Source of the DNA: Candidatus Thiodiazotropha endoloripes
GTDB lineage: Bacteria; Pseudomonadota; Gammaproteobacteria; Chromatiales; Chromatiaceae
Direction of reading: 5' to 3'
Assembly (NCBI GenBank): GCA_001709035.1
Contig: LVKA01000002.1
Span: 1-64,000, forward strand
DNA: 64,000 bases
Under the pieces are notes generated by a model. It saw nothing but the letters and a program-made list of their open reading frames with translations, had not been told where the DNA came from and made no database searches. Made by a program: the position numbers and the translations under genes. Positions 1-64,000 of this stretch are shown one piece after another (within the stretch, counting starts at the first letter, position 1; every line of letters starts with the position of its first letter).

Positions 1-116
1 AAAAAGTGCCGAGAAAATAATTGCTTCAGTAAATCGCGCTAAAAATGCGTCGTCGAATTAACCGCATGGCCCACTAGATAGAGAGGGATTATATTTAAGG
101 CATTCTATCTCTCTCA

Positions 117-896
117 CTACTCAATTAGGACGACAGAAGCATCAGAAGCACGAATTGCCAATTGGTGTTTCAGTGGATAGGGTGCTGATTCTCCAACAAT
201 ACTGACCAGATAGATGCGATTTATTTTACGGATACGGCCCACCTGAAGCCCCGTTGCTCCCACTGTATTGAGCCACTGTTTTGCAACATCCTGTGCTTCA
301 GACCATTGATCAACCGGTAATGACCCACTGGCAAGTTGGAATTGATCAATGCGGCACTCTGTTTGTTGAATATTTGTAGCTGCTTCGGTTTGCTCTTTCA
401 ATGCAGAAATATCCACTGGGTGAAAAAGCAGTGCTCCTCGCTGATCCCGCTCGATATTCCAGTATTTAAAACCTGACAAGTCACTTGGCAGATTGCTTCT
501 CATAGCCTCAGACGGAGCTGTGGATATCTGTGGTGTTGGATCCGGGCTCTTAGCGGAGGGAGAAGTGGTCGTTGCAGGGATCAAAGTCAATGTGTTATCA
601 GAATCCCATTCAACCTGCCATCCATGGTTCTGCAACGCTTCTCCAAACTTACGTATCTCAGCTGTTTCTCTGTTTCCTGACGGAATGTCAGTGGTAATCT
701 CTTTTTTCGGTTGATGATAGATAACACTGCCATCCGCAGCGGTGTACTCCTGCCATCCCTGCTGCTGCAGGGATTCACGTAGCGACTCACTTAGGTTCTT
801 GGCCGGTTCCGCTAAGCCCGTAATTGGTAACCATAAAAAGACCCACAACAGCTGGATTGTGATGTGGAAATCGGAAATTGTATTTTTTTTTCTCAT
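117..896 (-). CDS. Exported protein of unknown function, probably sigma-54 dependent
   Basis: I do not recognise this family. The start at 896 is chosen because it has a strong ribosome binding site (GGAGGAG) and lies downstream of a sigma-54 promoter at 946-961; a longer frame opening at 962 would begin upstream of that promoter. The protein is about 259 residues, with an N-terminal signal peptide (hydrophobic core LLWVFLWLPITGLA). The mature part holds three similar short units, each a helix ending in GW or YW followed by a charged turn and a hydrophobic strand ending in P (LQQQGWQEY...YHQP, LQNHGWQVEW...TLIP, FKYWNIERD...LFHP). A Pro/Thr/Ser linker lies between the second and third. The C-terminal 80 residues form a separate alpha/beta-looking segment. 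It is divergent from the sensor kinase gene and shares the upstream palindrome with it. A periplasmic accessory factor of the cytochrome system is an inference only. Confidence 0.75.
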   Translation of the reverse strand: MRKKNTISDFHITIQLLWVFLWLPITGLAEPAKNLSESLRESLQQQGWQEYTAADGSVIYHQPKKEITTDIPSGNRETAEIRKFGEALQNHGWQVEWDSDNTLTLIPATTTSPSAKSPDPTPQISTAPSEAMRSNLPSDLSGFKYWNIERDQRGALLFHPVDISALKEQTEAATNIQQTECRIDQFQLASGSLPVDQWSEAQDVAKQWLNTVGATGLQVGRIRKINRIYLVSIVGESAPYPLKHQLAIRASDASVVLIE

Positions 897-945
897 TTTT
901 GCTCCTCCTTCAGATAGGGTATGGCGTTCAGATTCCCAATTTATG

Positions 946-961
946 AGCAAAACACAAGCCA
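946..961 (-). promoter_or_regulatory. Sigma-54 (RpoN) promoter of the exported unknown protein
   Basis: On the minus strand the sequence reads TGGCTTGTGTTTTGCT, which fits the -24/-12 consensus TGGCACG-N4-TTGCW. The invariant GG (960-959) and GC (948-947) have the correct spacing. The expected transcription start is near 935, about 40 nt before the ATG at 896. The palindromic activator site at 1019-1031 lies about 60 bp upstream of the -24 element. Confidence 0.75.
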
Positions 962-1014
962 AAGACCTAGATTTGAGGCTTCAAGGATAAAAGAATCGTT
1001 GGATTCTCCCTGGA

Positions 1015-1031
1015 AACATGACAAATTGTCA
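1015..1031. promoter_or_regulatory. Candidate upstream activating sequence, palindrome TGACAAATTGTCA
   Basis: The site is a perfect 6+1+6 inverted repeat (1019-1031) inside a 16-nt stretch AACATGACAAATTGTC. That stretch is repeated exactly at 9853-9868, upstream of the cytochrome operon. It sits in the divergent region between the exported unknown gene and the sensor kinase gene. It is the likely binding site of the sigma-54 activator encoded at 2953-4320. It could also autoregulate the kinase operon, for which I see no sigma-54 promoter. Confidence 0.65.
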
Positions 1032-1099
1032 GAAAAACGGGTTTTTTTTAATATTACAATCAGAACATCTGATCCTGAGCAACTGAGTTGTTACAAGTG

Positions 1100-2956
1100 A
1101 TGAACTGGATAAGCGATAGCCTGAATAGAAAATTCATACTCGGTACCACATCAGGTCTCGTCATAAGTACCCTGGTATTTCTATTGCTCTACATACCGAT
1201 CTATCAATCGGAACTGGAAGGGGCGAGAGCGGATACCGCCAACCAAGTCAACAAATTGCTGCAGGTTTCCTTGGAGAATGCCATGCTCAAGCGAGACTTG
1301 CCCGGGTTGAGTGAGATGGTTAATAAACTCGGGGAGCAAAAGGGTATCGTCAGGGTTTTCATTACCAATCCGGCCGGTGAGATCCGCTTCAGCAGTCGTG
1401 AAGGGGATTTTGGTAAAAAACTGGAATCCCCCTACCTGGCGAGTCTTCAATCAACCCGCTTCATACAGAATGAGTCACAGCAGGAGTTGCTGCGCAGCAT
1501 CAATCCCGTACACAACAAACCAGCCTGTAAAGAGTGTCATGGTCCAGCTGAGCAGAATCCGATCAACGGTATACTCTATGTCGACTACGACGCCAGCCCA
1601 ATCAGACACAAGGTAAGTACTACCACCCTGATGCTGATGAGTGCAGGATCCCTGATTGTGATTCTCAACCTGGTCGGTGGCTGGTGGTTCATACACAGTC
1701 ATGTTCTCAGACCGGTCAATCAGCTCACGAGTGCAAGTCAGGAGTTGACGGGTGGGAATTTACAAACCCGGGTCGACATGCAGGGATCAGATGAACTCAG
1801 CCGACTCGGCTCTACCTTCGATCTGATGGCGGAGCGGTTGCATGAGAAAATGCTTGAGTTGGAGGAGCAGCGGGGATTCCTGCAGGCACTGGTTGATGCC
1901 ATCCCGGACGGGATCAGGATTATTGATGAAAACTTCAAAGTTGTGCTCGTCAATAAAGCCTATTGTGAACAACACAGGCTTGAGGATAGATTGGAAGTCG
2001 GTGCAACCTGTTACGGTGTCACGCACAACGGTAACAAACCCTGTCCGCCGACGCTGATCAACTGCCCGATTCATGAAATGTCGCTGAGCAAAACGCCGAT
2101 CAAAGTGGTGCATCAACACCACCGTTTGGATCTTACAACCTTTGAGGTGGAGATTTTTGCGGCGCCGATGACGATTCGGCAAGGTGGGAAGGAGAAGACC
2201 CTGATTGTTGAATCAATTCGTGATCTTGAAAAAGCGGTTAAATATTCCCAGGAACAGAAACTCTCAGAATTAGGGCGTCTAGCCACAGGTGTGGCTCATG
2301 AGATTCATAATCCTCTGGCATCACTTAAGTTGGCAATGGATGCCACCAAGAACGAGATTGTCGTCAGAAACAACTTCACGGATGACATCAAACAAAATTT
2401 TGAACTGATTGATGATCAGATCAATACCTGTATTGAGATTACCGGCAAGTTGTTGAAGCTGGGTGCCTTGCCACAGGAAAACCTGGAGCTGGTTGATGTT
2501 GCAGCTGCTATCAATGACACACTTGCGCTGATCAGATGGCAGGCAGATGAGGCGAACATCACAATTGAAGAGAAGTATGAGAATGAGACCCTCAGGGTCC
2601 TGGCCTCTGACAGTGAAATCAGGATGGTAGCTCTCAATCTCACGCAGAATGCCTTTCATGCCATGCCGAGTGGTGGCATTTTAACGGTTTCCTGCTCGGT
2701 GGTTGAGGATAAGGTTCAGATGGTTTTCTCTGATACCGGTGCTGGAATCCGGCCGAAAGATTTGCCCTATATTTTTGATCCATTTTTCTCTCGTCGTGCC
2801 GACGATGTCAGAGGTACGGGTTTAGGTCTTTCAATCAGTTTGGCGATAATAGAAAAATATGGTGGAACCATAAATGTGACCAGTGAAGTATCTGTTGGCA
2901 GTGTGTTTACTGTGGTACTGCCGAATGCTCAGAACGAACTGGAGGGGGATAGATGA
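1100..2956 (+). CDS. Membrane sensor histidine kinase with periplasmic c-heme motif and Cys-PAS domain
   Basis: About 618 residues from the ATG at 1100; a TTG at 1088 would add four. Residue numbers here count from that TTG. Order: TM helix (~16-38), periplasmic sensor of ~140 residues, TM helix (~181-202), HAMP (~203-255), PAS (~263-378), HisKA with H-box VAHEIHNPL (phospho-His ~404), N-box near 521, HATPase with DTGAGI and GTGLGLS. The sensor ends in CKECH (147-151), a CXXCH covalent heme attachment motif, just before the second TM helix. The PAS domain carries a C-Y-x3-H-x5-C-x6-C motif (C308, H313, C319, C326), a pattern seen in PAS domains of some anaerobe kinases and probably metal or redox binding. 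The stop overlaps the start of the response regulator by 4 nt. Heme-based redox or ligand sensing is inferred from the motif. Confidence 0.9.
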   Translation: MNWISDSLNRKFILGTTSGLVISTLVFLLLYIPIYQSELEGARADTANQVNKLLQVSLENAMLKRDLPGLSEMVNKLGEQKGIVRVFITNPAGEIRFSSREGDFGKKLESPYLASLQSTRFIQNESQQELLRSINPVHNKPACKECHGPAEQNPINGILYVDYDASPIRHKVSTTTLMLMSAGSLIVILNLVGGWWFIHSHVLRPVNQLTSASQELTGGNLQTRVDMQGSDELSRLGSTFDLMAERLHEKMLELEEQRGFLQALVDAIPDGIRIIDENFKVVLVNKAYCEQHRLEDRLEVGATCYGVTHNGNKPCPPTLINCPIHEMSLSKTPIKVVHQHHRLDLTTFEVEIFAAPMTIRQGGKEKTLIVESIRDLEKAVKYSQEQKLSELGRLATGVAHEIHNPLASLKLAMDATKNEIVVRNNFTDDIKQNFELIDDQINTCIEITGKLLKLGALPQENLELVDVAAAINDTLALIRWQADEANITIEEKYENETLRVLASDSEIRMVALNLTQNAFHAMPSGGILTVSCSVVEDKVQMVFSDTGAGIRPKDLPYIFDPFFSRRADDVRGTGLGLSISLAIIEKYGGTINVTSEVSVGSVFTVVLPNAQNELEGDR

Positions 2957-4320
2957 AATCCAAACTCGTAGTAGTAGAGGATGACGATACACTCAGGACT
3001 CTGATGATACAGCATCTGTCTAATTTGGACTATGAGGTGGAAGGGCTGAGTCGTTGGCACAGTGTAATGGACTACCTGGAAAAGTATGAGCCATCGTTGA
3101 TTATTACTGATGCCCGTCTGCCAGATGCCAATAGTCTTGAGTATATTGAAAATATATCGGTCAACTATCCAGTTATTGTTTTGACTGCATTTGGATCGGT
3201 GCGCGATGCCGTAAGCGCCATAAAAGCCGGCGCGGTGGATTATATATTAAAGCCGGTCAGTCTCGATACATTGACAATAACCGTTGAGAGGGCACTCGAT
3301 AATGCCGCCTTGCGTAGAGACCATATGTTCTGCAAAAGGCAGTTGGAGCAGAGTATTCAGCGCAACTCCTCCCTGGTTGGAAACAGTGCTGCAATGGCTG
3401 AACTGAAACAGATGATCGGTGCTGTAGCGCCTAACGATATTACTGTATTGATACAGGGCGAGAGTGGTTCAGGTAAGGAATTGGTGGCACGGGCCATCCA
3501 TGCGCACAGCCATAGAAAAAAACACAACTATGTTGCCGTTGACTGCTGTACGCTCCAGGAAAACCTGTTTGAATCAGAATTGTTTGGCCATGAAAAAGGC
3601 GCATTTACCGGCGCTGACAAGCAGAAGAAGGGCCTGATCGAAGGGGCAGAGGGCGGCACGCTGTTTCTTGACGAAATTGGTGAAATCAACAGTAGTGGTC
3701 AGGCCAAACTTTTGCGTGTACTCGAAACCGGGCAATACCGGAGATTGGGGAGTACCAAGGATCTGACCGCAAATGTCAGAATTGTCGCTGCTACGAATCG
3801 GGATCTGGAAACCATGTCGGCTGAAGGTAACTTTCGTTCCGATCTGTTTTTCAGGCTCAATGCATTCAATATAATTATACCGCCATTGCGGGACCGGCGT
3901 GACGATATACCGGAGTTGGCTGCGCACTTTGTAAGTAATCACAATTTCTCGACACGCGTTATCAAAAACCTCTCTTCATCCGCGATTCGTTCGTTGGTCT
4001 CCTATGACTGGCCAGGTAACATCAGAGAACTGAAGAATGTGATCGAAAGGGCAATTATTCTCTCTGGTGACCGACAGATCATTAAGCCTGAGCATTTTTC
4101 ATTTAGCCGTATACTTGGCAAGAGTGAAGGAGTTGTCACTCTGAGTTTTGATCACGATCCTTCCATGGAGGAACTGGAAGCACACTACTTATCCTATCAG
4201 TTAAAGAAATACTCCGGGCGTCGGGGCAAAGTAGCCGAAGTCATGGGTATCAGTGAGCGAAGTATCTATCGTATGATCAAACGCTACGAGTTAGATGAAA
4301 ATAGTTACAAAGCAAGCTGA
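2953..4320 (+). CDS. Sigma-54-dependent response regulator, NtrC class
   Basis: The protein has 455 residues. The receiver domain (1-~120) has phospho-acceptor D53 (ITDARLPD), T78 and K100. The AAA+ domain has Walker A GESGSGKE (169-176), the sigma-54-contacting loop GAFTGA (216-221) and Walker [10 protein letters not shown] Fis-type helix-turn-helix at the C-terminus (~420-445, [18 protein letters not shown]) binds DNA. All parts needed for an active enhancer-binding protein are present. It is translationally coupled to the kinase and is the obvious activator of the two sigma-54 promoters at 946-961 and 9762-9777. The gene converges on the cytochrome gene at 4330-4662. Confidence 0.95.
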
Positions 4321-4329
4321 TCGAGATAG

Positions 4330-4662
4330 CTACTGTTTGGCTAGCCAAACTGAAATGAAACGTATCTCCTGCTCACTGACTGCGCTCATGATGCCCTTCA
4401 TCACACTTGACATACTGTTTGACCGACTGCCGTTCTTGAAATCCCTCATCTGATTGTAAAGGTACCCTTCGTTTTGCCCAGCTATGATTGGGTAATAAGG
4501 TGTTGTTGGCGTTCTGCCATCCACTCCATGGCAACCGGCACACGCTTTCGCCAGATAGAGACTGGCAATATTGCCATCTGAATTCTCTGCATAAGCGCTG
4601 GAAATCGCTATTGTGGCGATCAGAAGAAAACTGGATCTACCAATGTATTTTGATTTTTTCAT
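4330..4662 (-). CDS. Monoheme c-type cytochrome (cytochrome c4/c553-like)
   Basis: About 110 residues with a cleavable signal peptide (hydrophobic core FLLIATIAI, cleavage after SSAYA). A single heme motif CAGCH lies at residues 41-45, and Met residues at 84, 88 and 92 could serve as the distal ligand, as expected for a class I periplasmic cytochrome. The start at 4662 was chosen over 4683 because the signal peptide begins there with MKKS and an AGGTTG element precedes it. It closely resembles the cytochrome at 5614-5940: both have the xGxDGxxP loop after the heme and the same C-terminal W-L-A helix. It is probably an electron carrier for the neighbouring NrfD-type complex and is likely cotranscribed with the gene at 4705-5076. 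Confidence 0.88.
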   Translation of the reverse strand: MKKSKYIGRSSFLLIATIAISSAYAENSDGNIASLYLAKACAGCHGVDGRTPTTPYYPIIAGQNEGYLYNQMRDFKNGSRSNSMSSVMKGIMSAVSEQEIRFISVWLAKQ

Positions 4663-4704
4663 ATCAACCTCTGAGGCTAACAAAAATCTGTATAATTTCT
4701 GTAC

Positions 4705-5076
4705 TCAATCGAACTCTGTCTCATCGCTTTGAAACATTCTGGCGACTTCAAAACGAAGCCGTTTTTCAATGCCAAGGCCTTGCCAGCCATGGGTATGATT
4801 TTTCACTCCCAATGCCAGGGGGAGTCCGTTACTGTTTCTGATAAGTAACGTTTCAGTGTCATCATCCGATATCTGGCTGATGATTTGCTCTCCGTACTGA
4901 TCCTGATAGTCCACATCACCCTCTGTGTCCCACAGATCACTTTGCATATCATCAAGGGTAACCACGGCCAATGGTTTTCCATCCATCATGCGAATGAACT
5001 GATTTATCTCATCCATGGTGCGAAGTCTGGATTCTTCTACAGGATCTTCGCTAAACTTCAGAGTGTATTCAGGCAT
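4705..5076 (-). CDS. Hypothetical protein, 123 aa
   Basis: I do not recognise a family. The product is soluble, acidic and has no signal peptide or cysteines. It has an N-terminal helix-rich half (VEESRLRTMDEINQFIRMM) and a C-terminal half with strands around LLIRNSNGLPLALG. It lies 42 nt upstream of the cytochrome at 4330-4662 in the same direction and diverges from the gene at 5114, so the 37-nt gap must hold both promoters. A cytoplasmic role is likely; nothing further can be said. Confidence 0.7.
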   Translation of the reverse strand: MPEYTLKFSEDPVEESRLRTMDEINQFIRMMDGKPLAVVTLDDMQSDLWDTEGDVDYQDQYGEQIISQISDDDTETLLIRNSNGLPLALGVKNHTHGWQGLGIEKRLRFEVARMFQSDETEFD

Positions 5077-5113
5077 AGGTTATCCTTGTTGGAAAAACTA
5101 ATGAGAGATTGTC

Positions 5114-5572
5114 ATGACAGATCATAAGCCCAAGGTCAAAAAACGAGCGGGGAAAGTCGTCCACAGTGCTGTCTCGCTGCACGCCCGGGAAAAAGCGGAA
5201 GAGATACGCGGACGCTATGATCGGGTAATTGACTACCAGACTGTACTTGAGATGCTTGAGGATCGAAAATCCGTCCGCTACCCGGTAGAGCTCAGATTTG
5301 TCTCCGAGGGTATCGAGCCCGGTATGTTTGCCAGAACTGAACCAGTCTCGGAGAATCCCGAAGATGGTTACACCATCATGCTGCATAACTCTTTTGAAAA
5401 TCGACATGACGATCTTCCTATGCTCATCCTCTATCAATTGGTACTGGTCAACTATGGCGATCTCGCTACGGCCAACGATGCAGAAATTTTCGGTGCAACC
5501 ATCCTCGGGTTGGACCGCGATACCTACTATCAACAGGTTGCTGCTTTGGTTGATGACGTCTGGACTGATTGA
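5114..5572 (+). CDS. Hypothetical protein, 152 aa
   Basis: No family recognised. The basic N-terminus (MTDHKPKVKKRAGKVVH) is followed by an alpha-helical, acidic body without membrane segments or cysteines. A minus-strand frame over the same bases (5069-5617) is a poor protein; this plus-strand frame has normal codon use. It runs against the surrounding minus-strand cytochrome genes and converges on the one at 5614. Its start codon sits inside the palindrome GTCATGAC. Confidence 0.65.
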   Translation: MTDHKPKVKKRAGKVVHSAVSLHAREKAEEIRGRYDRVIDYQTVLEMLEDRKSVRYPVELRFVSEGIEPGMFARTEPVSENPEDGYTIMLHNSFENRHDDLPMLILYQLVLVNYGDLATANDAEIFGATILGLDRDTYYQQVAALVDDVWTD

Positions 5573-5613
5573 TGCAGATGATTCAACCAATTGGTGCTGT
5601 TTGGATCTAAAAA

Positions 5614-5940
5614 TCATTCAGACAGTGACGCAAGCCATTTTGCCAACACGGCAATCTCTTCGTCACTCACCAGGTGCATAACATTCTTCATCGCGACAGA
5701 ATGTGCATTTGTTCTGTAGCCGCTCTTAATATCCTTCATTTGTGTCAATAGATAGGCCTCAGCTTGGCCGGCTAATTTTGGATATTCGTCCATCACCGGC
5801 TGCTTACCATCGGCACCATGGCAGGCAATACAGGTTCGTTCGTGATAGAGCGCCGCTGCATCCATAGCCAGTGCATAGACCGGTAATATAAAAAGGACGA
5901 TAAATAGAGTTGCGCTGATCATTCTGGGTTGACTTATCAT
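5614..5940 (-). CDS. Monoheme c-type cytochrome, last gene of the NrfD operon
   Basis: The protein has 108 residues with an N-terminal signal peptide (core ISATLFIVLFILPVYALA), one heme motif CIACH (37-41) and candidate distal Met residues 84 and 88. It is class I and like the cytochrome at 4330-4662. The start at 5940 has a GGAAAA element upstream; Met7 is an alternative. It is the distal gene of the minus-strand run starting at 9600, separated from the tetraheme gene by 114 nt with no promoter that I can identify. It probably shuttles electrons between the membrane complex and another periplasmic partner. Confidence 0.88.
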   Translation of the reverse strand: MISQPRMISATLFIVLFILPVYALAMDAAALYHERTCIACHGADGKQPVMDEYPKLAGQAEAYLLTQMKDIKSGYRTNAHSVAMKNVMHLVSDEEIAVLAKWLASLSE

Positions 5941-6054
5941 GACAATTTTCCGTGTATAAACTGGATAGGATCTGAGTATGGGGTAAACGAGCCTTGCTCT
6001 ATAAACACTGGATTCATCGTATGTTATGTGAATGCATAGATTCAGCCTGTGGCA

Positions 6055-6867
6055 TCACTCATGACCTGTTTCGTCCGGGTGTGAACCATGATGCATCCGT
6101 TCGTGATTCGCATTGACCATTCCCTTGGGCAGGTTAGGCGCCGGTTCCGGGCGTAGCTGAGCAAAGCCTGAGTTTCTCTCCTTCTGTTCAACATCGTGTG
6201 GATTATGGCATTCAGTACAGACCCACCAGCGTTTCTTTCCTCCTTTGTCCCACATGCCGATACGCTTGCCATGAAGACCATCCCGCCAGGCCCGATAGAC
6301 CTGTCCATGGCATTTTCCACACAGCTTCTGGGGCTGGTTGAAACTGATTGAGTATCCGAAATTGTCAATCAGTTTGGTACGTTCCACCAGATGGTGACAA
6401 TCCAGACACCAGATGTTTCCCTTACCATGCTTGAGATTCATGGCATCCGGTACCGTGTCCAGATGCATTTTAAGTGGGCGTGGAGTCTTGCTATGGGGAA
6501 TCGGCACATAATTGCCGTCATGACAGGCCATGCTGCAGATGGTCAGCATTTTATTTTTATCGAGTTCTGGCTCACGGGGTTTCACCACCGCCTCTTCATT
6601 GGAGTAGTCTGCCTCGATATCCATATCTCCCATGGGAATAGTGCCTGCGAACGGATCACCCCACCAGAGAACCCCTCCGGTGGTTGATGAGCACTTGACA
6701 TTCACCAGCCCAGGGCTGATTTCACGAACCCTGACCTGTGACATACCGTCCCGGCTCTCGAAACACTCCTGGTCAGTCTGATTTTCTGTGGCCAGCAGAG
6801 GGCTGGTGAATAGAAAAAGCAGCAGACATAAACCAAAGAGTGTCTGATGATTTCGATAGCATGTCAT
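6055..6867 (-). CDS. Periplasmic tetraheme cytochrome c with one CX3CH site
   Basis: About 270 residues from the ATG at 6867, which has a GGAG site 8 nt upstream; the longer frame begins with TTG. A signal peptide (LFGLCLLLFLFTSPLLA) directs export. Heme motifs are CSMACH (111-116, three residues between the cysteines), CLDCH (154-158), CGKCH (183-187) and CTECH (217-221). The last 40 residues are rich in His, which could supply distal ligands. The N-terminal ~100 residues before the first heme have two Cys (C35, C59). In NrfBCD-, Qrc- and Cbc-type complexes the multiheme subunit exchanges electrons with the ferredoxin/NrfD pair; this subunit probably does the same. It is not NrfB, which has five hemes, nor a recognisable DsrJ. 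Confidence 0.85.
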   Translation of the reverse strand: MTCYRNHQTLFGLCLLLFLFTSPLLATENQTDQECFESRDGMSQVRVREISPGLVNVKCSSTTGGVLWWGDPFAGTIPMGDMDIEADYSNEEAVVKPREPELDKNKMLTICSMACHDGNYVPIPHSKTPRPLKMHLDTVPDAMNLKHGKGNIWCLDCHHLVERTKLIDNFGYSISFNQPQKLCGKCHGQVYRAWRDGLHGKRIGMWDKGGKKRWWVCTECHNPHDVEQKERNSGFAQLRPEPAPNLPKGMVNANHERMHHGSHPDETGHE

Positions 6868-6914
6868 GTTTTTCTCCAAATCGAGTATGCCTGTTCATTC
6901 CAAGCTTCATTCAC

Positions 6915-8168
6915 TCAGGTTGCCGCTTCTGCCTGCTGCTCTGAAACGGCCTGTTTGCTGGATTCGGTTCTGTAACGAACCTCTCCCTGAAGTACCGCCA
7001 CCGCACCTTTCAGCATGAAGGTAAGCAGGAAGAAACCAATTGCCCAGATACCACCCACCACCATCAATTCAATATGGCTTGGGGTATACTCAGCGAACTC
7101 GCCAACCGGGGTTGGAATCACGCCAGGCAGCATCAATCCCATACCTTTTTCGACCCAAATGCCGATGAATGCGGCAATACAGATGAACGGCAGCAGCGTT
7201 AGGTTTTTTCTTATCCTGGGGATCAGCAGCAGGATGAAGGATCCCACCATCAGGGAGAGTGCAGTCCAGAAAAAGGGCACCAGACTATTCAAACCATTGT
7301 GTCCGAACATCAGATATTGCAGTCCCAGTGAGTGTTCGGTCGCGGGATAGAGTTCAGTCACAATCTCAGACATGGTCAGAAACAGTGCAATACCAAGACA
7401 CCAAACCACAATCTGGGAGAGTAGATGGAAGGCTTCGTCAGCGATTTTCATGGGGGTGAAACGGCGTACCAGTAAAAACACAACAATGATGAGTGATGGT
7501 CCGGCAGCAAAAGCGGTGGTGATGAACTTGATCGGCATCATTGAATGGAACCACATGGGTCGTGCCGGCATGGTATTGATCAGGAATGCAGTCACTGTGT
7601 GGATACTCAATGCCCAGACAATGGCAATATAGACGACCGGCAGATAGAAGGATTTATTGATTTCACCGCCACTATATTTCTTATAGAGGTAGTAATAGCC
7701 TCCAATAATATTCAACAACAGATAACCATTCAGCACGATCACATCCCATGTCAGCATGGCATGCGGAAAGTTGAAAATGCCGATAACCGGCAGTAAATGC
7801 CAGAGTCGGTCGGGTCTTCCCATATGTGCAATCACAAACAGCAGGCACATAACTACCGCCGCAATGGCGATCATTTCACCCAGCACCACGATCCGATGAA
7901 GCTCTTTGTGTTTATAGACATAGGCGGGAAAAACCACGGTCACTGCAGCCGCTGCCACACCCACCATGAAGACAAAATTGGCCAGATAGAATCCCCAACT
8001 GACTTGATCGTTAAGATTGGTGACAATCATGCCATTGGCGATCTGTACATACTCGCCATAACCCCAGAGCATGATGAAAAACAGCAGGAACAGCATCCAG
8101 GCCCAGAATAGGAGACCGCCGGTAAATCCTGCCTTGAGGTAATCGACCACAAACTGAAGAAAGCGCAT
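6915..8168 (-). CDS. NrfD/DsrP/HmcC-like integral membrane subunit
   Basis: The protein has 417 residues and about ten hydrophobic helices, typical of the larger NrfD-superfamily members (PsrC, DsrP, QrcD). The segment HMGRPDRLWHLLP matches the conserved H-x-G-R-P loop of the family. These proteins contact (mena)quinone at the periplasmic side and pass electrons to or from a partner ferredoxin. A GGAG site lies before the ATG, and only 14 nt separate it from the ferredoxin gene, so the two are surely cotranscribed. No molybdopterin catalytic subunit is encoded nearby, so the module is a quinone/cytochrome linker rather than a complete Psr- or Ttr-type reductase. Confidence 0.92.
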   Translation of the reverse strand: MRFLQFVVDYLKAGFTGGLLFWAWMLFLLFFIMLWGYGEYVQIANGMIVTNLNDQVSWGFYLANFVFMVGVAAAAVTVVFPAYVYKHKELHRIVVLGEMIAIAAVVMCLLFVIAHMGRPDRLWHLLPVIGIFNFPHAMLTWDVIVLNGYLLLNIIGGYYYLYKKYSGGEINKSFYLPVVYIAIVWALSIHTVTAFLINTMPARPMWFHSMMPIKFITTAFAAGPSLIIVVFLLVRRFTPMKIADEAFHLLSQIVVWCLGIALFLTMSEIVTELYPATEHSLGLQYLMFGHNGLNSLVPFFWTALSLMVGSFILLLIPRIRKNLTLLPFICIAAFIGIWVEKGMGLMLPGVIPTPVGEFAEYTPSHIELMVVGGIWAIGFFLLTFMLKGAVAVLQGEVRYRTESSKQAVSEQQAEAAT

Positions 8169-8182
8169 TATGGGGTCTCCTA

Positions 8183-9211
8183 TTAATCCATGTAGTAGAA
8201 AAACTTTGGATAGGTGTTGAGGTCTGCTCGCAGACGGAACACCTTCTTCTTGGCCAGAACCTTGCGGATTTCACTGTTCGGATCCAGCAGATTGCCGAAT
8301 TTGCGGGCTCCAACCGGGCAGACCTCGACACAGGCTGTCCAGCGGCCCTTGCGGGTACGTTGCACACAGAAGCTGCACTTCTCGACAACCCCTTTCATAC
8401 GTGGACGATTACCAAGATAGTGAGTGACAGGATTCATCTCCTCCTTGGGTAGATTGGGTTCACCCCAATTGAAACGTCTTGCCCAGTAGGGGCAGGCGCC
8501 AATGCACATGCGGCAGCCAATGCACCAGTTGTAGTCGATGACGACAATACCATCCGGGTCCCGGTAGGTTGTTCGTACCGGGCAGACCTTGACGCAGGGC
8601 GGCTTCTCACACTGCATACACTGCATGGGGAAATAGAAGGCGTCCTTTTCCGGAACCTGTTCCGGTTCATAGTAGTGTTGGCCTTCCAGTACAACACCGG
8701 CTGGTTTGTAGGCATTACCGCCCACCTGAACGCCAAACGATTCCGGATAACCATGTTGATCCCTGTCCGTTTCTGAAAACTTTCCCTTTTCCATGCGTAA
8801 TACCCGGATCCACTCGATCTGCTGCTCATCTCCGCGAGACTGATTATTCTCGGCCACGCAGGCCTTCACGCATCGACGACAACCGATACACTTCTGGATA
8901 TTCAGTGCATATCCGAACAGAACTCCCTCAATGGAGGGCGTGCCATCGACCGTTACCTGCTTACCGTACTCTTCGGAATAGCGGGTCTCGAGTCGTTCGA
9001 TGGCCTGCTGTTTCTCCTCGTCCGTCATCAGTCGATAGTTCTTCTGGAAGTGCTCCTCCCATGTCACATTGGCTTTTGCCGGTTTCGGATCGGAGAGCAG
9101 CATTGCTGCACCGGAGAGTGAGGCCACCGTATAATTTCCCGCACTGCGCAGGAAATCCCGGCGGCTGGTGAGTTTGTTATCTTTTGTTTTGCTCGAATCT
9201 TGTTTCGGCAT
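8183..9211 (-). CDS. Tat-exported 4Fe-4S ferredoxin subunit, DsrO/HmcB-like
   Basis: The protein has 342 residues. A twin-arginine signal (TSRRDFLRSAG, ~15-25) sends the folded protein to the periplasm. Four cysteine groups follow: CIGCRRCVKAC, CMQCEKPPCVKVCP, CIGCRMCIGACP and a last pair, CSFC plus ACVEVCP, enough for up to four [4Fe-4S] clusters. The stretch YWARRFNW and the C-terminal end LNTYPKFFYYMD are typical of the DsrO/HmcB group. It forms the electron wire between the NrfD-like membrane protein encoded next and the tetraheme cytochrome. The start at 9211 has GAGGA upstream. Confidence 0.92.
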   Translation of the reverse strand: MPKQDSSKTKDNKLTSRRDFLRSAGNYTVASLSGAAMLLSDPKPAKANVTWEEHFQKNYRLMTDEEKQQAIERLETRYSEEYGKQVTVDGTPSIEGVLFGYALNIQKCIGCRRCVKACVAENNQSRGDEQQIEWIRVLRMEKGKFSETDRDQHGYPESFGVQVGGNAYKPAGVVLEGQHYYEPEQVPEKDAFYFPMQCMQCEKPPCVKVCPVRTTYRDPDGIVVIDYNWCIGCRMCIGACPYWARRFNWGEPNLPKEEMNPVTHYLGNRPRMKGVVEKCSFCVQRTRKGRWTACVEVCPVGARKFGNLLDPNSEIRKVLAKKKVFRLRADLNTYPKFFYYMD

Positions 9212-9264
9212 GGTTGTCCTCTGATCGAGTGGCTATCAAATAGGCGTGAACCAGCTCATGCTGC

Positions 9265-9600
9265 TCAGGTTTTATTGTTATAGTTGTCAATGAACGATTG
9301 CAGCATTGCCTCCTTCTCCTGGTTGGTCATTACCACATATTCTCTCTGACTGAGTTCTGTCTCTCCTTGTGTGGCATCTCGATGGTATTTCTGTTTCAAG
9401 TCAGGCTCTGGAACAGCATCGACAACGCTCTTCGCCAAGCCTGCGGTTCCGGTGACACCCACTGCACCGATGGCTGCCTGCCTGAAGAGTCGTCTGCGGA
9501 CTGGATTGGGCTCATCAGAGCTTTTCAGGTCAGACTTCTGCTGATTCTTATAATCGCCGAACAACCACTGCTCTATTCGATTGAGCCACTGTTTAATCAT
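9265..9600 (-). CDS. Small Tat-type protein, first gene of the NrfD operon
   Basis: The protein has 111 residues and GGAG 6-9 nt before the start. After a basic cytoplasmic-looking N-terminus comes a twin-arginine-like segment (PVRRRLFRQAAIGAVG, ~33-48) with a hydrophobic stretch, then ~60 hydrophilic residues. The tail YVVMTNQEKEAMLQSFI resembles YRLMTDEEKQQAIERL in the ferredoxin subunit encoded next, so the two share a Tat-plus-helix module, but this protein has no cysteines. It may be an anchor, chaperone or structural subunit of the complex. Its exact function is unknown. Confidence 0.8.
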   Translation of the reverse strand: MIKQWLNRIEQWLFGDYKNQQKSDLKSSDEPNPVRRRLFRQAAIGAVGVTGTAGLAKSVVDAVPEPDLKQKYHRDATQGETELSQREYVVMTNQEKEAMLQSFIDNYNNKT

Positions 9601-9761
9601 CTAGGTCTCCCCATGGCCTGTGTCAGTTATCACTTGATTTCGTAACAGGACACGATGCCAGTCGGCATCGATTCACTGTTGGCAGTAAGCAAGCCCGAAT
9701 GGCACAACACGCTGTTATGTTGGTTTTTATGGCAAACGTGCGAACTGATTCATGTGAAAAC

Positions 9762-9777
9762 AGCAATCCTTATGCCA
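9762..9777 (-). promoter_or_regulatory. Sigma-54 promoter of the NrfD-cytochrome operon
   Basis: On the minus strand the sequence is TGGCATAAGGATTGCT, a close match to TGGCACG-N4-TTGCW with GG (9776-9775) and GC (9764-9763) correctly spaced. Transcription would begin near 9751, giving a leader of about 150 nt before the start at 9600. The palindromic site at 9857-9869 lies about 80 bp upstream of the -24 element, a normal enhancer distance. Confidence 0.8.
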
Positions 9778-9852
9778 GATATGGAATGGTGCAGATATCC
9801 CTTTGTCTACTATGGAAAAAAATTAAACGGTAGAAAGCCAACGCAAACCAAT

Positions 9853-9869
9853 AACATGACAAATTGTCG
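9853..9869. promoter_or_regulatory. Candidate upstream activating sequence, second copy
   Basis: The 16-nt sequence AACATGACAAATTGTC is identical to 1015-1030. The palindrome runs 9857-9869 with 12 of 13 positions as in the first copy (last base G instead of A). It lies in the 577-nt gap 9601-10177, which holds no gene that I can support. The rest of that gap upstream of 10178 shows nothing definite. Confidence 0.65.
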
Positions 9870-10177
9870 TGCCAAACTATGGGGTGTTTGGTAAATGTCT
9901 GTTATTTAAAGAAAATTAATATGCCAATTTGGCGGGTCTCGATTTTGACCGAGCAACCCGGGTTGATTGTCGCTGTCGCACAGTAATAAACGCTTATAAG
10001 TTGTTCGTCGGGAGTGATGGAAAAGTGGCCATAGCCAGTGGTTAGGTCAGATTCAACTGATCTTCCGAGGGTGGGTTAATGGGGAGAAATGATCTGCTGT
10101 CTGATACTCAAAAACCATAAAAAAGGTAGGTCTATACTTCCATTAGGGTTAGCAGAACTGCATAAGGGGAGTACGCC

Positions 10178-11368
10178 ATGCCCACCTCCAAGAGCGTAAT
10201 TCAGAACGCTAAAAGAAAATTTGTTTGGTTACTGGGCGTGCTTCTTTTATTGACGATCGGTTGTGGAGGTGGTGGTGGAAGTGGCGACAGTAGTGACAGC
10301 GATACCCAGACTGATACCGACACAGTGGATGAGACAACACCGGATACAGACGATCAGTCAACAAGCTTCAATTTCCCACCACTGGACCTGTCGAAGGTTG
10401 AGTTCATACTCCCGCTCGGTGGAATGATCGGTAATCATGTCACACCAATCGATCACCAATACTATGTGGCCCCGGACTTCGGTGAGAATGAAGCCGTGGT
10501 GATCGATGTCTATGCTCCGGCTGATGGTACAGTGACCAGCATTCAGCACATGGGGAATTTCCATAACGATGACTACAGGTTTGTTGTCGATCACGCAAAC
10601 AATCTGCAATCGATCTACATCCATGTGGATAATCTTTCTGACAAATTGACTCCATTCGCGCCGACAGATGGTCAATACGTAAACACCAGCATCACTGTCG
10701 TTGCAGGGGAGGTTCTGGGCAGCTATTCCGGTTCTGTGGATTACAATCTGGTGGATTACAACATGACCCTGACGGGATTCATCAATCCCGGTAGTTACAA
10801 TGCAGAGCCCTGGAAGATTCACACACCGGACCCATTTGACTACTTTAACGACACCATCCGTGCGGCCCTGATGGCCAAGTCCCTGCGTACGGTAGAACCC
10901 ATCGGTGGAAAGATCGATCATGATATCAGTGGTCGACTCGTGGGTAACTGGTTCGAAGAGAATACCAACGGCTATGCCGGCCTGGACCAAAACAACTACT
11001 GGCTGGGGCATCTCTCTTTTGCCTACGACTATATCGTTCCAAGCCACATCATCGCCTCTTTCGGCGACTATGCGGGTGAGCAAAAACAGTTCGGGGTGCT
11101 TGGAAACACTCCGGATCCGGCAGAGGTCTCAATCTCAAGTGGTCTGGTCAAGTATGACCTGGTCAGCTACGACTACTACGACAATGGCATTCCCTGGGAC
11201 AGATCCAGCTTCACTCAGGGGCTGGAGATGGATAACTACACGTTTATCGATGCAGTAGTACTGGTTCAGCTGTTAGAGGAGGGGCGTCTGAAAGTCGAGA
11301 TCTTTCATGGTCAGACCTCTACCGATGTATCCGACTTCACAGAGGATGCCAAAACTTACGTCAGATAG
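10178..11368 (+). CDS. Lipoprotein with a distant M23/LytM-like domain
   Basis: The protein has 396 residues and an AAGGGGAG site before the ATG. The signal peptide ends in the lipobox LTIGC (Cys29), followed by a Gly-rich then Asp/Thr-rich linker. From ~65 on, PLGGMIGNHVTPIDHQYY, YAPADGTVTSIQ and VVDHANNLQSIYIHVD resemble the strand order of M23 metallopeptidases (duplicated-hybrid-motif fold), where an H-x3-D and an H-x-H bind zinc. Here the second motif reads IYIHVD rather than H-x-H, so peptidase activity is doubtful. The C-terminal ~180 residues match nothing that I know. It stands alone, divergent from the NrfD operon. Confidence 0.75.
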   Translation: MPTSKSVIQNAKRKFVWLLGVLLLLTIGCGGGGGSGDSSDSDTQTDTDTVDETTPDTDDQSTSFNFPPLDLSKVEFILPLGGMIGNHVTPIDHQYYVAPDFGENEAVVIDVYAPADGTVTSIQHMGNFHNDDYRFVVDHANNLQSIYIHVDNLSDKLTPFAPTDGQYVNTSITVVAGEVLGSYSGSVDYNLVDYNMTLTGFINPGSYNAEPWKIHTPDPFDYFNDTIRAALMAKSLRTVEPIGGKIDHDISGRLVGNWFEENTNGYAGLDQNNYWLGHLSFAYDYIVPSHIIASFGDYAGEQKQFGVLGNTPDPAEVSISSGLVKYDLVSYDYYDNGIPWDRSSFTQGLEMDNYTFIDAVVLVQLLEEGRLKVEIFHGQTSTDVSDFTEDAKTYVR

Positions 11369-11479
11369 AGTTTACAGGCCCAAGCCTAGACGAAACTGCA
11401 AGATTTTCTATCGACATCCCGACGAATGTCGGGGAGTTGAATGGATCAATCAACCAATCCGAGAACTCTCTGGTCCAGG

Positions 11480-12100
11480 CTAGCGATCAGGCCAGTAGCG
11501 ATAGTGCCCGGTAATCTGATAGTGGAACAAAATATCCTCGACAACTGGACCGGCACCAATGTTATGCACAATGAGAGGGGTGCGACTACCCTGATCGAGT
11601 TGATTACTGACAATGCCGATATGCGGGAGGTTCCCCGGTAACATCCAGGTCACCAGGTCCCCGGCCTGATAGTCTGCGGCATTTTGAGTCACGGGCAATG
11701 CGATGCCGTGTCGGCTAAAGAAGGTTTGTAAAATCGGAACCCGTCGATGATCGATATTCGGATCGGGCCGGGTCAATCCCCAGATTCTTTGTGAAGGGTA
11801 TTCACTGAAATGTTTGGCAATATCCTCATGCACAAGCTGTTGCAGATCCAGGTCTAAAGCACGATAGCTGCGAATTACTACATCGCTGCAGACTCCGATG
11901 TTGGAGGGTACATCCCCACCGGGGTAGGGAATCGAATAGTAGGAGCCATCATATCGCACCCTGTGTTGGGTACGTTCCAATGCGGCTGTTACCAGTGCGG
12001 TCTGGAAGGCATCAGATAAAACAGGTGTTGAAAATAAAAACAAGGTTATGAGAATAGATCCAGTGCAAAGTTGCGAAACAGAAGGGTTGAAAGGTTTCAT
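11480..12100 (-). CDS. DUF1287 family exported protein
   Basis: About 206 residues from Met at 12100, where a signal peptide begins (core ILITLFLFSTPVLS); an upstream start at 12172 adds 24 residues that do not fit a signal peptide. The conserved blocks of the family are all present: YPGGDVPSNIGVCSDVVIR (candidate catalytic Cys in GVCSD), VHEDIAKHF, NIDHRRVP, GDLVTWMLPG and HIGIVS. The Cys followed later by His suggests an NlpC/P60-like papain fold, hence a possible amidase, but no activity is established. It converges on the lipoprotein gene; the gap between them holds only a small GC-rich hairpin at 11418-11433. Confidence 0.85.
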   Translation of the reverse strand: MKPFNPSVSQLCTGSILITLFLFSTPVLSDAFQTALVTAALERTQHRVRYDGSYYSIPYPGGDVPSNIGVCSDVVIRSYRALDLDLQQLVHEDIAKHFSEYPSQRIWGLTRPDPNIDHRRVPILQTFFSRHGIALPVTQNAADYQAGDLVTWMLPGNLPHIGIVSNQLDQGSRTPLIVHNIGAGPVVEDILFHYQITGHYRYWPDR

Positions 12101-12594
12101 GGTGTTGTAAAAAGTGCTCTGGGTTATTGGCTCAATCTGCTGATGATAATCGTACTTTGTCGTCGAATACACCGAAAACAGTCAGTCAGTAACCGCTTCC
12201 GCCTGGGACCGGGCTGAGACAATCGGCTGAATTCCACTGGATATTGCAGCGTCATCTCCAAATCCGGGATATGGCCAACTGAAGAGGAAAAGCCAGAGGC
12301 TTAAAGCGAGTCGTCCTGAGTTGAAAATTACTCTATTTGTGGTTTTGGCAACAGGGAGATGATGGGGTATGGGTGATGGTTTTGTAAGCCCGCACCAAGC
12401 GTAAAATTGCTGCCAATTCAACAAATTGCAGACTTTATAATGGAAGAAAAGGGAAATAATATACCCATAAACGTCATATTACTATAAAATAGGTAAAAAA
12501 GTACCCATTTTGCATTGAAATTACGTTTGCTTATGGCTAATCTTGGGTAATAATATATCTTTAATATGTATGAAGTCTCTATAAAAGGAAAAAA
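12101..12594. other. AT-rich intergenic region upstream of hipBA
   Basis: About 490 nt between the DUF1287 gene and hipB. The half next to hipB (12430-12594) is much richer in A and T than its surroundings and presumably carries the hipBA promoter. A GGTA-N6-TACC inverted repeat at 12492-12505 has the shape of HipB-type operators but is short. A minus-strand frame at 12182-12424 starts with TTG without a clear ribosome binding site, and I do not call it a gene. Confidence 0.4.
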
Positions 12595-12948
12595 ATGACC
12601 TCTAGAAACCTTTATAGGATGAGTGATCGAGCGCTGGCATCGGAAGTGGGGGAGCGCATCGAACAGTTGCGTCTTGAAGCCAATATAACCCAGAAGACGA
12701 TTGCGGATCAGTTGGGTATAACAGCAAAAACCTACCGCTCGACGATCCAGGGGCATGGCAAGTTCGAGACCATGATCGGGATTTTGCGGGTATTGGGTAA
12801 GCTGGAACTGGTGGAGGCTTTTGTGCCTGAGACCCCGTTAAGTCCACTGATGCTGATGGAGCTCAAGGGACGTAAGCGGAAGCGGGCTGCACCCGCAAAA
12901 GAAGAGGCCGTTCGGATGGAGGATGTAAAGGATGATCTGGGATGGTAG
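12595..12948 (+). CDS. hipB: HipB-like XRE-family antitoxin
   Basis: The protein has 117 residues; AAGGA precedes the ATG. The N-terminal half is a Cro/C1-type helix-turn-helix (EQLRLEANITQKTIADQLG then TAKTYRSTIQG), and the tail is basic then acidic (RKRKRAAPAKEEAVRM). It overlaps the hipA start by 7 nt, the usual order for hipBA. HipB proteins bind operator DNA and the HipA kinase, repressing the operon and neutralising the toxin. The C-terminal tail is the likely HipA-contacting part. Confidence 0.85.
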   Translation: MTSRNLYRMSDRALASEVGERIEQLRLEANITQKTIADQLGITAKTYRSTIQGHGKFETMIGILRVLGKLELVEAFVPETPLSPLMLMELKGRKRKRAAPAKEEAVRMEDVKDDLGW

Positions 12949-14237
12949 ATAAGATCCAGATAGCTCAAGTGAAGCTGTGGGGCGAACTGGTTGGTGCGCT
13001 GGCATTTGATGAGCAGAATGGATTGGGCACATTTGAATACACCAAATCGTGGCGCGAGAGTGGGTTGCAGCTATCACCACTGCATCTGCCGCTCAGTGAT
13101 CGAAAATTCCAGTTTCCCGAGTTGAACCGGGCTACCTACAAAGGCTTACCGGCCGCCTTTGCCGATTCATTGCCGGATGATTTCGGTAACGCCGTGATTG
13201 ATGCCTGGTTGGCGCGTCAGGGGAGGGATCCGGGCTCCTTCACCCCGGTTGAGCGGCTGCAGTATATGGGGCAGCGTGGCATGGGCGCGTTGGAGTATTT
13301 TCCGCAACCGGGTGATCGGCCCAGAAAAGATGGGGAGCTCAATCTTGAGAGTCTGGCAGAGATGGCGCAGAAGGTGATTGATGGTCGTGCCAATCTGCAG
13401 CTGGATGCGGACACAAATGGTCTCGAGACCCTGTTTCAGGTCGGGACTTCAGCCGGTGGAGCCCGTGCAAAGGCGGTTGTTGCCGTAGACAAGGCTCGGC
13501 GTAGAATTCGCAGTGGTCAGGTGGCGCTGGAAGATGGATATGAGCACTATTTGCTTAAGTTCGATGGGATTGTAGAGTCAAGCCGATCCCAGCAGACATT
13601 CGGGGATCCTCAGGGATATGGCCGGATGGAATATGCCTACTATTTGATGGCCAGGGCGGTCGGTATTGATATCTCTGAGTGTGAGTTACTGCAGGAAGGG
13701 GATCGGGCGCATTTTCTCACCAGACGATTTGATCGGGACGGTAATCGAAAGCTTCACTACCAATCGCTTTGTGCCATGGATCATGCGGATTACAGGCAGC
13801 CTGGCCACTACAGCTATGAAGCGCTATTCGGTGTATTGCGCAGTTTACGTTTCAATCGTCCGACAGCGCTGGAACTCTACCGGCGGATGGTTTTCAATAT
13901 CGTGGCGCGCAATCAGGATGATCACACCAAGAACTTTGGTTTTCTGATGCAGCGCGATGGCAGTTGGACTCTGGCGCCGGCTTTCGATCTCGCCTACAGC
14001 TACAGAGCGGACTCGAAGTGGGTCAACAGTCATCAGTTGACACTGAATGGCAAGCGGGATGACTTCTCTTTGGCTGATCTGTTACAACCGGCAGAGCGCT
14101 TCAGGCCAGAGGCGAAAAGGATCATCCAGCAGATCACCGACACGGTGGCCGATTGGCCCCGCTATGCAGCAAAGGCAGGGGTGCCTAAGAAGCTGTCAGA
14201 GGTGATTAAAAAGAACCATCGGCTGAATCTCACTTGA
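12942..14237 (+). CDS. hipA: HipA-like serine/threonine kinase toxin
   Basis: The protein has 431 residues, the usual HipA length. The N-terminal couple_hipA domain (~1-110: VKLWGELVGAL, LPLSDRKF, LPDDFGN) is followed by the kinase-like HipA_C domain. The flexible P-loop TSAGGARAK aligns with the E. coli loop that contains autophosphorylated Ser150. The catalytic region NQDDHTKNFGF and the metal-binding PAFDLAYS are intact, so the kinase should be active. HipA of E. coli phosphorylates glutamyl-tRNA synthetase; the target here cannot be read from sequence. Coupled to hipB. Confidence 0.92.
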   Translation: MVDKIQIAQVKLWGELVGALAFDEQNGLGTFEYTKSWRESGLQLSPLHLPLSDRKFQFPELNRATYKGLPAAFADSLPDDFGNAVIDAWLARQGRDPGSFTPVERLQYMGQRGMGALEYFPQPGDRPRKDGELNLESLAEMAQKVIDGRANLQLDADTNGLETLFQVGTSAGGARAKAVVAVDKARRRIRSGQVALEDGYEHYLLKFDGIVESSRSQQTFGDPQGYGRMEYAYYLMARAVGIDISECELLQEGDRAHFLTRRFDRDGNRKLHYQSLCAMDHADYRQPGHYSYEALFGVLRSLRFNRPTALELYRRMVFNIVARNQDDHTKNFGFLMQRDGSWTLAPAFDLAYSYRADSKWVNSHQLTLNGKRDDFSLADLLQPAERFRPEAKRIIQQITDTVADWPRYAAKAGVPKKLSEVIKKNHRLNLT

Positions 14238-14364
14238 GCGTCAGGCGAACACACTCTAATTACACTGGCGATTAGCTGAACAGGCTATCGCGCCAAATTA
14301 AAAAACTGATTACCAGGATTCCTCAATAATCTGCCATACAAGCGAGAGCGGTAGTTGAAAAGTC

Positions 14365-15564
14365 TTAAGCTCCGTTATGTTGGGCTATGACTCCCTTGTA
14401 AACAATCGCGGAGACATTTCGAATGATCTCGCTGCGTGAACGTATCCAACTAGTATAGTTCTGGGCACTGCGTTGCTTTTCAATGATGCCGATCAGAATG
14501 TAGGGATAGCGCTTACCATTTGCACCTTTGACACTTAAAATCCCCATATCGCCGCAGACTCGCGCGGTGCTGCCGGTTTTATTGTAGACACGGGTTCCCT
14601 TGGGGACTTCAGGCACCCCGGTATAGATGCGGTCGGAGCTGGACAGGGCCATCAGACGCTTGATCTCCCGGGCGCCGGCGATCTTTTTGTTCCAGACGGC
14701 ATACAGGAATCGACTGTAGTCATGTACCGACGCCCTGTTTTTATAGGTTCGTCCGTTTGCGGGAATATACTCAATCAGCCGAGTATCCTGAAAGATCGCC
14801 GGATAGTGCTTCTCAAGAATCCTTTGCACACTTTTCGGGCCTCCTACCTGTCGCATCACCCAATTGGTTGAGGGATTGTTGGAGTGCTGGATCATGCGTT
14901 GCATGTGGCGACGGCTTTTCGGCCCATACACAAGTTTTCCCTGCTTCACTTTATGGAAAAATGCGGCTGCGATAAAAGGCTTGACCAGACTGGCAGCCTG
15001 GAACTGGGTATCCTCGTTGATGGTGACCAGCTTCTTACCTGTGGTGAAGTCGAATACGGACCAACCGGTACGTTCGTCTCTGGCGATCTTGCCGCTACGA
15101 CGCAACTCACTAATATAGGCTTCCACGGCCGTTTCCAGATCCTGGATCTGCTTGCGTTGTGAAACCGTCTTGACCATCTTGACCGGCTTGCTGGTAGGCT
15201 CGATTTTCTGGGGCAGGGCCGCAGTGCCTGCGAGTTGCCAGTTGCGTGCCTTGATCGGGCTTACAGCATCCAGCCCCCGGGCGCGCAACAGTTTCGAATG
15301 GGATTTAACCACCCGTGACGTGGATTCGTTATTGCCGTTACGCCTGTAGACCAGGCCATACAGGTCACCTTTGGTGACGACTTTCAGATGCTTGGCGACT
15401 CTGGGGCCTAGAATATGGGCGACTTGGACCCGGTAATCCTGAACGCTGCTTAGATTGCGCGACCAGACATAGGAGATATCGTAACCCTGGGCTGCCACGG
15501 CAGGAAGCGACATCATGAGTGAGAGTAGAAGAGCCGCCAGAATGGTGTAATGCTTTGAAAACAT
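14365..15564 (-). CDS. Exported serine hydrolase of the class A beta-lactamase fold
   Basis: The protein has 399 residues with a signal peptide (ILAALLLSLMMSLPAVAA). Residues ~26-130 form a separate N-terminal domain rich in basic residues, possibly cell-wall binding, followed by a linker. The C-terminal ~250 residues carry SLVK (S-x-x-K nucleophile), SNN in place of SDN, and KTG (NKTGST). I cannot find a clear omega-loop E-x3-N, so a true beta-lactamase is not assured; a peptidoglycan-processing or accessory hydrolase is equally possible. It stands alone; its upstream gap is AT-rich. Confidence 0.82.
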   Translation of the reverse strand: MFSKHYTILAALLLSLMMSLPAVAAQGYDISYVWSRNLSSVQDYRVQVAHILGPRVAKHLKVVTKGDLYGLVYRRNGNNESTSRVVKSHSKLLRARGLDAVSPIKARNWQLAGTAALPQKIEPTSKPVKMVKTVSQRKQIQDLETAVEAYISELRRSGKIARDERTGWSVFDFTTGKKLVTINEDTQFQAASLVKPFIAAAFFHKVKQGKLVYGPKSRRHMQRMIQHSNNPSTNWVMRQVGGPKSVQRILEKHYPAIFQDTRLIEYIPANGRTYKNRASVHDYSRFLYAVWNKKIAGAREIKRLMALSSSDRIYTGVPEVPKGTRVYNKTGSTARVCGDMGILSVKGANGKRYPYILIGIIEKQRSAQNYTSWIRSRSEIIRNVSAIVYKGVIAQHNGA

Positions 15565-15986
15565 GACTTGCTAATTTAGATATTCAAAATTAAATCAATG
15601 AATTACTGGTCTATTTTAGAGTAATTTCATGAAAATTGGCAAGTATTGACCAACAGACGGCGAAAGATCAATGCCGATTGATAAGATGGGAACAGGACTT
15701 GAGCTGAATCAAGCGACTGAAATAAATCAAAACAGGTACTCTGAAGTGATATTCCCTATGCCAGTTTGGGATCGTGTTCAACAATCGATTGATATGAGAT
15801 ATTCAGGAGCTGCAGTTGATTGACGGGATGAAATACGACGATAAAAAAATTGTGAATCTCTGTAGCTTGGTCACATGAACAACTGGCTGAGTTCAGTGGC
15901 CATAGCAGATGAATGATCCAGCGTCTTGAGTGTGTTCATCGCGCAGTATTGGAATCATTGAAACGGTTACAGCAGTAGAATATAGA
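15565..15986. other. Intergenic region, nothing recognised
   Basis: About 420 nt between the divergent serine hydrolase and phosphatase-like genes. It is AT-rich next to the hydrolase start and must hold both promoters, but I see no gene, RNA or clear regulatory motif in it. Confidence 0.5.
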
Positions 15987-16439
15987 ATGGCTATTGAGAA
16001 CATCATAAACTACCTAAGGATATCTGACCGGATCGCCTCTTCCGGGCAACCGGATGAGGCGCAGTTTAAAGCGATCGCACAAGCCGGCTTTAAGGTTGTG
16101 ATCAATCTTGCCATGCCGAATTCGGATCATGCGATTCCCGAAGAAGGTTATATCGTCACGGCAAGAAAGATGAGCTATGTGCACATTCCCGTGCCCTTTG
16201 ATGCCCCCGATGCCGAACACTTAAAAACCTTTGTTGGAATCATGGAGGGGGTTCAGGACAAAAAAGTCTGGATACATTGTGTTGTCAACAAACGCGTGTC
16301 GGCTTTTCTCTATCACTATCAAAAACTGGTGCACGGTTTGTCACATGAAGAAGCGGTAAAAGTGATGTTGCCAAGCTGGCAGCCAAATGATGTCTGGCAG
16401 GAATTCATGGGTCTTACGCTTGATCAAACCGGAGACTGA
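15987..16439 (+). CDS. DUF442-type protein tyrosine phosphatase-like protein
   Basis: About 150 residues from the ATG at 15987; the longer frame from 15930 adds 19 residues that do not match the family. The body fits small DSP/DUF442 proteins: YLRISDRIASSGQP at the N-terminus, then a Rossmann-like strand-helix series. The catalytic loop reads HCVVNKRVSAF. The Cys and Arg of the phosphatase signature are present but separated by four residues rather than the five of HCX5R, a feature I associate with this subfamily (HCxxNxRVS). The activity is therefore uncertain. It is cytoplasmic, with no obvious operon partner. Confidence 0.8.
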   Translation: MAIENIINYLRISDRIASSGQPDEAQFKAIAQAGFKVVINLAMPNSDHAIPEEGYIVTARKMSYVHIPVPFDAPDAEHLKTFVGIMEGVQDKKVWIHCVVNKRVSAFLYHYQKLVHGLSHEEAVKVMLPSWQPNDVWQEFMGLTLDQTGD

Positions 16440-16585
16440 ATGTCAAAAGAATTTGCATAATCGCATCTGTAGAACATTGTTTGATTATGCTTGATTATGT
16501 TTGATGACGTTTGTACTTGATGCAGGATGGAAATATAATTCCAGCTCCTCACGATTAGCAAAGTAGTGCTAAAAGGATATTTCAG

Positions 16586-18259
16586 GTGGAAAGGATTCGC
16601 TCACCGTTGTTAATCACTCTGTATGCGTTAGTCGGTAAATGGCTGGCTGCAATACTCTTTTCTTATTTTCTTCTGTCCAACAGTCTGGCTGCTGACCTGC
16701 CTTCTGGTTGGCAGCAACAATACGATAGTGCAAAGCATGCTCAGGTCTTTCGACCGCAGGATCCCAATGCAGATATTTTAATTAAATACTATCCAAAAGA
16801 ATCCATGGACACTTCCGATATCAGTGACTGGCTGGGGATCAGGGTTTCCAGTCGAAAAGCACCAAATGGTGAATGGCAGGGGGATGCGGAAGTGGTAAGG
16901 GATACCGCCAACTACGCCCATGCACTACGTCGATTCAAGCGTCATGACGGTGAGCTGAGAGAGCTTCATGCGGTTGCAGTAACCGCTGACCGCGATCAGG
17001 TCCGTCTCGCGATCATGATCAAAGCTCAAAACGATCCGAATAAGAACCTGATCAAGCAGGGCTTTCAGATTCTGACCAATATTTATAATGTCGAAAAAAA
17101 CGCCGCTGTAAACGAGGGTCGCAAAAAGGAACTTGAAACCAATCCGCCAAAGATCAAGGGTATGAAACTGGGGGGGCGGATCAAAGCAGGACGGTATGTG
17201 GGATCAAAAACCTGGGACGATGAGGTCAGGAGTTTGTATGAGGTTGTGCTCTACGAATCCGGTGAGTATGAATTTACCGGGGGTTATGACGAATCGGGAC
17301 ACTTTGTCTATTCGCAGGCGAATGGCCGGCTCAACTTGGTGGATGATTTTTACAACAGCAGTTATCGGGCTGATGAGAATTTCTGTGTCTATGGCTTCAA
17401 TCAGAGTCTCGAACTACCGATGATCTACGCCAGAGATGGCAATCATCGGTACCGCTTGAGATGGGCTGGGCCGGTCGACCGTCTCTCACCCCGGCAGCGT
17501 AAACAGCTCAAAAGTCTGAAACGCGCAGATGATCCAGGCTATCAATATGTCACTGAACCTGGTCAGGGTGTGAGTAACGATCAGATCGAGACCATTCTCT
17601 ATACCTATGAGGATGTCTATAACTATGGCGGATACAAAACCGAGGAAGCCATCTATCTATTGATGAAAGATGGGCGGGTCAGGGATGGATTACCTGTCGC
17701 TCCGGCCAGGCTGGATGTGGCTAAATCCAGAAGTCGGGAGCCTGGCCGGTGGGGCTGGTGGAAAAAGGATGATGATGGTTATCGATTCTCCTGGAATATC
17801 GAGCAAAAGCACTTTAAAGCACCAAGCGGAAGACAGATCAGGTCACTGCCGATACCGGCCGGTACGCGCCTGAGTGGGGATTGGGGAAGCTCCTCAAGCT
17901 TTGTCAGCCTGGACTTCTCCGATGTCTCTTTCTGGGGCGTCTATCTGGATGATAACGGGCGATTCAAACGCTACCGCAGAAATACAAAACAGGCCGGTGG
18001 ATCGATGGGTGTGGGGCCTCTGGTAACAGCGCATAGCGCAGATGAGTTCTCCGCAGTAAACATAATTGGCAATACCGTAGGTGGTGGATCCAGCACTCGA
18101 CGGCCCCCCAACAAAAACCGCATAGGCAGCTACGAATTCGACGGTTACACCCTGGTTTTGAAATATGATAGTGGTGTTGTTAAATACCTGCCCACATTCG
18201 CACTCAATGAGCGGTTCTCAGGTATCTGGTTCGAAGGTGGTTACCTATCCAAAAAATAG
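16586..18259 (+). CDS. Large exported protein of unknown function, paralogue A
   Basis: The protein has 557 residues and begins at a GTG with AAAAGGA upstream. The N-terminal membrane segment (LAAILFSYFLLSNSLAA) looks like a signal peptide. The mature protein has an N-terminal domain of ~150 residues (ADLPSGWQQQYD...RRFKRHDGELRELHA), then repeated beta-rich units with a G-R-Y-V-G / L-Y-E-S-G-E-Y-E-F pattern, a second unit ending IYLLMKDGRVRDGLP, the motif GRWGWWKKDD and a last unit, DGYTLVLKYDSGVV. That last motif is common at the ends of secreted beta-structured proteins. I do not know the function. It is followed 67 nt later by a full-length paralogue. Confidence 0.78.
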   Translation: MERIRSPLLITLYALVGKWLAAILFSYFLLSNSLAADLPSGWQQQYDSAKHAQVFRPQDPNADILIKYYPKESMDTSDISDWLGIRVSSRKAPNGEWQGDAEVVRDTANYAHALRRFKRHDGELRELHAVAVTADRDQVRLAIMIKAQNDPNKNLIKQGFQILTNIYNVEKNAAVNEGRKKELETNPPKIKGMKLGGRIKAGRYVGSKTWDDEVRSLYEVVLYESGEYEFTGGYDESGHFVYSQANGRLNLVDDFYNSSYRADENFCVYGFNQSLELPMIYARDGNHRYRLRWAGPVDRLSPRQRKQLKSLKRADDPGYQYVTEPGQGVSNDQIETILYTYEDVYNYGGYKTEEAIYLLMKDGRVRDGLPVAPARLDVAKSRSREPGRWGWWKKDDDGYRFSWNIEQKHFKAPSGRQIRSLPIPAGTRLSGDWGSSSSFVSLDFSDVSFWGVYLDDNGRFKRYRRNTKQAGGSMGVGPLVTAHSADEFSAVNIIGNTVGGGSSTRRPPNKNRIGSYEFDGYTLVLKYDSGVVKYLPTFALNERFSGIWFEGGYLSKK

Positions 18260-18326
18260 CTGAATCATGTAAATAGACGCTACCTATGATTTACAGGTTT
18301 GGTATACAGCTTCAGGGATCGAGCTT

Positions 18327-19880
18327 ATGGTCAGGATGATATTACTCTTTACAGCGTTACTCATAAGCGGAGTGGTTTCAGCGATTGAAATACCAGCCGG
18401 GTGGAACCGGTATGACGACCATGCAATGAAAACCATACTCTTCAAACCGGTGAACCAGAATGCGGACATCATGGTCAAGTACTATCCGAAGCAGTTGCTC
18501 GAAGGTGAAAGCGTTAAATCCTGGCTGACCAATAAACTGGAGACCAGTCGGGCGCCCCAGGGCGAGTGGCTTGGTGAATTGACTCGATTTACCCGGGAGA
18601 GTTTTAACCGCTCGTTCGGTTTTCGCAAGTTTCGTCGTAGTGATGGCTCAATTGGGATGTTGGGTGCGGTGGCCTTCAGCGCAGATCTGCTCTATGTACG
18701 ACTCGCCATGATCATGATAGATGAGAATGTGTCTGAGGTCCTGAAGGATCAGGGATACACCATTTTGAAAGCGATGGATCAGGATGAGATAGCCAACGCC
18801 AAGGCGGAGTGGCGTGGACTGGATCTGGAGACAGGTACTCCGAAGGTCCGTGGTGTAAAGAAAGGTGGTTCAATCAGAGCAGGACGTTATGTCGGACAAA
18901 AAACCGTGAGTGGAGAGGCGCGTGGGGATTATACCGTCATCCTCTATGAAACCGGTGAGTACGAATTTCCAAATTTCAAAAAGAAAAAATCCGGCTATTA
19001 CACCTATTCCGAGCGTTTTGGCAAACTCTATATGCGAGACCCTTTTACCAGTAGCATGGAAACATACAAAGACTATTGTGTCTATGGCACCAGTACAAAA
19101 ACCGGCAAACCGGTTATCTATGCCTACGACTCACCTGCCGAGTATCGGCTGAACTGGGTTGGGGAGGTTGACAGGCTTTCACCTAGTCAGCGTAAAAAAC
19201 TCGAAAAGCAGAAACAGGAAAAAGGCTACGCCTATACCACCAATCCGGGGGACGGTCTGTCACTGGATGAGATCGAAACCATCCTCTATGTCTATGAGGA
19301 ATCCAAAACTCAGGGAAACAGTCCACTACATGAAGAGATCTACCTGCTAACTAAAAAAGGTCGGGTGATGGATGGCCTCCCTGTGGCGCCCAATCAGCTC
19401 GATGTGGCTAAGTCGCAAAATCGGGAGCCCGATCGCTGGGGATGGTGGAAACACGACGGAGAGCGCTACAGTTTCGCCTGGAGTATAGATCGATCCCATT
19501 ATGTGGTCCCGAGGGGCAGACAGGTCAAAACCCAACCGATTCCAGCGGGAACCCGGCTAGAGGGCGAGTGGATTGCCTCTACCACCTATGACGGTGAGGA
19601 TTTCGTGTCGACAACGGCCTGGGGAGATCAATTTAGCCGGGATGGGCGTTTTACGAATCAGAATAGTGAGTTGATCAAAGTCAATGGTCGTATGCTTGAA
19701 AGCAACAGGAAACGCTCAAAACAACTGGCAGGTGAGGATGATACCGGACACTATGAATTCGATGGTTATAGCTTGGTTCTGAAGTATCAAAGTGGTGATG
19801 TACGCCATCTGCCAACTTTTACTTTGGATGGCGATTTCAAGCAGATCTGGTTTAGGGGGCGCCTTCTGAGTCAGAACTGA
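18327..19880 (+). CDS. Large exported protein of unknown function, paralogue B
   Basis: The protein has 517 residues with a signal peptide (MILLFTALLISGVVSA). It aligns with paralogue A over its whole length: IPAGWNRYDD, NADIMVKYYPKQ, FRKFRRSDGSIGML, GRYVGQKT, LYETGEYEF, VDRLSPSQRKKLEKQ, IYLLTKKGRVMDGLP, RWGWWKHDG and DGYSLVLKYQSGDV all have counterparts at the same place. The pair arose by tandem duplication and has diverged considerably, so the duplication is old and both copies are presumably functional. No catalytic motif is visible. Confidence 0.78.
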   Translation: MVRMILLFTALLISGVVSAIEIPAGWNRYDDHAMKTILFKPVNQNADIMVKYYPKQLLEGESVKSWLTNKLETSRAPQGEWLGELTRFTRESFNRSFGFRKFRRSDGSIGMLGAVAFSADLLYVRLAMIMIDENVSEVLKDQGYTILKAMDQDEIANAKAEWRGLDLETGTPKVRGVKKGGSIRAGRYVGQKTVSGEARGDYTVILYETGEYEFPNFKKKKSGYYTYSERFGKLYMRDPFTSSMETYKDYCVYGTSTKTGKPVIYAYDSPAEYRLNWVGEVDRLSPSQRKKLEKQKQEKGYAYTTNPGDGLSLDEIETILYVYEESKTQGNSPLHEEIYLLTKKGRVMDGLPVAPNQLDVAKSQNREPDRWGWWKHDGERYSFAWSIDRSHYVVPRGRQVKTQPIPAGTRLEGEWIASTTYDGEDFVSTTAWGDQFSRDGRFTNQNSELIKVNGRMLESNRKRSKQLAGEDDTGHYEFDGYSLVLKYQSGDVRHLPTFTLDGDFKQIWFRGRLLSQN

Positions 19881-20134
19881 TCAAACGGTACGCACCATTT
19901 ATAGTGGACAACGACAGACAGAAAAACAGGGCTAATACTGCTTACCTGGAGGGTGTGATGGTATTGGGTGGAAGAGATAATTAGGTAATGAGAGTGAATG
20001 ATGAAATTATTAGGGTAGAGCAGACTCAGTCATATCCCTGTGACTGAGTTTGTGATCATTCATGCGTTTTATAAAAAAAATAACTAATCAGTGTCTGCTG
20101 CCATGCAAGCACTAAGTGAATCAGGGCCAGCATA

Positions 20135-20536
20135 TCAGCTCTCTTTTGCTATCTTGCGCATGTAGTGATGGTACTTAATTCTATTTTCAATATGCTTGCG
20201 TAGAGAGAGTAGCCATTTTTTCTTGGGTTGAGTATAAAGAGGAACCTCTTTTATCGTGAGATACTGTTTATCGGCAGAGATTTCGATTCTGGATTTTTTG
20301 TATGAGGCGACAATAGTATCTTTTGAGTAAGCTTCAATCTTCCAGTTATTACGAATCGTTACATCCACTGCTGCACCAATGAGCTCTGTATTGGTTACAT
20401 CATAAACTCTGAGTGGAATTTGAATGGTCAGTAATCCATCGGGTGACTCATCATCATTCCATTGATCGGTATAATTGTAGTCAGCGGCAAATGCACTTCC
20501 GGTAAGTAGTGATATCAGTATCAATAAATACTTCAC
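20135..20536 (-). CDS. Small exported hypothetical protein, 133 aa
   Basis: A clear signal peptide (YLLILISLLTGSAFA) is followed by about 115 residues that are mostly beta-strand in character (LLTIQIPLRVYDV, VDVTIRNNWKIEAY, SRIEISADKQYLTIKE) and end in a basic helix. A GGAG site precedes the ATG at 20536. No family recognised. It is more AT-rich than the neighbouring genes. It stands alone, converging on the paralogue pair across a 254-nt gap with no visible features. Confidence 0.65.
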   Translation of the reverse strand: MKYLLILISLLTGSAFAADYNYTDQWNDDESPDGLLTIQIPLRVYDVTNTELIGAAVDVTIRNNWKIEAYSKDTIVASYKKSRIEISADKQYLTIKEVPLYTQPKKKWLLSLRKHIENRIKYHHYMRKIAKES

Positions 20537-21437
20537 TGTATTCTCCTTTATTCCATATGAACGCTGTTAGTGTATCAGAATAATTTCAGTTGTGAACTAC
20601 TCAATCTTAACTGCTAGAACACTATTCCTAATGGTTCCTTGTACCACTGGTCTTCTTCATCCCATCACAAGAGAGATTGTCAATTCTGAAAAGAAAACCG
20701 TACTGATTTGTCCAGGTGAAGACGAATACAAAGTGGCAGGTGTTTATGGTTTCGGAAGAATGTCTGCAATCACGAAAGGGGGCAGAGGTGGCTTTTCAGC
20801 CGCTCTGTTTCGATCCGAGGTAACGGTGCCTGAGTAGTGCAGTCAATCGTGTCTTGGCAATTTTTCCTTCCCTCACACTCACTCTCCCGATATAAAACAA
20901 AATGTGTAACCAACGGTTACTGTGCCACTTCAGGTTGATCGGGGGTTGCGATAGGTGAAAACTGTTCAGAGGGTGACAGTTGGTGTGGTGAAATCCGTAA
21001 ATTAGTCATGTCTTCGGTTTAAAGCAGGCAACCTGCATTGCTACGATTTCTATTGGTGTGAACTCACATTTATGTTTCGTCTGATTTTGAAGTGGAAATG
21101 GTGTGATGATTTCCAAACAGGTGCCTCTCATTTTTCTTCTTAACCATGCAAAGCTCATCAGAACACTGATAATGATGATTGTGTTGAGCCTTGCCGCTTC
21201 AATTTCTTCTTTGGAATTTTAGGTATCTAGAGAATTAATGATTTCGGGCTTGCTGCTCTCAGCTTGTAGGGGTGTAGGACTTGCGCGTCAGAAGTAAAAA
21301 GGCTCCGTAGTTGTCGCCTTGAATATAAGAAGGGATACGCATGGTGGTCCATTAGAAATAGAACCACTGCTCGTTAGGCGTCTGCTGTACCAACGCCCGG
21401 GCTTTGAAAAATTGATTGGTAATCAAAGGGATATGAA
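20537..21437. other. Long intergenic region, no gene supported
   Basis: About 900 nt between the small exported protein and the tRNA. A frame at 20592-20837 (81 codons) has no recognisable product or ribosome binding site, and I do not call it. The rest is AT-rich with short frames only. I see no RNA gene, repeat or mobile element in it. Confidence 0.4.
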
Positions 21438-21524
21438 TGGTGCCGAGGAGAGGACTTGAACCTCCACGGGGTTGCCCCCACTAGCACCTGAAGCTAGCGT
21501 GTCTACCAATTTCACCACCTCGGC
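21438..21524 (-). tRNA. tRNA-Leu (anticodon CAG)
   Basis: On the minus strand the sequence folds as a class II tRNA: acceptor GCCGAGG pairs with CCTCGGC, discriminator A, and CCA is encoded. The D-loop contains TTGGTAGACA. The anticodon stem CTAGC/GCTAG encloses the loop TTCAGGT, giving anticodon CAG. A long variable arm (TGGGGGCAACCCCG) and the T-loop GTTCAAGTC follow. This is a complete, normal gene for reading CUG. Confidence 0.95.
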
Positions 21525-21673
21525 ATGATGTGGTTTGCCGATGCAGATCGGCTGGAGACCGCGAACTCTACAAGCAGTTTCGGTGTCTGTCAATCTTTGG
21601 TTTGGATTCGTTATGTTGTAGGCTCGCCACAGTGGCCTGGCAATCCCGGCCCGGAACAATTAAACCTAATCAA

Positions 21674-22522
21674 ATGGACCCGCTTATGACCTACTCACCC
21701 AACATCAATGGCTCATCATCCATCAAGTGGTTACTTGTGCTACTGCTGATGGTTCTGCGGCCAGCCGTGGCGATGACCCTGGAAGGGGATTATGTTCAAG
21801 GTGGGATGTTGATCGGTCAGGTTGAGCCGGGCAGTCAGGTATCGGTCAACGGTGAATCGGTAAAGGTTTCCAAAACCGGGGAGTTTCTGATCGGTTTTGA
21901 TCGGGACGCCCCGTTACAATACAAGTTGGTGGTGAACCGGGATGGTGAACCCAGGCAGACCCGCCAATTCACCATCAAGGCCCGCGAATATCAGATACAG
22001 CGCATCGACGGATTGCCGCCGAGTAAGGTGACTCCGCCAAAACGGGATTGGGAGAGAATCAAAAAGGATGTTGCGCAGGTCAAGCAGGCACGCCGACTGA
22101 ATGAGGATCGAACCGACTTTCTCAACGGTTTCATCTGGCCCTCAAAGGGTGTGATATCCGGTGTCTTCGGCAGCCAGCGTATTCTCAACGGCAAGCCAAA
22201 GCGGCCCCACTATGGCGTGGATGTGGCTGCGCCGGTCGGTACCCTGGTGGTGGCGCCTGCAGATGGTGTAGTGACCCTGGCCCATGCGGATATGTTCTAC
22301 TCCGGGGGAACCTTGATCATCGATCACGGTCTGCAACTGTCATCCTCGTTTCTGCATCTGCATAAAATCCTGGTGCAGGAGGGGCAGGTGGTAAAGCAGG
22401 GTGAGCCGATCGCCGAGATCGGCGCCACCGGTCGGGTGACCGGTCCCCATCTCGACTGGCGTATGAATCTCAGAGCCGCTCGTATCGATCCGCAACTGCT
22501 GGTCCCGCCAATGCCCGAATAG
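21674..22522 (+). CDS. M23 family (LytM-type) peptidoglycan peptidase
   Basis: About 282 residues from the ATG at 21674 (21686 is also possible); the longer open frame reads back toward the tRNA and is not coding. The signal peptide has the core WLLVLLLMVLRPAVA. An N-terminal beta domain (~30-110: GGMLIGQVEPGSQVSVNG) and a helical linker precede the C-terminal LytM domain with HYGVD, DGVV, FLHLHK and TGPHLDWR. The zinc ligands H-x3-D and H-x-H are complete, so it should be an active periplasmic endopeptidase acting on cell-wall cross-links. It lies upstream of tolC in the same direction. Confidence 0.92.
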   Translation: MDPLMTYSPNINGSSSIKWLLVLLLMVLRPAVAMTLEGDYVQGGMLIGQVEPGSQVSVNGESVKVSKTGEFLIGFDRDAPLQYKLVVNRDGEPRQTRQFTIKAREYQIQRIDGLPPSKVTPPKRDWERIKKDVAQVKQARRLNEDRTDFLNGFIWPSKGVISGVFGSQRILNGKPKRPHYGVDVAAPVGTLVVAPADGVVTLAHADMFYSGGTLIIDHGLQLSSSFLHLHKILVQEGQVVKQGEPIAEIGATGRVTGPHLDWRMNLRAARIDPQLLVPPMPE

Positions 22523-22651
22523 GAGCAACCGGCACTTATCTTAGTGTTTACAGGGCCTCGTGAGTATTGATACTGATGGTCCGGTTAGTAATATGGTAAA
22601 GTGCCCGACATTCCGAAATTGGTTAGTTTCACGTTATTAAATGGAAAAACA

Positions 22652-23971
22652 ATGAGACCCACGAAGCAATTGGCGATACTTTTCCTGTTTCTATGGATGC
22701 CCCTTTCTCAAGCGGATGACTTGATGTCGGTCTATCGGCTTGCCCTGGAAAATGATCCTCAGCTTCATGCCGCTAAAGAACAGTTGAATTCCGCCCGTGA
22801 GTCGAAGAGTCTGGCCCGTTCCCAGTTGCTGCCCACGATCGGTCTGGGCGCCACCTATGATGCGGTGCGCAGTGATCTGAAAACCCTGCAGGGCACCTCG
22901 GTAGATGATACCAGCACCTACCGGGAGAGTGGTTTGGGTTTGAATCTGACCCAGCCGATCTATCGACGGGACCGGCTGGTGCAGCTGGAACAGTCAGACA
23001 GCACCATCGCCCAGGCGGAGGCGGATTTTGCCTCTTCAGAGATCGATCTGATGGTCCGCAGCACCACTGCCTATTTCGACATTCTCTCCGCTGAGGATGA
23101 CCTGCGGGTGGCCAATGCGGAGCGTGAGGCGACCGGTCGACAGCTCGAACAGGCCCAGCAGCGTTTTGATGTGGGCTTGATCGCTATCACCGATGTGCAT
23201 GAAGCCAAGGCGGCCTACGATGCAGCACGGGCATCGGAAATCGCTGCTGAAAACAGCCTCGACAATGCCTGGGAGGCCCTGTTCGAAATCATCGGCACCA
23301 AAGCGAAGAGCGAGCTCGCCAAGCTGGGGGACGGATTGTTACTCAATCCACCGGTCCCCAACAGTCTCACGGATTGGTCGGATACCGCACAGCAGCAGAA
23401 CTACAGCATCATCGCCGCCCGTTCCAGTCTCAAGGTGCTGGAGCAGGAGATCGATGTCAGCAAATCGGGACACTACCCGACCCTTGACCTGGTGGGTGGC
23501 TATTCCCTCAACCGCAGTGACAGTGATCGGGCAACCGAAGCAGATACCGCAAAGATCGGGCTCTCTCTCGAAGTGCCGATCTATACCGGTGGGGCAGTGA
23601 GTGCCTCAACCCGTCAATCCCAGGCCAACTATCGTGCCGCCCAGCAGAGTCTCGATCAGACCCGCAGGGCGGTTAACCGTCAGGTTCGTGATGCCTTTCG
23701 CGGCGTACTCTCCACCATCAGTCAGGTGGAAGCTCTAAAAGCGGCCACGGTTTCCGCCCAGAGTGCTCTGGAGTCGACCCAAGCCGGTTATGAAGTAGGT
23801 ACCCGTACCATCGTGGATGTGTTGAATGTGCAGCGCAACCTCTTCTCATCCCAGCGTGACTATCTGAACTCCCGTTATGGCTATATCCTCAATGGTCTGG
23901 CCTTAAAATCCGCTGCCGGTACGCTCAGTGAGAGTGATCTGGAGACGGTCAACGGCTGGTTGGAAAAGTGA
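22652..23971 (+). CDS. tolC: TolC family outer membrane efflux protein
   Basis: About 439 residues from the ATG at 22652, where the signal peptide starts (QLAILFLFLWMPLSQA). Two homologous OEP halves follow: the first begins DLMSVYRLALENDPQL and includes QPIYRRDRLVQLEQ, the second ends QAGYEVGTRTIVDVLNVQRN. These are the standard TolC signatures for the barrel-plus-alpha-tunnel trimer that exports substrates for type I secretion and RND pumps. No inner-membrane partner is adjacent, so it probably serves several systems, as E. coli TolC does. The gene ends 20 nt before aroC. Confidence 0.93.
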   Translation: MRPTKQLAILFLFLWMPLSQADDLMSVYRLALENDPQLHAAKEQLNSARESKSLARSQLLPTIGLGATYDAVRSDLKTLQGTSVDDTSTYRESGLGLNLTQPIYRRDRLVQLEQSDSTIAQAEADFASSEIDLMVRSTTAYFDILSAEDDLRVANAEREATGRQLEQAQQRFDVGLIAITDVHEAKAAYDAARASEIAAENSLDNAWEALFEIIGTKAKSELAKLGDGLLLNPPVPNSLTDWSDTAQQQNYSIIAARSSLKVLEQEIDVSKSGHYPTLDLVGGYSLNRSDSDRATEADTAKIGLSLEVPIYTGGAVSASTRQSQANYRAAQQSLDQTRRAVNRQVRDAFRGVLSTISQVEALKAATVSAQSALESTQAGYEVGTRTIVDVLNVQRNLFSSQRDYLNSRYGYILNGLALKSAAGTLSESDLETVNGWLEK

Positions 23972-23991
23972 TTCCCAAGAGGTAGGTTTCT

Positions 23992-25083
23992 GTGTCAGGT
24001 AATAGTATCGGCAAACTTTTTACGGTGACCTCATTCGGTGAGTCCCATGGCCCCGCCATCGGCTGTATCGTGGATGGTTGTCCACCCGGGCTGGCGCTTA
24101 GCGAGGCGGACCTTCAGCATGACCTGGATCGTCGCAAGCCTGGCACTTCCCGTCACACCACCCAGCGTCGTGAAGCCGATGAGGTGGAGATTCTATCCGG
24201 AGTATTCGAAGGCAAGACCACCGGCACGCCGATCGGTCTGATGATCCGCAATACGGATCAGCGATCCAAAGACTACTCCGACATCATGGACCGTTTCCGG
24301 CCGGGTCATGCGGACTATACCTATAACCAGAAGTACGGTTTCCGTGACTATCGGGGGGGCGGTCGCTCATCCGCACGGGAGACCGCGATGCGGGTGGCCG
24401 CCGGCGGTATCGCGAAGAAATATCTGCAGCAGCGTTACGGCATCCAGGTGCGCGGTTATCTTTCACAGATTGGACCGATCCGGGCGGAGCAGTTCGATTG
24501 GGATCAGGTTGAACAGAATCCATTCTTCTGCCCGGATGCTTCCAAAGTGCCCGAGATGGAAGCCTACATGGATGAGCTGCGTAAAGAAGGCAACTCCATC
24601 GGTGCACGGATCAACGTGGTCGCCAGCGGCATGATCGCCGGACTCGGCGAGCCGATCTTCGACAGGCTCGATGCAGATCTGGCCCACGCCCTGATGAGTA
24701 TCAATGCGGTCAAAGGGGTGGAGATCGGGGACGGTTTTCTCTGCGTGGAGCAGAAGGGTACTGAGCATCGTGATGAGATGACCCCGGACGGTTTTCTCAC
24801 CAATCACGCCGGTGGCGTATTGGGTGGGATTTCCAGTGGTCAGGATCTGGTGGCCGCAATTGCGCTGAAACCCACTTCCAGCCTGCGACTGCCTGGCCAG
24901 ACGGTAAACCGCTCGGGTGAACCGGTGGAGGTGGTCACCACAGGGCGCCATGATCCCTGTGTGGGCATCCGCGCCACGCCGATTGCCGAGGCGATGATGG
25001 CGATTGTGATTATGGATCATCTGTTGCGTCATCGTGGACAGAACATGGATGTGGAGTCTGGCCTTGCAGATCTTGGTGGTTAG
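23992..25083 (+). CDS. aroC: Chorismate synthase
   Basis: The protein has 363 residues, the usual length, and starts at GTG with GAGGTAG upstream. It converts 5-enolpyruvylshikimate-3-phosphate to chorismate with reduced FMN in the last shikimate step. Conserved signatures are seen: [19 protein letters not shown] near the N-terminus, [15 protein letters not shown] in the middle and [17 protein letters not shown] near the C-terminus. It supplies the tryptophan genes found further along. The next gene begins 8 nt after its stop. Confidence 0.98.
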
Positions 25084-25091
25084 ATAGAAGG

Positions 25092-26258
25092 ATGCCTTAC
25101 TGGCGCCTCTCTGGTTTCTACTTTTTCTATTTCGCTTCCCTTGGGGCACTGCTGCCGTTTTGGGGTCTCTATCTTCAGGACCGGGGTTACTCCCCAGTAC
25201 AGATCGGTGAATTGATGGCGGTGATCATGGTCACCAAGTTGATCGCGCCGAATATCTGGGGCTGGATAGCCGATCATACCGGTCAACGCATGCCCATAGT
25301 GCGTCTCGCTTCCTTCTTCTCAGTGATCTGTTTCATCGGGGTCTTCTATGTTGAAGGCTACTGGGCACTGGCCCTGGTGATGATGCTGTTCAGCTTCTTC
25401 TGGAATGCCTCCTTGCCTCAGTTCGAGGCGGTCACCATGAGTTATCTGCATGAACGGATTCAGCACTACAGCCGGATCCGTCTGTGGGGTTCGATCGGTT
25501 TTATTCTGGCGGTACTGGCGCTGGGCTTCATGCTCGAGGAGTGGGGGGTAGGGCTGGTACCGAAAGTGGTACTGGTGCTCTATCTGGGAATCTTTCTCTA
25601 CAGCCTGCTGGTGCCCGAAAAGAGGGCCGGTGTGGTCCAGCATGCCCAGGGTTCGATTCTAGATGTACTGAAACGTAAAGAGATCATCGCCTTTTTGCTG
25701 GTCTGCTTTCTGATGCAGGCGAGCCACAGTGCCTACTACGCCTTCTATTCCATCTATATGGAGGAGATCGGCTACAGCAGCAGCCTGATCGGGCAGCTGT
25801 GGGCTTTGGGTGTGGTGGTTGAGGTGCTGGTGTTTCTGGTGATGCACCATCTGTTGCATCGCTGGGGTGCCCGAACGGTATTGATTGTCAGTCTGGCGAT
25901 CGCGGTGATCCGCTGGGTTCTGGTGGCGACCACTTCAGATCAGATGCCGATGGTACTGCTGGCACAGGTGATGCACGCAGCGACTTTCGGTACCTTCCAT
26001 GCAGCAGCGATACATATGGTGCACCACTATTTTGTCGGCAAGCACCAGGGACGGGGGCAGGCACTCTACAGCAGCATCAGTTTTGGGGCTGGCGGTGCCT
26101 TTGGCAGCCTGTTGAGTGGCTATCTGTGGAGCGGCATGGGGCCGGAGGCACCTTATTGGGTGGCTGCCGGTTATGCGTTGATTGCGGTGATCATCGCGAT
26201 GCGCTGGCTTGGTTATCGTGATACATCTTCTGGGCAGGTGGCTAAACAGGTACAGTAG
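25092..26258 (+). CDS. Major facilitator superfamily transporter (MFS_1_like)
   Basis: The protein has 388 residues with about twelve TM helices. The N-terminus WRLSGFYFFYFASLGALLPF and the phrase PNIWGWIADHTGQRMP between TM2 and TM3 are typical of the MFS_1_like group that includes 3-phenylpropionate (HcaT-like) and nucleoside transporters. The substrate cannot be told from sequence. It follows aroC by 8 nt and is probably cotranscribed. After it comes a 254-nt gap with no visible features before ndk. Confidence 0.88.
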   Translation: MPYWRLSGFYFFYFASLGALLPFWGLYLQDRGYSPVQIGELMAVIMVTKLIAPNIWGWIADHTGQRMPIVRLASFFSVICFIGVFYVEGYWALALVMMLFSFFWNASLPQFEAVTMSYLHERIQHYSRIRLWGSIGFILAVLALGFMLEEWGVGLVPKVVLVLYLGIFLYSLLVPEKRAGVVQHAQGSILDVLKRKEIIAFLLVCFLMQASHSAYYAFYSIYMEEIGYSSSLIGQLWALGVVVEVLVFLVMHHLLHRWGARTVLIVSLAIAVIRWVLVATTSDQMPMVLLAQVMHAATFGTFHAAAIHMVHHYFVGKHQGRGQALYSSISFGAGGAFGSLLSGYLWSGMGPEAPYWVAAGYALIAVIIAMRWLGYRDTSSGQVAKQVQ

Positions 26259-26512
26259 ATCGAGCCGCAAATGGACGCCTAGCGTCGCAAATTGGTTCTA
26301 TCCGCTATCTGCTTCCGATGGGCATCAATAATCACTTTAATTCGTTGTTTAATGGTAATGACATCAATTGGCGGTGAATTACCTCTGTCGCGGCTAACCC
26401 AAGCTTGACACCAATCGGACAGATGAGTATTTTGCGCATCTGCTGCGCTGCAGCATGAGTTTCCAGCGTGCAGCCACTTTTTCTCAACCCTGACTCTGCG
26501 GAGCCCTAAACA

Positions 26513-26941
26513 ATGGCCATTGAACGCACTTTTTCCATCGTCAAACCCGATGCGGTAGCCAAAAACCTGATCGGTAAAATCTATGCACGTTTTGAAGACG
26601 CGGGTCTGAAGATCGTTGCTTCAAAGATGCTGCACCTCAGCCGTGAGCAGGCCGGGGAGTTCTATGCCGTACATAAAGAGCGTCCCTTCTATAAGGATCT
26701 GCTCGATTTCATGACCTCCGGCCCCGTCATGGTGCAGGTGCTGGAAGGTGAGAATGCCATCAGCCGCAACCGTGAGATCATGGGCGCCACCAACCCTCAA
26801 GAGGCTGCATCAGGCACCATTCGCGCCGATTTCGCCGAGACGGTTGATGAGAATGCTGTGCATGGTTCCGATGGTCCCGATACCGCCAAGGTAGAGATAG
26901 AATTTTTCTTTCCGCAAGGGATCTGCGAGCGAACCCGCTAA
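26513..26941 (+). CDS. ndk: Nucleoside diphosphate kinase
   Basis: The protein has 142 residues, the full length for bacterial NDK. It transfers phosphate from ATP to NDPs through a phosphohistidine. The active-site motif NAVHGSD carries the catalytic His, and the N-terminal [12 protein letters not shown] is the family signature. The stop overlaps the end of the convergent LysR gene by 4 nt. Confidence 0.98.
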
Positions 26942-27825
26942 GAGACCTGAAGATTGCTCTGCGCCAGCAGCTGCTGGCGCATGGCATTTGCTACATTGGA
27001 GAGGGTTCGTTTACGGTGCGTCACAATGCCCAGTGAGCGACTCAGCCGCAGTTCCGCCACTTCCAGTTTAAGAATCTGACCCTCCTCGAGCAGTATTTCA
27101 GGCAGCAGGCTCCAGCCCAGGCCGATACTGGTCATCATTTTCAGTGTCTCCAGATAGTCGGTTGCCAAGGTGCAGTTCACTGTCAGCTGCCGGTCGTTGA
27201 TCGACAGTTCCAACAGTGTTCGGGTGTAGGTTCCTTTGGTGGGTAGTACCGCCGGGTGGTTTACCAGCTGTTTCAAGCTGGTTGATGACTGTTGGGCCAA
27301 TTGATGATCAGGGCCAACCGCAAAACAGAGCGGATCATGCCAGATCTTCAACGCATCGAGTGCCTTGATGGGATTGAGAGGCAGGGTAACCACAGCCATC
27401 TCCAGCTCGCCATGTTCCACCGCCAGGCAGGCCTTTTCCGACTCCATGAAGCGGATGTCCAGTTCCGCTCTGGGGTAGCTGTCTGAAAAGTTTCTCAGTA
27501 CAGAAGGGAGACGATGCAGACCGATATGGTGACTGGTGCCCATCACCAGACGACCCGAGATCTCTCCGGAGAGATTGGAGAGCCCCCGTCGGATATCGGC
27601 CATATCCTGCAGGATCTGCTCGGCCCGGGGTAACAGTTGCCGACCCGCCTCGGTGAGGAAGACCTGTCTTCCCACCCGGTCGAAGAGGCGCACTGTCAAC
27701 TCCTGTTCAAGTGCCGCAACCCGCTTGCTGACGGCGGGTTGTGTCAGATAAAGGGTCTGGGCTGCATTGGAGAATGATCCCTCCCTGGCAACCTGGACAA
27801 AAGCGCGTAGTGATGAGAACTCCAT
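26938..27825 (-). CDS. LysR family transcriptional regulator, divergent from leuC
   Basis: About 295 residues from Met at 27825 ([16 protein letters not shown]), the normal LysR start; the longer frame adds 19 residues of Phe-rich leader. The winged HTH has [20 protein letters not shown], followed by the linker helix and a substrate-binding domain with [13 protein letters not shown]. The gene lies head-to-head with leuC, 123 nt apart, as does the LysR gene upstream of leuC in Pseudomonas. That position suggests control of leuCDB, but the ligand is unknown. Confidence 0.92.
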
Positions 27826-27948
27826 ATCTATTCCTATAAAGAATGGAAAAAATGAAAAATATGAATTTGTATTATGTAGCACACTCCCCTATGTTTTGAC
27901 TACCCGCCGTGACAGGCGCTGTTCGGCAGACCAGCAAAAGGAGCAACA

Positions 27949-29352
27949 ATGAGTGCCAAGACGCTTTACGACAAACTTTGGGAATCCCATCTGGTGCGTA
28001 CCGATGAGGATGGTACGGCGCTGATCTATATCGATCGCCATCTGGTGCATGAAGTGACCTCGCCCCAGGCCTTTGAAGGTCTGCGTCTGGCCGGGCGTAA
28101 ACCCTGGCGTACCAATGCCAATCTGGCCACGCCGGATCACAATGTACCGACCACCGAACGTTCGGGCGGGGTGTCGACTATTGCCGATCCGGTCTCCCGA
28201 CTGCAGGTCGAGACCCTGGATCAGAACTGCCGGGATTTCGCCATCACCGAGTTTGAGATGCTCGATCCCAGACAGGGAATCGTGCATGTGATCGGTCCGG
28301 AGCAGGGGGCCACCCTGCCGGGGATGACCGTGGTATGTGGTGATTCCCATACCTCAACCCATGGCGCTATGGGTGCTCTGGCTTTCGGTATCGGCACCTC
28401 AGAGGTTGAGCACGTACTGGCAACCCAGTGCCTGATTCAGAAAAAATCCAAATCGATGCAGGTACGGGTTGATGGTCAGGTCGCTCCCGGGGTTACGGCA
28501 AAAGATATCGTGCTGGCGATCATCGCTAAAATCGGCACTGCAGGTGGCACCGGATACGCGATCGAGTTCGCCGGGGATGCCATCGAGGCACTCTCCATCG
28601 AGGGGCGTCTGACACTCTGTAATATGGCCATCGAGGCGGGAGCCAGAGCGGGTTTCGTGGCGGTGGATCAGAAGACCATCGACTATGTCAAAGGTCGACC
28701 CTACGCCCCGAAAGGCGAGGATTGGAATAAGGCGGTGGCCTACTGGCAGACTCTGCACACGGATCCCGGCGCCGAGTTCGACAATGTTGTGACCCTTGAT
28801 GGGGCTGCCATCAAGCCTCAGGTCACCTGGGGCACCTCACCGGAGATGGTGGTTGGCGTCGACCAAGCGGTGCCCGATCCAGCGGCTGAAACGGATAAGG
28901 TGAAGGCGGACGGTATGCGCCGGGCGCTTGAGTACATGGGGCTGGAGGCGGGTACTCCAATCCGTGATATTACGGTGGATAAGGTTTTCATCGGTTCCTG
29001 CACCAACTCCCGTATCGAGGATTTACGCTCGGCGGCTGAAGTGGCAAAAGGACAACAGGTGGCATCCAACATCAAGCTAGCCCTGATCGTAGCGGGATCC
29101 GGTCTGGTCAAGGCGCAGGCCGAAAAGGAGGGGCTTGACCGGATCTTTGTCGAGGCGGGATTTGAGTGGCGTGAGCCCGGTTGTTCCATGTGTCTGGCCA
29201 TGAACGCAGACCGCCTGGAACCGGGTGAACGATGCGCATCCACCTCCAACCGGAATTTTGAGGGGCGTCAGGGGCAGGGTGGACGTACCCATCTGGTCAG
29301 CCCTGCGATGGCTGCGGCTGCGGCTATCCATGGTCACTTTGTTGAGATCTAA
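27949..29352 (+). CDS. leuC: 3-isopropylmalate dehydratase large subunit
   Basis: The protein has 467 residues; AAAGGAGC precedes the ATG. With LeuD it isomerises 2-isopropylmalate to 3-isopropylmalate in leucine synthesis. The aconitase-type [4Fe-4S] ligands are present as GSCTN in the FIGSCTNSR motif and CSMC in [31 protein letters not shown] is the conserved substrate region. It is first in the leuC-leuD-leuB run. Confidence 0.98.
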
Positions 29353-29427
29353 TCAAAGAATTAACATTAGGTATTTGTTGTAATAAACGGAAATTATTAA
29401 ACATATACTGAAATTGAGGAATAGCTA

Positions 29428-30066
29428 ATGGAAAAATTCGAGACCTTTACCGGCACCGTCTGCCCCTTGGATCGATCCAATGTGGATACCGATGCGATCA
29501 TTCCGAAGCAGTTTCTGAAATCGATCAAACGATCCGGTTTCGGGCCCAATCTGTTCGATGAGTGGCGCTATCTGGATCACGGTGAGCCGGGGATGGACAA
29601 CAGCAAGCGCCCGCTGAATCCGGATTTTGTACTCAACGATCCCCGTTATCAGGGGGCTCAGGTGCTGTTGGCTCGGGAAAATTTCGGTTGCGGTTCATCC
29701 CGGGAGCATGCCCCCTGGGCATTGGACGATTACGGATTTCGCGTCGTTATAGCCCCAAGTTATGCCGATATTTTCTTTAATAACTGTTTCAAGAATGGCA
29801 TATTACCTGTTGTTCTTGATGAAAAAATTGTGGATGAACTCTTTGCTCAGGCAACCCGTGAGCAAGCACTCTCCCTGACTGTGGATCTGCAGCAACAGCA
29901 ACTGGTGGTCGGCGATGCCGAGCCTATTCCATTTGAAGTGGATCCTTTTCGTAAGCACTGTTTGCTCAACGGGCTGGATGATATCGGCCTGACTCTGCAA
30001 CATGTGGATCTGATCAAAGCCTATGAAGCGCGTCGTGCCGATGAAGCGCCCTGGCTCTTTTCTTGA
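29428..30066 (+). CDS. leuD: 3-isopropylmalate dehydratase small subunit
   Basis: The protein has 212 residues. It carries the swivel domain that completes the LeuCD active site: [17 protein letters not shown] at the N-terminus and [15 protein letters not shown] in the middle, both family signatures. A 75-nt AT-rich spacer separates it from leuC and 12 nt from leuB. Confidence 0.98.
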
Positions 30067-30078
30067 GGTAATTTATCG

Positions 30079-31155
30079 ATGAGCAAACAAATTTTAATCC
30101 TGCCTGGTGACGGTATCGGGCCTGAGATTGTGACTGAAGCGGTAAAAGTGCTGGCGGCACTGCGCGATCGGTTTGGCTTCGATGTGGAGATGGATGAGGC
30201 GTTGGTCGGTGGTGCTGCCATCGACGCTACCGGTGGACCCTTGCCGGATGCGACACTGGATCTGGCCAAAGAGGCGGATGCCATACTGCTCGGTGCGGTT
30301 GGCGGTCCCAAGTGGGAGCAGCTCGACATCTCCATCCGTCCGGAGAAGGGATTGCTGGGACTGCGTTCCGCACTCAATCTGTTCGCCAATCTGCGCCCGG
30401 CGATTCTCTACCCACAGCTGGCGGATGCTTCCAGTCTGAAAGCCGAGATTGTGTCCGGACTCGATATTATGATCGTGCGTGAACTGACCGGTGGAATCTA
30501 TTTTGGGCAGCCCCGAGGTATCAGGGAACTGGAAGGCGGCGAAAAACAGGGATTCAATACCCTGGTCTACCAGGAGTCTGAAGTCGACCGCATCGCCCGG
30601 GTGGCCTTTGATATCGCCAGAAAACGGGACAGTCGCGTCTGCTCGGTGGATAAGGCCAATGTACTCGAGTGTACCGAGCTCTGGCGGGAAGTGGTTAGCC
30701 GGGTTGGTGAAGAGTATGCCGGCGTCGAATTGAGCCACATGTATGTGGACAATGCCGCCATGCAGTTGGTGAAATGGCCAAAACAGTTCGACGTGATGGT
30801 CACCACCAACATGTTTGGCGATATTCTCTCCGATTGCGCCGCCATGCTGACCGGTTCCATCGGCATGCTGCCATCGGCCTCATTGGATGAGCAGGGTAAG
30901 GGTATGTATGAGCCGATTCATGGTTCAGCGCCCGATATCGCAGGGCAGGGCGTTGCCAATCCTCTGGCTACCATACTCTCGGTGGCGATGATGCTGCGCT
31001 ACAGTCTGAATGAGCCGGAGATGGCTGATCGGGTGGAAGCCGCTGTCGACAAGGTATTGGACCAGGGTCTGCGCACCCCCGATATCTTTGCTGAGGGAAT
31101 GACTGAGGTAAACTGTGAAACCATGGGTGATGCATTTGTTGCCGCATTGGATTGA
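30079..31155 (+). CDS. leuB: 3-isopropylmalate dehydrogenase
   Basis: The protein has 358 residues, the usual length. It oxidises and decarboxylates 3-isopropylmalate with NAD. Seen are [14 protein letters not shown] at the N-terminus, the substrate region [22 protein letters not shown] and the NAD-site segment [19 protein letters not shown]. It closes the leucine run; a weak hairpin at about 31180-31215 follows without a T tract. Confidence 0.98.
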
Positions 31156-31280
31156 GTGTGGTGGTATTAAGGCCTGGTATAGGCGAGGCGAGTAGGTCCT
31201 GGGCCTCACCTATATTGATATAAGGTGTTCAACAGTCAGGGAGCGTCCTGACGATTAGTTTTTAAACAGGTTTATTGAAG

Positions 31281-32396
31281 ATGAAAAGAGTCGGTTTCGT
31301 AGGTTGGCGTGGCATGGTGGGTTCGGTACTGATGGGCCGGATGCGGGATGAGGGGGATTTCTCCCTGATCGATGAGCCGGTCTTTTTCACCACCTCCCAG
31401 GTTGGGCAGGCGGGCCCGGATATCGGTAAACCGATTCCGTCATTGAAGGATGCAACGGATATCGATGAACTGATGGCGATGGAGGCTATCGTTACCTGTC
31501 AGGGCGGTAGCTACACCAATCAGGTCTATGATCAGTTGCGCGCCGCCGGCTGGCAGGGTTACTGGATCGATGCGGCATCCAGCCTGCGCATGAAGGATCA
31601 CACCCTGATCGTGCTTGATCCGGTGAATGAGTCGGTGATCCGTAACGGTCTGGCTGATGGCCGGCGTGATTTTATCGGTGGCAACTGTACCGTCAGTCTG
31701 ATGCTGATGGCGCTTGGCGGTCTTTTTCGTGAGGACCTGGTCGAGTGGACCACTTCCATGACCTATCAGGCGGCTTCCGGTGCGGGAGCGCGTAACATGC
31801 GTGAACTGATCAGCCAGATGGGCGCTCTGGAGGCGGCGGTGCATGATCAATTGGTCGATCCCGCTTCTGCAATTCTGGATATCGATCGCAAAGTGGCCGA
31901 TACCATGCGCGATGACGGATTCCCAACAGATAACTTCGGGGCTGCCCTTGCCGGAAGCCTGATTCCCTGGATCGATGTGCCGCTGGAAAACGGCCAAAGT
32001 AAAGAGGAGTGGAAGGGATTTGTTGAGACCAACAAGATTCTGGGGCGAAGTGAGAACCCGGTACCAATCGATGGAACTTGTGTGCGAATTGGTGCAATGC
32101 GCTGCCACAGTCAGGCGTTGACCATAAAGTTACGTAAAGATGTGCCGATAGACGAGGTGGAGTCAATACTGGATGGCGCCAACAGTTGGGTAAAAGTTGT
32201 TCCCAATGAGCGTGAACTGACAGTCGATGGGCTGAATCCCGCCAAGGTAACCGGCACGCTGACTGTACCTGTCGGGCGTTTACGTAAAATGAATCTGGGT
32301 GAAGAGTATCTAAATGCCTTCACTGTGGGTGATCAGTTGTTATGGGGAGCTGCTGAGCCATTGCGGCGTATGTTGAGGATTTTGCTGGAAGGGTAA
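31281..32396 (+). CDS. asd: Aspartate-semialdehyde dehydrogenase
   Basis: About 371 residues from the ATG at 31281; a TTG two codons earlier is less likely. It reduces beta-aspartyl phosphate to the semialdehyde with NADPH, the branch step to lysine, diaminopimelate, methionine and threonine. The motifs are [12 protein letters not shown] (nucleotide loop), [10 protein letters not shown] (catalytic Cys) and [17 protein letters not shown] (His region). This is the Gram-negative gamma-type enzyme. leuB-asd-fimV is conserved order in this class. Confidence 0.97.
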
Positions 32397-32733
32397 CGAA
32401 AAAAGCCGGCAGCTGTCCCTGACTGTGTCATTGTGGCTGTTCTGAATCGGCCAGAGGGAGGTTGAACCGTCCCTCTGAGACCGGTCTGACCGATTGTGAA
32501 AAGTAAGACCGATTTCTCACTTTTAGCGGTTATCGCCATCAACATGTACAGTATTGCAATATTTCGTGTGATGATCCTTTAACTTTTGGTAAAAAGATCA
32601 TTCATAAGCTATAGTTAGCGACTGATTATTAAGTTTATTCTAAAACCGATCGGGGCTGTACGGCGGGCCTCTGACCCACTGTGTCAAGGTGACTTTATTG
32701 ACTGGTGGATATGTTTTCTGGCAAGGAGGAAGC
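32397..32733. other. Intergenic region between asd and fimV
   Basis: About 340 nt. The last 200 nt are AT-rich and probably contain the fimV promoter, ending in the strong site AAGGAGGA before the ATG at 32734. I see no other recognisable element. Confidence 0.4.
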
Positions 32734-35526
32734 ATGATTCGTAAGCTGTCATTGGCAGTGGCTGTTGCAACAGCCTTATCACCAATGGGCGCATTAGCCC
32801 TCGGACTGGGTGAAATCCACCCTCAATCGGCACTCAATCAAACCTTTAAGGCCGATATCGATCTGCTTTCCGTTTCCCAGGAAGAGTTGCAAGATGTACG
32901 TGTCTCGCTGGCTTCACATGAGGCCTTTAAAAAGGCGGGCATGGACAGGCCATTCCACCTGACTGGTTTGAAATTTGCTCCGCAGCTGACCGCATCGGGA
33001 AAACCGGTAATTACGATTACCAGTAGAGATGCGATCCGCGAGCCCTTCCTGAATTTTCTGGTGGAAGTCAATTGGCCCAAAGGACGGCTGGTACGGGAGT
33101 TCACCGTACTGCTCGATCCTCCGGTGACCCTGAGTCGTAAGCCAGCCCCGGTTGCTGCTCCGGTTGTAAGAAGCCAGCCGGTGGTGAGCAAAGTCATGCC
33201 CAGTCGCAGTGCACCGGCAGCCGCTGCCCCCATGTCTGAGACCAGCATGAGTTCTGCAGGCGGCAGGGAGTACGGACCGGTACAGCCGAATGACAATCTT
33301 TGGAACATCGCCAAGCAGATGCAGGAAAGCAATGAGTCCATCGAACAGGTGATGATGGCATTGCTGGATCACAATCCATCTGCCTTCATCAACAACAACG
33401 TGAACAACCTGAAGGTTGGCAAGATACTGCGTCTGCCCGAGGATGCGGAGGTCACTGGGCTGTCCAAGCGGGCCGCCCGTGAGGAGTTTCTTGCCCAGAC
33501 CAGAGAGTGGAAAGCCGGAACAAGAGCGGCGGCTCCGAGTCGCCAGGAGAAAGCTGCTGAGGCGCCTGCACCATCTGCGGCACCGACTCCCGAGGATCGT
33601 CTGAAGCTGGTCTCTCCCAAGCCAGGCGAGGGTGAATCGGCCGAGCGGGAAGGTCAGGCTGAATTCGCTGAGATTGAGCAGCTGCAACAAGAGATTATGC
33701 TTGTCCGCGAGTCCAATGAAGGGGCTCTGCAGGAAAACAGCGCGCTGAAATCCCGAGTTCAGGAGCTGGAAAATCAGATCAATGATATCCAAAGGTTGCT
33801 GACCCTCAAAAGTGATCAGCTTGCCGAGGTACAGGCCGCACAAAGTATGGCGGCCGAAAAGATGCAGGAGATGGAACCTGCAGCGGAAGCTCCAATGGCG
33901 GAAGCGCCAGCTGAAGCTGCGGTACCGGCTGAAGAGATGGCGCCTGAAGAGCCGGTGGCTGTGACAGAAGCCGAGCCGGCAGCGCCAATGGAGAAAGTGG
34001 CGGAACCGGTCATTCCAGTGCCTGAAGGCACGGTCATCGAAGAGGTCGATATCGAGGCGGCGATTGCTGAGCAGCAGGCCAAGGAACAGATGGCCCCTCC
34101 GGCTGTGGAGCCACCGGCAGTGTCTGAGCCCCCGCCCGTTGCGGAATCGCAGGAGAGCAAACCGGCGATGGCGGAGCCCGAGTTGGCAAAACCTCCGGTA
34201 GCCAAACTGCCTGAGAAGAAAGTCAGCTATTTCGATGGTTTGAAAGAGAACAGCACGATGGTGGCCATCATCGGTGGTGCCGGCGTACTGTTGCTTGGTT
34301 TGTTGGCGATGATTATGCGCCGTCGAAAAGAGGCCGAAGCTGAATTTGCCGAGAGCATTCTGGTTTCGCCGGATAGTGATATTGCACCTTCCGGTGTGGA
34401 CGACAGCAGCTCGCTGACTTCTCCGACTGATGAAACCTCTTTCATGAGTGACTTCTCACCCAGTGATATCGATGCCTTGCAGGATGAGACGGGGGAAGTT
34501 GATCCTCTCTCCGAGGCCGATGTTTATATCGCCTATGGGCGCTATCAGCAGGCGGAAGAGCTGATCAATCAGGCGATCGAGAAGTATCCTGAACGGGAAG
34601 AGTTGAAGCACAAACTGCTTGAGATCTACTTCTCAGCCAAGAAATCGGATGCCTATAGCAACCTTGCTCAGCAGTTGCATGATAATGGCCTGGAAGAGCA
34701 ACAGCCCGATGCCTGGTCGAAGATCACAACTATGGGTAAAGAGCTCAATCCCGGTCATGCGCTGTTTGCCGGCGCTGCTGGACTTGCCGCAGCGGATATG
34801 GCGGATGATATGGATGACCTGGGTCTGGATCTGGGCCAGCTGTCAGAAGCGGATATATCAACACCGGCTGCTGAGGAAGCTGTGGCGGAAGCACCAGCGG
34901 AAGATGTCTCTGATGAGCTGGATTCCATGGACCTGAGTGGTCTTGAGAACCTGGATGAGATGGATTCCGAAACCCTTGAAGCCGATCTCTCTCTGGATTC
35001 GGAATTTCTGAACAAAATGGATGGTTCCGAGTCTACACCAGCGATGGAGGATTCCGATGCGCTGGATATCGACCTGAGCGATCTTGAAGTCGAGTCTGTG
35101 CCTGCCGGAATAGATTCCGCACCTGTCGCCGAGGAGGCGAATGAGGAACCACTGCCTTTCGATCTCTCCGACGTCGATGACAGCGAAGTCATCGAAGGGA
35201 TTGAAGACCAGGTTGAAATGGAGGATTCAGAGGTATTGGACAATCTCGATCTCGAGAGTATCGAGCGTGAGTTGGAAGGCATCTCAACCGATCTGGATAA
35301 TGAGGAATCCAATGACGCCGATGAGCTGAGCCTGCTTCAGAGTCACAGTGAAAATCTCGATCTGGATTCCACGGATGAGATCACAACCAAGCTTGACCTG
35401 GCCCGGGCTTATATCGATATGGGCGACAACGAAGGGGCCAAGAGCATCCTTGAAGAGGTTGTCGGTGAGGGAAGTGAGAATCAGCAGAAAGAGGCTCAGG
35501 ATCTGTTGAGCAATCTTACCAGCTGA
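32734..35526 (+). CDS. fimV: FimV-like LysM/TPR polar protein
   Basis: About 930 residues from the ATG at 32734 (AAGGAGGA upstream). Order: signal peptide (LAVAVATALSPMGALA), FimV N-terminal beta domain (EIHPQSALNQTFKADI), LysM (QPNDNLWNIAKQMQES, ~190-245), coiled coil (~310-385), Pro/Ala/Glu-rich linker, one TM helix (MVAIIGGAGVLLLGLLAMI, ~510), TPR-like helices (ADVYIAYGRYQQAEELINQ), a very acidic stretch, and the C-terminal FimV motif (LDLARAYIDMGDNEGAKSIL). In Pseudomonas FimV/HubP organises the pole and supports type IV pili and type II secretion through peptidoglycan and cytoplasmic contacts. The location between asd and truA matches. Confidence 0.95.
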   Translation: MIRKLSLAVAVATALSPMGALALGLGEIHPQSALNQTFKADIDLLSVSQEELQDVRVSLASHEAFKKAGMDRPFHLTGLKFAPQLTASGKPVITITSRDAIREPFLNFLVEVNWPKGRLVREFTVLLDPPVTLSRKPAPVAAPVVRSQPVVSKVMPSRSAPAAAAPMSETSMSSAGGREYGPVQPNDNLWNIAKQMQESNESIEQVMMALLDHNPSAFINNNVNNLKVGKILRLPEDAEVTGLSKRAAREEFLAQTREWKAGTRAAAPSRQEKAAEAPAPSAAPTPEDRLKLVSPKPGEGESAEREGQAEFAEIEQLQQEIMLVRESNEGALQENSALKSRVQELENQINDIQRLLTLKSDQLAEVQAAQSMAAEKMQEMEPAAEAPMAEAPAEAAVPAEEMAPEEPVAVTEAEPAAPMEKVAEPVIPVPEGTVIEEVDIEAAIAEQQAKEQMAPPAVEPPAVSEPPPVAESQESKPAMAEPELAKPPVAKLPEKKVSYFDGLKENSTMVAIIGGAGVLLLGLLAMIMRRRKEAEAEFAESILVSPDSDIAPSGVDDSSSLTSPTDETSFMSDFSPSDIDALQDETGEVDPLSEADVYIAYGRYQQAEELINQAIEKYPEREELKHKLLEIYFSAKKSDAYSNLAQQLHDNGLEEQQPDAWSKITTMGKELNPGHALFAGAAGLAAADMADDMDDLGLDLGQLSEADISTPAAEEAVAEAPAEDVSDELDSMDLSGLENLDEMDSETLEADLSLDSEFLNKMDGSESTPAMEDSDALDIDLSDLEVESVPAGIDSAPVAEEANEEPLPFDLSDVDDSEVIEGIEDQVEMEDSEVLDNLDLESIERELEGISTDLDNEESNDADELSLLQSHSENLDLDSTDEITTKLDLARAYIDMGDNEGAKSILEEVVGEGSENQQKEAQDLLSNLTS

Positions 35527-35567
35527 TTGTAATCCATTTCGGACAGATTCTGTCCGCATCATATGAG

Positions 35568-35596
35568 GGGCGCACAGTGTGCGCCCTTTGTGTTTT
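35568..35596 (+). terminator. Rho-independent terminator after fimV
   Basis: The stem GGGCGCAC/GTGCGCCC is 8 bp, with the loop AGT, followed by the T-rich tract TTTGTGTTTT. It lies 42 nt after the fimV stop and separates fimV from truA. A second hairpin (CGGACA/TGTCCG) precedes it. Confidence 0.85.
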
Positions 35597-35743
35597 AGGA
35601 GCTTTCAATCCGAATATGTATCCACGCAATACTTGTTCTATTTTTCCATTAGCCATAACAGTGCTGCCGGGGCGATTCACCGGCAGCCTGATCAGATTTG
35701 GCAGAGGGAGAGCCGAATCCGATAGCAGAAGGCAGAAACTTCA

Positions 35744-36496
35744 ATGAGAGTGGCTCTGGGGGTTGAGTATGACGGTACGGCTTTTCATGGCTGGCAGTTC
35801 CAGGGTGACGTGCGCAGTGTCCAGGAGTCACTCCAGATCGCGCTCTCACAAGTTGCTGATCATGAAGTGACGGTACACTGTGCCGGACGGACAGACACCG
35901 GCGTTCACGCAACAGGACAGATCGTGCACTTCGATACTCCATCGGTAAGATCAGAACGCTCTTGGGTGTTAGGCACAAATGTAAACCTGCCTGCGGACGT
36001 CAGCATCTGTTGGGCACAACTGATGCCCGAGAAATTCCATGCCCGCTTCAGCGCAATCGGAAGGCACTACCGCTATCGGATACTCAATCGGAGCTACCGC
36101 TCCGCATTGTGGCGTGACCGGGCCGTGTGGATTCATAAGCCACTGGATGAACAGGCGATGCACCGGGCCGCTCAGAAGCTGGTCGGTACCCACGATTTTT
36201 CATCCTATCGGGCACTCGGATGTCAGGCAAAACACCCGGTCAGGACGGTGCACAGTCTATCGGTCACCCGTCAGGGGGAGATGTTGAGCATCGATGTCCA
36301 TGCCAATGCGTTTCTGCATCATATGGTGAGAAATATTGCCGGTGTGCTGATTGCTATCGGCAAGGGGGAGCAGTCGGAGAGCTGGGCTGATGAGATCCTG
36401 GCCCTTCGTGATCGCACCCTGGGTGGGGTGACAGCACCACCTCAAGGGCTCTGTCTTACACAGGTGGATTATCCCGAGGAGTTTGCATTGGGCTGA
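35744..36496 (+). CDS. truA: tRNA pseudouridine(38-40) synthase
   Basis: The protein has 250 residues. The N-terminus VALGVEYDGTAFHGWQ and the motif CAGRTDTGVHATGQ carry the catalytic Asp of TruA. HANAFLHHMVRNIAGVL near the C-terminus is the second family block. The enzyme modifies anticodon-arm uridines 38-40 in tRNAs, including leucine tRNAs. It is the usual neighbour of fimV and trpF. Confidence 0.97.
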   Translation: MRVALGVEYDGTAFHGWQFQGDVRSVQESLQIALSQVADHEVTVHCAGRTDTGVHATGQIVHFDTPSVRSERSWVLGTNVNLPADVSICWAQLMPEKFHARFSAIGRHYRYRILNRSYRSALWRDRAVWIHKPLDEQAMHRAAQKLVGTHDFSSYRALGCQAKHPVRTVHSLSVTRQGEMLSIDVHANAFLHHMVRNIAGVLIAIGKGEQSESWADEILALRDRTLGGVTAPPQGLCLTQVDYPEEFALG

Positions 36497-36583
36497 TGGC
36501 CTTGTCGTTGCTATGGGTATCGCGTGGAAAACCGCTTTCGGCCATAGCATCGGCTAATCGCTTGCTGTATCTTTCTGCAACCT

Positions 36584-37210
36584 ATGAGAACCAGAATCAA
36601 AATATGTGGAATCACCCGGACTGAGGATGCTCTGGCGGCAACCCGCCTGGGTGCGGATGCCATAGGGTTGGTGTTTTATCCTCCCAGCCCCCGCTCGGTC
36701 AGCCCGGAACAGGCGCAGCGGATTGTGAAAAGCCTGCCACCTTTTGTTACAGTTGTTGGATTGTTCGTGAATGAGGATAGGGCGGTTATCGAACAGATCC
36801 TGAAACAGGTTCCTCTCGATCTGTTGCAGTTTCACGGTGATGAATCCGCAGAGGATTGTAGAGGCTTCGGTAGGCCGTGGATCAAAGCGATCCGGATGCG
36901 TCAGGAGACCGACCTGCTCTCCCTGAAACAGCAATATGCTGACGCATCGGGACTGCTCCTGGATACCTATCAGGCCGGTGTGCCTGGCGGAACCGGCAAG
37001 ACGTTTGACTGGGATCTGGTACCTCAGTCCCTGGCAGGCAGAATTGTTTTGGCGGGGGGATTGAATAGTGAAAATGTGACAAAGGCCGTTGAGTCGCTGC
37101 ATCCCTATGCGGTTGATGTCAGCGGTGGTGTGGAAGCGGCGAAGGGAATCAAAGATGAGGCAAAGATAGAGGCCTTCATTGCAGGAGTGATGCGTGGTGA
37201 CAACGACTGA
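36584..37210 (+). CDS. trpF: Phosphoribosylanthranilate isomerase
   Basis: The protein has 208 residues and a TIM-barrel fold. [11 protein letters not shown] at the N-terminus holds the catalytic Cys, LQFHGDE is conserved, and [14 protein letters not shown] near the end binds phosphate. It catalyses the Amadori step in tryptophan synthesis. Its end overlaps the trpB start by 17 nt, so the trp genes are coupled. Confidence 0.97.
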
Positions 37211-38411
37211 AAAGATGATTGGGAACTATCCTGACGAGCGGGGACATTTCGGACCCTACGGTGGACTGTTTGTCTCCGAAACTCTGATGGACCCCCTGGA
37301 AGAACTGCGTAAGGCCTATCAGCGCTTCATGCAGGATGAGGCCTTTCTCAAGGAGCTGGACGAGGATCTGAAACACTATGTGGGACGACCCTCGCCAATC
37401 TACCACGCCAAGCGCTGGAGTGAAGAGTTGAATGGGGCTCAGATCTACCTCAAACGGGAAGATCTGAATCACACCGGGGCACACAAGGTCAACAACACGG
37501 TAGGTCAGGCTCTGCTGGCCCGGCATATGGGCAAGACCCGGATTATCGCTGAAACCGGAGCGGGGCAGCACGGTGTCGCATCGGCCACGGTCGCAGCTCG
37601 TCTCGGCCTGGAGTGTGTGGTCTACATGGGGGCGGTGGACATCGCCAGGCAGGAGGCGAACGTCTATCGGATGCGCCTGCTGGGTGCAGAAGTCAGATCG
37701 GTGGAATCCGGTTCCAAAACCCTCAAGGATGCCCTCAACGAAGCGATGCGGGACTGGGTAACCAATGTGGATAACACCTTCTATATCATCGGTACCGTGG
37801 CCGGCCCTCACCCCTATCCAGCGATGGTGAGGGATTTTCAGGCGGTGATCGGGCGGGAAGCGCGTCGACAGATGCCGGAGCAGGCGGGAAGACAGCCGGA
37901 TGCCCTGGTTGCCTGCGTTGGCGGTGGATCGAATGCGATCGGTCTGTTCTATCCCTATTTGGATGACCGGGAGGTTGCGATCTACGGCGTCGAGGCGGCA
38001 GGCAGCGGTCTGGATAGCGGTCAGCATGCCGCCCCGCTGTGCGCCGGCAAGCCCGGTGTGCTGCACGGTAACCGAACCTATCTGATGGAGGACAAGGATG
38101 GCCAGATCATTGAAACCCACTCAATCTCTGCCGGTCTGGACTACCCGGGTGTCGGCCCAGAGCACGCCTGGCTGAAGGATACCGGTCGAGCGAACTATGT
38201 GGCGGTAACCGACCAGGAGGCGTTAGCCGCATTTCACGATTTGACCCGTATCGAAGGGATTATTCCGGCCCTCGAATCGAGCCACGCACTGGCCTATGCC
38301 GCTAAGTTGGCCCAGACCATGCGTCGTGACCAGATCGTACTGGTGAACCTCTCAGGGCGTGGGGACAAAGACATGCACACCGTAGCAGCACAAGAGGGAC
38401 TGAAGATATGA
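37194..38411 (+). CDS. trpB: Tryptophan synthase beta subunit
   Basis: The protein has 405 residues and starts at GTG with GGAG upstream, inside the end of trpF. The PLP lysine is in the motif [19 protein letters not shown] and [10 protein letters not shown] are the substrate and phosphate loops. It condenses indole and serine to tryptophan together with TrpA. It overlaps trpA by 4 nt. In Pseudomonas trpBA lie elsewhere, so their position between trpF and accD is a lineage variation. Confidence 0.98.
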
Positions 38412-39223
38412 GCATGCTCAAGGAGAAGTTTGCTCAGCTTCGGCAGCAGCAGAAAACCGCACTGGTCCCCTTTATCACCGCCGGTGATCCACTGCCTGAG
38501 ATCACCGTCGATCTGATGCAGGACCTGGTTGCCGGGGGTGCAGACATGATTGAATTGGGCATCCCTTTTTCCGATCCGATGGCCGATGGCCCAGTAATTC
38601 AGCGGGCAAGTGAACGGGCACTGGAGTATCATGTCAGTCTCAGAGATGTGCTTGAAATGGTCAGTCGTTTCAGGCAGATGGATCGTGAGACACCGGTGGT
38701 TCTGATGGGTTATCTGAATCCGATCGAGATCATGGGCTACCAGATTTTTGCCGAACAGGCGGCTGAAGCGGGTGTGGATGGCGTGTTGGTGGTCGATCTG
38801 CCACCCGAAGAGGGTCAGGAGTTCCAACAGACACTGCAACAGCATGGCCTGGATCAGATCTACCTGGTGGCGCCCACCAGTACAGCGGCTCGTATTGAAC
38901 GGATTTGTGAACTCTCCGGAGGCTTCGTCTACTATGTCTCAGTGAAAGGGGTTACCGGTGCCAGCCATCTCGATATAAAGAGTTTGGATGAAAAACTTAA
39001 GCAGATTCGTGAAAATACCGATCTGCCGGTAGGCGTTGGTTTCGGAATCAAGGATGCTGAGACGGCTGCGGCGGTCTCCCAGGTGGCTGACGCTGTGGTG
39101 GTGGGGAGTGCTCTGGTATCCCGGGTTGAGGCACTGGCCGATCAACCGGAAAAGATTGGTGCCGCGTTGCGGGAACTGCTCTCAAATATGAGGCAGGCCA
39201 TGGACAACGCTGTACATAAATAA
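38408..39223 (+). CDS. trpA: Tryptophan synthase alpha subunit
   Basis: The protein has 271 residues. It is a TIM barrel that cleaves indole-3-glycerol phosphate. The family signature [19 protein letters not shown] contains the catalytic Glu and Asp region, and [12 protein letters not shown] binds phosphate. It is coupled to trpB and lies 21 nt before accD. Confidence 0.98.
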
Positions 39224-39244
39224 CGATAAAGGTTAACTACATCT

Positions 39245-40105
39245 ATGAGTTGGTTCGAAAAATTGATGCCAAGCCGGATCCGCACGGATGCCGGCCACAA
39301 ACGAGCAGTCCCTGAGGGATTGTGGGCCAAGTGCCCCGGTTGCAGTGCAATTCTCTACCGGGCGGAGATGGAAAGAAATCTGGATGTTTGTCCGAAGTGT
39401 CACTACCACAACCGAATCAGCGCCAGGCGGCGGATTGAGACCTTTCTCGATCCAGAACCTCAGGAGGAGATCGCCGCTAATCTCGAGTCTGTCGATCCGT
39501 TGAAATTCAAAGACAGTAAGAAATATAAAGAACGCCTGACCCAGGCGCAGAAAGGATCGGGTGAGAAGGATGCTCTGGTCGCGATGCGGGGTCAACTGAA
39601 AGGGATGGATATCATGGTCGCCTCCTTCGAATTCAGTTTCATGGGCGGCTCCATGGGATCGGTGGTCGGTGAACGATTTGTTCGGGCCGTCAACATGGCG
39701 TTGGAGCGGCATACCCCGCTTGTCTGTTTCTCCGCATCCGGTGGAGCACGCATGCAGGAGTCCCTGTTCTCTCTGATGCAGATGGCCAAGACCAGTGCAG
39801 CACTGGAGCGTCTGCAGAAGCGTGGTTTGCCCTTCATCTCAGTGATGACCGATCCGACCATGGGTGGTGTTTCGGCCAGTCTGGCGATGCTGGGCGATAT
39901 CAATGTAGCGGAGCCCAATGCACTGATCGGTTTCGCCGGGCCCAGAGTCATCGAGCAGACGGTGCGTGAGAAGTTGCCGGAAGGCTTTCAGCGCAGTGAG
40001 TTTCTACTCGAACACGGCGCCATCGATATGATTATCGATCGACGGGATATGCGTGATCGTATCTCAGACCTGATCAGCATTCTGATGAGCAAACCCCGGG
40101 CCTGA
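39245..40105 (+). CDS. accD: Acetyl-CoA carboxylase carboxyltransferase subunit beta
   Basis: The protein has 286 residues. An N-terminal zinc ribbon (CPGC-x15-CPKCH) is followed by the crotonase-like carboxyltransferase domain with [11 protein letters not shown] and [18 protein letters not shown]. With AccA it transfers carboxyl from biotin to acetyl-CoA, the first step in fatty acid synthesis. The accD-folC order is conserved in gammaproteobacteria. Confidence 0.97.
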
Positions 40106-40182
40106 GCGGCAGGTTTGCCACCGATCTGCAGTGGCAGATTGGATCTGTCGGTACTGCTCTGATCCACTTGCGATAATCAGAA

Positions 40183-41457
40183 ATGCGCTTCAACTCCCTC
40201 GAGCAGTGGCTCGACTGGCAAACAACCCTGCACCCCAAGGAGATAGAACTCGGCTTGGATCGGGTGGCCAGTGTCTGGCGGCGTCTCAAACCTGCGGGCC
40301 TGCAGTCACTGGTGGTGACCATCGCGGGCACTAACGGCAAGGGCTCCAGTGTGGCCATGCTGGAGAGTATCTACCGTCAGGGGGGCTACCGTGTAGGGGC
40401 CTACACCTCACCCCACCTGGTGCGATACAACGAACGAATCCGAATTGACGGTCGGGAGGTGAGCGACGATGCGCTCTGCCTGGCTTTTGAGCAGGTCGAT
40501 CAGGCTCGTGGTGAGACGGTTTTGACCTACTTCGAATTTGCCACCCTGGCTGCGCTGATGATCTTTGCCGAACAAGATCTGGATCTGGTGATACTTGAGG
40601 TCGGCCTGGGGGGCAGGCTGGATGCGGTGAATATTATTGATGCCGATCTGGCGCTGATCACCACAGTGGATCTGGACCATACCGATTGGCTTGGCAACAG
40701 CCGCGAGGAGATTGGTCTGGAGAAGGCCGGTATCATGCGTCCGAAACAACCGGTTGTCGTCGGCGATAACGGGATACCGGAGAGTGTGCTGGGATACGCA
40801 AAGCAAATTGGTGCCAAGCTCTACCTGGCCGGCCGGGATTTCAATGTCAGCCAGTCAGACGATCGCTTCCTATGGCAGAGATCAGGGGGTGAGCCGCAGA
40901 CACTGCCTTTGGCTCGCTTGACCGGTCAGGCACAGTTACATAATACCAGTGCCGTGGTGATGGTCAGCAGCCTGCTTGAATCGAAACTGCCGCTGGATCA
41001 GGATCAACTCTCTCAGGGTCTCAGACAGGTCTCACTGAAGGGGCGTACACAGTTGATCGAGGGGCAGCCCAGTCTGTTGCTGGATGTGGCACACAACGCC
41101 CAGGCCGTGGCCTCATTGAGGAGCTATCTCGATCATCTGGATTGGCCGGCTGAGGTGTATGCTCTGTTCGGCTTGCTGAAGGACAAGGATACCGAAGCCA
41201 TTGTAGAGTGCCTCCATTCCGCCATATCCGCTTGGTATCTGGTTGATCTGCCCGGGGCGAGGGGACAATCGGCCGAGCTGTTGGCCAGGGTGGTCCGGCC
41301 GCATGGGGAGAAGATGCCTGTGCACTGTTTTTCGGACTTTTCCAGTGCCTTCGAATCCGTTAAGGCCAGCGCCAAAGCAGAAGATCTGATCGTGATTTTC
41401 GGCTCCTTCCTGGTTGTCGGCGATGCCCTGGATGTTATTGATCCAAATACAGAATAG
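40183..41457 (+). CDS. folC: Folylpolyglutamate/dihydrofolate synthase
   Basis: The protein has 424 residues. The Mur-ligase-like ATP loop is GTNGKGSSVAMLE; YTSPHLVRYNERIRI, LEVGLGGRLDAVN and LDHTDWLG are the other FolC signatures. It adds glutamate to dihydropteroate and folates. It follows accD, as is usual, and is followed by a 190-nt gap containing a repeat core at 41617-41633. Confidence 0.96.
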   Translation: MRFNSLEQWLDWQTTLHPKEIELGLDRVASVWRRLKPAGLQSLVVTIAGTNGKGSSVAMLESIYRQGGYRVGAYTSPHLVRYNERIRIDGREVSDDALCLAFEQVDQARGETVLTYFEFATLAALMIFAEQDLDLVILEVGLGGRLDAVNIIDADLALITTVDLDHTDWLGNSREEIGLEKAGIMRPKQPVVVGDNGIPESVLGYAKQIGAKLYLAGRDFNVSQSDDRFLWQRSGGEPQTLPLARLTGQAQLHNTSAVVMVSSLLESKLPLDQDQLSQGLRQVSLKGRTQLIEGQPSLLLDVAHNAQAVASLRSYLDHLDWPAEVYALFGLLKDKDTEAIVECLHSAISAWYLVDLPGARGQSAELLARVVRPHGEKMPVHCFSDFSSAFESVKASAKAEDLIVIFGSFLVVGDALDVIDPNTE

Positions 41458-41616
41458 CCCGCTTGACCTGCTCTGACAAAAAGCGCATCAACCCGGCATG
41501 AGGTCGCTTAAGGGAACTGATATACTTGCATAACGATGGATGTTGAAGCCTATATCAAATGGCGACCGAATTATGTCTGATCGGATACCGGTTCTAAGTT
41601 TAAAACCATGTTATGA

Positions 41617-41633
41617 GTGTTAACAGGCCCTAG
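41617..41633. repeat. Dispersed repeat core GTGTTAACAGGCCCTAG
   Basis: These 17 nt equal the outer end of the 268-bp palindromic element at 58672-58939 (except its last base) and recur in part at 53947-53960. It lies 15 nt upstream of the SPOR gene start and could be a remnant of a deleted element. Confidence 0.55.
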
Positions 41634-41647
41634 AGGGATAAAGAGAT

Positions 41648-42235
41648 ATGGCACTGGAGGAGAGACTGAAACAGCGGATGCTGGGTGGCGCAGTGCTGGT
41701 TGCGCTGGTGGTCATTTTTGTGCCGATGTTGATCGATGAGCCGGTTGAGCAAAGGGATAAATCCACCCATGCCATACCGATCAAACCTCAATCCCAGCAA
41801 CATCAACCGGTTGCCAGTCAAACTCCTGATAAACCAGAGCAGAAAATGGTGGTGAAGCCAGCGGCACCGAAAGCGGCGGCTGAACCAGTCTCAAAACCCA
41901 AGCCCGAGCCGAAGCCAAAACCGATTCTCAGTAAAAAACCGGTCGAAAAGAGTGAGCCAAAGCAGAGTGGGAAGCAAGCTAAACCGCGTCCTTCTCCCAC
42001 GGCCTGGATAATCCAAGTGGCCAGTCTGACAAATGAAAACAATGCGAAAAAACTGGTGCAACGATTACGCAAAGCGGAGCTCCCCGCACAAATGGCGCCG
42101 GTTAAATTGAACGGAAAGCCACACTATCGTGTCAGAGTAGGTCCTGAGGTGGATCACAGACTTGCTGAAAAGATGCTTGCTAAGATTAAGAGAGAATTTA
42201 AACTGAATCCGAAACTGATGCGCTACCCTGAATAA
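41648..42235 (+). CDS. SPOR domain protein (DedD-like)
   Basis: The protein has 195 residues. One N-terminal TM helix (GAVLVALVVIFVPMLID) is followed by a long Pro/Lys-rich linker and a C-terminal SPOR domain (~115-190: AWIIQVASLTNENNAKKLVQRL, HYRVRVGPEVDHRLAEKM). SPOR domains bind denuded septal peptidoglycan and bring proteins such as DedD to the division site. It follows folC as in Pseudomonas, but cvpA and purF, normally next, are absent. Confidence 0.9.
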   Translation: MALEERLKQRMLGGAVLVALVVIFVPMLIDEPVEQRDKSTHAIPIKPQSQQHQPVASQTPDKPEQKMVVKPAAPKAAAEPVSKPKPEPKPKPILSKKPVEKSEPKQSGKQAKPRPSPTAWIIQVASLTNENNAKKLVQRLRKAELPAQMAPVKLNGKPHYRVRVGPEVDHRLAEKMLAKIKREFKLNPKLMRYPE

Positions 42236-42282
42236 GGGAGGCTGATTGGATTAGCGATAACAGGCTCGAATGGATAACTGAG

Positions 42283-43233
42283 ATGAATTTTGCAACACGT
42301 GCACAATCCTATCTGGATGGATGGGTAGGTGAGAAGAGTACCCCCAAATGGTTGGAGGGCTTCGTCAGCAATCAGTTGCCGATACTTGTTGCCATACTCT
42401 TGATCCTGCTGATCAGCTGGCGTGCGGCTGATCTCACCTGGGGACTGATACCCGTACCGGATGTGCCCTATCACCGTGCTCCTACAGAAACCCAGCAAAC
42501 CGCCTCGGTCGATTCATCGGCAAGCAGTGACACCCGACTCTCAAAGGTCTCGGATCTGCATCTGTTCGGTAAAGCCGGAGCGGTTAAAAAGGCGAAGAAA
42601 GTCGATAAAAAAGCCCCGGAAACCCGCCTGAATCTGACCTTGCATGGGGTTTTTGTTGCAGATCTGCCGGAAAACGGTGCAGCAATCATCGCCAAGGGCT
42701 CAGACCAGAAATATCACAAAGTGGGCAGTGCAATTATGTCCGGTGTCACTCTACAGGCGGTCTATACAGACCGGGTAGTGCTGTTGAGAAAGGGACAATC
42801 TGAAGTACTGCGTTTCCCCAAGCTGAAAAACAACAGCGCTCCGAGTAAACGAAGGTCCGGGAAATCCGCAAAACGAACGGTCAAGACCAAAGACAATTTT
42901 GGTCCAGGTCCGGTATCCCGTAACTCCAATCTCAGTAAATATCGGGATATGTTGAAGCAGGAGCCATTGAAGGTATTTGAGTATGTCAGGTTTGTGCCGG
43001 TGAAATCCCGTGACGGCATGAAAGGCTATCGAATCCTGCCACAGAAGAATCGGGAGCTCTACAACCAGCTCGGTGTGAGACCATCGGACCTGGTTACCGC
43101 AGTCAATGGGGTGCCATTGACCAATGACAAAGAGGCCATGAAACTGATGGATCAGCTGAAAGATGCCTCGAACCTCCAAGTGGATATCATCCGTAACGGT
43201 CAAAGCCGTACCTTGAGTTTCGATCTCAATTAG
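42283..43233 (+). CDS. gspC: Type II secretion inner membrane protein GspC
   Basis: The protein has 316 residues: TM helix near 35-50 (LPILVAILLILLISW), homology region (~85-170: SDLHLFGKAG, LTLHGVFVADLPENGAAII) that binds the secretin GspD, a basic linker, and a C-terminal PDZ domain (~230-315: GYRILPQKNRELYNQLGVRP, DLVTAVNGVPLTNDKEAM). All domains are intact. No gspD or other secretion gene follows; the next gene is convergent. It must work with partners encoded elsewhere. Confidence 0.9.
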   Translation: MNFATRAQSYLDGWVGEKSTPKWLEGFVSNQLPILVAILLILLISWRAADLTWGLIPVPDVPYHRAPTETQQTASVDSSASSDTRLSKVSDLHLFGKAGAVKKAKKVDKKAPETRLNLTLHGVFVADLPENGAAIIAKGSDQKYHKVGSAIMSGVTLQAVYTDRVVLLRKGQSEVLRFPKLKNNSAPSKRRSGKSAKRTVKTKDNFGPGPVSRNSNLSKYRDMLKQEPLKVFEYVRFVPVKSRDGMKGYRILPQKNRELYNQLGVRPSDLVTAVNGVPLTNDKEAMKLMDQLKDASNLQVDIIRNGQSRTLSFDLN

Positions 43234-43363
43234 TTTTTTCGATTCATCTGGACGCCAATCGCCGCCAGCAAATGTGATTGATCCAAATAGCGACAATTGA
43301 GACTGATTCGTGCCTATTTGTGTCTGAGTGATCTGGTCTTCGTTCTAACCGCTTGCGTAACAG

Positions 43364-44002
43364 TCAGATGTCAGGTGTCGCCGGTGGTGTAGGCTGGTTG
43401 GGCACCAGGGCCACTTCGTCACCATGATCCAGGTGAGTGAACAGCTCGGCGAACTGTTTATTCACAATGGGGCGCAGCAAGGCCTGGTCAAATACGGGCG
43501 CAATTTCAGGTCGACGCATTCTCAACAGCTTCAGCAATTCGGCAATGGTAGTGACTGACTGAGGCAGCTCTATCTCCTCGGACTCCTTACCGGTTTTGTC
43601 AGCCAGCCAGGCGAAGTAGAAGAGTTTTACCGATCGATCCTGCTGTTCACTCTGTTGGCGTTGATAGCCCAGCGTATCGAGCTTTGTCAGGTAGTTCTGC
43701 CAGTTTTTCTGATACTCGCTGCCGAGCTGATAGAGGGTCTGCCAGGAGTAGATCCCGGTGTCATGTCCATCGTCGAACACCAGTCGGACGGCATATTGAC
43801 CCTGGGGCTCGATTTTTTCGATATTGACACACTCCTTGCCCGTGATCGGGATGTCGCTCGCCTTGACCTCTGCCGCGGTGGAAAAAACCCGCAGATATTC
43901 ACATGGGAGTTCGAAATTGCTGCCGTCGGAGAAGTGCAGCGCCAGCAATCGTGTCTTGCGGTGCAAGTTGATTTTGACAGGTATCGGGCACTCAGTTGTC
44001 AT
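43364..44002 (-). CDS. DUF971 domain fused to a MoaD/ThiS-like ubiquitin fold
   Basis: The protein has 212 residues. Residues ~8-115 are a DUF971 (gamma-butyrobetaine hydroxylase N-terminal-like) domain: LHFSDGSNFELPCEYLRVF, VRLVFDDGHDTGIYSW. Residues ~125-205 read like MoaD: VKLFYFAWLADKTG, IELPQSVTTIAELLKLL, LRPIVNKQF, HGDEVALVP. MoaD and ThiS end in Gly-Gly, which is adenylated; here the tail ends PPATPDI, so thiocarboxylate chemistry at the C-terminus is not possible without another residue. DUF971 occurs fused to Mrp/ApbC-type Fe-S carriers, so a metal or sulfur cofactor role is inference. Single gene, convergent with gspC. Confidence 0.85.
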   Translation of the reverse strand: MTTECPIPVKINLHRKTRLLALHFSDGSNFELPCEYLRVFSTAAEVKASDIPITGKECVNIEKIEPQGQYAVRLVFDDGHDTGIYSWQTLYQLGSEYQKNWQNYLTKLDTLGYQRQQSEQQDRSVKLFYFAWLADKTGKESEEIELPQSVTTIAELLKLLRMRRPEIAPVFDQALLRPIVNKQFAELFTHLDHGDEVALVPNQPTPPATPDI

Positions 44003-44133
44003 AAATATCCGCCCGGGGATTGATCAAGGGTCAGGGATCATGTCACACAATGGTTTGCTGCTTCAACTTGCCCCTGGCAAGTATTAATCCGGCACCAAAA
44101 CAACAGGGTCAACTTCGGCCAGAAACCGCTGTC

Positions 44134-44982
44134 TCACCGTTTGCCGCTGGCGGATAGCTTCAGCAGTACCCGGTCCATGCCCCGGCTGGTGAGGACACGT
44201 CGCAGCATACCGAACAGGTAGGTCGGGAAGGTGACCGGATAGCGGACCTTGGGTGTTGGGCTTTCAAGGGCATGTATGACTTTTTTCAAAACAGCCTCAG
44301 CCGGCAGAGTGAATGGGGTCGCCGCTCCCTGTTTGCGAAGTCGCTGCAGCATCGATTGGTAATAAACCTTGTGTGCCGATCTCTCCGGGTCGATGTTTTT
44401 CTGCCACATCGCCAGGGCATTGTCGCGGAACCGGCTCTCAATGGGGCCCGGTTCAATGAGTGAGACTTTGATGCCGGACTCCGCTAACTCCAGGCGCAGG
44501 GTGTCTGTCAGTCCCTCCAGGGCATATTTGCTGGCCACATAGGCGCCCCGGTATGGCAAGGTCATGAAACCGAGAATCGAGCTGTTTTGAATGATGCGTC
44601 CTGTCTGCTGTGCTCTCATCACCGGAATTACCCGGCAGGTCAGGTCGTGCCAGCCAAAGAAGTTGGTCTCGAACTGTTCACGCAATACCGCAACGCTCAG
44701 GTCCTCCACCGCACCAACCTGGCCGTAGGCACCGTTATTAAACAGCGCATAGAGTGTTCCACCGGTTTCTTCCAGCACCTGTTCCAACGTATTCGCGATA
44801 CTCTCACTTTCCGTCAGATCAAGTCTGTATGACTTGAATCCCTGTTGTCGCAGCATGCTGACGTCTTCCGCCTTGCGTGCGCTGGTATAGACCTCGTAGC
44901 CACGCTCCTTCAAGCCTCTGGCGACACACAGACCGATGCCGCTGGAGCAGCCGGTAATCAGTATGCTTTTGTTATCTGTCAT
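44134..44982 (-). CDS. Short-chain dehydrogenase/reductase (SDR)
   Basis: The protein has 282 residues. The cofactor loop is TGCSSGIG (classical T-G-x3-G-x-G), NNG is present in LFNNGAYGQVG, the catalytic Ser lies in NSSILGF and the Y-x3-K is YVASKYALEG. Charged residues after the second strand (SARKAED) suggest NADP. The length and C-terminal helices (TYLFGMLRRVLTSRGMDRVL) fit the group of retinol-dehydrogenase-like SDRs common in bacteria. The substrate is unknown. Stands alone, divergent from the stator operon. Confidence 0.88.
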   Translation of the reverse strand: MTDNKSILITGCSSGIGLCVARGLKERGYEVYTSARKAEDVSMLRQQGFKSYRLDLTESESIANTLEQVLEETGGTLYALFNNGAYGQVGAVEDLSVAVLREQFETNFFGWHDLTCRVIPVMRAQQTGRIIQNSSILGFMTLPYRGAYVASKYALEGLTDTLRLELAESGIKVSLIEPGPIESRFRDNALAMWQKNIDPERSAHKVYYQSMLQRLRKQGAATPFTLPAEAVLKKVIHALESPTPKVRYPVTFPTYLFGMLRRVLTSRGMDRVLLKLSASGKR

Positions 44983-45052
44983 TGTTATGACCGACCGTTA
45001 TTTATGGTTAATTAAGCGTGTAAATATACGCCTGTCAGACTCAATCAGGAAT

Positions 45053-45079
45053 TAAAGTTTGTCTCAATCTGACCGCTAA
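45053..45079 (+). promoter_or_regulatory. FliA (sigma-28) promoter of the flagellar stator operon
   Basis: The sequence TAAAGTTT-N11-ACCGCTAA matches the sigma-28 consensus TAAAGTTT-N11-GCCGATAA perfectly in the -35 box and the spacer, and at six of eight positions in the -10. The predicted start is about 90 nt upstream of the GTG at 45180. It would place the stator and PilZ genes in the late flagellar class. Confidence 0.75.
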
Positions 45080-45179
45080 ACCAAACAGATTAAATGTTCA
45101 GAGGCAAATCTCAACAACCGAGCTTGAAATTTGTTCTCAATGAACACAAAAACGGCAACGGAGTTTCGGAGAAAACTAG

Positions 45180-45938
45180 GTGGACATTGCGACACTGGTT
45201 GGTCTATTAGGTGGTTTCGGCATTATCATCGGGGCGATCGCTTCCGGTGGCGATGTCATGCTGTTTGTCAATGTTCCCTCGCTACTGATCGTTGTTGGCG
45301 GCACCTTCATGGTGACACTCATGCAGGTGTCACTCGGTGACTTCCTGGGATCATTCAGCATCGGCATGAAGGCCTTTTTCTACAAAACCGATGATCCCAA
45401 AAAACTCATCGAGGAAGCGGTTGAACTGGCGGACATCGCCAGAAAGAACGGTCTACTGGCCCTGGAGGGGCAGGAGATATCCAACGGTTTCCTTAAACAA
45501 GGCATCGGACTCTGTGTGGATGGCCACGACCCTGTGCTGGTCAACAAGTTGCTCACCAAGGATATTGATCTGACCATTCAGCGCCATGAGGTGGGTCAGA
45601 CCATGTTCAAAAACATGGCTACCATGGCACCGGCCATGGGCATGATCGGAACACTGGTGGGTTTGGTGCAGATGTTGGCGAACATGTCTGATCCGGCGAG
45701 TATCGGTCCTGCTATGGCGGTGGCACTGTTGACTACCCTGTATGGCGCAGTAATCGCGAATGCCTTCGCGACACCCATGTCGGAAAAACTGGCCAGAGCC
45801 AGCTCCATGGAGAAGACCAATAAGTCGTTGATTATTGAAACCATCGCAGGTATTCAGGAGGGTATGAATCCACGGGTACTGGAGCAGCTTCTGAGTACCT
45901 ATCTGCCCACCGGTAAGCGTCCTGTACAGGAAGCCTGA
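45180..45938 (+). CDS. pomA: Flagellar motor stator protein MotA/PomA
   Basis: The protein has 252 residues and starts at GTG; GGAG lies upstream within GGAGAAAACTAG. Four TM helices: two at the N-terminus (ATLVGLLGGFGIIIGAIA, LLIVVGGTFMVTLM) and two later (MGMIGTLVGLVQMLANM, AVALLTTLYGAVIANAF), with the charged cytoplasmic loop that contacts FliG in between. The IATLVGLLGGFGII start is nearer to PomA/MotC than to E. coli MotA, so sodium drive is possible but not proven. It lies 2 nt before motB. Confidence 0.93.
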   Translation: MDIATLVGLLGGFGIIIGAIASGGDVMLFVNVPSLLIVVGGTFMVTLMQVSLGDFLGSFSIGMKAFFYKTDDPKKLIEEAVELADIARKNGLLALEGQEISNGFLKQGIGLCVDGHDPVLVNKLLTKDIDLTIQRHEVGQTMFKNMATMAPAMGMIGTLVGLVQMLANMSDPASIGPAMAVALLTTLYGAVIANAFATPMSEKLARASSMEKTNKSLIIETIAGIQEGMNPRVLEQLLSTYLPTGKRPVQEA

Positions 45939-45940
45939 GG

Positions 45941-46807
45941 ATGGCTGACGAGTGTCCCAAATGTCCTGAAGGGCTACCCCCATGGCTGGCGACATTTGCC
46001 GATCTGATGTCACTGCTGATGTGCTTCTTCGTGCTGCTGCTCTCATTTGCCGAGGTGGATGCGCAACGCTTCAAGAAGATGGCGGAATCGATGAAGGATG
46101 CCTTTGGTGTACAGCGGGAGATTCCTGCCGTGGAGATCGTCAAGGGCACCAGCGTGATCATGCAGGAGTTCAGTCCCGGTAAACCGGAACCCTCACCGAT
46201 CGAAGACATTCGACAGATTACCAGTGATCTGGAACAGGAGTTTCTAGACCGGGAATCGAAGGATGCTACCGATGTGGATGAAGCCAAGGCGGCGATGCAG
46301 GCCGAGCTGGAGCGAGAGGTGCAGGCTCAGGCCGAAGAGCTGCAGGAGATGCTTGAGTCCGAGATCAGTGACGGCCTGATCGATGTGGAGACAGAGTCGA
46401 CCAACATCATCATCCGTATTCAGGAGAAGGGTTCATTCCCCTCAGGCAGAGCCAACCTGAATCCGGAATTCTTTGAAGTCATCTCAAAAATCACTGAAGT
46501 GATCGCCACAACACCGGGTAAGATCATTGTCGCCGGGCATACCGACAATATTCCGATCTCTACCAGGCGGTTCCGCTCCAACTGGGAGCTGTCATCAGCC
46601 CGCGCCGTGACGGTGGTGCACGCCATGTTGAGCAATGCCTCCATTGAAGAGGAGCGTTTTCTAATCCAGGGCTATGCAGATTCCCAGCCACTGGTGGACA
46701 ATGACACCGCTGAGAATCGGGCTCAGAACAGACGGGTTGAGCTGGTGATCAGGCGTGGTGAGGATGTTGAACCCGATCCTGAACCGACCGAAATCCCTGA
46801 GGAATAA
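45941..46807 (+). CDS. pomB: Flagellar motor stator protein MotB/PomB
   Basis: The protein has 288 residues. A single TM helix near 17-40 carries the ion-binding Asp (LATFADLMSLLMCFFVLLL). A coiled coil and plug region follow (EAKAAMQAELEREVQAQAEE), then the C-terminal OmpA-like peptidoglycan-binding domain (IIVAGHTDNIPISTRRFRSN, IQGYADSQPLVDN, NRRVELVIRR). It is paired with the upstream pomA to make the torque-generating unit. Confidence 0.93.
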   Translation: MADECPKCPEGLPPWLATFADLMSLLMCFFVLLLSFAEVDAQRFKKMAESMKDAFGVQREIPAVEIVKGTSVIMQEFSPGKPEPSPIEDIRQITSDLEQEFLDRESKDATDVDEAKAAMQAELEREVQAQAEELQEMLESEISDGLIDVETESTNIIIRIQEKGSFPSGRANLNPEFFEVISKITEVIATTPGKIIVAGHTDNIPISTRRFRSNWELSSARAVTVVHAMLSNASIEEERFLIQGYADSQPLVDNDTAENRAQNRRVELVIRRGEDVEPDPEPTEIPEE

Positions 46808-46822
46808 ATAGGAGCCAGACCG

Positions 46823-47446
46823 ATGTCTATCGATGATCAGGAAAAAACCCAGGATGAACGCAGGGAGTTTTTCCGTATAGACGATTCGATCCGAGTGAGT
46901 TACCGGGTGATCCCGGCGGCTGATATACCGACCAGCATTGACGAGCAGCTGAGAGCAGGGGAGCGGTTTACTGTCATGACCCGCCTGCAGGAGATCAGTC
47001 AGCACCTCTCCGCCTCAATGCATCGTATCGAACAGCGGGATACCGATATCGCCGACTACCTGAAAGCGTTGGATGAAAAGATCAATCTGCTGGGTCGCAG
47101 TTTCCTGACAGAAGCCCGGGAGTTGCTCGATCAGCCCTCACAGCAGGTCAATCTGAGTGCCGGTGGATTGGCAATGGATATTACCGAAGCGGTTGAAGTC
47201 GGGTCCAAAGTGGAAGTCAAGATGCTGTTGCTGCCCTCATTTTCCGGCCTGCTGGCGTATGGAGAAGTGGTTGGAATTGAGCCGTCTGGTGGAGAGCATG
47301 AGGGCTTCCCCTACCATGCACGGATCAATTTCACCATGATTCGGGGTTCGGATCAGGATGCGCTGATCAGACACATAACCCGTCGACAGGGTGAGATGCT
47401 GAGGCACCGCCGCGAGATGAAAGAGCTGGACGAGGACGGTACCTGA
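46823..47446 (+). CDS. PilZ domain protein with a helical insertion
   Basis: The protein has 207 residues and a GGAG site. The two c-di-GMP-binding motifs are far apart: RREFFR (R-x3-R, ~13-18) and NLSAGGLAM (N-x-S-x2-G, ~111), with about 80 mostly helical residues between (TRLQEISQHLSASMHRIEQR). A similar long helical insertion is known in the tetrameric PilZ type described from Xanthomonas. Because it is the third gene of the stator operon, a brake or tuning of the motor by c-di-GMP is a reasonable inference, like YcgR. Confidence 0.85.
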   Translation: MSIDDQEKTQDERREFFRIDDSIRVSYRVIPAADIPTSIDEQLRAGERFTVMTRLQEISQHLSASMHRIEQRDTDIADYLKALDEKINLLGRSFLTEARELLDQPSQQVNLSAGGLAMDITEAVEVGSKVEVKMLLLPSFSGLLAYGEVVGIEPSGGEHEGFPYHARINFTMIRGSDQDALIRHITRRQGEMLRHRREMKELDEDGT

Positions 47447-47457
47447 AGGGTATTTCA

Positions 47458-47481
47458 GCGCGAATTACCGCAAATTCGCGC
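47458..47481. terminator. Hairpin after the stator operon
   Basis: The stem GCGCGAATT/AATTCGCGC is a perfect 9 bp with the loop ACCGCA, 12 nt after the PilZ stop. No clear T tract follows, so termination is only a possibility. The rest of the gap to 47750 (about 270 nt) shows nothing else. Confidence 0.45.
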
Positions 47482-47749
47482 GAATTTGATCCAACATTAA
47501 TTCCAATCTTTTTCCGACTTAAAAGCACTCAACGACATACAAACCAGACTCTGATCCATCAGTTCAGTGGCATTTTTCGGTGTTTGGCGTCTAATTGCGG
47601 CAAACACTCTCTTCGAATTTCCATGGTCAGGCTTAGGATTTAAATAGCCTTGATTATTAGTCTGTCGTTCCCAATATGGTAGGATTCAGCAATTCCAGGT
47701 GACTGAGCCTGATTCTGTCGCCGAAACCGAATATTGAGGAAGCACGAAA

Positions 47750-48010
47750 ATGCCGATTTATGAGTATCGTTGCCAGGCCTGTGACCATGAGTTGGAGGCA
47801 ATGCAGAAGATGAGCGATGACCCCCTGACCGAATGTCCTGAATGCAAGCAGGATAGTCTCAAAAAGCTGATCTCAGCCGCCGGCTTCCGTCTTAAGGGCA
47901 GTGGCTGGTATGAGACAGATTTCAAGGGCAGCAACAAGAAGAATGTCCACGATAGCGGAAAATCAGAAGGGAAATCAAAAGGTTGCGCTAGCGGCTCCTG
48001 CGGCCGCTGA
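47750..48010 (+). CDS. FmdB family zinc ribbon protein
   Basis: The protein has 86 residues. The N-terminal zinc ribbon is MPIYEYRCQACDHELEA...CPECKQDSL (CxxC and CxxC), followed by AAGFRLKGSGWYETDF, the FmdB signature. The tail has CASGSCG. FmdB proteins are putative regulators; in E. coli relatives the function is unclear. This gene precedes DUF502 and aspS, a conserved neighbourhood in gammaproteobacteria. Confidence 0.92.
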   Translation: MPIYEYRCQACDHELEAMQKMSDDPLTECPECKQDSLKKLISAAGFRLKGSGWYETDFKGSNKKNVHDSGKSEGKSKGCASGSCGR

Positions 48011-48030
48011 GACGCTTCGTGGATCTCTGA

Positions 48031-48657
48031 ATGACATACTTACGTCGTTACCTAGTAGCCGGTCTGCTGGTCTGGTTACCTTTAGGGGCGAGCTATCTGG
48101 TAGTCAGTCTGCTGGTGGACTGGATGGATCGCAGTCTACTCCTGCTGCCGCAAGCCTATCGCCCGGAAACACTGCTGGGCTTTCACATCCCAGGTTTGGG
48201 GGTGCTGCTCTCCCTGGTGATCCTGTTCATCACCGGCCTGGTGGCGGCAAATCTGTTTGGCCGTCGCCTGGTGAAGTTGTGGGAGGCACTGGTATCCCGC
48301 ATTCCTCTGGTCAGATCCGTCTATTCCGCAGTCAAACAGCTGGTGGAGACGATGTTTGCCGACAACGGCAGGTCGTTTCGCAAAGTTGTGCTGGTGGAGT
48401 TTCCACGACGGGGACTCTGGACCCTGGCCTTCCTCACCAATGAGGAGAGTGGTCCGATCCAGGAGGCGCTCGGGCGCGAACTGGTCAGTGTCTACATTCC
48501 CACCACACCCAACCCCACAGGGGGCTATTTCGTGCTTATGCCCAAGGAGGAAGTACGGGAGTTGGAGATGAGTGTGGATGACGGATTGAAAATGTTGCTC
48601 TCAATGGGAGCGGTAAACTCAACCTCCGGGCTTGCAGAGGCGCAAGCCAAGCCGTAA
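48031..48657 (+). CDS. DUF502 membrane protein
   Basis: The protein has 208 residues. Two N-terminal TM helices (YLVAGLLVWLPLGASYLVV, GVLLSLVILFITGLVAANLF) are followed by a cytoplasmic domain with RIPLVRSVYSAVKQLVE, FPRRGLWTLAFLT and PTTPNPTGGYFVLMP, all typical of DUF502. The role is unknown. It lies 20 nt after fmdB and 48 nt before aspS, so it is likely in the same operon. Confidence 0.92.
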   Translation: MTYLRRYLVAGLLVWLPLGASYLVVSLLVDWMDRSLLLLPQAYRPETLLGFHIPGLGVLLSLVILFITGLVAANLFGRRLVKLWEALVSRIPLVRSVYSAVKQLVETMFADNGRSFRKVVLVEFPRRGLWTLAFLTNEESGPIQEALGRELVSVYIPTTPNPTGGYFVLMPKEEVRELEMSVDDGLKMLLSMGAVNSTSGLAEAQAKP

Positions 48658-48705
48658 CATTCCCGCCTTTTAGCCGTTGCAGCGAAATCTCACAGGATAA
48701 TACCC

Positions 48706-50493
48706 ATGCGCAGTCATTATTGTGGACAAATCAATAGCTCCCATATCGACCAGGAAGTTGAAATTTGTGGATGGGTGCATCGCCGTCGTGATCATGGTGG
48801 GGTGATTTTCATCGACCTGCGAGATCGTGAGGGCCTGGTGCAGGTGGTTTATGATCCGGATCTGCCGGAGATTTTCTCAATCGCTGAGCAGGTACGTAAT
48901 GAGTTTGTACTGCGTGTGAAAGGGCGGGTCAGGGCTCGACCCGAGGGTACCGTCAACAAGGATCTGCCCACAGGTGAGATCGAGATTCTCGGTCTTGAGC
49001 TGGAAGTGCTGAACCGTTCGGATACACCGCCATTTCAACTCGATGAACATGAGAAGGCTTCGGAAGAGATCCGTCTGCGCTATCGCTACATCGATCTGCG
49101 TCGTCCGGAAATGTTGGAGAAGATCCGTGTCCGTGCTCAGGTGACCAAATCCCTGCGTCGTTTCCTCGAAGATCAGGGTTTCATGGACATCGAGACACCG
49201 ATGCTGACCAAGGCTACCCCGGAAGGGGCGCGGGATTACCTGGTACCGAGCCGCACCCATCCGGGTGAGTTTTTTGCCCTGCCTCAATCACCACAACTGT
49301 TCAAACAGCTGCTGATGATGTCCGGTATGGACCGCTACTACCAGATTGTGCGCTGTTTCCGCGATGAGGATCTGCGTGCCGACCGGCAACCTGAATTCAC
49401 TCAGCTCGATATCGAGACCTCTTTCATGAGTGAGGATGAGATCCTGCAACTCAATGAGGAGATGATTCGTCAGCTCTATAAAGAGATTCTGGACGTCGAC
49501 CTGCCGAATCCATTCCCACGCATGACCTACGATGAGGCAGTCTCCCGTTTCGGCTCTGACCGTCCTGATTTGCGAGTTCCTCTGGAGCTTGTCGATCTGG
49601 GTGATCTGATGCAGTCGGTGGAGTTCAAGGTCTTTTCCGGTCCCGCCAAGGATGCCAAAGGTCGGGTGGCGGCCATGATGGTTCCCGGTGGCAGTGCACT
49701 GAGCCGCAAACAGATCGATGAATATACCAAGTATGTGGCGATCTATGGCGCCAAAGGGCTGGCCTATATTAAAGTCAATGAGCTGGCCAAGGGCATTGAA
49801 GGCCTGCAGTCACCGATTCTCAAATTCCTCCCGGATGAGGTGGTGAATGCGATCCTTGAGCGTACCGCTGCCAAGGATGGGGATCTGATCTTCTTCGGTG
49901 CCGACAAGGCTCATGTGGTCAATGAGGCTCTTGGAGCTTTGCGTGTCAAGGTCGGTCAGGATATGGAGCTGATGCAGGGCGACTGGCGTCCCTTGTGGGT
50001 CGTCGATTTCCCGATGTTCGAATGGGATGAAAACCACGATCGCTGGACACCGCTACACCATCCTTTCACCTCTCCCAAGCTGGATCAGCTGGAGCTGCTC
50101 GAGAGTGACCCAGGCGCCTGTAAATCCCGTGCCTACGACATGGTGATGAATGGTGTTGAGCTGGGTGGTGGTTCGATTCGTATTCACCAGCAGGAAGTAC
50201 AGCAGAAGATCTTCCAACTGCTGGAGATCAGCGATGAGGAGGCCGAGGAGAAGTTCGGTTTTCTGCTCAGCGCATTGAAATTTGGCTGTCCACCTCATGG
50301 GGGATTGGCTTTCGGTCTGGATCGTCTGGTGATGCTGCTGACCGGTTCATCCTCAATTCGCGAGGTAATGGCCTTTCCAAAGACCCAGACCGCTGCCTGC
50401 ATGCTCACCTCAGCGCCATCGGAAGTGGCGCCAGATCAGTTGCAGGAGCTCTCCATACGGGTGCGTAAACCAGCAACCGAAGAGGGGGCTTAG
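48706..50493 (+). CDS. aspS: Aspartyl-tRNA synthetase
   Basis: The protein has 595 residues, the bacterial length. Order: N-terminal OB-fold anticodon domain ([20 protein letters not shown]), class II motif 2 ([21 protein letters not shown], shown in part), the bacterial GAD insertion (~290-410) and motif 3 ([14 protein letters not shown]). It charges tRNA-Asp, and possibly tRNA-Asn if this strain has GatCAB; that cannot be seen here. Confidence 0.98.
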
Positions 50494-50538
50494 TTGCCGC
50501 TGCCAGCTGCCATGAACGCGAGCTGATCAGGCAGAGAG

Positions 50539-50991
50539 ATGTCTGGCAGAGACTACAAGCGACCAGAGTCTGTGCTGGTGGTGGTCTATACCCAGGCCGG
50601 TCAGGTGTTGATGATGCGCCGGGTTCGGCCGAAGCACTTCTGGCAATCGGTCACCGGCAGTCTGGAGTGGGGAGAGTCAGCCGCACAGGCGGCCCGACGG
50701 GAACTTTATGAGGAGACCGGTATCATGGCCGGCGATCGATTGATCGATCTGCGCCAACAGGTCAGCTTCCCCATTCTTCCCGCTTGGCGTACCCGCTATG
50801 CCGCGGCAGCCCATAGCAACAAAGAGCACTGGTTTAGTCTGCAGCTCCCCAGCCGCCGGATCCCAATACTGCAAGCGAACGAACACAGTGAATACCGCTG
50901 GGTCTCCTCAGACCAGGCCTTGCGAATGGCCAGCTCATGGACCAATCGCAAAGCTATCCGCTATCTGATCAGCGGTCGGTCTATCAGATAA
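50539..50991 (+). CDS. nudB: Dihydroneopterin triphosphate diphosphatase (Nudix)
   Basis: The protein has 150 residues. The Nudix box GSLEWGESAAQAARRELYEE is complete, and the N-terminus KRPESVLVVVYTQ fits NudB, which removes pyrophosphate from dihydroneopterin triphosphate in folate synthesis. The location 46 nt after aspS is that of nudB in E. coli and relatives. Confidence 0.93.
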   Translation: MSGRDYKRPESVLVVVYTQAGQVLMMRRVRPKHFWQSVTGSLEWGESAAQAARRELYEETGIMAGDRLIDLRQQVSFPILPAWRTRYAAAAHSNKEHWFSLQLPSRRIPILQANEHSEYRWVSSDQALRMASSWTNRKAIRYLISGRSIR

Positions 50992-51012
50992 TCTCCCAGG
51001 TATCTAAACGTT

Positions 51013-51402
51013 TTACCTGGTCAGTTTTTCGACGACCCGCAGCAGTTTGGCCTTGGCTTCCGCAGCCACCCGTTTGGGTTCTTCGGTCGAGCACAATCCG
51101 AGGATCGCTTCCGGATCCATAAAACTGACAACCACCTTGCCGCTCTGCCGTTCACGGATGATGAAATTACAGGGCAGTAGTGTGCCCGCGTTGGGTTCCT
51201 GCTGTATTACCCGGTCAGCCAGTGCCGGATTACAGGCGCCGAAGATGTGATAGGGGGGAATATCTTTGTCCAGTTTGTTTTTTAAGATCGCCTGCACATC
51301 CACATCACTGACCACGCCAAGGTGCTCTTCCATCAAAATATCACGAACCCGGGCGACAGCCTGGTTGAAGGAGAGATCGATCTCCGTATTAAACTCGTAC
51401 AT
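51013..51402 (-). CDS. DUF302 family protein
   Basis: About 129 residues from Met at 51402 (GGAGGCGC upstream); the longer frame adds 16 unlikely residues. DUF302 pattern: FNQAVARVRDILMEEHLGVV, YHIFGACNPALADRVIQ, LLPCNFIIRE, VVSFMDPEAIL. The Cys in GACNPA and LLPCNF are characteristic. The fold is known; no enzymatic function is established. Cytoplasmic; convergent with nudB. Confidence 0.92.
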   Translation of the reverse strand: MYEFNTEIDLSFNQAVARVRDILMEEHLGVVSDVDVQAILKNKLDKDIPPYHIFGACNPALADRVIQQEPNAGTLLPCNFIIRERQSGKVVVSFMDPEAILGLCSTEEPKRVAAEAKAKLLRVVEKLTR

Positions 51403-51530
51403 AGCGCCTCCTGTACAAAAAGAGGCGCATTCCAGCAGAGTGCAGCTCAACGGGCATTGAATATTATCAAAACCACGATTCGTCAGTGCGCAACCGTACC
51501 GGGTTGCTCAACCTCGCACAGCGCTAACGC

Positions 51531-52124
51531 TCAACTCAGTATTTTTTTCAGCTGTGGAATGAACTCATCGGGTTCAATATGGAAATGGTTGAAAGCCACC
51601 TTGCCCGAGGGATCGATGATCACCACCCACGGCGTACCCCCGGTACGGTAGTCCCGCATGGTTCGGGGATAGGTGTTTGTTTGCGGATCACCCGGATCGT
51701 GCCCCATCATGATCGGTAATTCATAACGCAGCTGCAGCTTCCGCAGATCTTCTTTGGTATTACTGCTGTAGCCTTCGAAAACGGTCTGAATGGCGATTAC
51801 CTCAACCTGCGGATTCTCAGCGAAAGTGTCGGCAACCCGCTTCAGGGCCGGGAAACCGTACTCATGACAGCCTGGGCACCAACTCTGAAAACACTTCAGA
51901 TAGACCCACTTGCCGGATAACTGCTGCTGCTTGAAGTCGCTGGGCCGACCCTGTGCATCAATCCAGTAACCCACCTGCAGTGGTGGCGCCTGTCTGCCTT
52001 TGATGCCATATCTGTTGTCGTCGTTGCCCAACACCTGAGGGGTGTAGCCCAGCGGCAGCAACGCCAGTGGAGCCAGGGGCGTATTGGTGATGAAATCTCT
52101 ACGTGACAGGTTTCGCTTACCCAT
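51531..52124 (-). CDS. Tat-exported TlpA/peroxiredoxin-like thioredoxin-fold protein
   Basis: The protein has 197 residues. A twin-arginine signal (LSRRDFITNTPLAPLALLPL) is followed by a thioredoxin-fold domain with the redox motif WCPGCHEYGFP (C-x2-C), the segment VIAIQTVFEGYSSN and the cis-Pro region GTPWVVIIDPSG. This fits a periplasmic thiol-disulfide reductase or redoxin of the TlpA group. Use of the Tat route, rather than Sec, is less usual for such small proteins. Single gene. Confidence 0.88.
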   Translation of the reverse strand: MGKRNLSRRDFITNTPLAPLALLPLGYTPQVLGNDDNRYGIKGRQAPPLQVGYWIDAQGRPSDFKQQQLSGKWVYLKCFQSWCPGCHEYGFPALKRVADTFAENPQVEVIAIQTVFEGYSSNTKEDLRKLQLRYELPIMMGHDPGDPQTNTYPRTMRDYRTGGTPWVVIIDPSGKVAFNHFHIEPDEFIPQLKKILS

Positions 52125-52501
52125 GAAGTTTCTCCTGATTGGAATCTCAATGGATTGAGGACCGTTCGCCTCGAACAGTCCGGCGCAGCGTCGGCTACTG
52201 CAGTTGAGTATCTATATCACTCTACTCTTGAGATTGGGGTTTGGATTCACCCGGCTGAGAATTATTTACCTTGAGAGAGAGCCGGTCCCAGATGGTTATC
52301 CTCTATTTGCAATGGGTTGACGGACGGTGGCCTTGAGCGCGATTCCCGGCATTTGGCGAAAAACAGTCTAGACTATTTTTACTATTAACCTGAACCCGAG
52401 GATTCAGGTATTAACTCTTAGGTCTGCTGTCAGGCCAGAATCTAAGAAATCTGTAGGTTGGTTGTTTAAAACAGCCGGAGCCGATCAAGTGAGGCTGGGG
52501 T
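52125..52501. other. Intergenic region, nothing recognised
   Basis: About 375 nt between the divergent redoxin gene and the basic coiled-coil protein. It must contain both promoters. I find no gene, RNA or repeat. Confidence 0.4.
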
Positions 52502-52963
52502 ATGACGAAGAAAGAAAAAAAACTGAAGAAGAGGGGCAAGGAGAAGCTCAGCAAAAAGAATAAAACCATCGGCAAACAGGTCAAGCAGAAGAGCACAAAA
52601 GCCTCTGAACTGAAGAGCCGAATCAAGATGCTCGAGGCAGTGGTTGAAAAACGTGAGCGAACCATAGCCAAACTGAAAACCAAGCTGGATGAGTCTGAAA
52701 GCCGTAAAGAGAAAAAGCGTGGCAAGCAGAAGTCTCCTGGTGGTGCCGCAAAACTGCTCAGGTCGCAGCGCTCATCACGGGTTGGTTTGAATCAACGGGA
52801 TGCCTGGCGGCGGCATGGTTATCTGCGCAGTCGTTATGAGTACTATCTGGAGCAGAACGAGGAGAAAACGGTGGCAAGACAACATGCAGGAGAGGATCTG
52901 GTTGAGAAGTTTGGTGAGGAGGCGGGCTATACCGAGCTACAGCTGGAACAGATACTCTCCTGA
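52502..52963 (+). CDS. Lys-rich coiled-coil hypothetical protein
   Basis: The protein has 153 residues. The first ~80 residues are extremely basic (KKEKKLKKRGKEKLSKKN) and contain a coiled coil (ELKSRIKMLEAVVEKRERTI). The C-terminal half is more regular (WRRHGYLRSRYEYYLEQN...LEQIL). No known domain. Charge and shape suggest nucleic acid or ribosome binding, an inference only. The gene ends 5 nt before the next, so they form an operon. Confidence 0.7.
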   Translation: MTKKEKKLKKRGKEKLSKKNKTIGKQVKQKSTKASELKSRIKMLEAVVEKRERTIAKLKTKLDESESRKEKKRGKQKSPGGAAKLLRSQRSSRVGLNQRDAWRRHGYLRSRYEYYLEQNEEKTVARQHAGEDLVEKFGEEAGYTELQLEQILS

Positions 52964-52968
52964 TACTC

Positions 52969-53349
52969 ATGCCATTCATTCACATCAAATCACTGCCTTT
53001 CGAGCAGCAACGGAACATCAGCAGAATTCTGCAACGGGTCACTGAGGATTTTTCGACCGTAAGTGGTATCGACAAGCAGCATATTACCGTTACCTGGGAT
53101 ATCCTTTCAGCTGGACACTACGCGGTGGCGGGCGAGGTGGCTGACTTTCAACCTGAGAGTGGCCATCCTCTGCTGGTTGAACTGTTACTGCCCGATTTCA
53201 ACAGCAGCGAAGCGATTGCCGAGTACATCAAAGCGGTGGCTGAGAGTCTGTCCAGGCATACCCAGGTTCCTATCAATAATCTGTTCATCAACTGCCGCCT
53301 TGCCAGGTCGGGTCAGGTATTTGATGCCGGTGAAATGGTCTATTGGTAA
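52969..53349 (+). CDS. DUF1904/tautomerase-superfamily-like protein
   Basis: The protein has 126 residues. It begins MPFIHIKSLPFE with Pro at position 2, the position of the catalytic proline in the 4-oxalocrotonate tautomerase superfamily. Two beta-alpha-beta halves are apparent, the second around LLVELLLPDFNSSEAIAEYI and NNLFINCRLARSGQVFDAGE, as in DUF1904. Function not known. Cotranscribed with the basic protein upstream. Confidence 0.75.
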   Translation: MPFIHIKSLPFEQQRNISRILQRVTEDFSTVSGIDKQHITVTWDILSAGHYAVAGEVADFQPESGHPLLVELLLPDFNSSEAIAEYIKAVAESLSRHTQVPINNLFINCRLARSGQVFDAGEMVYW

Positions 53350-53445
53350 TCACTGCACAAAATTGTCTTAATCATTTTTACTCTCTATGATGAGGGAAGC
53401 GCTAGCGGATGAGCGTCATAGAACCAATCAATAACAACGGAGGTT

Positions 53446-53790
53446 ATGAGGATGGGGTTGGCAGGATTCAGAGCGAAAAAAAACCTAAAAGGCTGCTTTC
53501 AATCATTCTACAGAGCCGTATTGGTGGCATCCATTATTAGCTTATCGTTGGGTTGCTCGACCGTCAAAGTCCATCTCGACGATCACGATATCTTGCATCC
53601 CTACCTGGGAACCAAGACAGCGGTAAATATCTTTATCAGGAGTTTTTCTGATTTCTATCTGTATGGCGAGCAGTTTGTGAGGGCGATGGATGTGCCATTC
53701 TGTTTCGTTGCGGACACTCTGCTGCTTCCCTATGACCTGATGGTCAAAGTCAGAAGGCATCAGCGGCAGCGACCTTTACCCCCTGGTTAG
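53446..53790 (+). CDS. YceK/YidQ family lipoprotein
   Basis: The protein has 114 residues. A long basic N-terminus and hydrophobic core end in the lipobox LSLGC. After it, HPYLGTKTAVNIFI and VADTLLLPYDLMVKV match the conserved ends of the YceK/YidQ (DUF1375) lipoproteins. Function unknown in E. coli as well. GGAGG precedes the ATG. It stands alone and is followed by a palindromic repeat. Confidence 0.85.
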   Translation: MRMGLAGFRAKKNLKGCFQSFYRAVLVASIISLSLGCSTVKVHLDDHDILHPYLGTKTAVNIFIRSFSDFYLYGEQFVRAMDVPFCFVADTLLLPYDLMVKVRRHQRQRPLPPG

Positions 53791-53827
53791 TGTTTACAGG
53801 CCTGAATGGTAGTTACATAAACACGAA

Positions 53828-53892
53828 TTGGTGGGGCATGGCCCCACCCTACACCATGAATTCAACAGTAGGGTGGGGCCATGCCCCACCAA
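53828..53892. repeat. REP-like double palindrome
   Basis: Two inverted arms of 25 nt (53828-53852 and 53868-53892) pair perfectly around a 15-nt loop. Each arm also contains its own palindrome, GGTGGGGC-ATG-GCCCCACC. The GTAGGGTGGG sequence at the arm end is like REP/BIME elements mobilised by RAYT transposases. No RAYT gene is in this window. It may also act as a terminator for the lipoprotein gene. Confidence 0.7.
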
Positions 53893-53946
53893 AACCCTTG
53901 ATAACACTCGATGTAAAGCGTTTCAGTGCTTAAGTAAGCACCGTTC

Positions 53947-53960
53947 TTAACAGGCCCTAG
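53947..53960. repeat. Dispersed repeat core TTAACAGGCCCTAG
   Basis: It shares its 14 nt with 41620-41633 and 13 nt with the ends of the element at 58672-58939. The TAG stop codon of the dUTPase gene (minus strand, 53957-53959) is formed by this repeat, so the gene end and the insertion coincide. Confidence 0.55.
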
Positions 53961-54586
53961 TTGTTGTCAGTCGTTTCAGCAGGGTAGTAGTGCTGCAACT
54001 GTTGATATACCTGGTCACTGAAGTCAGCGTTGTCCGGATCGAGTTTGGCAAGGATCTCCGACAGGTACTCATTGTCCTCCCGACCATCCCAGACCTTGAT
54101 ATAGCTGCCCTCCTTGTAGCCGTGATCCTGACGGAAGAAGTTGAGTACGTTCTTGCCGATATAGGTCTTGTAGAGATCATCGAAGCTGAGTTCTGCCGCC
54201 TGCATCATGGTGGCAAAGTGGCCGATGTCGGCCGACTCCGTCTTGATGCTGAACATCGCCAACTGTTCAATGGAACTGCGTAGGTCGACCCCGTCGGTTG
54301 CCTGATTCAAACCCTCGAGTGCCTGTTCTGCGGCGCCTTCCAGGGTGGCGTTGTGCAGGATTAAATCGCTCAGAGCGAAGTGCCAGATGTCTATGATCTC
54401 CAGGTGAACCTGTTCCATGTCGGGTTTCTGATGCTTCCACCATTTCCAGCCATAGTGATCGAGCATTTCTGCACACTCGGTCCAGATGGCCCGATACCAG
54501 GGATAGCCGGCATCGCGCCAGTCATCGTTGACTTTGCAGTTCATCGCATCCTGCAGCTCAAGCATGTTGAGGATCTTATCTTTCAT
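53957..54586 (-). CDS. Dimeric dUTPase (all-alpha NTP pyrophosphatase)
   Basis: The protein has 209 residues and is all alpha. The metal-binding motif is E-C-A-E-M-L-D in AIWTECAEMLDHYG, followed by LEIIDIWHFALSD with the second E and D. The WKWWKHQ segment is typical of the dUTPase_2 family. It hydrolyses dUTP to dUMP, keeping uracil out of DNA; this is the alternative to the trimeric Dut enzyme. It overlaps the upstream C_GCAxxG_C_C gene by 4 nt. Confidence 0.9.
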   Translation of the reverse strand: MKDKILNMLELQDAMNCKVNDDWRDAGYPWYRAIWTECAEMLDHYGWKWWKHQKPDMEQVHLEIIDIWHFALSDLILHNATLEGAAEQALEGLNQATDGVDLRSSIEQLAMFSIKTESADIGHFATMMQAAELSFDDLYKTYIGKNVLNFFRQDHGYKEGSYIKVWDGREDNEYLSEILAKLDPDNADFSDQVYQQLQHYYPAETTDNN

Positions 54587-55080
54587 TCTTTAACTTCACT
54601 TTCTTCTAGTATCTGGTTGAGCAGCGTGACCACTGTCCCGACATAATCCGGACATTGGGTTTTGAATAATCCGAGAGATTTCGCCTCTTGATATTCAGCG
54701 GGGATGCTCAAATCTTTTTGCAGCAGTTCCTTACAGCGATTGCTGCCATGGCGCGCCATGAATCGCTCCTGGAGCAGTCGGGTAGCGTTATAGGTCGCCT
54801 CTTTTGCGCTGGCGTCATCAGAGGTTTTCGGCCCCATCTGCAGACCCAGAACCAGGGCAGCGCCGGAGAGGGTACCACAAATATCCCCCATCCGGCCTAC
54901 GCCGCCGCCAAGACCGGAGCTGATCCGCATCGCCAACTCCGTATCAACTTGATAACGATTGGCAAAGCTGGTGAGCACCGCCTGAGCACAGTTGTAGCCA
55001 TCGCAGAAACGTTTCACCGCAAGCTGAGAATCTGTATCAGCATTGCTGAGCTCATCATCGGATGTCTTATTGTTATTCAT
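54583..55080 (-). CDS. C_GCAxxG_C_C family protein
   Basis: About 165 residues from Met at 55080; the longer frame adds 31 unlikely residues. The family pattern is clear: YNCAQAVL, GLGGGVGRMGDICGTLSGAA with the Gly-rich turn and Cys, a Cys in NRCKELL and QCPDYV near the end. The conserved cysteines probably bind metal or a redox cofactor; the function is unknown, and members are often near redox genes. Coupled to the dUTPase gene. Confidence 0.9.
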   Translation of the reverse strand: MNNNKTSDDELSNADTDSQLAVKRFCDGYNCAQAVLTSFANRYQVDTELAMRISSGLGGGVGRMGDICGTLSGAALVLGLQMGPKTSDDASAKEATYNATRLLQERFMARHGSNRCKELLQKDLSIPAEYQEAKSLGLFKTQCPDYVGTVVTLLNQILEESEVKE

Positions 55081-55317
55081 AGCGTTATCTGTTCCGTGTT
55101 CAGTGGAATCAACTTTACCAGTTATTAACCTGGTATCTAAATTCTCACGCTCTGCAGATTGCAGGCATTCCAACTGTTTTTAGATTCATACCCATTGGAA
55201 CTCCCGGATATCTAACTGCACCTTGAAAAAGGTCTGTTTTACCCCCATCAAAGTGAGCTTAGGCTGTCACCATGCCATATAATTGGGGTCTATCCGAACG
55301 CGGAACTGCAATAAAAG

Positions 55318-56178
55318 ATGAAATTACAAGGATATCAACGACATATAGATAGGTTAAATGAATGGAATCGGGATAACTTCAAACCCCTTTACTTCGATTC
55401 TCATCTTGTAGGGTATCTTAAGCAGCCGGTATGTTCTTTTTTGAAAAGCAGATCCGACCTTTTCTCAGTGAATGAGAGAGGGGTCAGCTTAAATCCACAA
55501 TTCAACAGTTTCGAGCAGAGGAGTGAGATTCTCGATGAGGTAGTGGATGGATTGGTGGAATCCTCTGTGATGACCCATCGACATGGTGAACGATATCCGG
55601 TCACCCACGCCGACAGGGACTCTGCTCTGGCGACCATCGACCGTGCGGCCGCTGCCTATTTCGGACTGCGTGCCTATGGGCAGCATTTGAATGGCTATGT
55701 TCGTGATGGATCTGAGCTGTTGCTCTGGATTGCCAGGCGCTCAGCCGACCGACGGGTTTTTCCTGATCATCTGGACAATATGGTGGCCGGTGGGCTGCCA
55801 CATGACATCTCACTGGCGGATAATCTGCACAAAGAGTGTCAGGAAGAGGCGAGTGTGCCATCCCACCTCGTGGCTCAGGCGGTACCGATCGGTGCGATCA
55901 CCTACTGCACGGAAACGCCGGTCGGTCTAAAGCCCGATACTCTCTATTGTTATGATCTTGAACTTCCCTCAGATTTTGTCCCCTATAATTCAGATGGTGA
56001 AGTGGCGGAATTCATGTTGTTGCCGATCGAGGAGGTGGCCGAGCGGGTCGCCAACAGTGACGATTTCAAGCCTAACTGCAATCTGGTGGTGATTGACTTT
56101 CTGGTGCGGCATGGGATTATAAATCCTGAAACACCGGGATATCTCAAATTAATCAACGGGCTGCACGAGAAATTGTGA
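55318..56178 (+). CDS. DUF4743-Nudix hydrolase
   Basis: The protein has 286 residues. The N-terminal ~120 residues are a DUF4743 domain (HIDRLNEWNRDNFKPLYFD). The Nudix domain follows with the box GGLPHDISLADNLHKECQEE, in which the first Glu of the canonical pattern is missing, as usual for this TPK-like subgroup. Plant and yeast relatives are linked to thiamine diphosphate-related compounds (TNR3-like), so a damaged-thiamine hydrolase role is possible. Single gene, followed by a degenerate repeat. Confidence 0.9.
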   Translation: MKLQGYQRHIDRLNEWNRDNFKPLYFDSHLVGYLKQPVCSFLKSRSDLFSVNERGVSLNPQFNSFEQRSEILDEVVDGLVESSVMTHRHGERYPVTHADRDSALATIDRAAAAYFGLRAYGQHLNGYVRDGSELLLWIARRSADRRVFPDHLDNMVAGGLPHDISLADNLHKECQEEASVPSHLVAQAVPIGAITYCTETPVGLKPDTLYCYDLELPSDFVPYNSDGEVAEFMLLPIEEVAERVANSDDFKPNCNLVVIDFLVRHGIINPETPGYLKLINGLHEKL

Positions 56179-56275
56179 ATAAAGGTGGTAGATTCGAGGG
56201 GACCGGTTCGCTTTTCCAGAGTGTGCGGAACCCGGTGACTGGAAATCCAGTCCAAAGCATATTCAAATTGTAGTC

Positions 56276-56359
56276 AGGGCCTGTCAGTTCGAATTCCAGG
56301 GCCTGGTAAACCTGAAAAAATGCCAATCAAGGCCGATTGGACTCGTGTTAATTGTCCCT
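56276..56359. repeat. Short degenerate copy of the 268-bp palindromic element
   Basis: It begins AGGGCCTGT and ends CGTGTTAATTGTCCCT, imperfect versions of the element ends, and inside it has CCTGAAAAAATGCCAATCA, which matches the element at 58711-58729 with one change. The middle is deleted. It is 84 bp and lies 52 nt before prc. Confidence 0.6.
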
Positions 56360-56411
56360 TGGGGGCTATCAGGGAGCTTTCCCAGTTTCCCGCAAAGACC
56401 AGGTAGGATGA

Positions 56412-58496
56412 ATGAAATATCTTAATGTGAAACGGTTTTGGTGGTTGATTCTTATTGTAGTGTCAGCACCAGTTTGGGCCAATCGACAAACTGTCCCGAT
56501 ACAGGATTTGCGGCCGACCGCAGAACAACAGCAGACGGCCAGTGTCATCGTCAAGGTCATTGCCAAATATCATTATAAAGACGTCGCTTTGGATGATTCG
56601 ATGTCTCAAATGATCCTACAGCGCTACTACGACACCCTGGATCCAAACCGCTCATTCTTCCTGGCCGGTGATGTGGTTCACTTCTCAGGTTATCGGGACA
56701 AGCTGGATGACTATCTGAAAAATGCCCGGATTGAGCCGGCATTCGAGATCTATCGCCTCTATCGCCAGCGTGTCAGCGAGGCGGTCAGCCATGCCTTGAA
56801 ACTGGTGGATGGGGAGTTCGACTTCACCATCGATGAGGTCTATATCTACGATCGCGAGGATCAACCCTGGGCGCAGACGCGTACTGCGCTGAACGATGTC
56901 TGGCGCAAGCGGGTGAAAAATGACTTTTTGAATCAGCGTCTGATGGATAAGGAAGATGCTGAGATCAAAAAGACCCTGAAAGAGCGCTACGAGAGACTGC
57001 TCTCCAGGGTCGAGCAGTTTGACAGCAATGATGTGTTTCAGACCTTCATCAATGCCTACACGTTGAGTCTGGAGCCCCACACCAGCTACATGTCACCCAG
57101 TACATCTGAGAATTTTGATATCAGTATGAGGCTCTCTCTGGAGGGCATTGGCGCGGTTCTGAAAGATGAGGAAGGCTACACCGTGGTACAGAAAACCATC
57201 ATCGGCGGTCCGGCGGAACAGAGTGATCTGCTGCATGCCGGTGACAAGATTGTCGGTGTGGGCCAGGGCCTGGAAGGGGAGATGATCGATATTGTCGGCT
57301 GGCGGCTGCAGGATGTGGTTGAACAGATTCGTGGTCCGAAAGGCTCTGTGGTACAGCTGGAAGTATTGGCGAAAGGAGAAGGATCGAACCGTAAAACCAT
57401 TACCCTGGTACGCAACAAGATCAAACTGGAAGAGCAGGCGGCAAAGAGCCATGTCATCGAGAAACTGGATGGTATGGGTAAATATCGCATCGGCGTCGTT
57501 GAAGTCCCTACCTTTTACAGGGATTTTGCGGCTGAGGCCCGTGGTGATGAAGATTTCAGGAGTACCACCCGGGATGTGCGTGATCTGCTGGTTGATCTGA
57601 AAAAGCAGCATGTTGACGGAATCGTTATCGACCTGCGGGAGAATGGTGGCGGTTCCCTCTCGGAAGCCACCGAGCTGACTGGCCTGTTCATCGACTCCGG
57701 TCCGGTGGTACAGATCAAGGATGCCTTTGGCAAGATCGAGGTTGAGCAGGATCCTGACCAGTCGATCGCCTATGAGGGGCCTCTGGCGGTGCTGGTGGAT
57801 CGCAACAGTGCTTCCGCGTCAGAAATTTTTGCCGGTGCGATCCAGGATTACAAACGGGGTATCGTGATTGGTGAGCCCACATTCGGCAAGGGCACGGTGC
57901 AGACCCTGGTCGATCTGGGGCGCTTCGTTCCGGGACGCAAAAAGGATCTGGGTCGTCTGCGCTTGACCATGGCGCAATTCTTCCGCATCAATGGCGGCAG
58001 TACCCAGCATCGCGGTGTGGTGCCGGATATCCAGTTTCCGACAGCCAGATACTCGGATGAGTATGGCGAGCGTTCCCTGGAAAATGCGCTGCCATGGGCT
58101 CAGATAAGACCAGCCAACTTTATTACCAAGGGGCAGTTCACCGTGCCTGAGCTGATGGACAGCCATCTGTCACGCATCAAAACGGATGCAGGATTTGAGA
58201 TGCTGGTCGATCAGGAGAAACGCTTCCTGGAACTGGATAAGCGCTCTGAAGTCAGCCTGCTGGAGAAACAGCGGCGGACAGAGTGGCAGGAGCGGGAGCA
58301 TGAACGGCTACTGCATAAAAACCGCTTCCGCGCCTCCCAGGGGCTGAAGGTGGTCAAATCCACCGATGAAGTTGATCTTGATGATGAGCCTGATGAGAAG
58401 GAAAACGAAGCGACCAGTCGCATCGAGCTGAATGAAGCCGCAAGGATTCTGATGGACTCGATCAAAGTCGCACAACCGATGGCGGTGATGCGTTAA
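56412..58496 (+). CDS. prc: Carboxy-terminal processing protease Prc (Tsp)
   Basis: The protein has 694 residues, the full length of Prc. Signal peptide (WWLILIVVSAPVWA), helical N-terminal domain, PDZ (~235-325: LSLEGIGAVLKDEEGYTVV), and the S41 protease core. The catalytic Ser is in RNSASASEIFAG and Lys in EPTFGKGTVQT, 25 residues later, as in E. coli Ser452/Lys477. It degrades periplasmic proteins from their C-termini, including cell-wall hydrolases. The C-terminal helical DUF3340 part is present. Confidence 0.97.
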   Translation: MKYLNVKRFWWLILIVVSAPVWANRQTVPIQDLRPTAEQQQTASVIVKVIAKYHYKDVALDDSMSQMILQRYYDTLDPNRSFFLAGDVVHFSGYRDKLDDYLKNARIEPAFEIYRLYRQRVSEAVSHALKLVDGEFDFTIDEVYIYDREDQPWAQTRTALNDVWRKRVKNDFLNQRLMDKEDAEIKKTLKERYERLLSRVEQFDSNDVFQTFINAYTLSLEPHTSYMSPSTSENFDISMRLSLEGIGAVLKDEEGYTVVQKTIIGGPAEQSDLLHAGDKIVGVGQGLEGEMIDIVGWRLQDVVEQIRGPKGSVVQLEVLAKGEGSNRKTITLVRNKIKLEEQAAKSHVIEKLDGMGKYRIGVVEVPTFYRDFAAEARGDEDFRSTTRDVRDLLVDLKKQHVDGIVIDLRENGGGSLSEATELTGLFIDSGPVVQIKDAFGKIEVEQDPDQSIAYEGPLAVLVDRNSASASEIFAGAIQDYKRGIVIGEPTFGKGTVQTLVDLGRFVPGRKKDLGRLRLTMAQFFRINGGSTQHRGVVPDIQFPTARYSDEYGERSLENALPWAQIRPANFITKGQFTVPELMDSHLSRIKTDAGFEMLVDQEKRFLELDKRSEVSLLEKQRRTEWQEREHERLLHKNRFRASQGLKVVKSTDEVDLDDEPDEKENEATSRIELNEAARILMDSIKVAQPMAVMR

Positions 58497-58671
58497 ACCG
58501 TACACTCAGGCAAACTGACCAATTCCCTAACGAATCCCGCTTCACTGACCCGGGGATTGGTCTCTATCTGAACTGATATTCTCGCTCCAGGCCGTGGATC
58601 CAGCCATTCTCCGAAGCGCTACTATAGCGCTTGATGGCAGGGTATAATCCCCGGTTTTTACGCCAGTTGCC

Positions 58672-58939
58672 TAGGGCCTGTTAACACGAATCCAATACGC
58701 CCTGTTGTGCCTGAAAAAGTGCCAATCAAGGCGCGAGGAGTGTAGTTTGGTTATTCCAAATGAACGACGAGCAACGCCGAGTGGCGCTTTGCAGGCGCAA
58801 CCCGAAGGGCTGGGCCTGTTTTTGCGCCCAGCGGCGTTATCATTCGCTCATGTAGAATAACTACACGACGCTCATTCTGCCTTGCTGGGCACAAAAACAG
58901 ACCCAGCAGGGCGTATTGGATTCGTGTTAACAGGCCCTA
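58672..58939. mobile_element. MITE-like palindromic element, 268 bp
   Basis: Perfect 33-bp terminal inverted repeats (58672-58704 and 58907-58939, outer sequence TAGGGCCTGTTAACACGAAT). The interior is also an imperfect hairpin: GTGTAGTTTGGTTATTC near the left pairs with GAATAACTACAC on the right, and AACGCCG (58773-58779) pairs with CGGCGTT (58832-58838). No coding frame. The gap 58497-58973 holds this and nothing else that I can recognise. Confidence 0.75.
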
Positions 58940-58973
58940 ATACTATCCACACCCCCGTAGGGATTGATCCGGT

Positions 58974-60599
58974 TTGTATACAACACTCGAAAATCGATTG
59001 AAACGCTTACACCAGGCCGGTCAGCTCGAGCTGTTGCGCGGGGGCTTGATCGGACTGGAAAAAGAGGCCTTGAGAGTCTCTCCGCAAGGTTGTATATCGA
59101 GCCTGCCCCATCCGGAGGCTTTGGGTTCCCCCCTGACCAATCGTTACATCACCACCGACTACTCCGAGGCGTTGACTGAGATTATCACACCGCCTTCCAC
59201 GGATCGTCATGAGCCGCTGAAATTTCTGTTTGAAGCCCATCGCTATGTGTATGAGCACCTGGGGGATGAGATTCTCTGGTCCACCAGCATGCCCTGTGTG
59301 GTCGAGGATGATGAACGCATCCCGATTGCCAACTATGGGAACTCAAATGCCGGCATGATGAAGACGGTCTACAGACGGGGCCTGGGGCATCGTTATGGTC
59401 GGGTCATGCAGGTGATTGCCGGGGTGCATTTCAACTATTCGCTGCCGCAGGATTTCTGGTGGGTCTACCAGCAGCTCGAAGGGGACAAATCGGATACCCA
59501 GGGATTCATTTCAGACGCCTATTTCGGCATGCTGAGAAATTTACAACGGCTGGGTTGGTTGGTTCCCTATCTGTTCGGCGCCTCTCCAGCAGTCTGTAAA
59601 TCATTTCTCGGAGGACGTCCCTCATCCCTGGAGTCGTTTGACGAATATACCTATTTCTCACCCTATGCCACCTCATTGAGAATGGGGGATATCGGTTATC
59701 AGAACAGTAAGGAGCAGGGGACAGGCATCAAAGCCTGTTACGACTGTCTCGATGCCTATGTTGAGACCCTCTCCCGTGCCATTGAGACGCCATGCCCGAT
59801 CTATCAGGCGATGGGGGTTAAAATCGATGGGCGTTATGAACAGCTCAACGCCAACATTCTGCAGATAGAGAACGAGTACTACAGTACCGTCCGACCCAAG
59901 CAGATCCCGGAGATGATGGAGAAACCGATCCATGCGTTACAGAGACGGGGCGTCCGCTATGTGGAGTTGCGATCACTGGATGTGAATGCCTTCCATCCAT
60001 TGGGAATCGCCGATGAGCAGGTCTACTTTATCGAAGCGCTGATGCTGTATTGTCTGCTGCATGAGAGTCCGTCGATCAATGTTGCCGAACAGAAGAGCAT
60101 CGATTGGAATGAGCTGGCTGCTGCCCATCAGGGTAGAAAACCGGGGCTTGAGTTGCAGAGAAAGGAGTCGATGGTCAGTCTGCGGGAGTGGGGGCTTGAG
60201 ATCTGTGAGGCACTGCTGCCGATTTGTGAGATCCTGGAAACCGGGTTGCCCGGACAACCCTACAGCAAGAGCCTGCAACTGCAGAAGAGTCGTTTGCAGG
60301 ATCCTGAATTGACCCCATCCGCCCGCATGTTGCGGGAGATGAGAGAGAAGGGCGAGGGTTTCTTCCATTTTGCACAACGTATGTCGAAACAGCATCGACA
60401 CGATTTCATGCAGCAGCAGGGTTCGTCAGAGGAACAGAAGCTGCTGAGCCAGGAGGCGGCAGATTCCTGGCGAAGGCAGCGGGAGATCGAGGCCTCTGAT
60501 ACACTGAGTTTCGATCAGTTTCTGGAAGACTACTTTGCCCAGCAATTGAACAGAGAGACCGGGGATATGAGCGGCACTAAAAGTGTCTCTGCAAAATGA
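58974..60599 (+). CDS. gshA: Glutamate-cysteine ligase
   Basis: The protein has 541 residues, close to the E. coli type (518). It starts at TTG with AGGGA upstream. It makes gamma-glutamylcysteine, the first step to glutathione. Family signatures include GGLIGLEKEALRV (ATP/Glu binding), TDYSEALTEIITPP, GHRYGRVMQVIAGVHFN and RGVRYVELRSLDVNAF. Its start lies 34 nt after the end of the palindromic element. Confidence 0.96.
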   Translation: MYTTLENRLKRLHQAGQLELLRGGLIGLEKEALRVSPQGCISSLPHPEALGSPLTNRYITTDYSEALTEIITPPSTDRHEPLKFLFEAHRYVYEHLGDEILWSTSMPCVVEDDERIPIANYGNSNAGMMKTVYRRGLGHRYGRVMQVIAGVHFNYSLPQDFWWVYQQLEGDKSDTQGFISDAYFGMLRNLQRLGWLVPYLFGASPAVCKSFLGGRPSSLESFDEYTYFSPYATSLRMGDIGYQNSKEQGTGIKACYDCLDAYVETLSRAIETPCPIYQAMGVKIDGRYEQLNANILQIENEYYSTVRPKQIPEMMEKPIHALQRRGVRYVELRSLDVNAFHPLGIADEQVYFIEALMLYCLLHESPSINVAEQKSIDWNELAAAHQGRKPGLELQRKESMVSLREWGLEICEALLPICEILETGLPGQPYSKSLQLQKSRLQDPELTPSARMLREMREKGEGFFHFAQRMSKQHRHDFMQQQGSSEEQKLLSQEAADSWRRQREIEASDTLSFDQFLEDYFAQQLNRETGDMSGTKSVSAK

Positions 60600-60679
60600 T
60601 AATCTAAAAAAATGCTTGGAAGAGAGCAGCCTGGCAAATGGTTTGTAGAGTGCCGGGCAAACAAAGATGAGGAATAAAG

Positions 60680-61870
60680 ATGGAGGAGCAGCATGAATCA
60701 GGCCTGGGGTTTTCGACCCTAGCCATTCGCAGCGGACATCATCGCACGCCCGAAGGTGAGCATGGTGAGCCGATTTTCCCCACATCCAGTTTTGTCTTCA
60801 GCAGTGCCGCTGAAGCCGCGGCCCGCTTCAGCGGTGATGAACCGGGTAACATCTATTCCAGGTTCACCAATCCGACAGTGAGGAATTTTGAGCAACGGCT
60901 GGCGGCTCTTGAGGGTGGGGATTGCTGTGTGGCCACGGCCTCCGGTATGTCCGCCGTATTGGCCACCTGCATGGGTTTGCTGGAGTCCGGCGACCATATC
61001 GTCTCATCCCGCAGTCTGTTCGGCACCACCGCGATCCTGTTTGAGAAATATCTGAAGAAGTTCGGCATTGATACCACATTCGTACCCTTGGATGATCTGG
61101 CTGCCTGGCAATCCGCGATTCGCCCGCAGACCAAAATGCTGTTTCTCGAAACCCCCTCCAATCCGCTCACCGAGGTGGCCGACATCCAGAAACTGAGTGC
61201 ACTCGCCCATGCCGAGGACGCTCTGCTGGTGGTCGACAACTGTTTTTGCACCCCGGCACTGCAGCGTCCGCTGAGTCTTGGAGCTGATGTCGTGATTCAC
61301 TCTGCGACCAAATACCTGGATGGCCAGGGACGATGTGTCGGCGGCGCCGTGGTCGGCAGCCACGAAATCGTTGGTGAAGCTGTGTTCGGTGTTTTGAGAA
61401 CGGCAGGTCCTACACTCAGTCCCTTTAATGCCTGGGTGTTTCTGAAAGGGCTGGAAACCCTCGATATCCGTATGCAGGCCCATTGCAAAAATGCCCAACA
61501 GCTGGCTGAGTGGCTGGAGAGCCACCCAAAGGTCGAGCGAGTCTATTACCCGGGTCTGAGCAGTCATCCGCAACACGATCTGGCGAGGGCGCAACAGAGT
61601 GCCCCTGGCGGTATTGTCGCTTTCGATGTCAAAGGGGGGCAGACTGCTGCCTGGACCCTGATCGATGCCACCCGGCTGCTCTCGATCACCGCCAACCTGG
61701 GGGATACCAAGACCACCATCACCCATCCTGCCACCACCACACATGGACGTCTGAGCCCGGAAGAGCGGAGCCAGGTGGGTATCGGCAATGGACTGGTGCG
61801 GATTGCTGTCGGCCTGGAGAACATCGAGGATATTCAACGGGATCTCTCCCGGGGACTGGATTGTCTTTGA
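60680..61870 (+). CDS. metZ: O-succinylhomoserine sulfhydrylase
   Basis: The protein has 396 residues; GAGGAA precedes the ATG. It is a PLP-dependent Cys/Met metabolism enzyme. The segment ATRSGMSAV-like ATASGMSAVLATCMG and the PLP lysine in HSATKYLDGQG are seen, with TAGPTLSPFNAWVFLKGLETL and ITHPATTTHGR near the end. It makes homocysteine from O-succinylhomoserine and sulfide. In Pseudomonas it follows purF in the folC cluster; here it stands near gshA. Confidence 0.95.
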   Translation: MEEQHESGLGFSTLAIRSGHHRTPEGEHGEPIFPTSSFVFSSAAEAAARFSGDEPGNIYSRFTNPTVRNFEQRLAALEGGDCCVATASGMSAVLATCMGLLESGDHIVSSRSLFGTTAILFEKYLKKFGIDTTFVPLDDLAAWQSAIRPQTKMLFLETPSNPLTEVADIQKLSALAHAEDALLVVDNCFCTPALQRPLSLGADVVIHSATKYLDGQGRCVGGAVVGSHEIVGEAVFGVLRTAGPTLSPFNAWVFLKGLETLDIRMQAHCKNAQQLAEWLESHPKVERVYYPGLSSHPQHDLARAQQSAPGGIVAFDVKGGQTAAWTLIDATRLLSITANLGDTKTTITHPATTTHGRLSPEERSQVGIGNGLVRIAVGLENIEDIQRDLSRGLDCL

Positions 61871-62463
61871 ACCGGCAAACGAATGATCCCTCACAACAGC
61901 TGCGTATCAAGTGGGATCAACGCTACGCCGATGAGGAGAAGGTCGCCCGTCCGGCTGAGGTACTGCTGAACAATGCTCACCTGCTGCCGAAACAGGGCAG
62001 CGCGTTGGATCTAGCCTGTGGCCTGGGTGGAAACGCACTGTTTCTGGCGAGCCGGGGGTTCGTGGTTGAAGCCTGGGATCTGTCTGCGGTTGCCATCCAG
62101 CGATTGGAGCAGAGTGCCCGGCAACAGAAACTGAACAATCTTCATGCTCGGGTGCGTGATGTGGAAAACCAACCACCCTCAACAGAGCAGTTTGATGTGA
62201 TCGTGGTCAGTTACTTCCTGGAGCGGGCTTTGATACCCGCCTTGATCCAGGCTCTGAAACCGGGCGGATTAATCTTCTACCAGACCTTTACCCAGCTGGC
62301 CGTCTCCTCGGAAGGACCCCAGAATCCGGCTTTTCGCCTGGCGGATCAGGAGTTGCTGCAACTGATCAGGGATTTGAAAGTGCGTCTCTACCGGGAGGAG
62401 GGGCGATTGGGTGATCTCTCTTTCGGCAGTCGGGATGTGGCCATGTTAGTGGCGCAAAAGTAA
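61867..62463 (+). CDS. Class I SAM-dependent methyltransferase
   Basis: About 198 residues from a TTG at 61867, which overlaps the metZ stop by 3 nt; frame reading upstream of this lies inside metZ and is not coding. Motif I is ALDLACGLGGNALFLASRG, then EAWDLSAVAI and VIVVSYFLERALIP. It resembles TehB/SAM-methyltransferase type 11-12 proteins. Substrate unknown. Translational coupling to metZ suggests a sulfur or methionine context. Confidence 0.85.
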   Translation: MNRQTNDPSQQLRIKWDQRYADEEKVARPAEVLLNNAHLLPKQGSALDLACGLGGNALFLASRGFVVEAWDLSAVAIQRLEQSARQQKLNNLHARVRDVENQPPSTEQFDVIVVSYFLERALIPALIQALKPGGLIFYQTFTQLAVSSEGPQNPAFRLADQELLQLIRDLKVRLYREEGRLGDLSFGSRDVAMLVAQK

Positions 62464-62641
62464 CCAGGCTGAAGCTGCCGAACCTGACTGGTAGATCTGA
62501 ATGGAGCCGATGGGTAAAGTCGGTAACCGGAGCCAGGTCACAGGTCTCAGCCAGATCAAGCTCCCTTCTCGAACGTCATTTGGTTTTCAGTCAGATGGGA
62601 TTGTTACAGACACAATATACAGAATCGCATAATCACAATTT

Positions 62642-62808
62642 TTAAGGAACCTCTGAATAAGTCTGAGCCGAACAGATTGTCGATCAAAATGCACCGATTC
62701 AAGGCGCAAATCGCACGTAATAGCCCGCTATTGCGAAGATTTGCAGCGCAGAAGCGGTGCATTTTGGCGACAAGATGTCGGTTCATGACTTGTTCAGAGG
62801 CTCCTTAA
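62642..62808. mobile_element. MITE-like palindromic element, 167 bp
   Basis: Terminal inverted repeats of 22 nt (62642-62663 and 62787-62808; the right end is GACTTGTTCAGAGGCTCCTT then AA) match at 20 positions. Inner arms also pair: AAAATGCACCG with CGGTGCATTTT and GCAAATC with GATTTGC. No coding capacity. The GAGCCTCTGAACAAGT type of end occurs in small IS-derived elements. The rest of the gap 62464-62955 shows nothing else. Confidence 0.72.
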
Positions 62809-62955
62809 GAGTTGACGGGTACGATATCCATGTATTGTCTCTGGTTGTATGGCTGAATTCTGACCCGCATCTGATAGTATCAGGAAAGTCACAGACCCTA
62901 AGGATTCGGTTAAATGGCCATGATCCGATTCCGCCCGCAATCACAATGAGGTCAT

Positions 62956-63264
62956 ATGATGGACCAGGTCAATCTGGAAAAGATGTTGGAGCAGGGAACA
63001 GACAATGCACTGTTGCGCTATACCCTTGGCAGCCTGTTTCTCAAACAAAAAGCCTATGCTCAGGCCGTTGAGCATCTCACTCAAGCGGTGACACTCGATC
63101 CTCAGCACTCAGCCAGCTGGAAACATCTGGGTAAGGCATTGACGGGGATGGAGCGTATCGAAGAGGCGGTGGAGAGTTATCAGAAGGGGATAGAGGTTGC
63201 CGAGACAAAAGGGGATATACAGGCGGCCAAGGAGATGCGTGTCTTTCTGAAAAGACTGGAGTAG
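62956..63264 (+). CDS. Small tetratricopeptide repeat protein
   Basis: The protein has 102 residues and GAGGT before the ATG. Two to three TPR units make up the whole protein: ALLRYTLGSLFLKQKAYAQA, SASWKHLGKALTGMERIEEA and a last helix pair ending KEMRVFLKRLE. No signal peptide; a cytoplasmic protein-interaction module of unknown partner. It precedes hemF by 87 nt. Confidence 0.85.
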   Translation: MMDQVNLEKMLEQGTDNALLRYTLGSLFLKQKAYAQAVEHLTQAVTLDPQHSASWKHLGKALTGMERIEEAVESYQKGIEVAETKGDIQAAKEMRVFLKRLE

Positions 63265-63330
63265 TCTGCGAACAAGTTATTAACCCGGCAGCTTGCCAAT
63301 AGCGGGTTATTGGGATCGGCTGTGCCATGA

Positions 63331-64000
<670 letters not shown>

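Follow-up and report, generated by a model that had tools for sequence, protein, structure and literature searches.

The window analysed here is a stretch of 64,000 nt from Candidatus Thiodiazotropha endoloripes (GCA_001709035.1, contig LVKA01000002.1, positions 1-64,000), and the region studied (117-9869) contains the following genes and sites:

117-896, minus strand: exp259, exported 259-aa protein without Pfam or NCBIfam match, leading the genes on that side of the divergent promoter which faces the reductase
946-961, minus strand: sigma-54 (-24/-12) site TGGCTTGTGTTTTGCT for exp259, with similar sites in most of the kinase upstream regions listed
1019-1031, no strand: palindrome TGACAAATTGTCA, putative activator site, with at most one mismatch in 15/24 kinase upstream regions
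1100-2956, plus strand: sensor kinase with HAMP, Cys-rich PAS, HisKA and HATPase and a CxxCHG motif in the part presumed to be periplasmic
2953-4320, plus strand: NtrC-type sigma-54 activator with receiver, AAA+ and Fis HTH
4330-4662, minus strand: cytA, monoheme cytochrome c (PF00034)
4705-5076, minus strand: u123, conserved 123-aa protein, no family match in model searches
5114-5572, plus strand: u152, conserved 152-aa protein, no family match in model searches
5614-5940, minus strand: cytB, monoheme cytochrome c (PF00034), last gene of the module operon
6055-6867, minus strand: tetraheme cytochrome, three CxxCH and one CxxxCH
6915-8168, minus strand: NrfD-type quinone-interacting membrane subunit, DsrP-like (NF045798, 358.7 bits, cut-off 350)
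8183-9211, minus strand: TAT-type 4Fe-4S protein, DsrO-like (NF045797, 187.3 bits, cut-off 200)
9265-9600, minus strand: TAT111, small twin-arginine protein whose gene opens the operon, no family match in model searches
9762-9777, minus strand: sigma-54 (-24/-12) site TGGCATAAGGATTGCT of the module operon
9857-9869, no strand: palindrome TGACAAATTGTCG upstream of the module operon

The heme-motif kinase, sigma-54 activator, five-gene operon, exported protein and additional cytochrome described in the initial annotation of this DNA are all present, as are two conserved genes which it did not mention (u123 and u152). The gene content also supports its view of the operon as a quinone-cytochrome type NrfD module, which reads TAT111-FeS-NrfD-tetraheme-monoheme from 9600 down to 5614 (minus strand), with TAT111 as the conserved first gene in the family loci. 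In the kinase, the heme motif (CKECHG) lies ahead of the HAMP domain, and CxxCHG is present in 22/22 kinase homologues differing in sequence. In L171 and L174, both distant relatives, the CxxxCH motif of the tetraheme cytochrome is CxxCH; the AlphaFold model of the cytochrome was unusable (mean pLDDT 35.9), and a PDB sequence search gave no match below E 0.05.

As base 1 of the window is also base 1 of contig C2, the absence of a catalytic subunit holds only within the window. The reductase-side genes of the same genome open a second contig (C14), whose end maps 28 nt from that of C2 in the sister genome G002, which has a tetraheme cytochrome 99% identical to that of the window and the unbroken order module-activator-kinase-exp259-p94-Met-rich-pentaheme-MoA. 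Among the genes beyond the edge in this sister genome are those for a pentaheme cytochrome, a molybdoenzyme of the DMSO reductase family (here named MoA), a DmsB-like protein and a chaperone resembling TorD. The apparent lack of a catalytic subunit is an artefact of the contig edge, right beyond which the molybdoenzyme operon begins, and that reading was dropped once MoA had been found. A clear exp259 homologue lies between kinase and MoA operon in 12/19 kinase-bearing MoA loci; its AlphaFold model is poor (55.6) except for about the last 65 residues, and no conclusion on its fold is drawn from a best Foldseek E value of 0.026.

Palindrome and sigma-54 sites in related genomes

The -24/-12 sites and the common palindrome that had been reported upstream of both outer minus-strand units were found again (961-946 and 9777-9762 on the minus strand; 1019 and 9857), and together with the AAA+ sigma-54 domain of the activator (PF00158, 228 bits) they form the sequence pattern of a sigma-54 activator regulon. 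Both GG-N10-GC sites agree with the applied consensus at 10 of its 12 specified bases. Three exact copies of the 12-mer TGACAAATTGTC are present in the 4.87-Mb genome, two of them in the region (1019 and 9857); the third (C10:683232) sits between converging genes, was rejected as a member of the regulon and is probably due to chance. When the 64 kb were scanned for palindromes with at most one mismatch followed 40-150 nt further on by a sigma-54 site with at least 9 of the 12 consensus bases, two cases were obtained, and these are the two promoters described here.

The palindrome count in the kinase upstream regions (15/24, with a few rows duplicating genomes) compares with 0.06 in shuffled sequences, the shuffles for kinase, p94 and module upstream regions all being mononucleotide. 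With regard to the module operons, the combination of palindrome (at most two mismatches) and sigma-54 site was found in 16/18 family loci, 0/7 loci outside the family and 0.0 of the shuffles; L043 and L044 are the two family loci lacking it, and it is kept even where the module operon and the kinase are widely separated or lie on different contigs. The family group took in L042 and L043 from genomes outside the kinase/MoA search, L064 and L167 were left out as stretch ends and L070 as a duplicate, and Azonexus (L045) was counted in neither group; among the seven outside genomes the kinase search covered G032 only. For six of the seven outside loci the upstream sequence was taken from the Fe-S gene, and extension up to 1500 nt still gave no promoter pair (0/7). 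The p94 upstream regions have a sigma-54-like site in 17/20 loci, and no palindrome was found in the Azonexus upstream regions examined.

From these comparisons, the module and MoA operons very probably share one regulon, which agrees with the earlier proposal of a sigma-54 regulon under the kinase/activator pair; the promoter pairs connect the electron-supply module and the heme sensor to MoA, and the sensor appears to switch on the electron-delivery module together with the molybdenum reductase. The description of the system as self-contained did not survive, since the kinase pair is tied to the MoA operon starting just past the contig edge: all 27 kinase genomes carry MoA (27/27; 56 related genomes searched, 28 with close MoA), at a kinase-MoA distance of 2.2-4.2 kb in 14/14 same-contig genomes. 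Judged by this linkage, MoA is the primary partner of the kinase. The routine occurrence of operon homologues lacking the kinase pair or palindrome had been named as evidence against the regulon; such homologues were encountered outside the family, where none of the seven module loci from MoA-less genomes has the promoter pair. The module is therefore a general one that was recruited into this regulon.

The module is a separable quinone-cytochrome unit, which occurs elsewhere without MoA. While a tetraheme homologue (E<1e-100) was found in 19/56 related genomes, a sample of 369 genomes from the class contained MoA in 16, the tetraheme in 8 and both in 2 (of the same genus), and in a sample of 398 genomes from the phylum the two occurred together in the window genome only; the tetraheme was without MoA in 6/8 and 2/3 of its genomes, respectively. 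The MoA and tetraheme surveys were taken as covering the same genomes in each sample, based on equal totals and the same handles where listed. Genes u123 and u152 often adjoin the tetraheme module, also in the MoA-less genomes G032 and G298. Among the relatives, 10/28 MoA genomes have no close tetraheme, and therefore another quinol donor must exist there. In Azonexus a single strand carries Met-rich, p94, multiheme, MoA, DmsB, chaperone, FeS, NrfD, tetraheme, kinase and activator genes.

The molybdoenzyme and its methionine-rich neighbour

MoA contains the PF00384 (168.6 bits) and PF01568 domains and has TIGR02166 (DMSO/selenate reductase A) as best family model, scoring 626.5 bits and thus under the cut-off of 777.7, and the DmsB-like protein is likewise under the cut-off of TIGR02951 (191.6 vs 214.1). 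Members of the MoA clade occur in two proteobacterial classes, and in genome G010 (putatively T. endolucinida) the single DmsA-type match at E<=1e-50 is MoA. In an alignment of 30 of the 33 MoA sequences, a Ser aligns with the Mo-ligand Ser of the controls in every motif printed (12 types, 23/30 sequences), and we take this residue to be the Mo ligand. The Tyr of the SYGW motif, reported as a feature of DorA (PMC7402097), is kept in 30/30 of these sequences and its Trp is Gly in 30/30, so that the full motif is absent. Hydropathy scanning of the ORFs at the 33 MoA loci, some with short stretches and with the remaining membrane ORFs unclassified, showed the NrfD module in five and a DmsC fusion in one; as the latter is a DmsB-DmsC fusion gene near MoA in L140 (PF04976, 53.4 bits vs 22.3), the statement that there is no DmsC near MoA was dropped.

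Upstream of MoA lies a gene for a GMSGMG-repeat protein, with 27% methionine in this genome and Met at every third position of the repeat; inspection of its N terminus by eye indicates export of the protein. A Met-rich gene is found 0.9-2.2 kb upstream of MoA in 27/33 loci (22/24 with enough sequence) and in 0/17 controls, the repeat ORFs listed having 19-31% Met. The 33 loci come from 30 genomes among the 45 where MoA was seen, and the controls are 16 of 24 distant matches and the match from G024; the misses are L073 (a fragment by eye), L100, and L095, L103, L104 and L105, all four with less than 2.4 kb upstream. The codon pattern of the repeat has no other match in the genome of the window, and with 35.0 bits the repeat also exceeds the cut-off of a collagen model (27.2 bits). 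Among the matches listed, a literature search gave no earlier description of a methionine-rich protein in Thiodiazotropha or Sedimenticola, nor, judged by title or abstract, of the Met-rich/MoA pair; PMC4623255, the one listed paper with 'methionine-rich', does not mention 'Thiodiazotropha'.

A possible electron path and its alternatives

Because MoA is encoded beside a secreted protein that is one quarter methionine, we read it as a reductase of oxidised methionine, a repair function which this arrangement suggests. The window would then be one half of a two-operon respiratory regulon, in which the c-heme kinase may sense a redox change or ligand and phosphorylate the NtrC-type activator, which would bind the TGACAANTTGTCA palindrome and fire promoters of sigma-54 architecture. 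One promoter set would drive exp259 and, past the contig edge, p94-Met-rich-pentaheme-MoA-DmsB-like-TorD-like chaperone, and the other the NrfD/ferredoxin/tetraheme module, in which electrons are predicted to flow from quinol to NrfD, on to the Fe-S protein and from there to cytochromes of the periplasm. That these cytochromes feed MoA/DmsB is likely from co-regulation and the Azonexus gene cluster. MoA might finally reduce methionine sulfoxide in the exported repeat protein, which would act as a sacrificial sink for oxidants and be restored by respiration; that this sulfoxide is the physiological substrate of MoA is plausible but slightly more doubtful than not. DorA is reported to reduce MetO on proteins in vitro (PMC7402097), and DmsABC to act on MetSO, hypochlorite and peroxide both being inducers of dmsA (PMC12096835). 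For the explanation as a whole, a heme-sensor/sigma-54-controlled, quinol-fed sulfoxide reductase acting on oxidised methionine of the repeat protein, we see about an even chance. A full respiratory MetO cycle, with an exported low-complexity GMSGMG sink re-reduced by a dedicated, heme/sigma-54-switched and quinol-fed enzyme of the DMSO reductase family, is put forward only tentatively; if true, oxidants derived from the host or from sulfide oxidation would serve as terminal electron acceptors via protein methionine, and a job would be found for a highly expressed lucinid-symbiont enzyme annotated as DMSO reductase.

Alternatively, MoA could be an anaerobic terminal reductase for DMSO or similar small S- or N-oxides, with the Met-rich protein protective or unrelated. 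Its top model (TIGR02166, though below cut-off), the annotation as DMSO reductase with DMSO as possible acceptor in PMC6872982 and PMC11237559, and the DmsB-DmsC fusion at L140 all fit, but the upstream gene with 19-31% Met (27/33 vs 0/17 controls) is left unexplained, and the fusion is seen in 1/33 loci versus five with the NrfD module (other membrane ORFs being unclassified), and we regard this respiration as unlikely. Less probable still is the view of the initial annotation, in which the module is a free-standing quinone-cytochrome junction without dedicated enzyme and merely co-regulated with MoA: it accommodates the tetraheme genomes without MoA (6/8 and 2/3) and the lack of an adjacent terminal enzyme among the loci listed (L167-L170, L049), but not the clustering of module and MoA in Azonexus or the MoA regulator's promoter on the family module operon.

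Two further readings concern the repeat protein, and both seem very improbable to us. Met at every third position and the collagen match would suit a copper binder or a collagen-like structural or surface protein, with MoA acting elsewhere, and MxxM motifs bind copper; yet the repeat stays beside a sulfoxide-type reductase across two proteobacterial classes. The protein could also mop up reactive by-products of oxyanion reduction by MoA, as MrpX does in perchlorate reducers, where yedYZ and mrpX are reported to go with perchlorate reductase islands and detoxify hypochlorite (PMC4623255), a possibility with which the Ser at the aligned Mo-ligand position and the S-oxide-type relatives do not agree.

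Relation to known systems

Repair of oxidised methionine in the repeat protein, the reading we prefer, has its nearest parallel in MrpX and MsrP/MsrQ (YedYZ) of perchlorate reducers, as described in PMC4623255: there too a Met-rich exported protein is encoded with a periplasmic molybdoenzyme, and methionine oxidation and re-reduction is proposed as an oxidant sink. However, MsrP is of the sulfite oxidase family (PMC7402097) and MoA of the DMSO reductase family (PF00384); MoA also has a DmsB-like protein and a pentaheme cytochrome as partners, and a heme kinase with sigma-54 takes the place of sigF/nrsF as the switch. With DmsABC, YnfE and DorA it shares the DmsA/YnfE model match, DmsB-like partner, TorD-like chaperone, TAT signal and Ser at the Mo-ligand position, but the system is under the curated DmsA and DmsB cut-offs, MoA is 29-35% identical to the control enzymes and has His for an FS0 Cys, a Met-rich neighbour is present, and a DmsC domain was seen at 1/33 loci.

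The NrfD subunit of the module exceeds the DsrP cut-off (358.7 vs 350), whereas the ferredoxin is close to but under that of DsrO (187.3 vs 200), no DsrM, DsrK or DsrJ match was found among the neighbouring products searched, and the tetraheme replaces the triheme DsrJ; on these family-model results membership of DsrMKJOP as a fragment was rejected and kinship kept. By reported composition (PMC11434368), Cbc4 (CbcSTU) of Geobacter and SirCD of Shewanella are alike in leading from quinol to cytochrome with an Fe-S and a membrane subunit and no catalytic subunit, and SirCD is described there as able to substitute for CymA in DMSO respiration; the module differs in being DsrO-like and in its extra TAT111, u123, u152 and monoheme genes. 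The kinase and activator have the domain order of, and their best family matches in, NtrC-family two-component systems of the AtoS/AtoC and ZraS/ZraR type, but the kinase has the conserved CxxCHG and a Cys-rich PAS, and the pair scores far below the AtoS and AtoC cut-offs; our literature search gave no paper combining sigma-54 with periplasmic c-heme kinases.

The Met-rich neighbour is a candidate substrate for a long-unassigned, highly expressed enzyme of sulfur-oxidising clam symbionts. A table in PMC12172469 places dmsB and a dmsD chaperone orthogroup among the highest upwelling-season transcripts in two Thiodiazotropha clades, and we infer that these are the genes of MoA/DmsB/chaperone.

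The catalytic enzyme beyond the contig edge

All genes and sites listed in the initial annotation were found in the window (bases 1–64000 of contig C2 in a 4.87 Mb genome of 25 contigs) by gene, family and site checks. Its view that the TAT111-FeS-NrfD-tetraheme-monoheme operon (the module; 9600 down to 5614, minus strand) lacks a catalytic subunit did not survive comparison with sister genome G002, where an unbroken stretch reads module, sigma-54 activator, heme-motif sensor kinase, exp259 (an exported 259-aa protein), p94, methionine-rich gene, pentaheme cytochrome, the molybdoenzyme MoA, DmsB, chaperone and polyferredoxin. The MoA-side genes adjoining in G002 open contig C14 in the window's genome:

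Genes at the start of contig C14
C14:704, p94, the gene upstream of the methionine-rich gene
C14:1094-2131, methionine-rich gene
C14:2249, pentaheme cytochrome
C14:3066-5630, MoA

In G002, the positions corresponding to window base 74 and C14 base 116 are 28 nt apart. Both contig ends (window:1-73 and the C14 start, L065:1-115) hold sequence without alignment to the sister genome, and each has a short sequence of about 16 bases in inverted copy (by eye in the printed ends). This pattern would be consistent with an inserted repeat, such as a mobile element located between exp259 and p94 that interrupted the assembly. In an Azonexus MAG (L045) a single strand carries the methionine-rich repeat gene and p94, then genes for a multiheme cytochrome, an 854-aa member of the DMSO-reductase family, a DmsB-like protein and a chaperone of TorD type; FeS, NrfD, tetraheme, kinase and activator follow. 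With the 854-aa enzyme as query, matches at E≤1e-50 were obtained in 29 of 56 related genomes, 28 of them close (72–78% identity) and the remaining one (G024) at 33%. A thioredoxin-like plus NHL-repeat protein (L065:8340-9935) follows the MoA operon in the window's genome, G002 and G005.

Co-occurrence and promoter conservation

The kinase (E≤1e-60) was found in 27 of the 56 related genomes, all of which contain MoA, and lies 2.2–4.2 kb from it in all 14 genomes with both on one contig; in 13 genomes they are on different contigs. Close tetraheme matches occur in 19 of the 56, with kinase and MoA also present in 18. Kinase and tetraheme are about 3.0–3.1 kb apart in seven genomes and 1.1 Mb apart in one; in ten they occupy separate contigs. 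Beyond the family the module and MoA come apart (MoA 16, tetraheme 8, both 2 in a class sample of 369 genomes; MoA clade 5, tetraheme 3, both 1 in a phylum sample of 398), and the module is therefore a unit of general use that is here connected to MoA.

Upstream of the module, a palindrome (≤2 mismatches) with a GG-N10-GC site (≥8 of 12 bases) 40–130 nt downstream of it was present in 16 of 18 family loci, all distinct over their final 250 nt. In 11 of these the palindrome has ≤1 mismatch, and each of the 16 has a pair at 92–106 nt start to start; shuffled sequences gave 0.0. The pair was absent from all seven loci from genomes without MoA, also when 1500 nt upstream was searched (613 nt for L168). 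Several module operons with the promoter pair are unlinked from the kinase. Kinase upstream regions, some from duplicate genomes, contained the palindrome with ≤1 mismatch in 15/24 (shuffles 0.06). For p94, a sigma-54-like site was present in 17/20 loci, preceded at 40–150 nt by the palindrome (≤2 mismatches; site ≥9) in eight of the 20, six with ≤1 (shuffles 0.0). The activator would bind this palindrome, presumably on a signal perceived by the kinase, whose CxxCHG motif is conserved in 22/22 homologues.

The methionine-rich protein and a putative electron path

The methionine-rich protein of the window's genome has 345 aa, 27% Met, a signal-like N terminus and GMSGMG repeats interrupted by short inserts such as 'GYFKITPQGQIFFYP'; all 68 genome matches to the repeat codon pattern fall inside C14:1223-2098. 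Upstream of MoA, a sense-strand frame in which 50 residues include at least 10 Met and at least 10 Gly was present in 27 of 33 MoA-clade loci (from 30 of the 45 MoA genomes), in 22 of the 24 with at least 2.4 kb upstream, and in 0/17 control loci (29–35% identity to MoA). Second MoA-type operon copies (L107, G002:C6; L108, G008:C2) each have such a frame about 2.2 kb upstream, and the kinase is absent from the stretches fetched around them.

Family model searches placed MoA in the DMSO-reductase family. When 30 clade members were aligned with 17 controls, Ser lay at the position of the controls' Mo ligand in each of the 12 printed MoA motif types (23 sequences), the Tyr of DorA 'SYGW' is kept in 30/30 with Trp replaced by Gly, and the FS0 site has His in 12 printed types (14 sequences) where printed DmsA-type controls have Cys. 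DorA is described as reducing protein-bound MetO in vitro (PMC7402097), the DmsABC enzymes of E. coli and H. influenzae as reducing MetSO, with dmsA responsive to hypochlorite (PMC12096835), and MrpX/YedYZ as a methionine-cycling detoxification system (PMC4623255). Because of this family, these motifs and the DorA, DmsABC and MrpX/YedYZ precedents, we infer that electrons may pass from quinol through NrfD, Fe-S protein, tetraheme and pentaheme to DmsB/MoA, and from there to MetO of the repeat protein. MoA may also be the highly expressed gene of the expression papers, whose passages on it give no locus name.

Module proteins and possible alternative donors

The NrfD subunit scored above the DsrP model cut-off and the ferredoxin just under that of DsrO. 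The tetraheme protein has three CxxCH motifs and one CxxxCH, the latter reading CxxCH in two distant relatives; its named relatives include Candidatus Thiodiazotropha, other lucinid-symbiont MAGs, Candidatus Sedimenticola endophacoides and, more distantly, the Azonexus MAG. AlphaFold models of tetraheme and exp259 were unusable or weak. By eye, a stretch surrounding a Y..MT..EK motif is similar in TAT111 (9265-9600, minus) and the N-terminal region of the Fe-S protein (8183-9211, minus), and TAT111 might be a relative of this region that lacks cofactors. A HipB/HipA-like pair (HTH_3 plus HipA_C and Couple_hipA) lies at window 12595-14237 (plus).

NrfD-containing complexes have been reviewed (PMC8076601), and as Cbc4 and SirCD are also described as NrfD-type modules without a catalytic subunit (PMC11434368), such a module is not itself new. 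MoA genomes without the module need another donor, and at one such locus (L140, G488:C13) a DmsB-DmsC fusion gene (364-2256; 630 aa, 4Fe-4S part plus DmsC part), located across the kinase and past the activator gene, may encode another route to quinol. A UbiE/COQ5-type methyltransferase gene (Pfam assignment from the L039 copy) adjoins tetraheme in T. endolucinida (L039:10923-11672) and in two MoA-less genomes (L168:3871-4641; L169:10526-11302), hinting at a quinone-related partner. Finally, G023 has a second, distant FeS-NrfD-multiheme set (L050, G023:C84, 3037-10263) adjoining a DmsB-like protein and another molybdopterin-type enzyme, which shares 24% identity with MoA; the module type may serve several molybdoenzymes.
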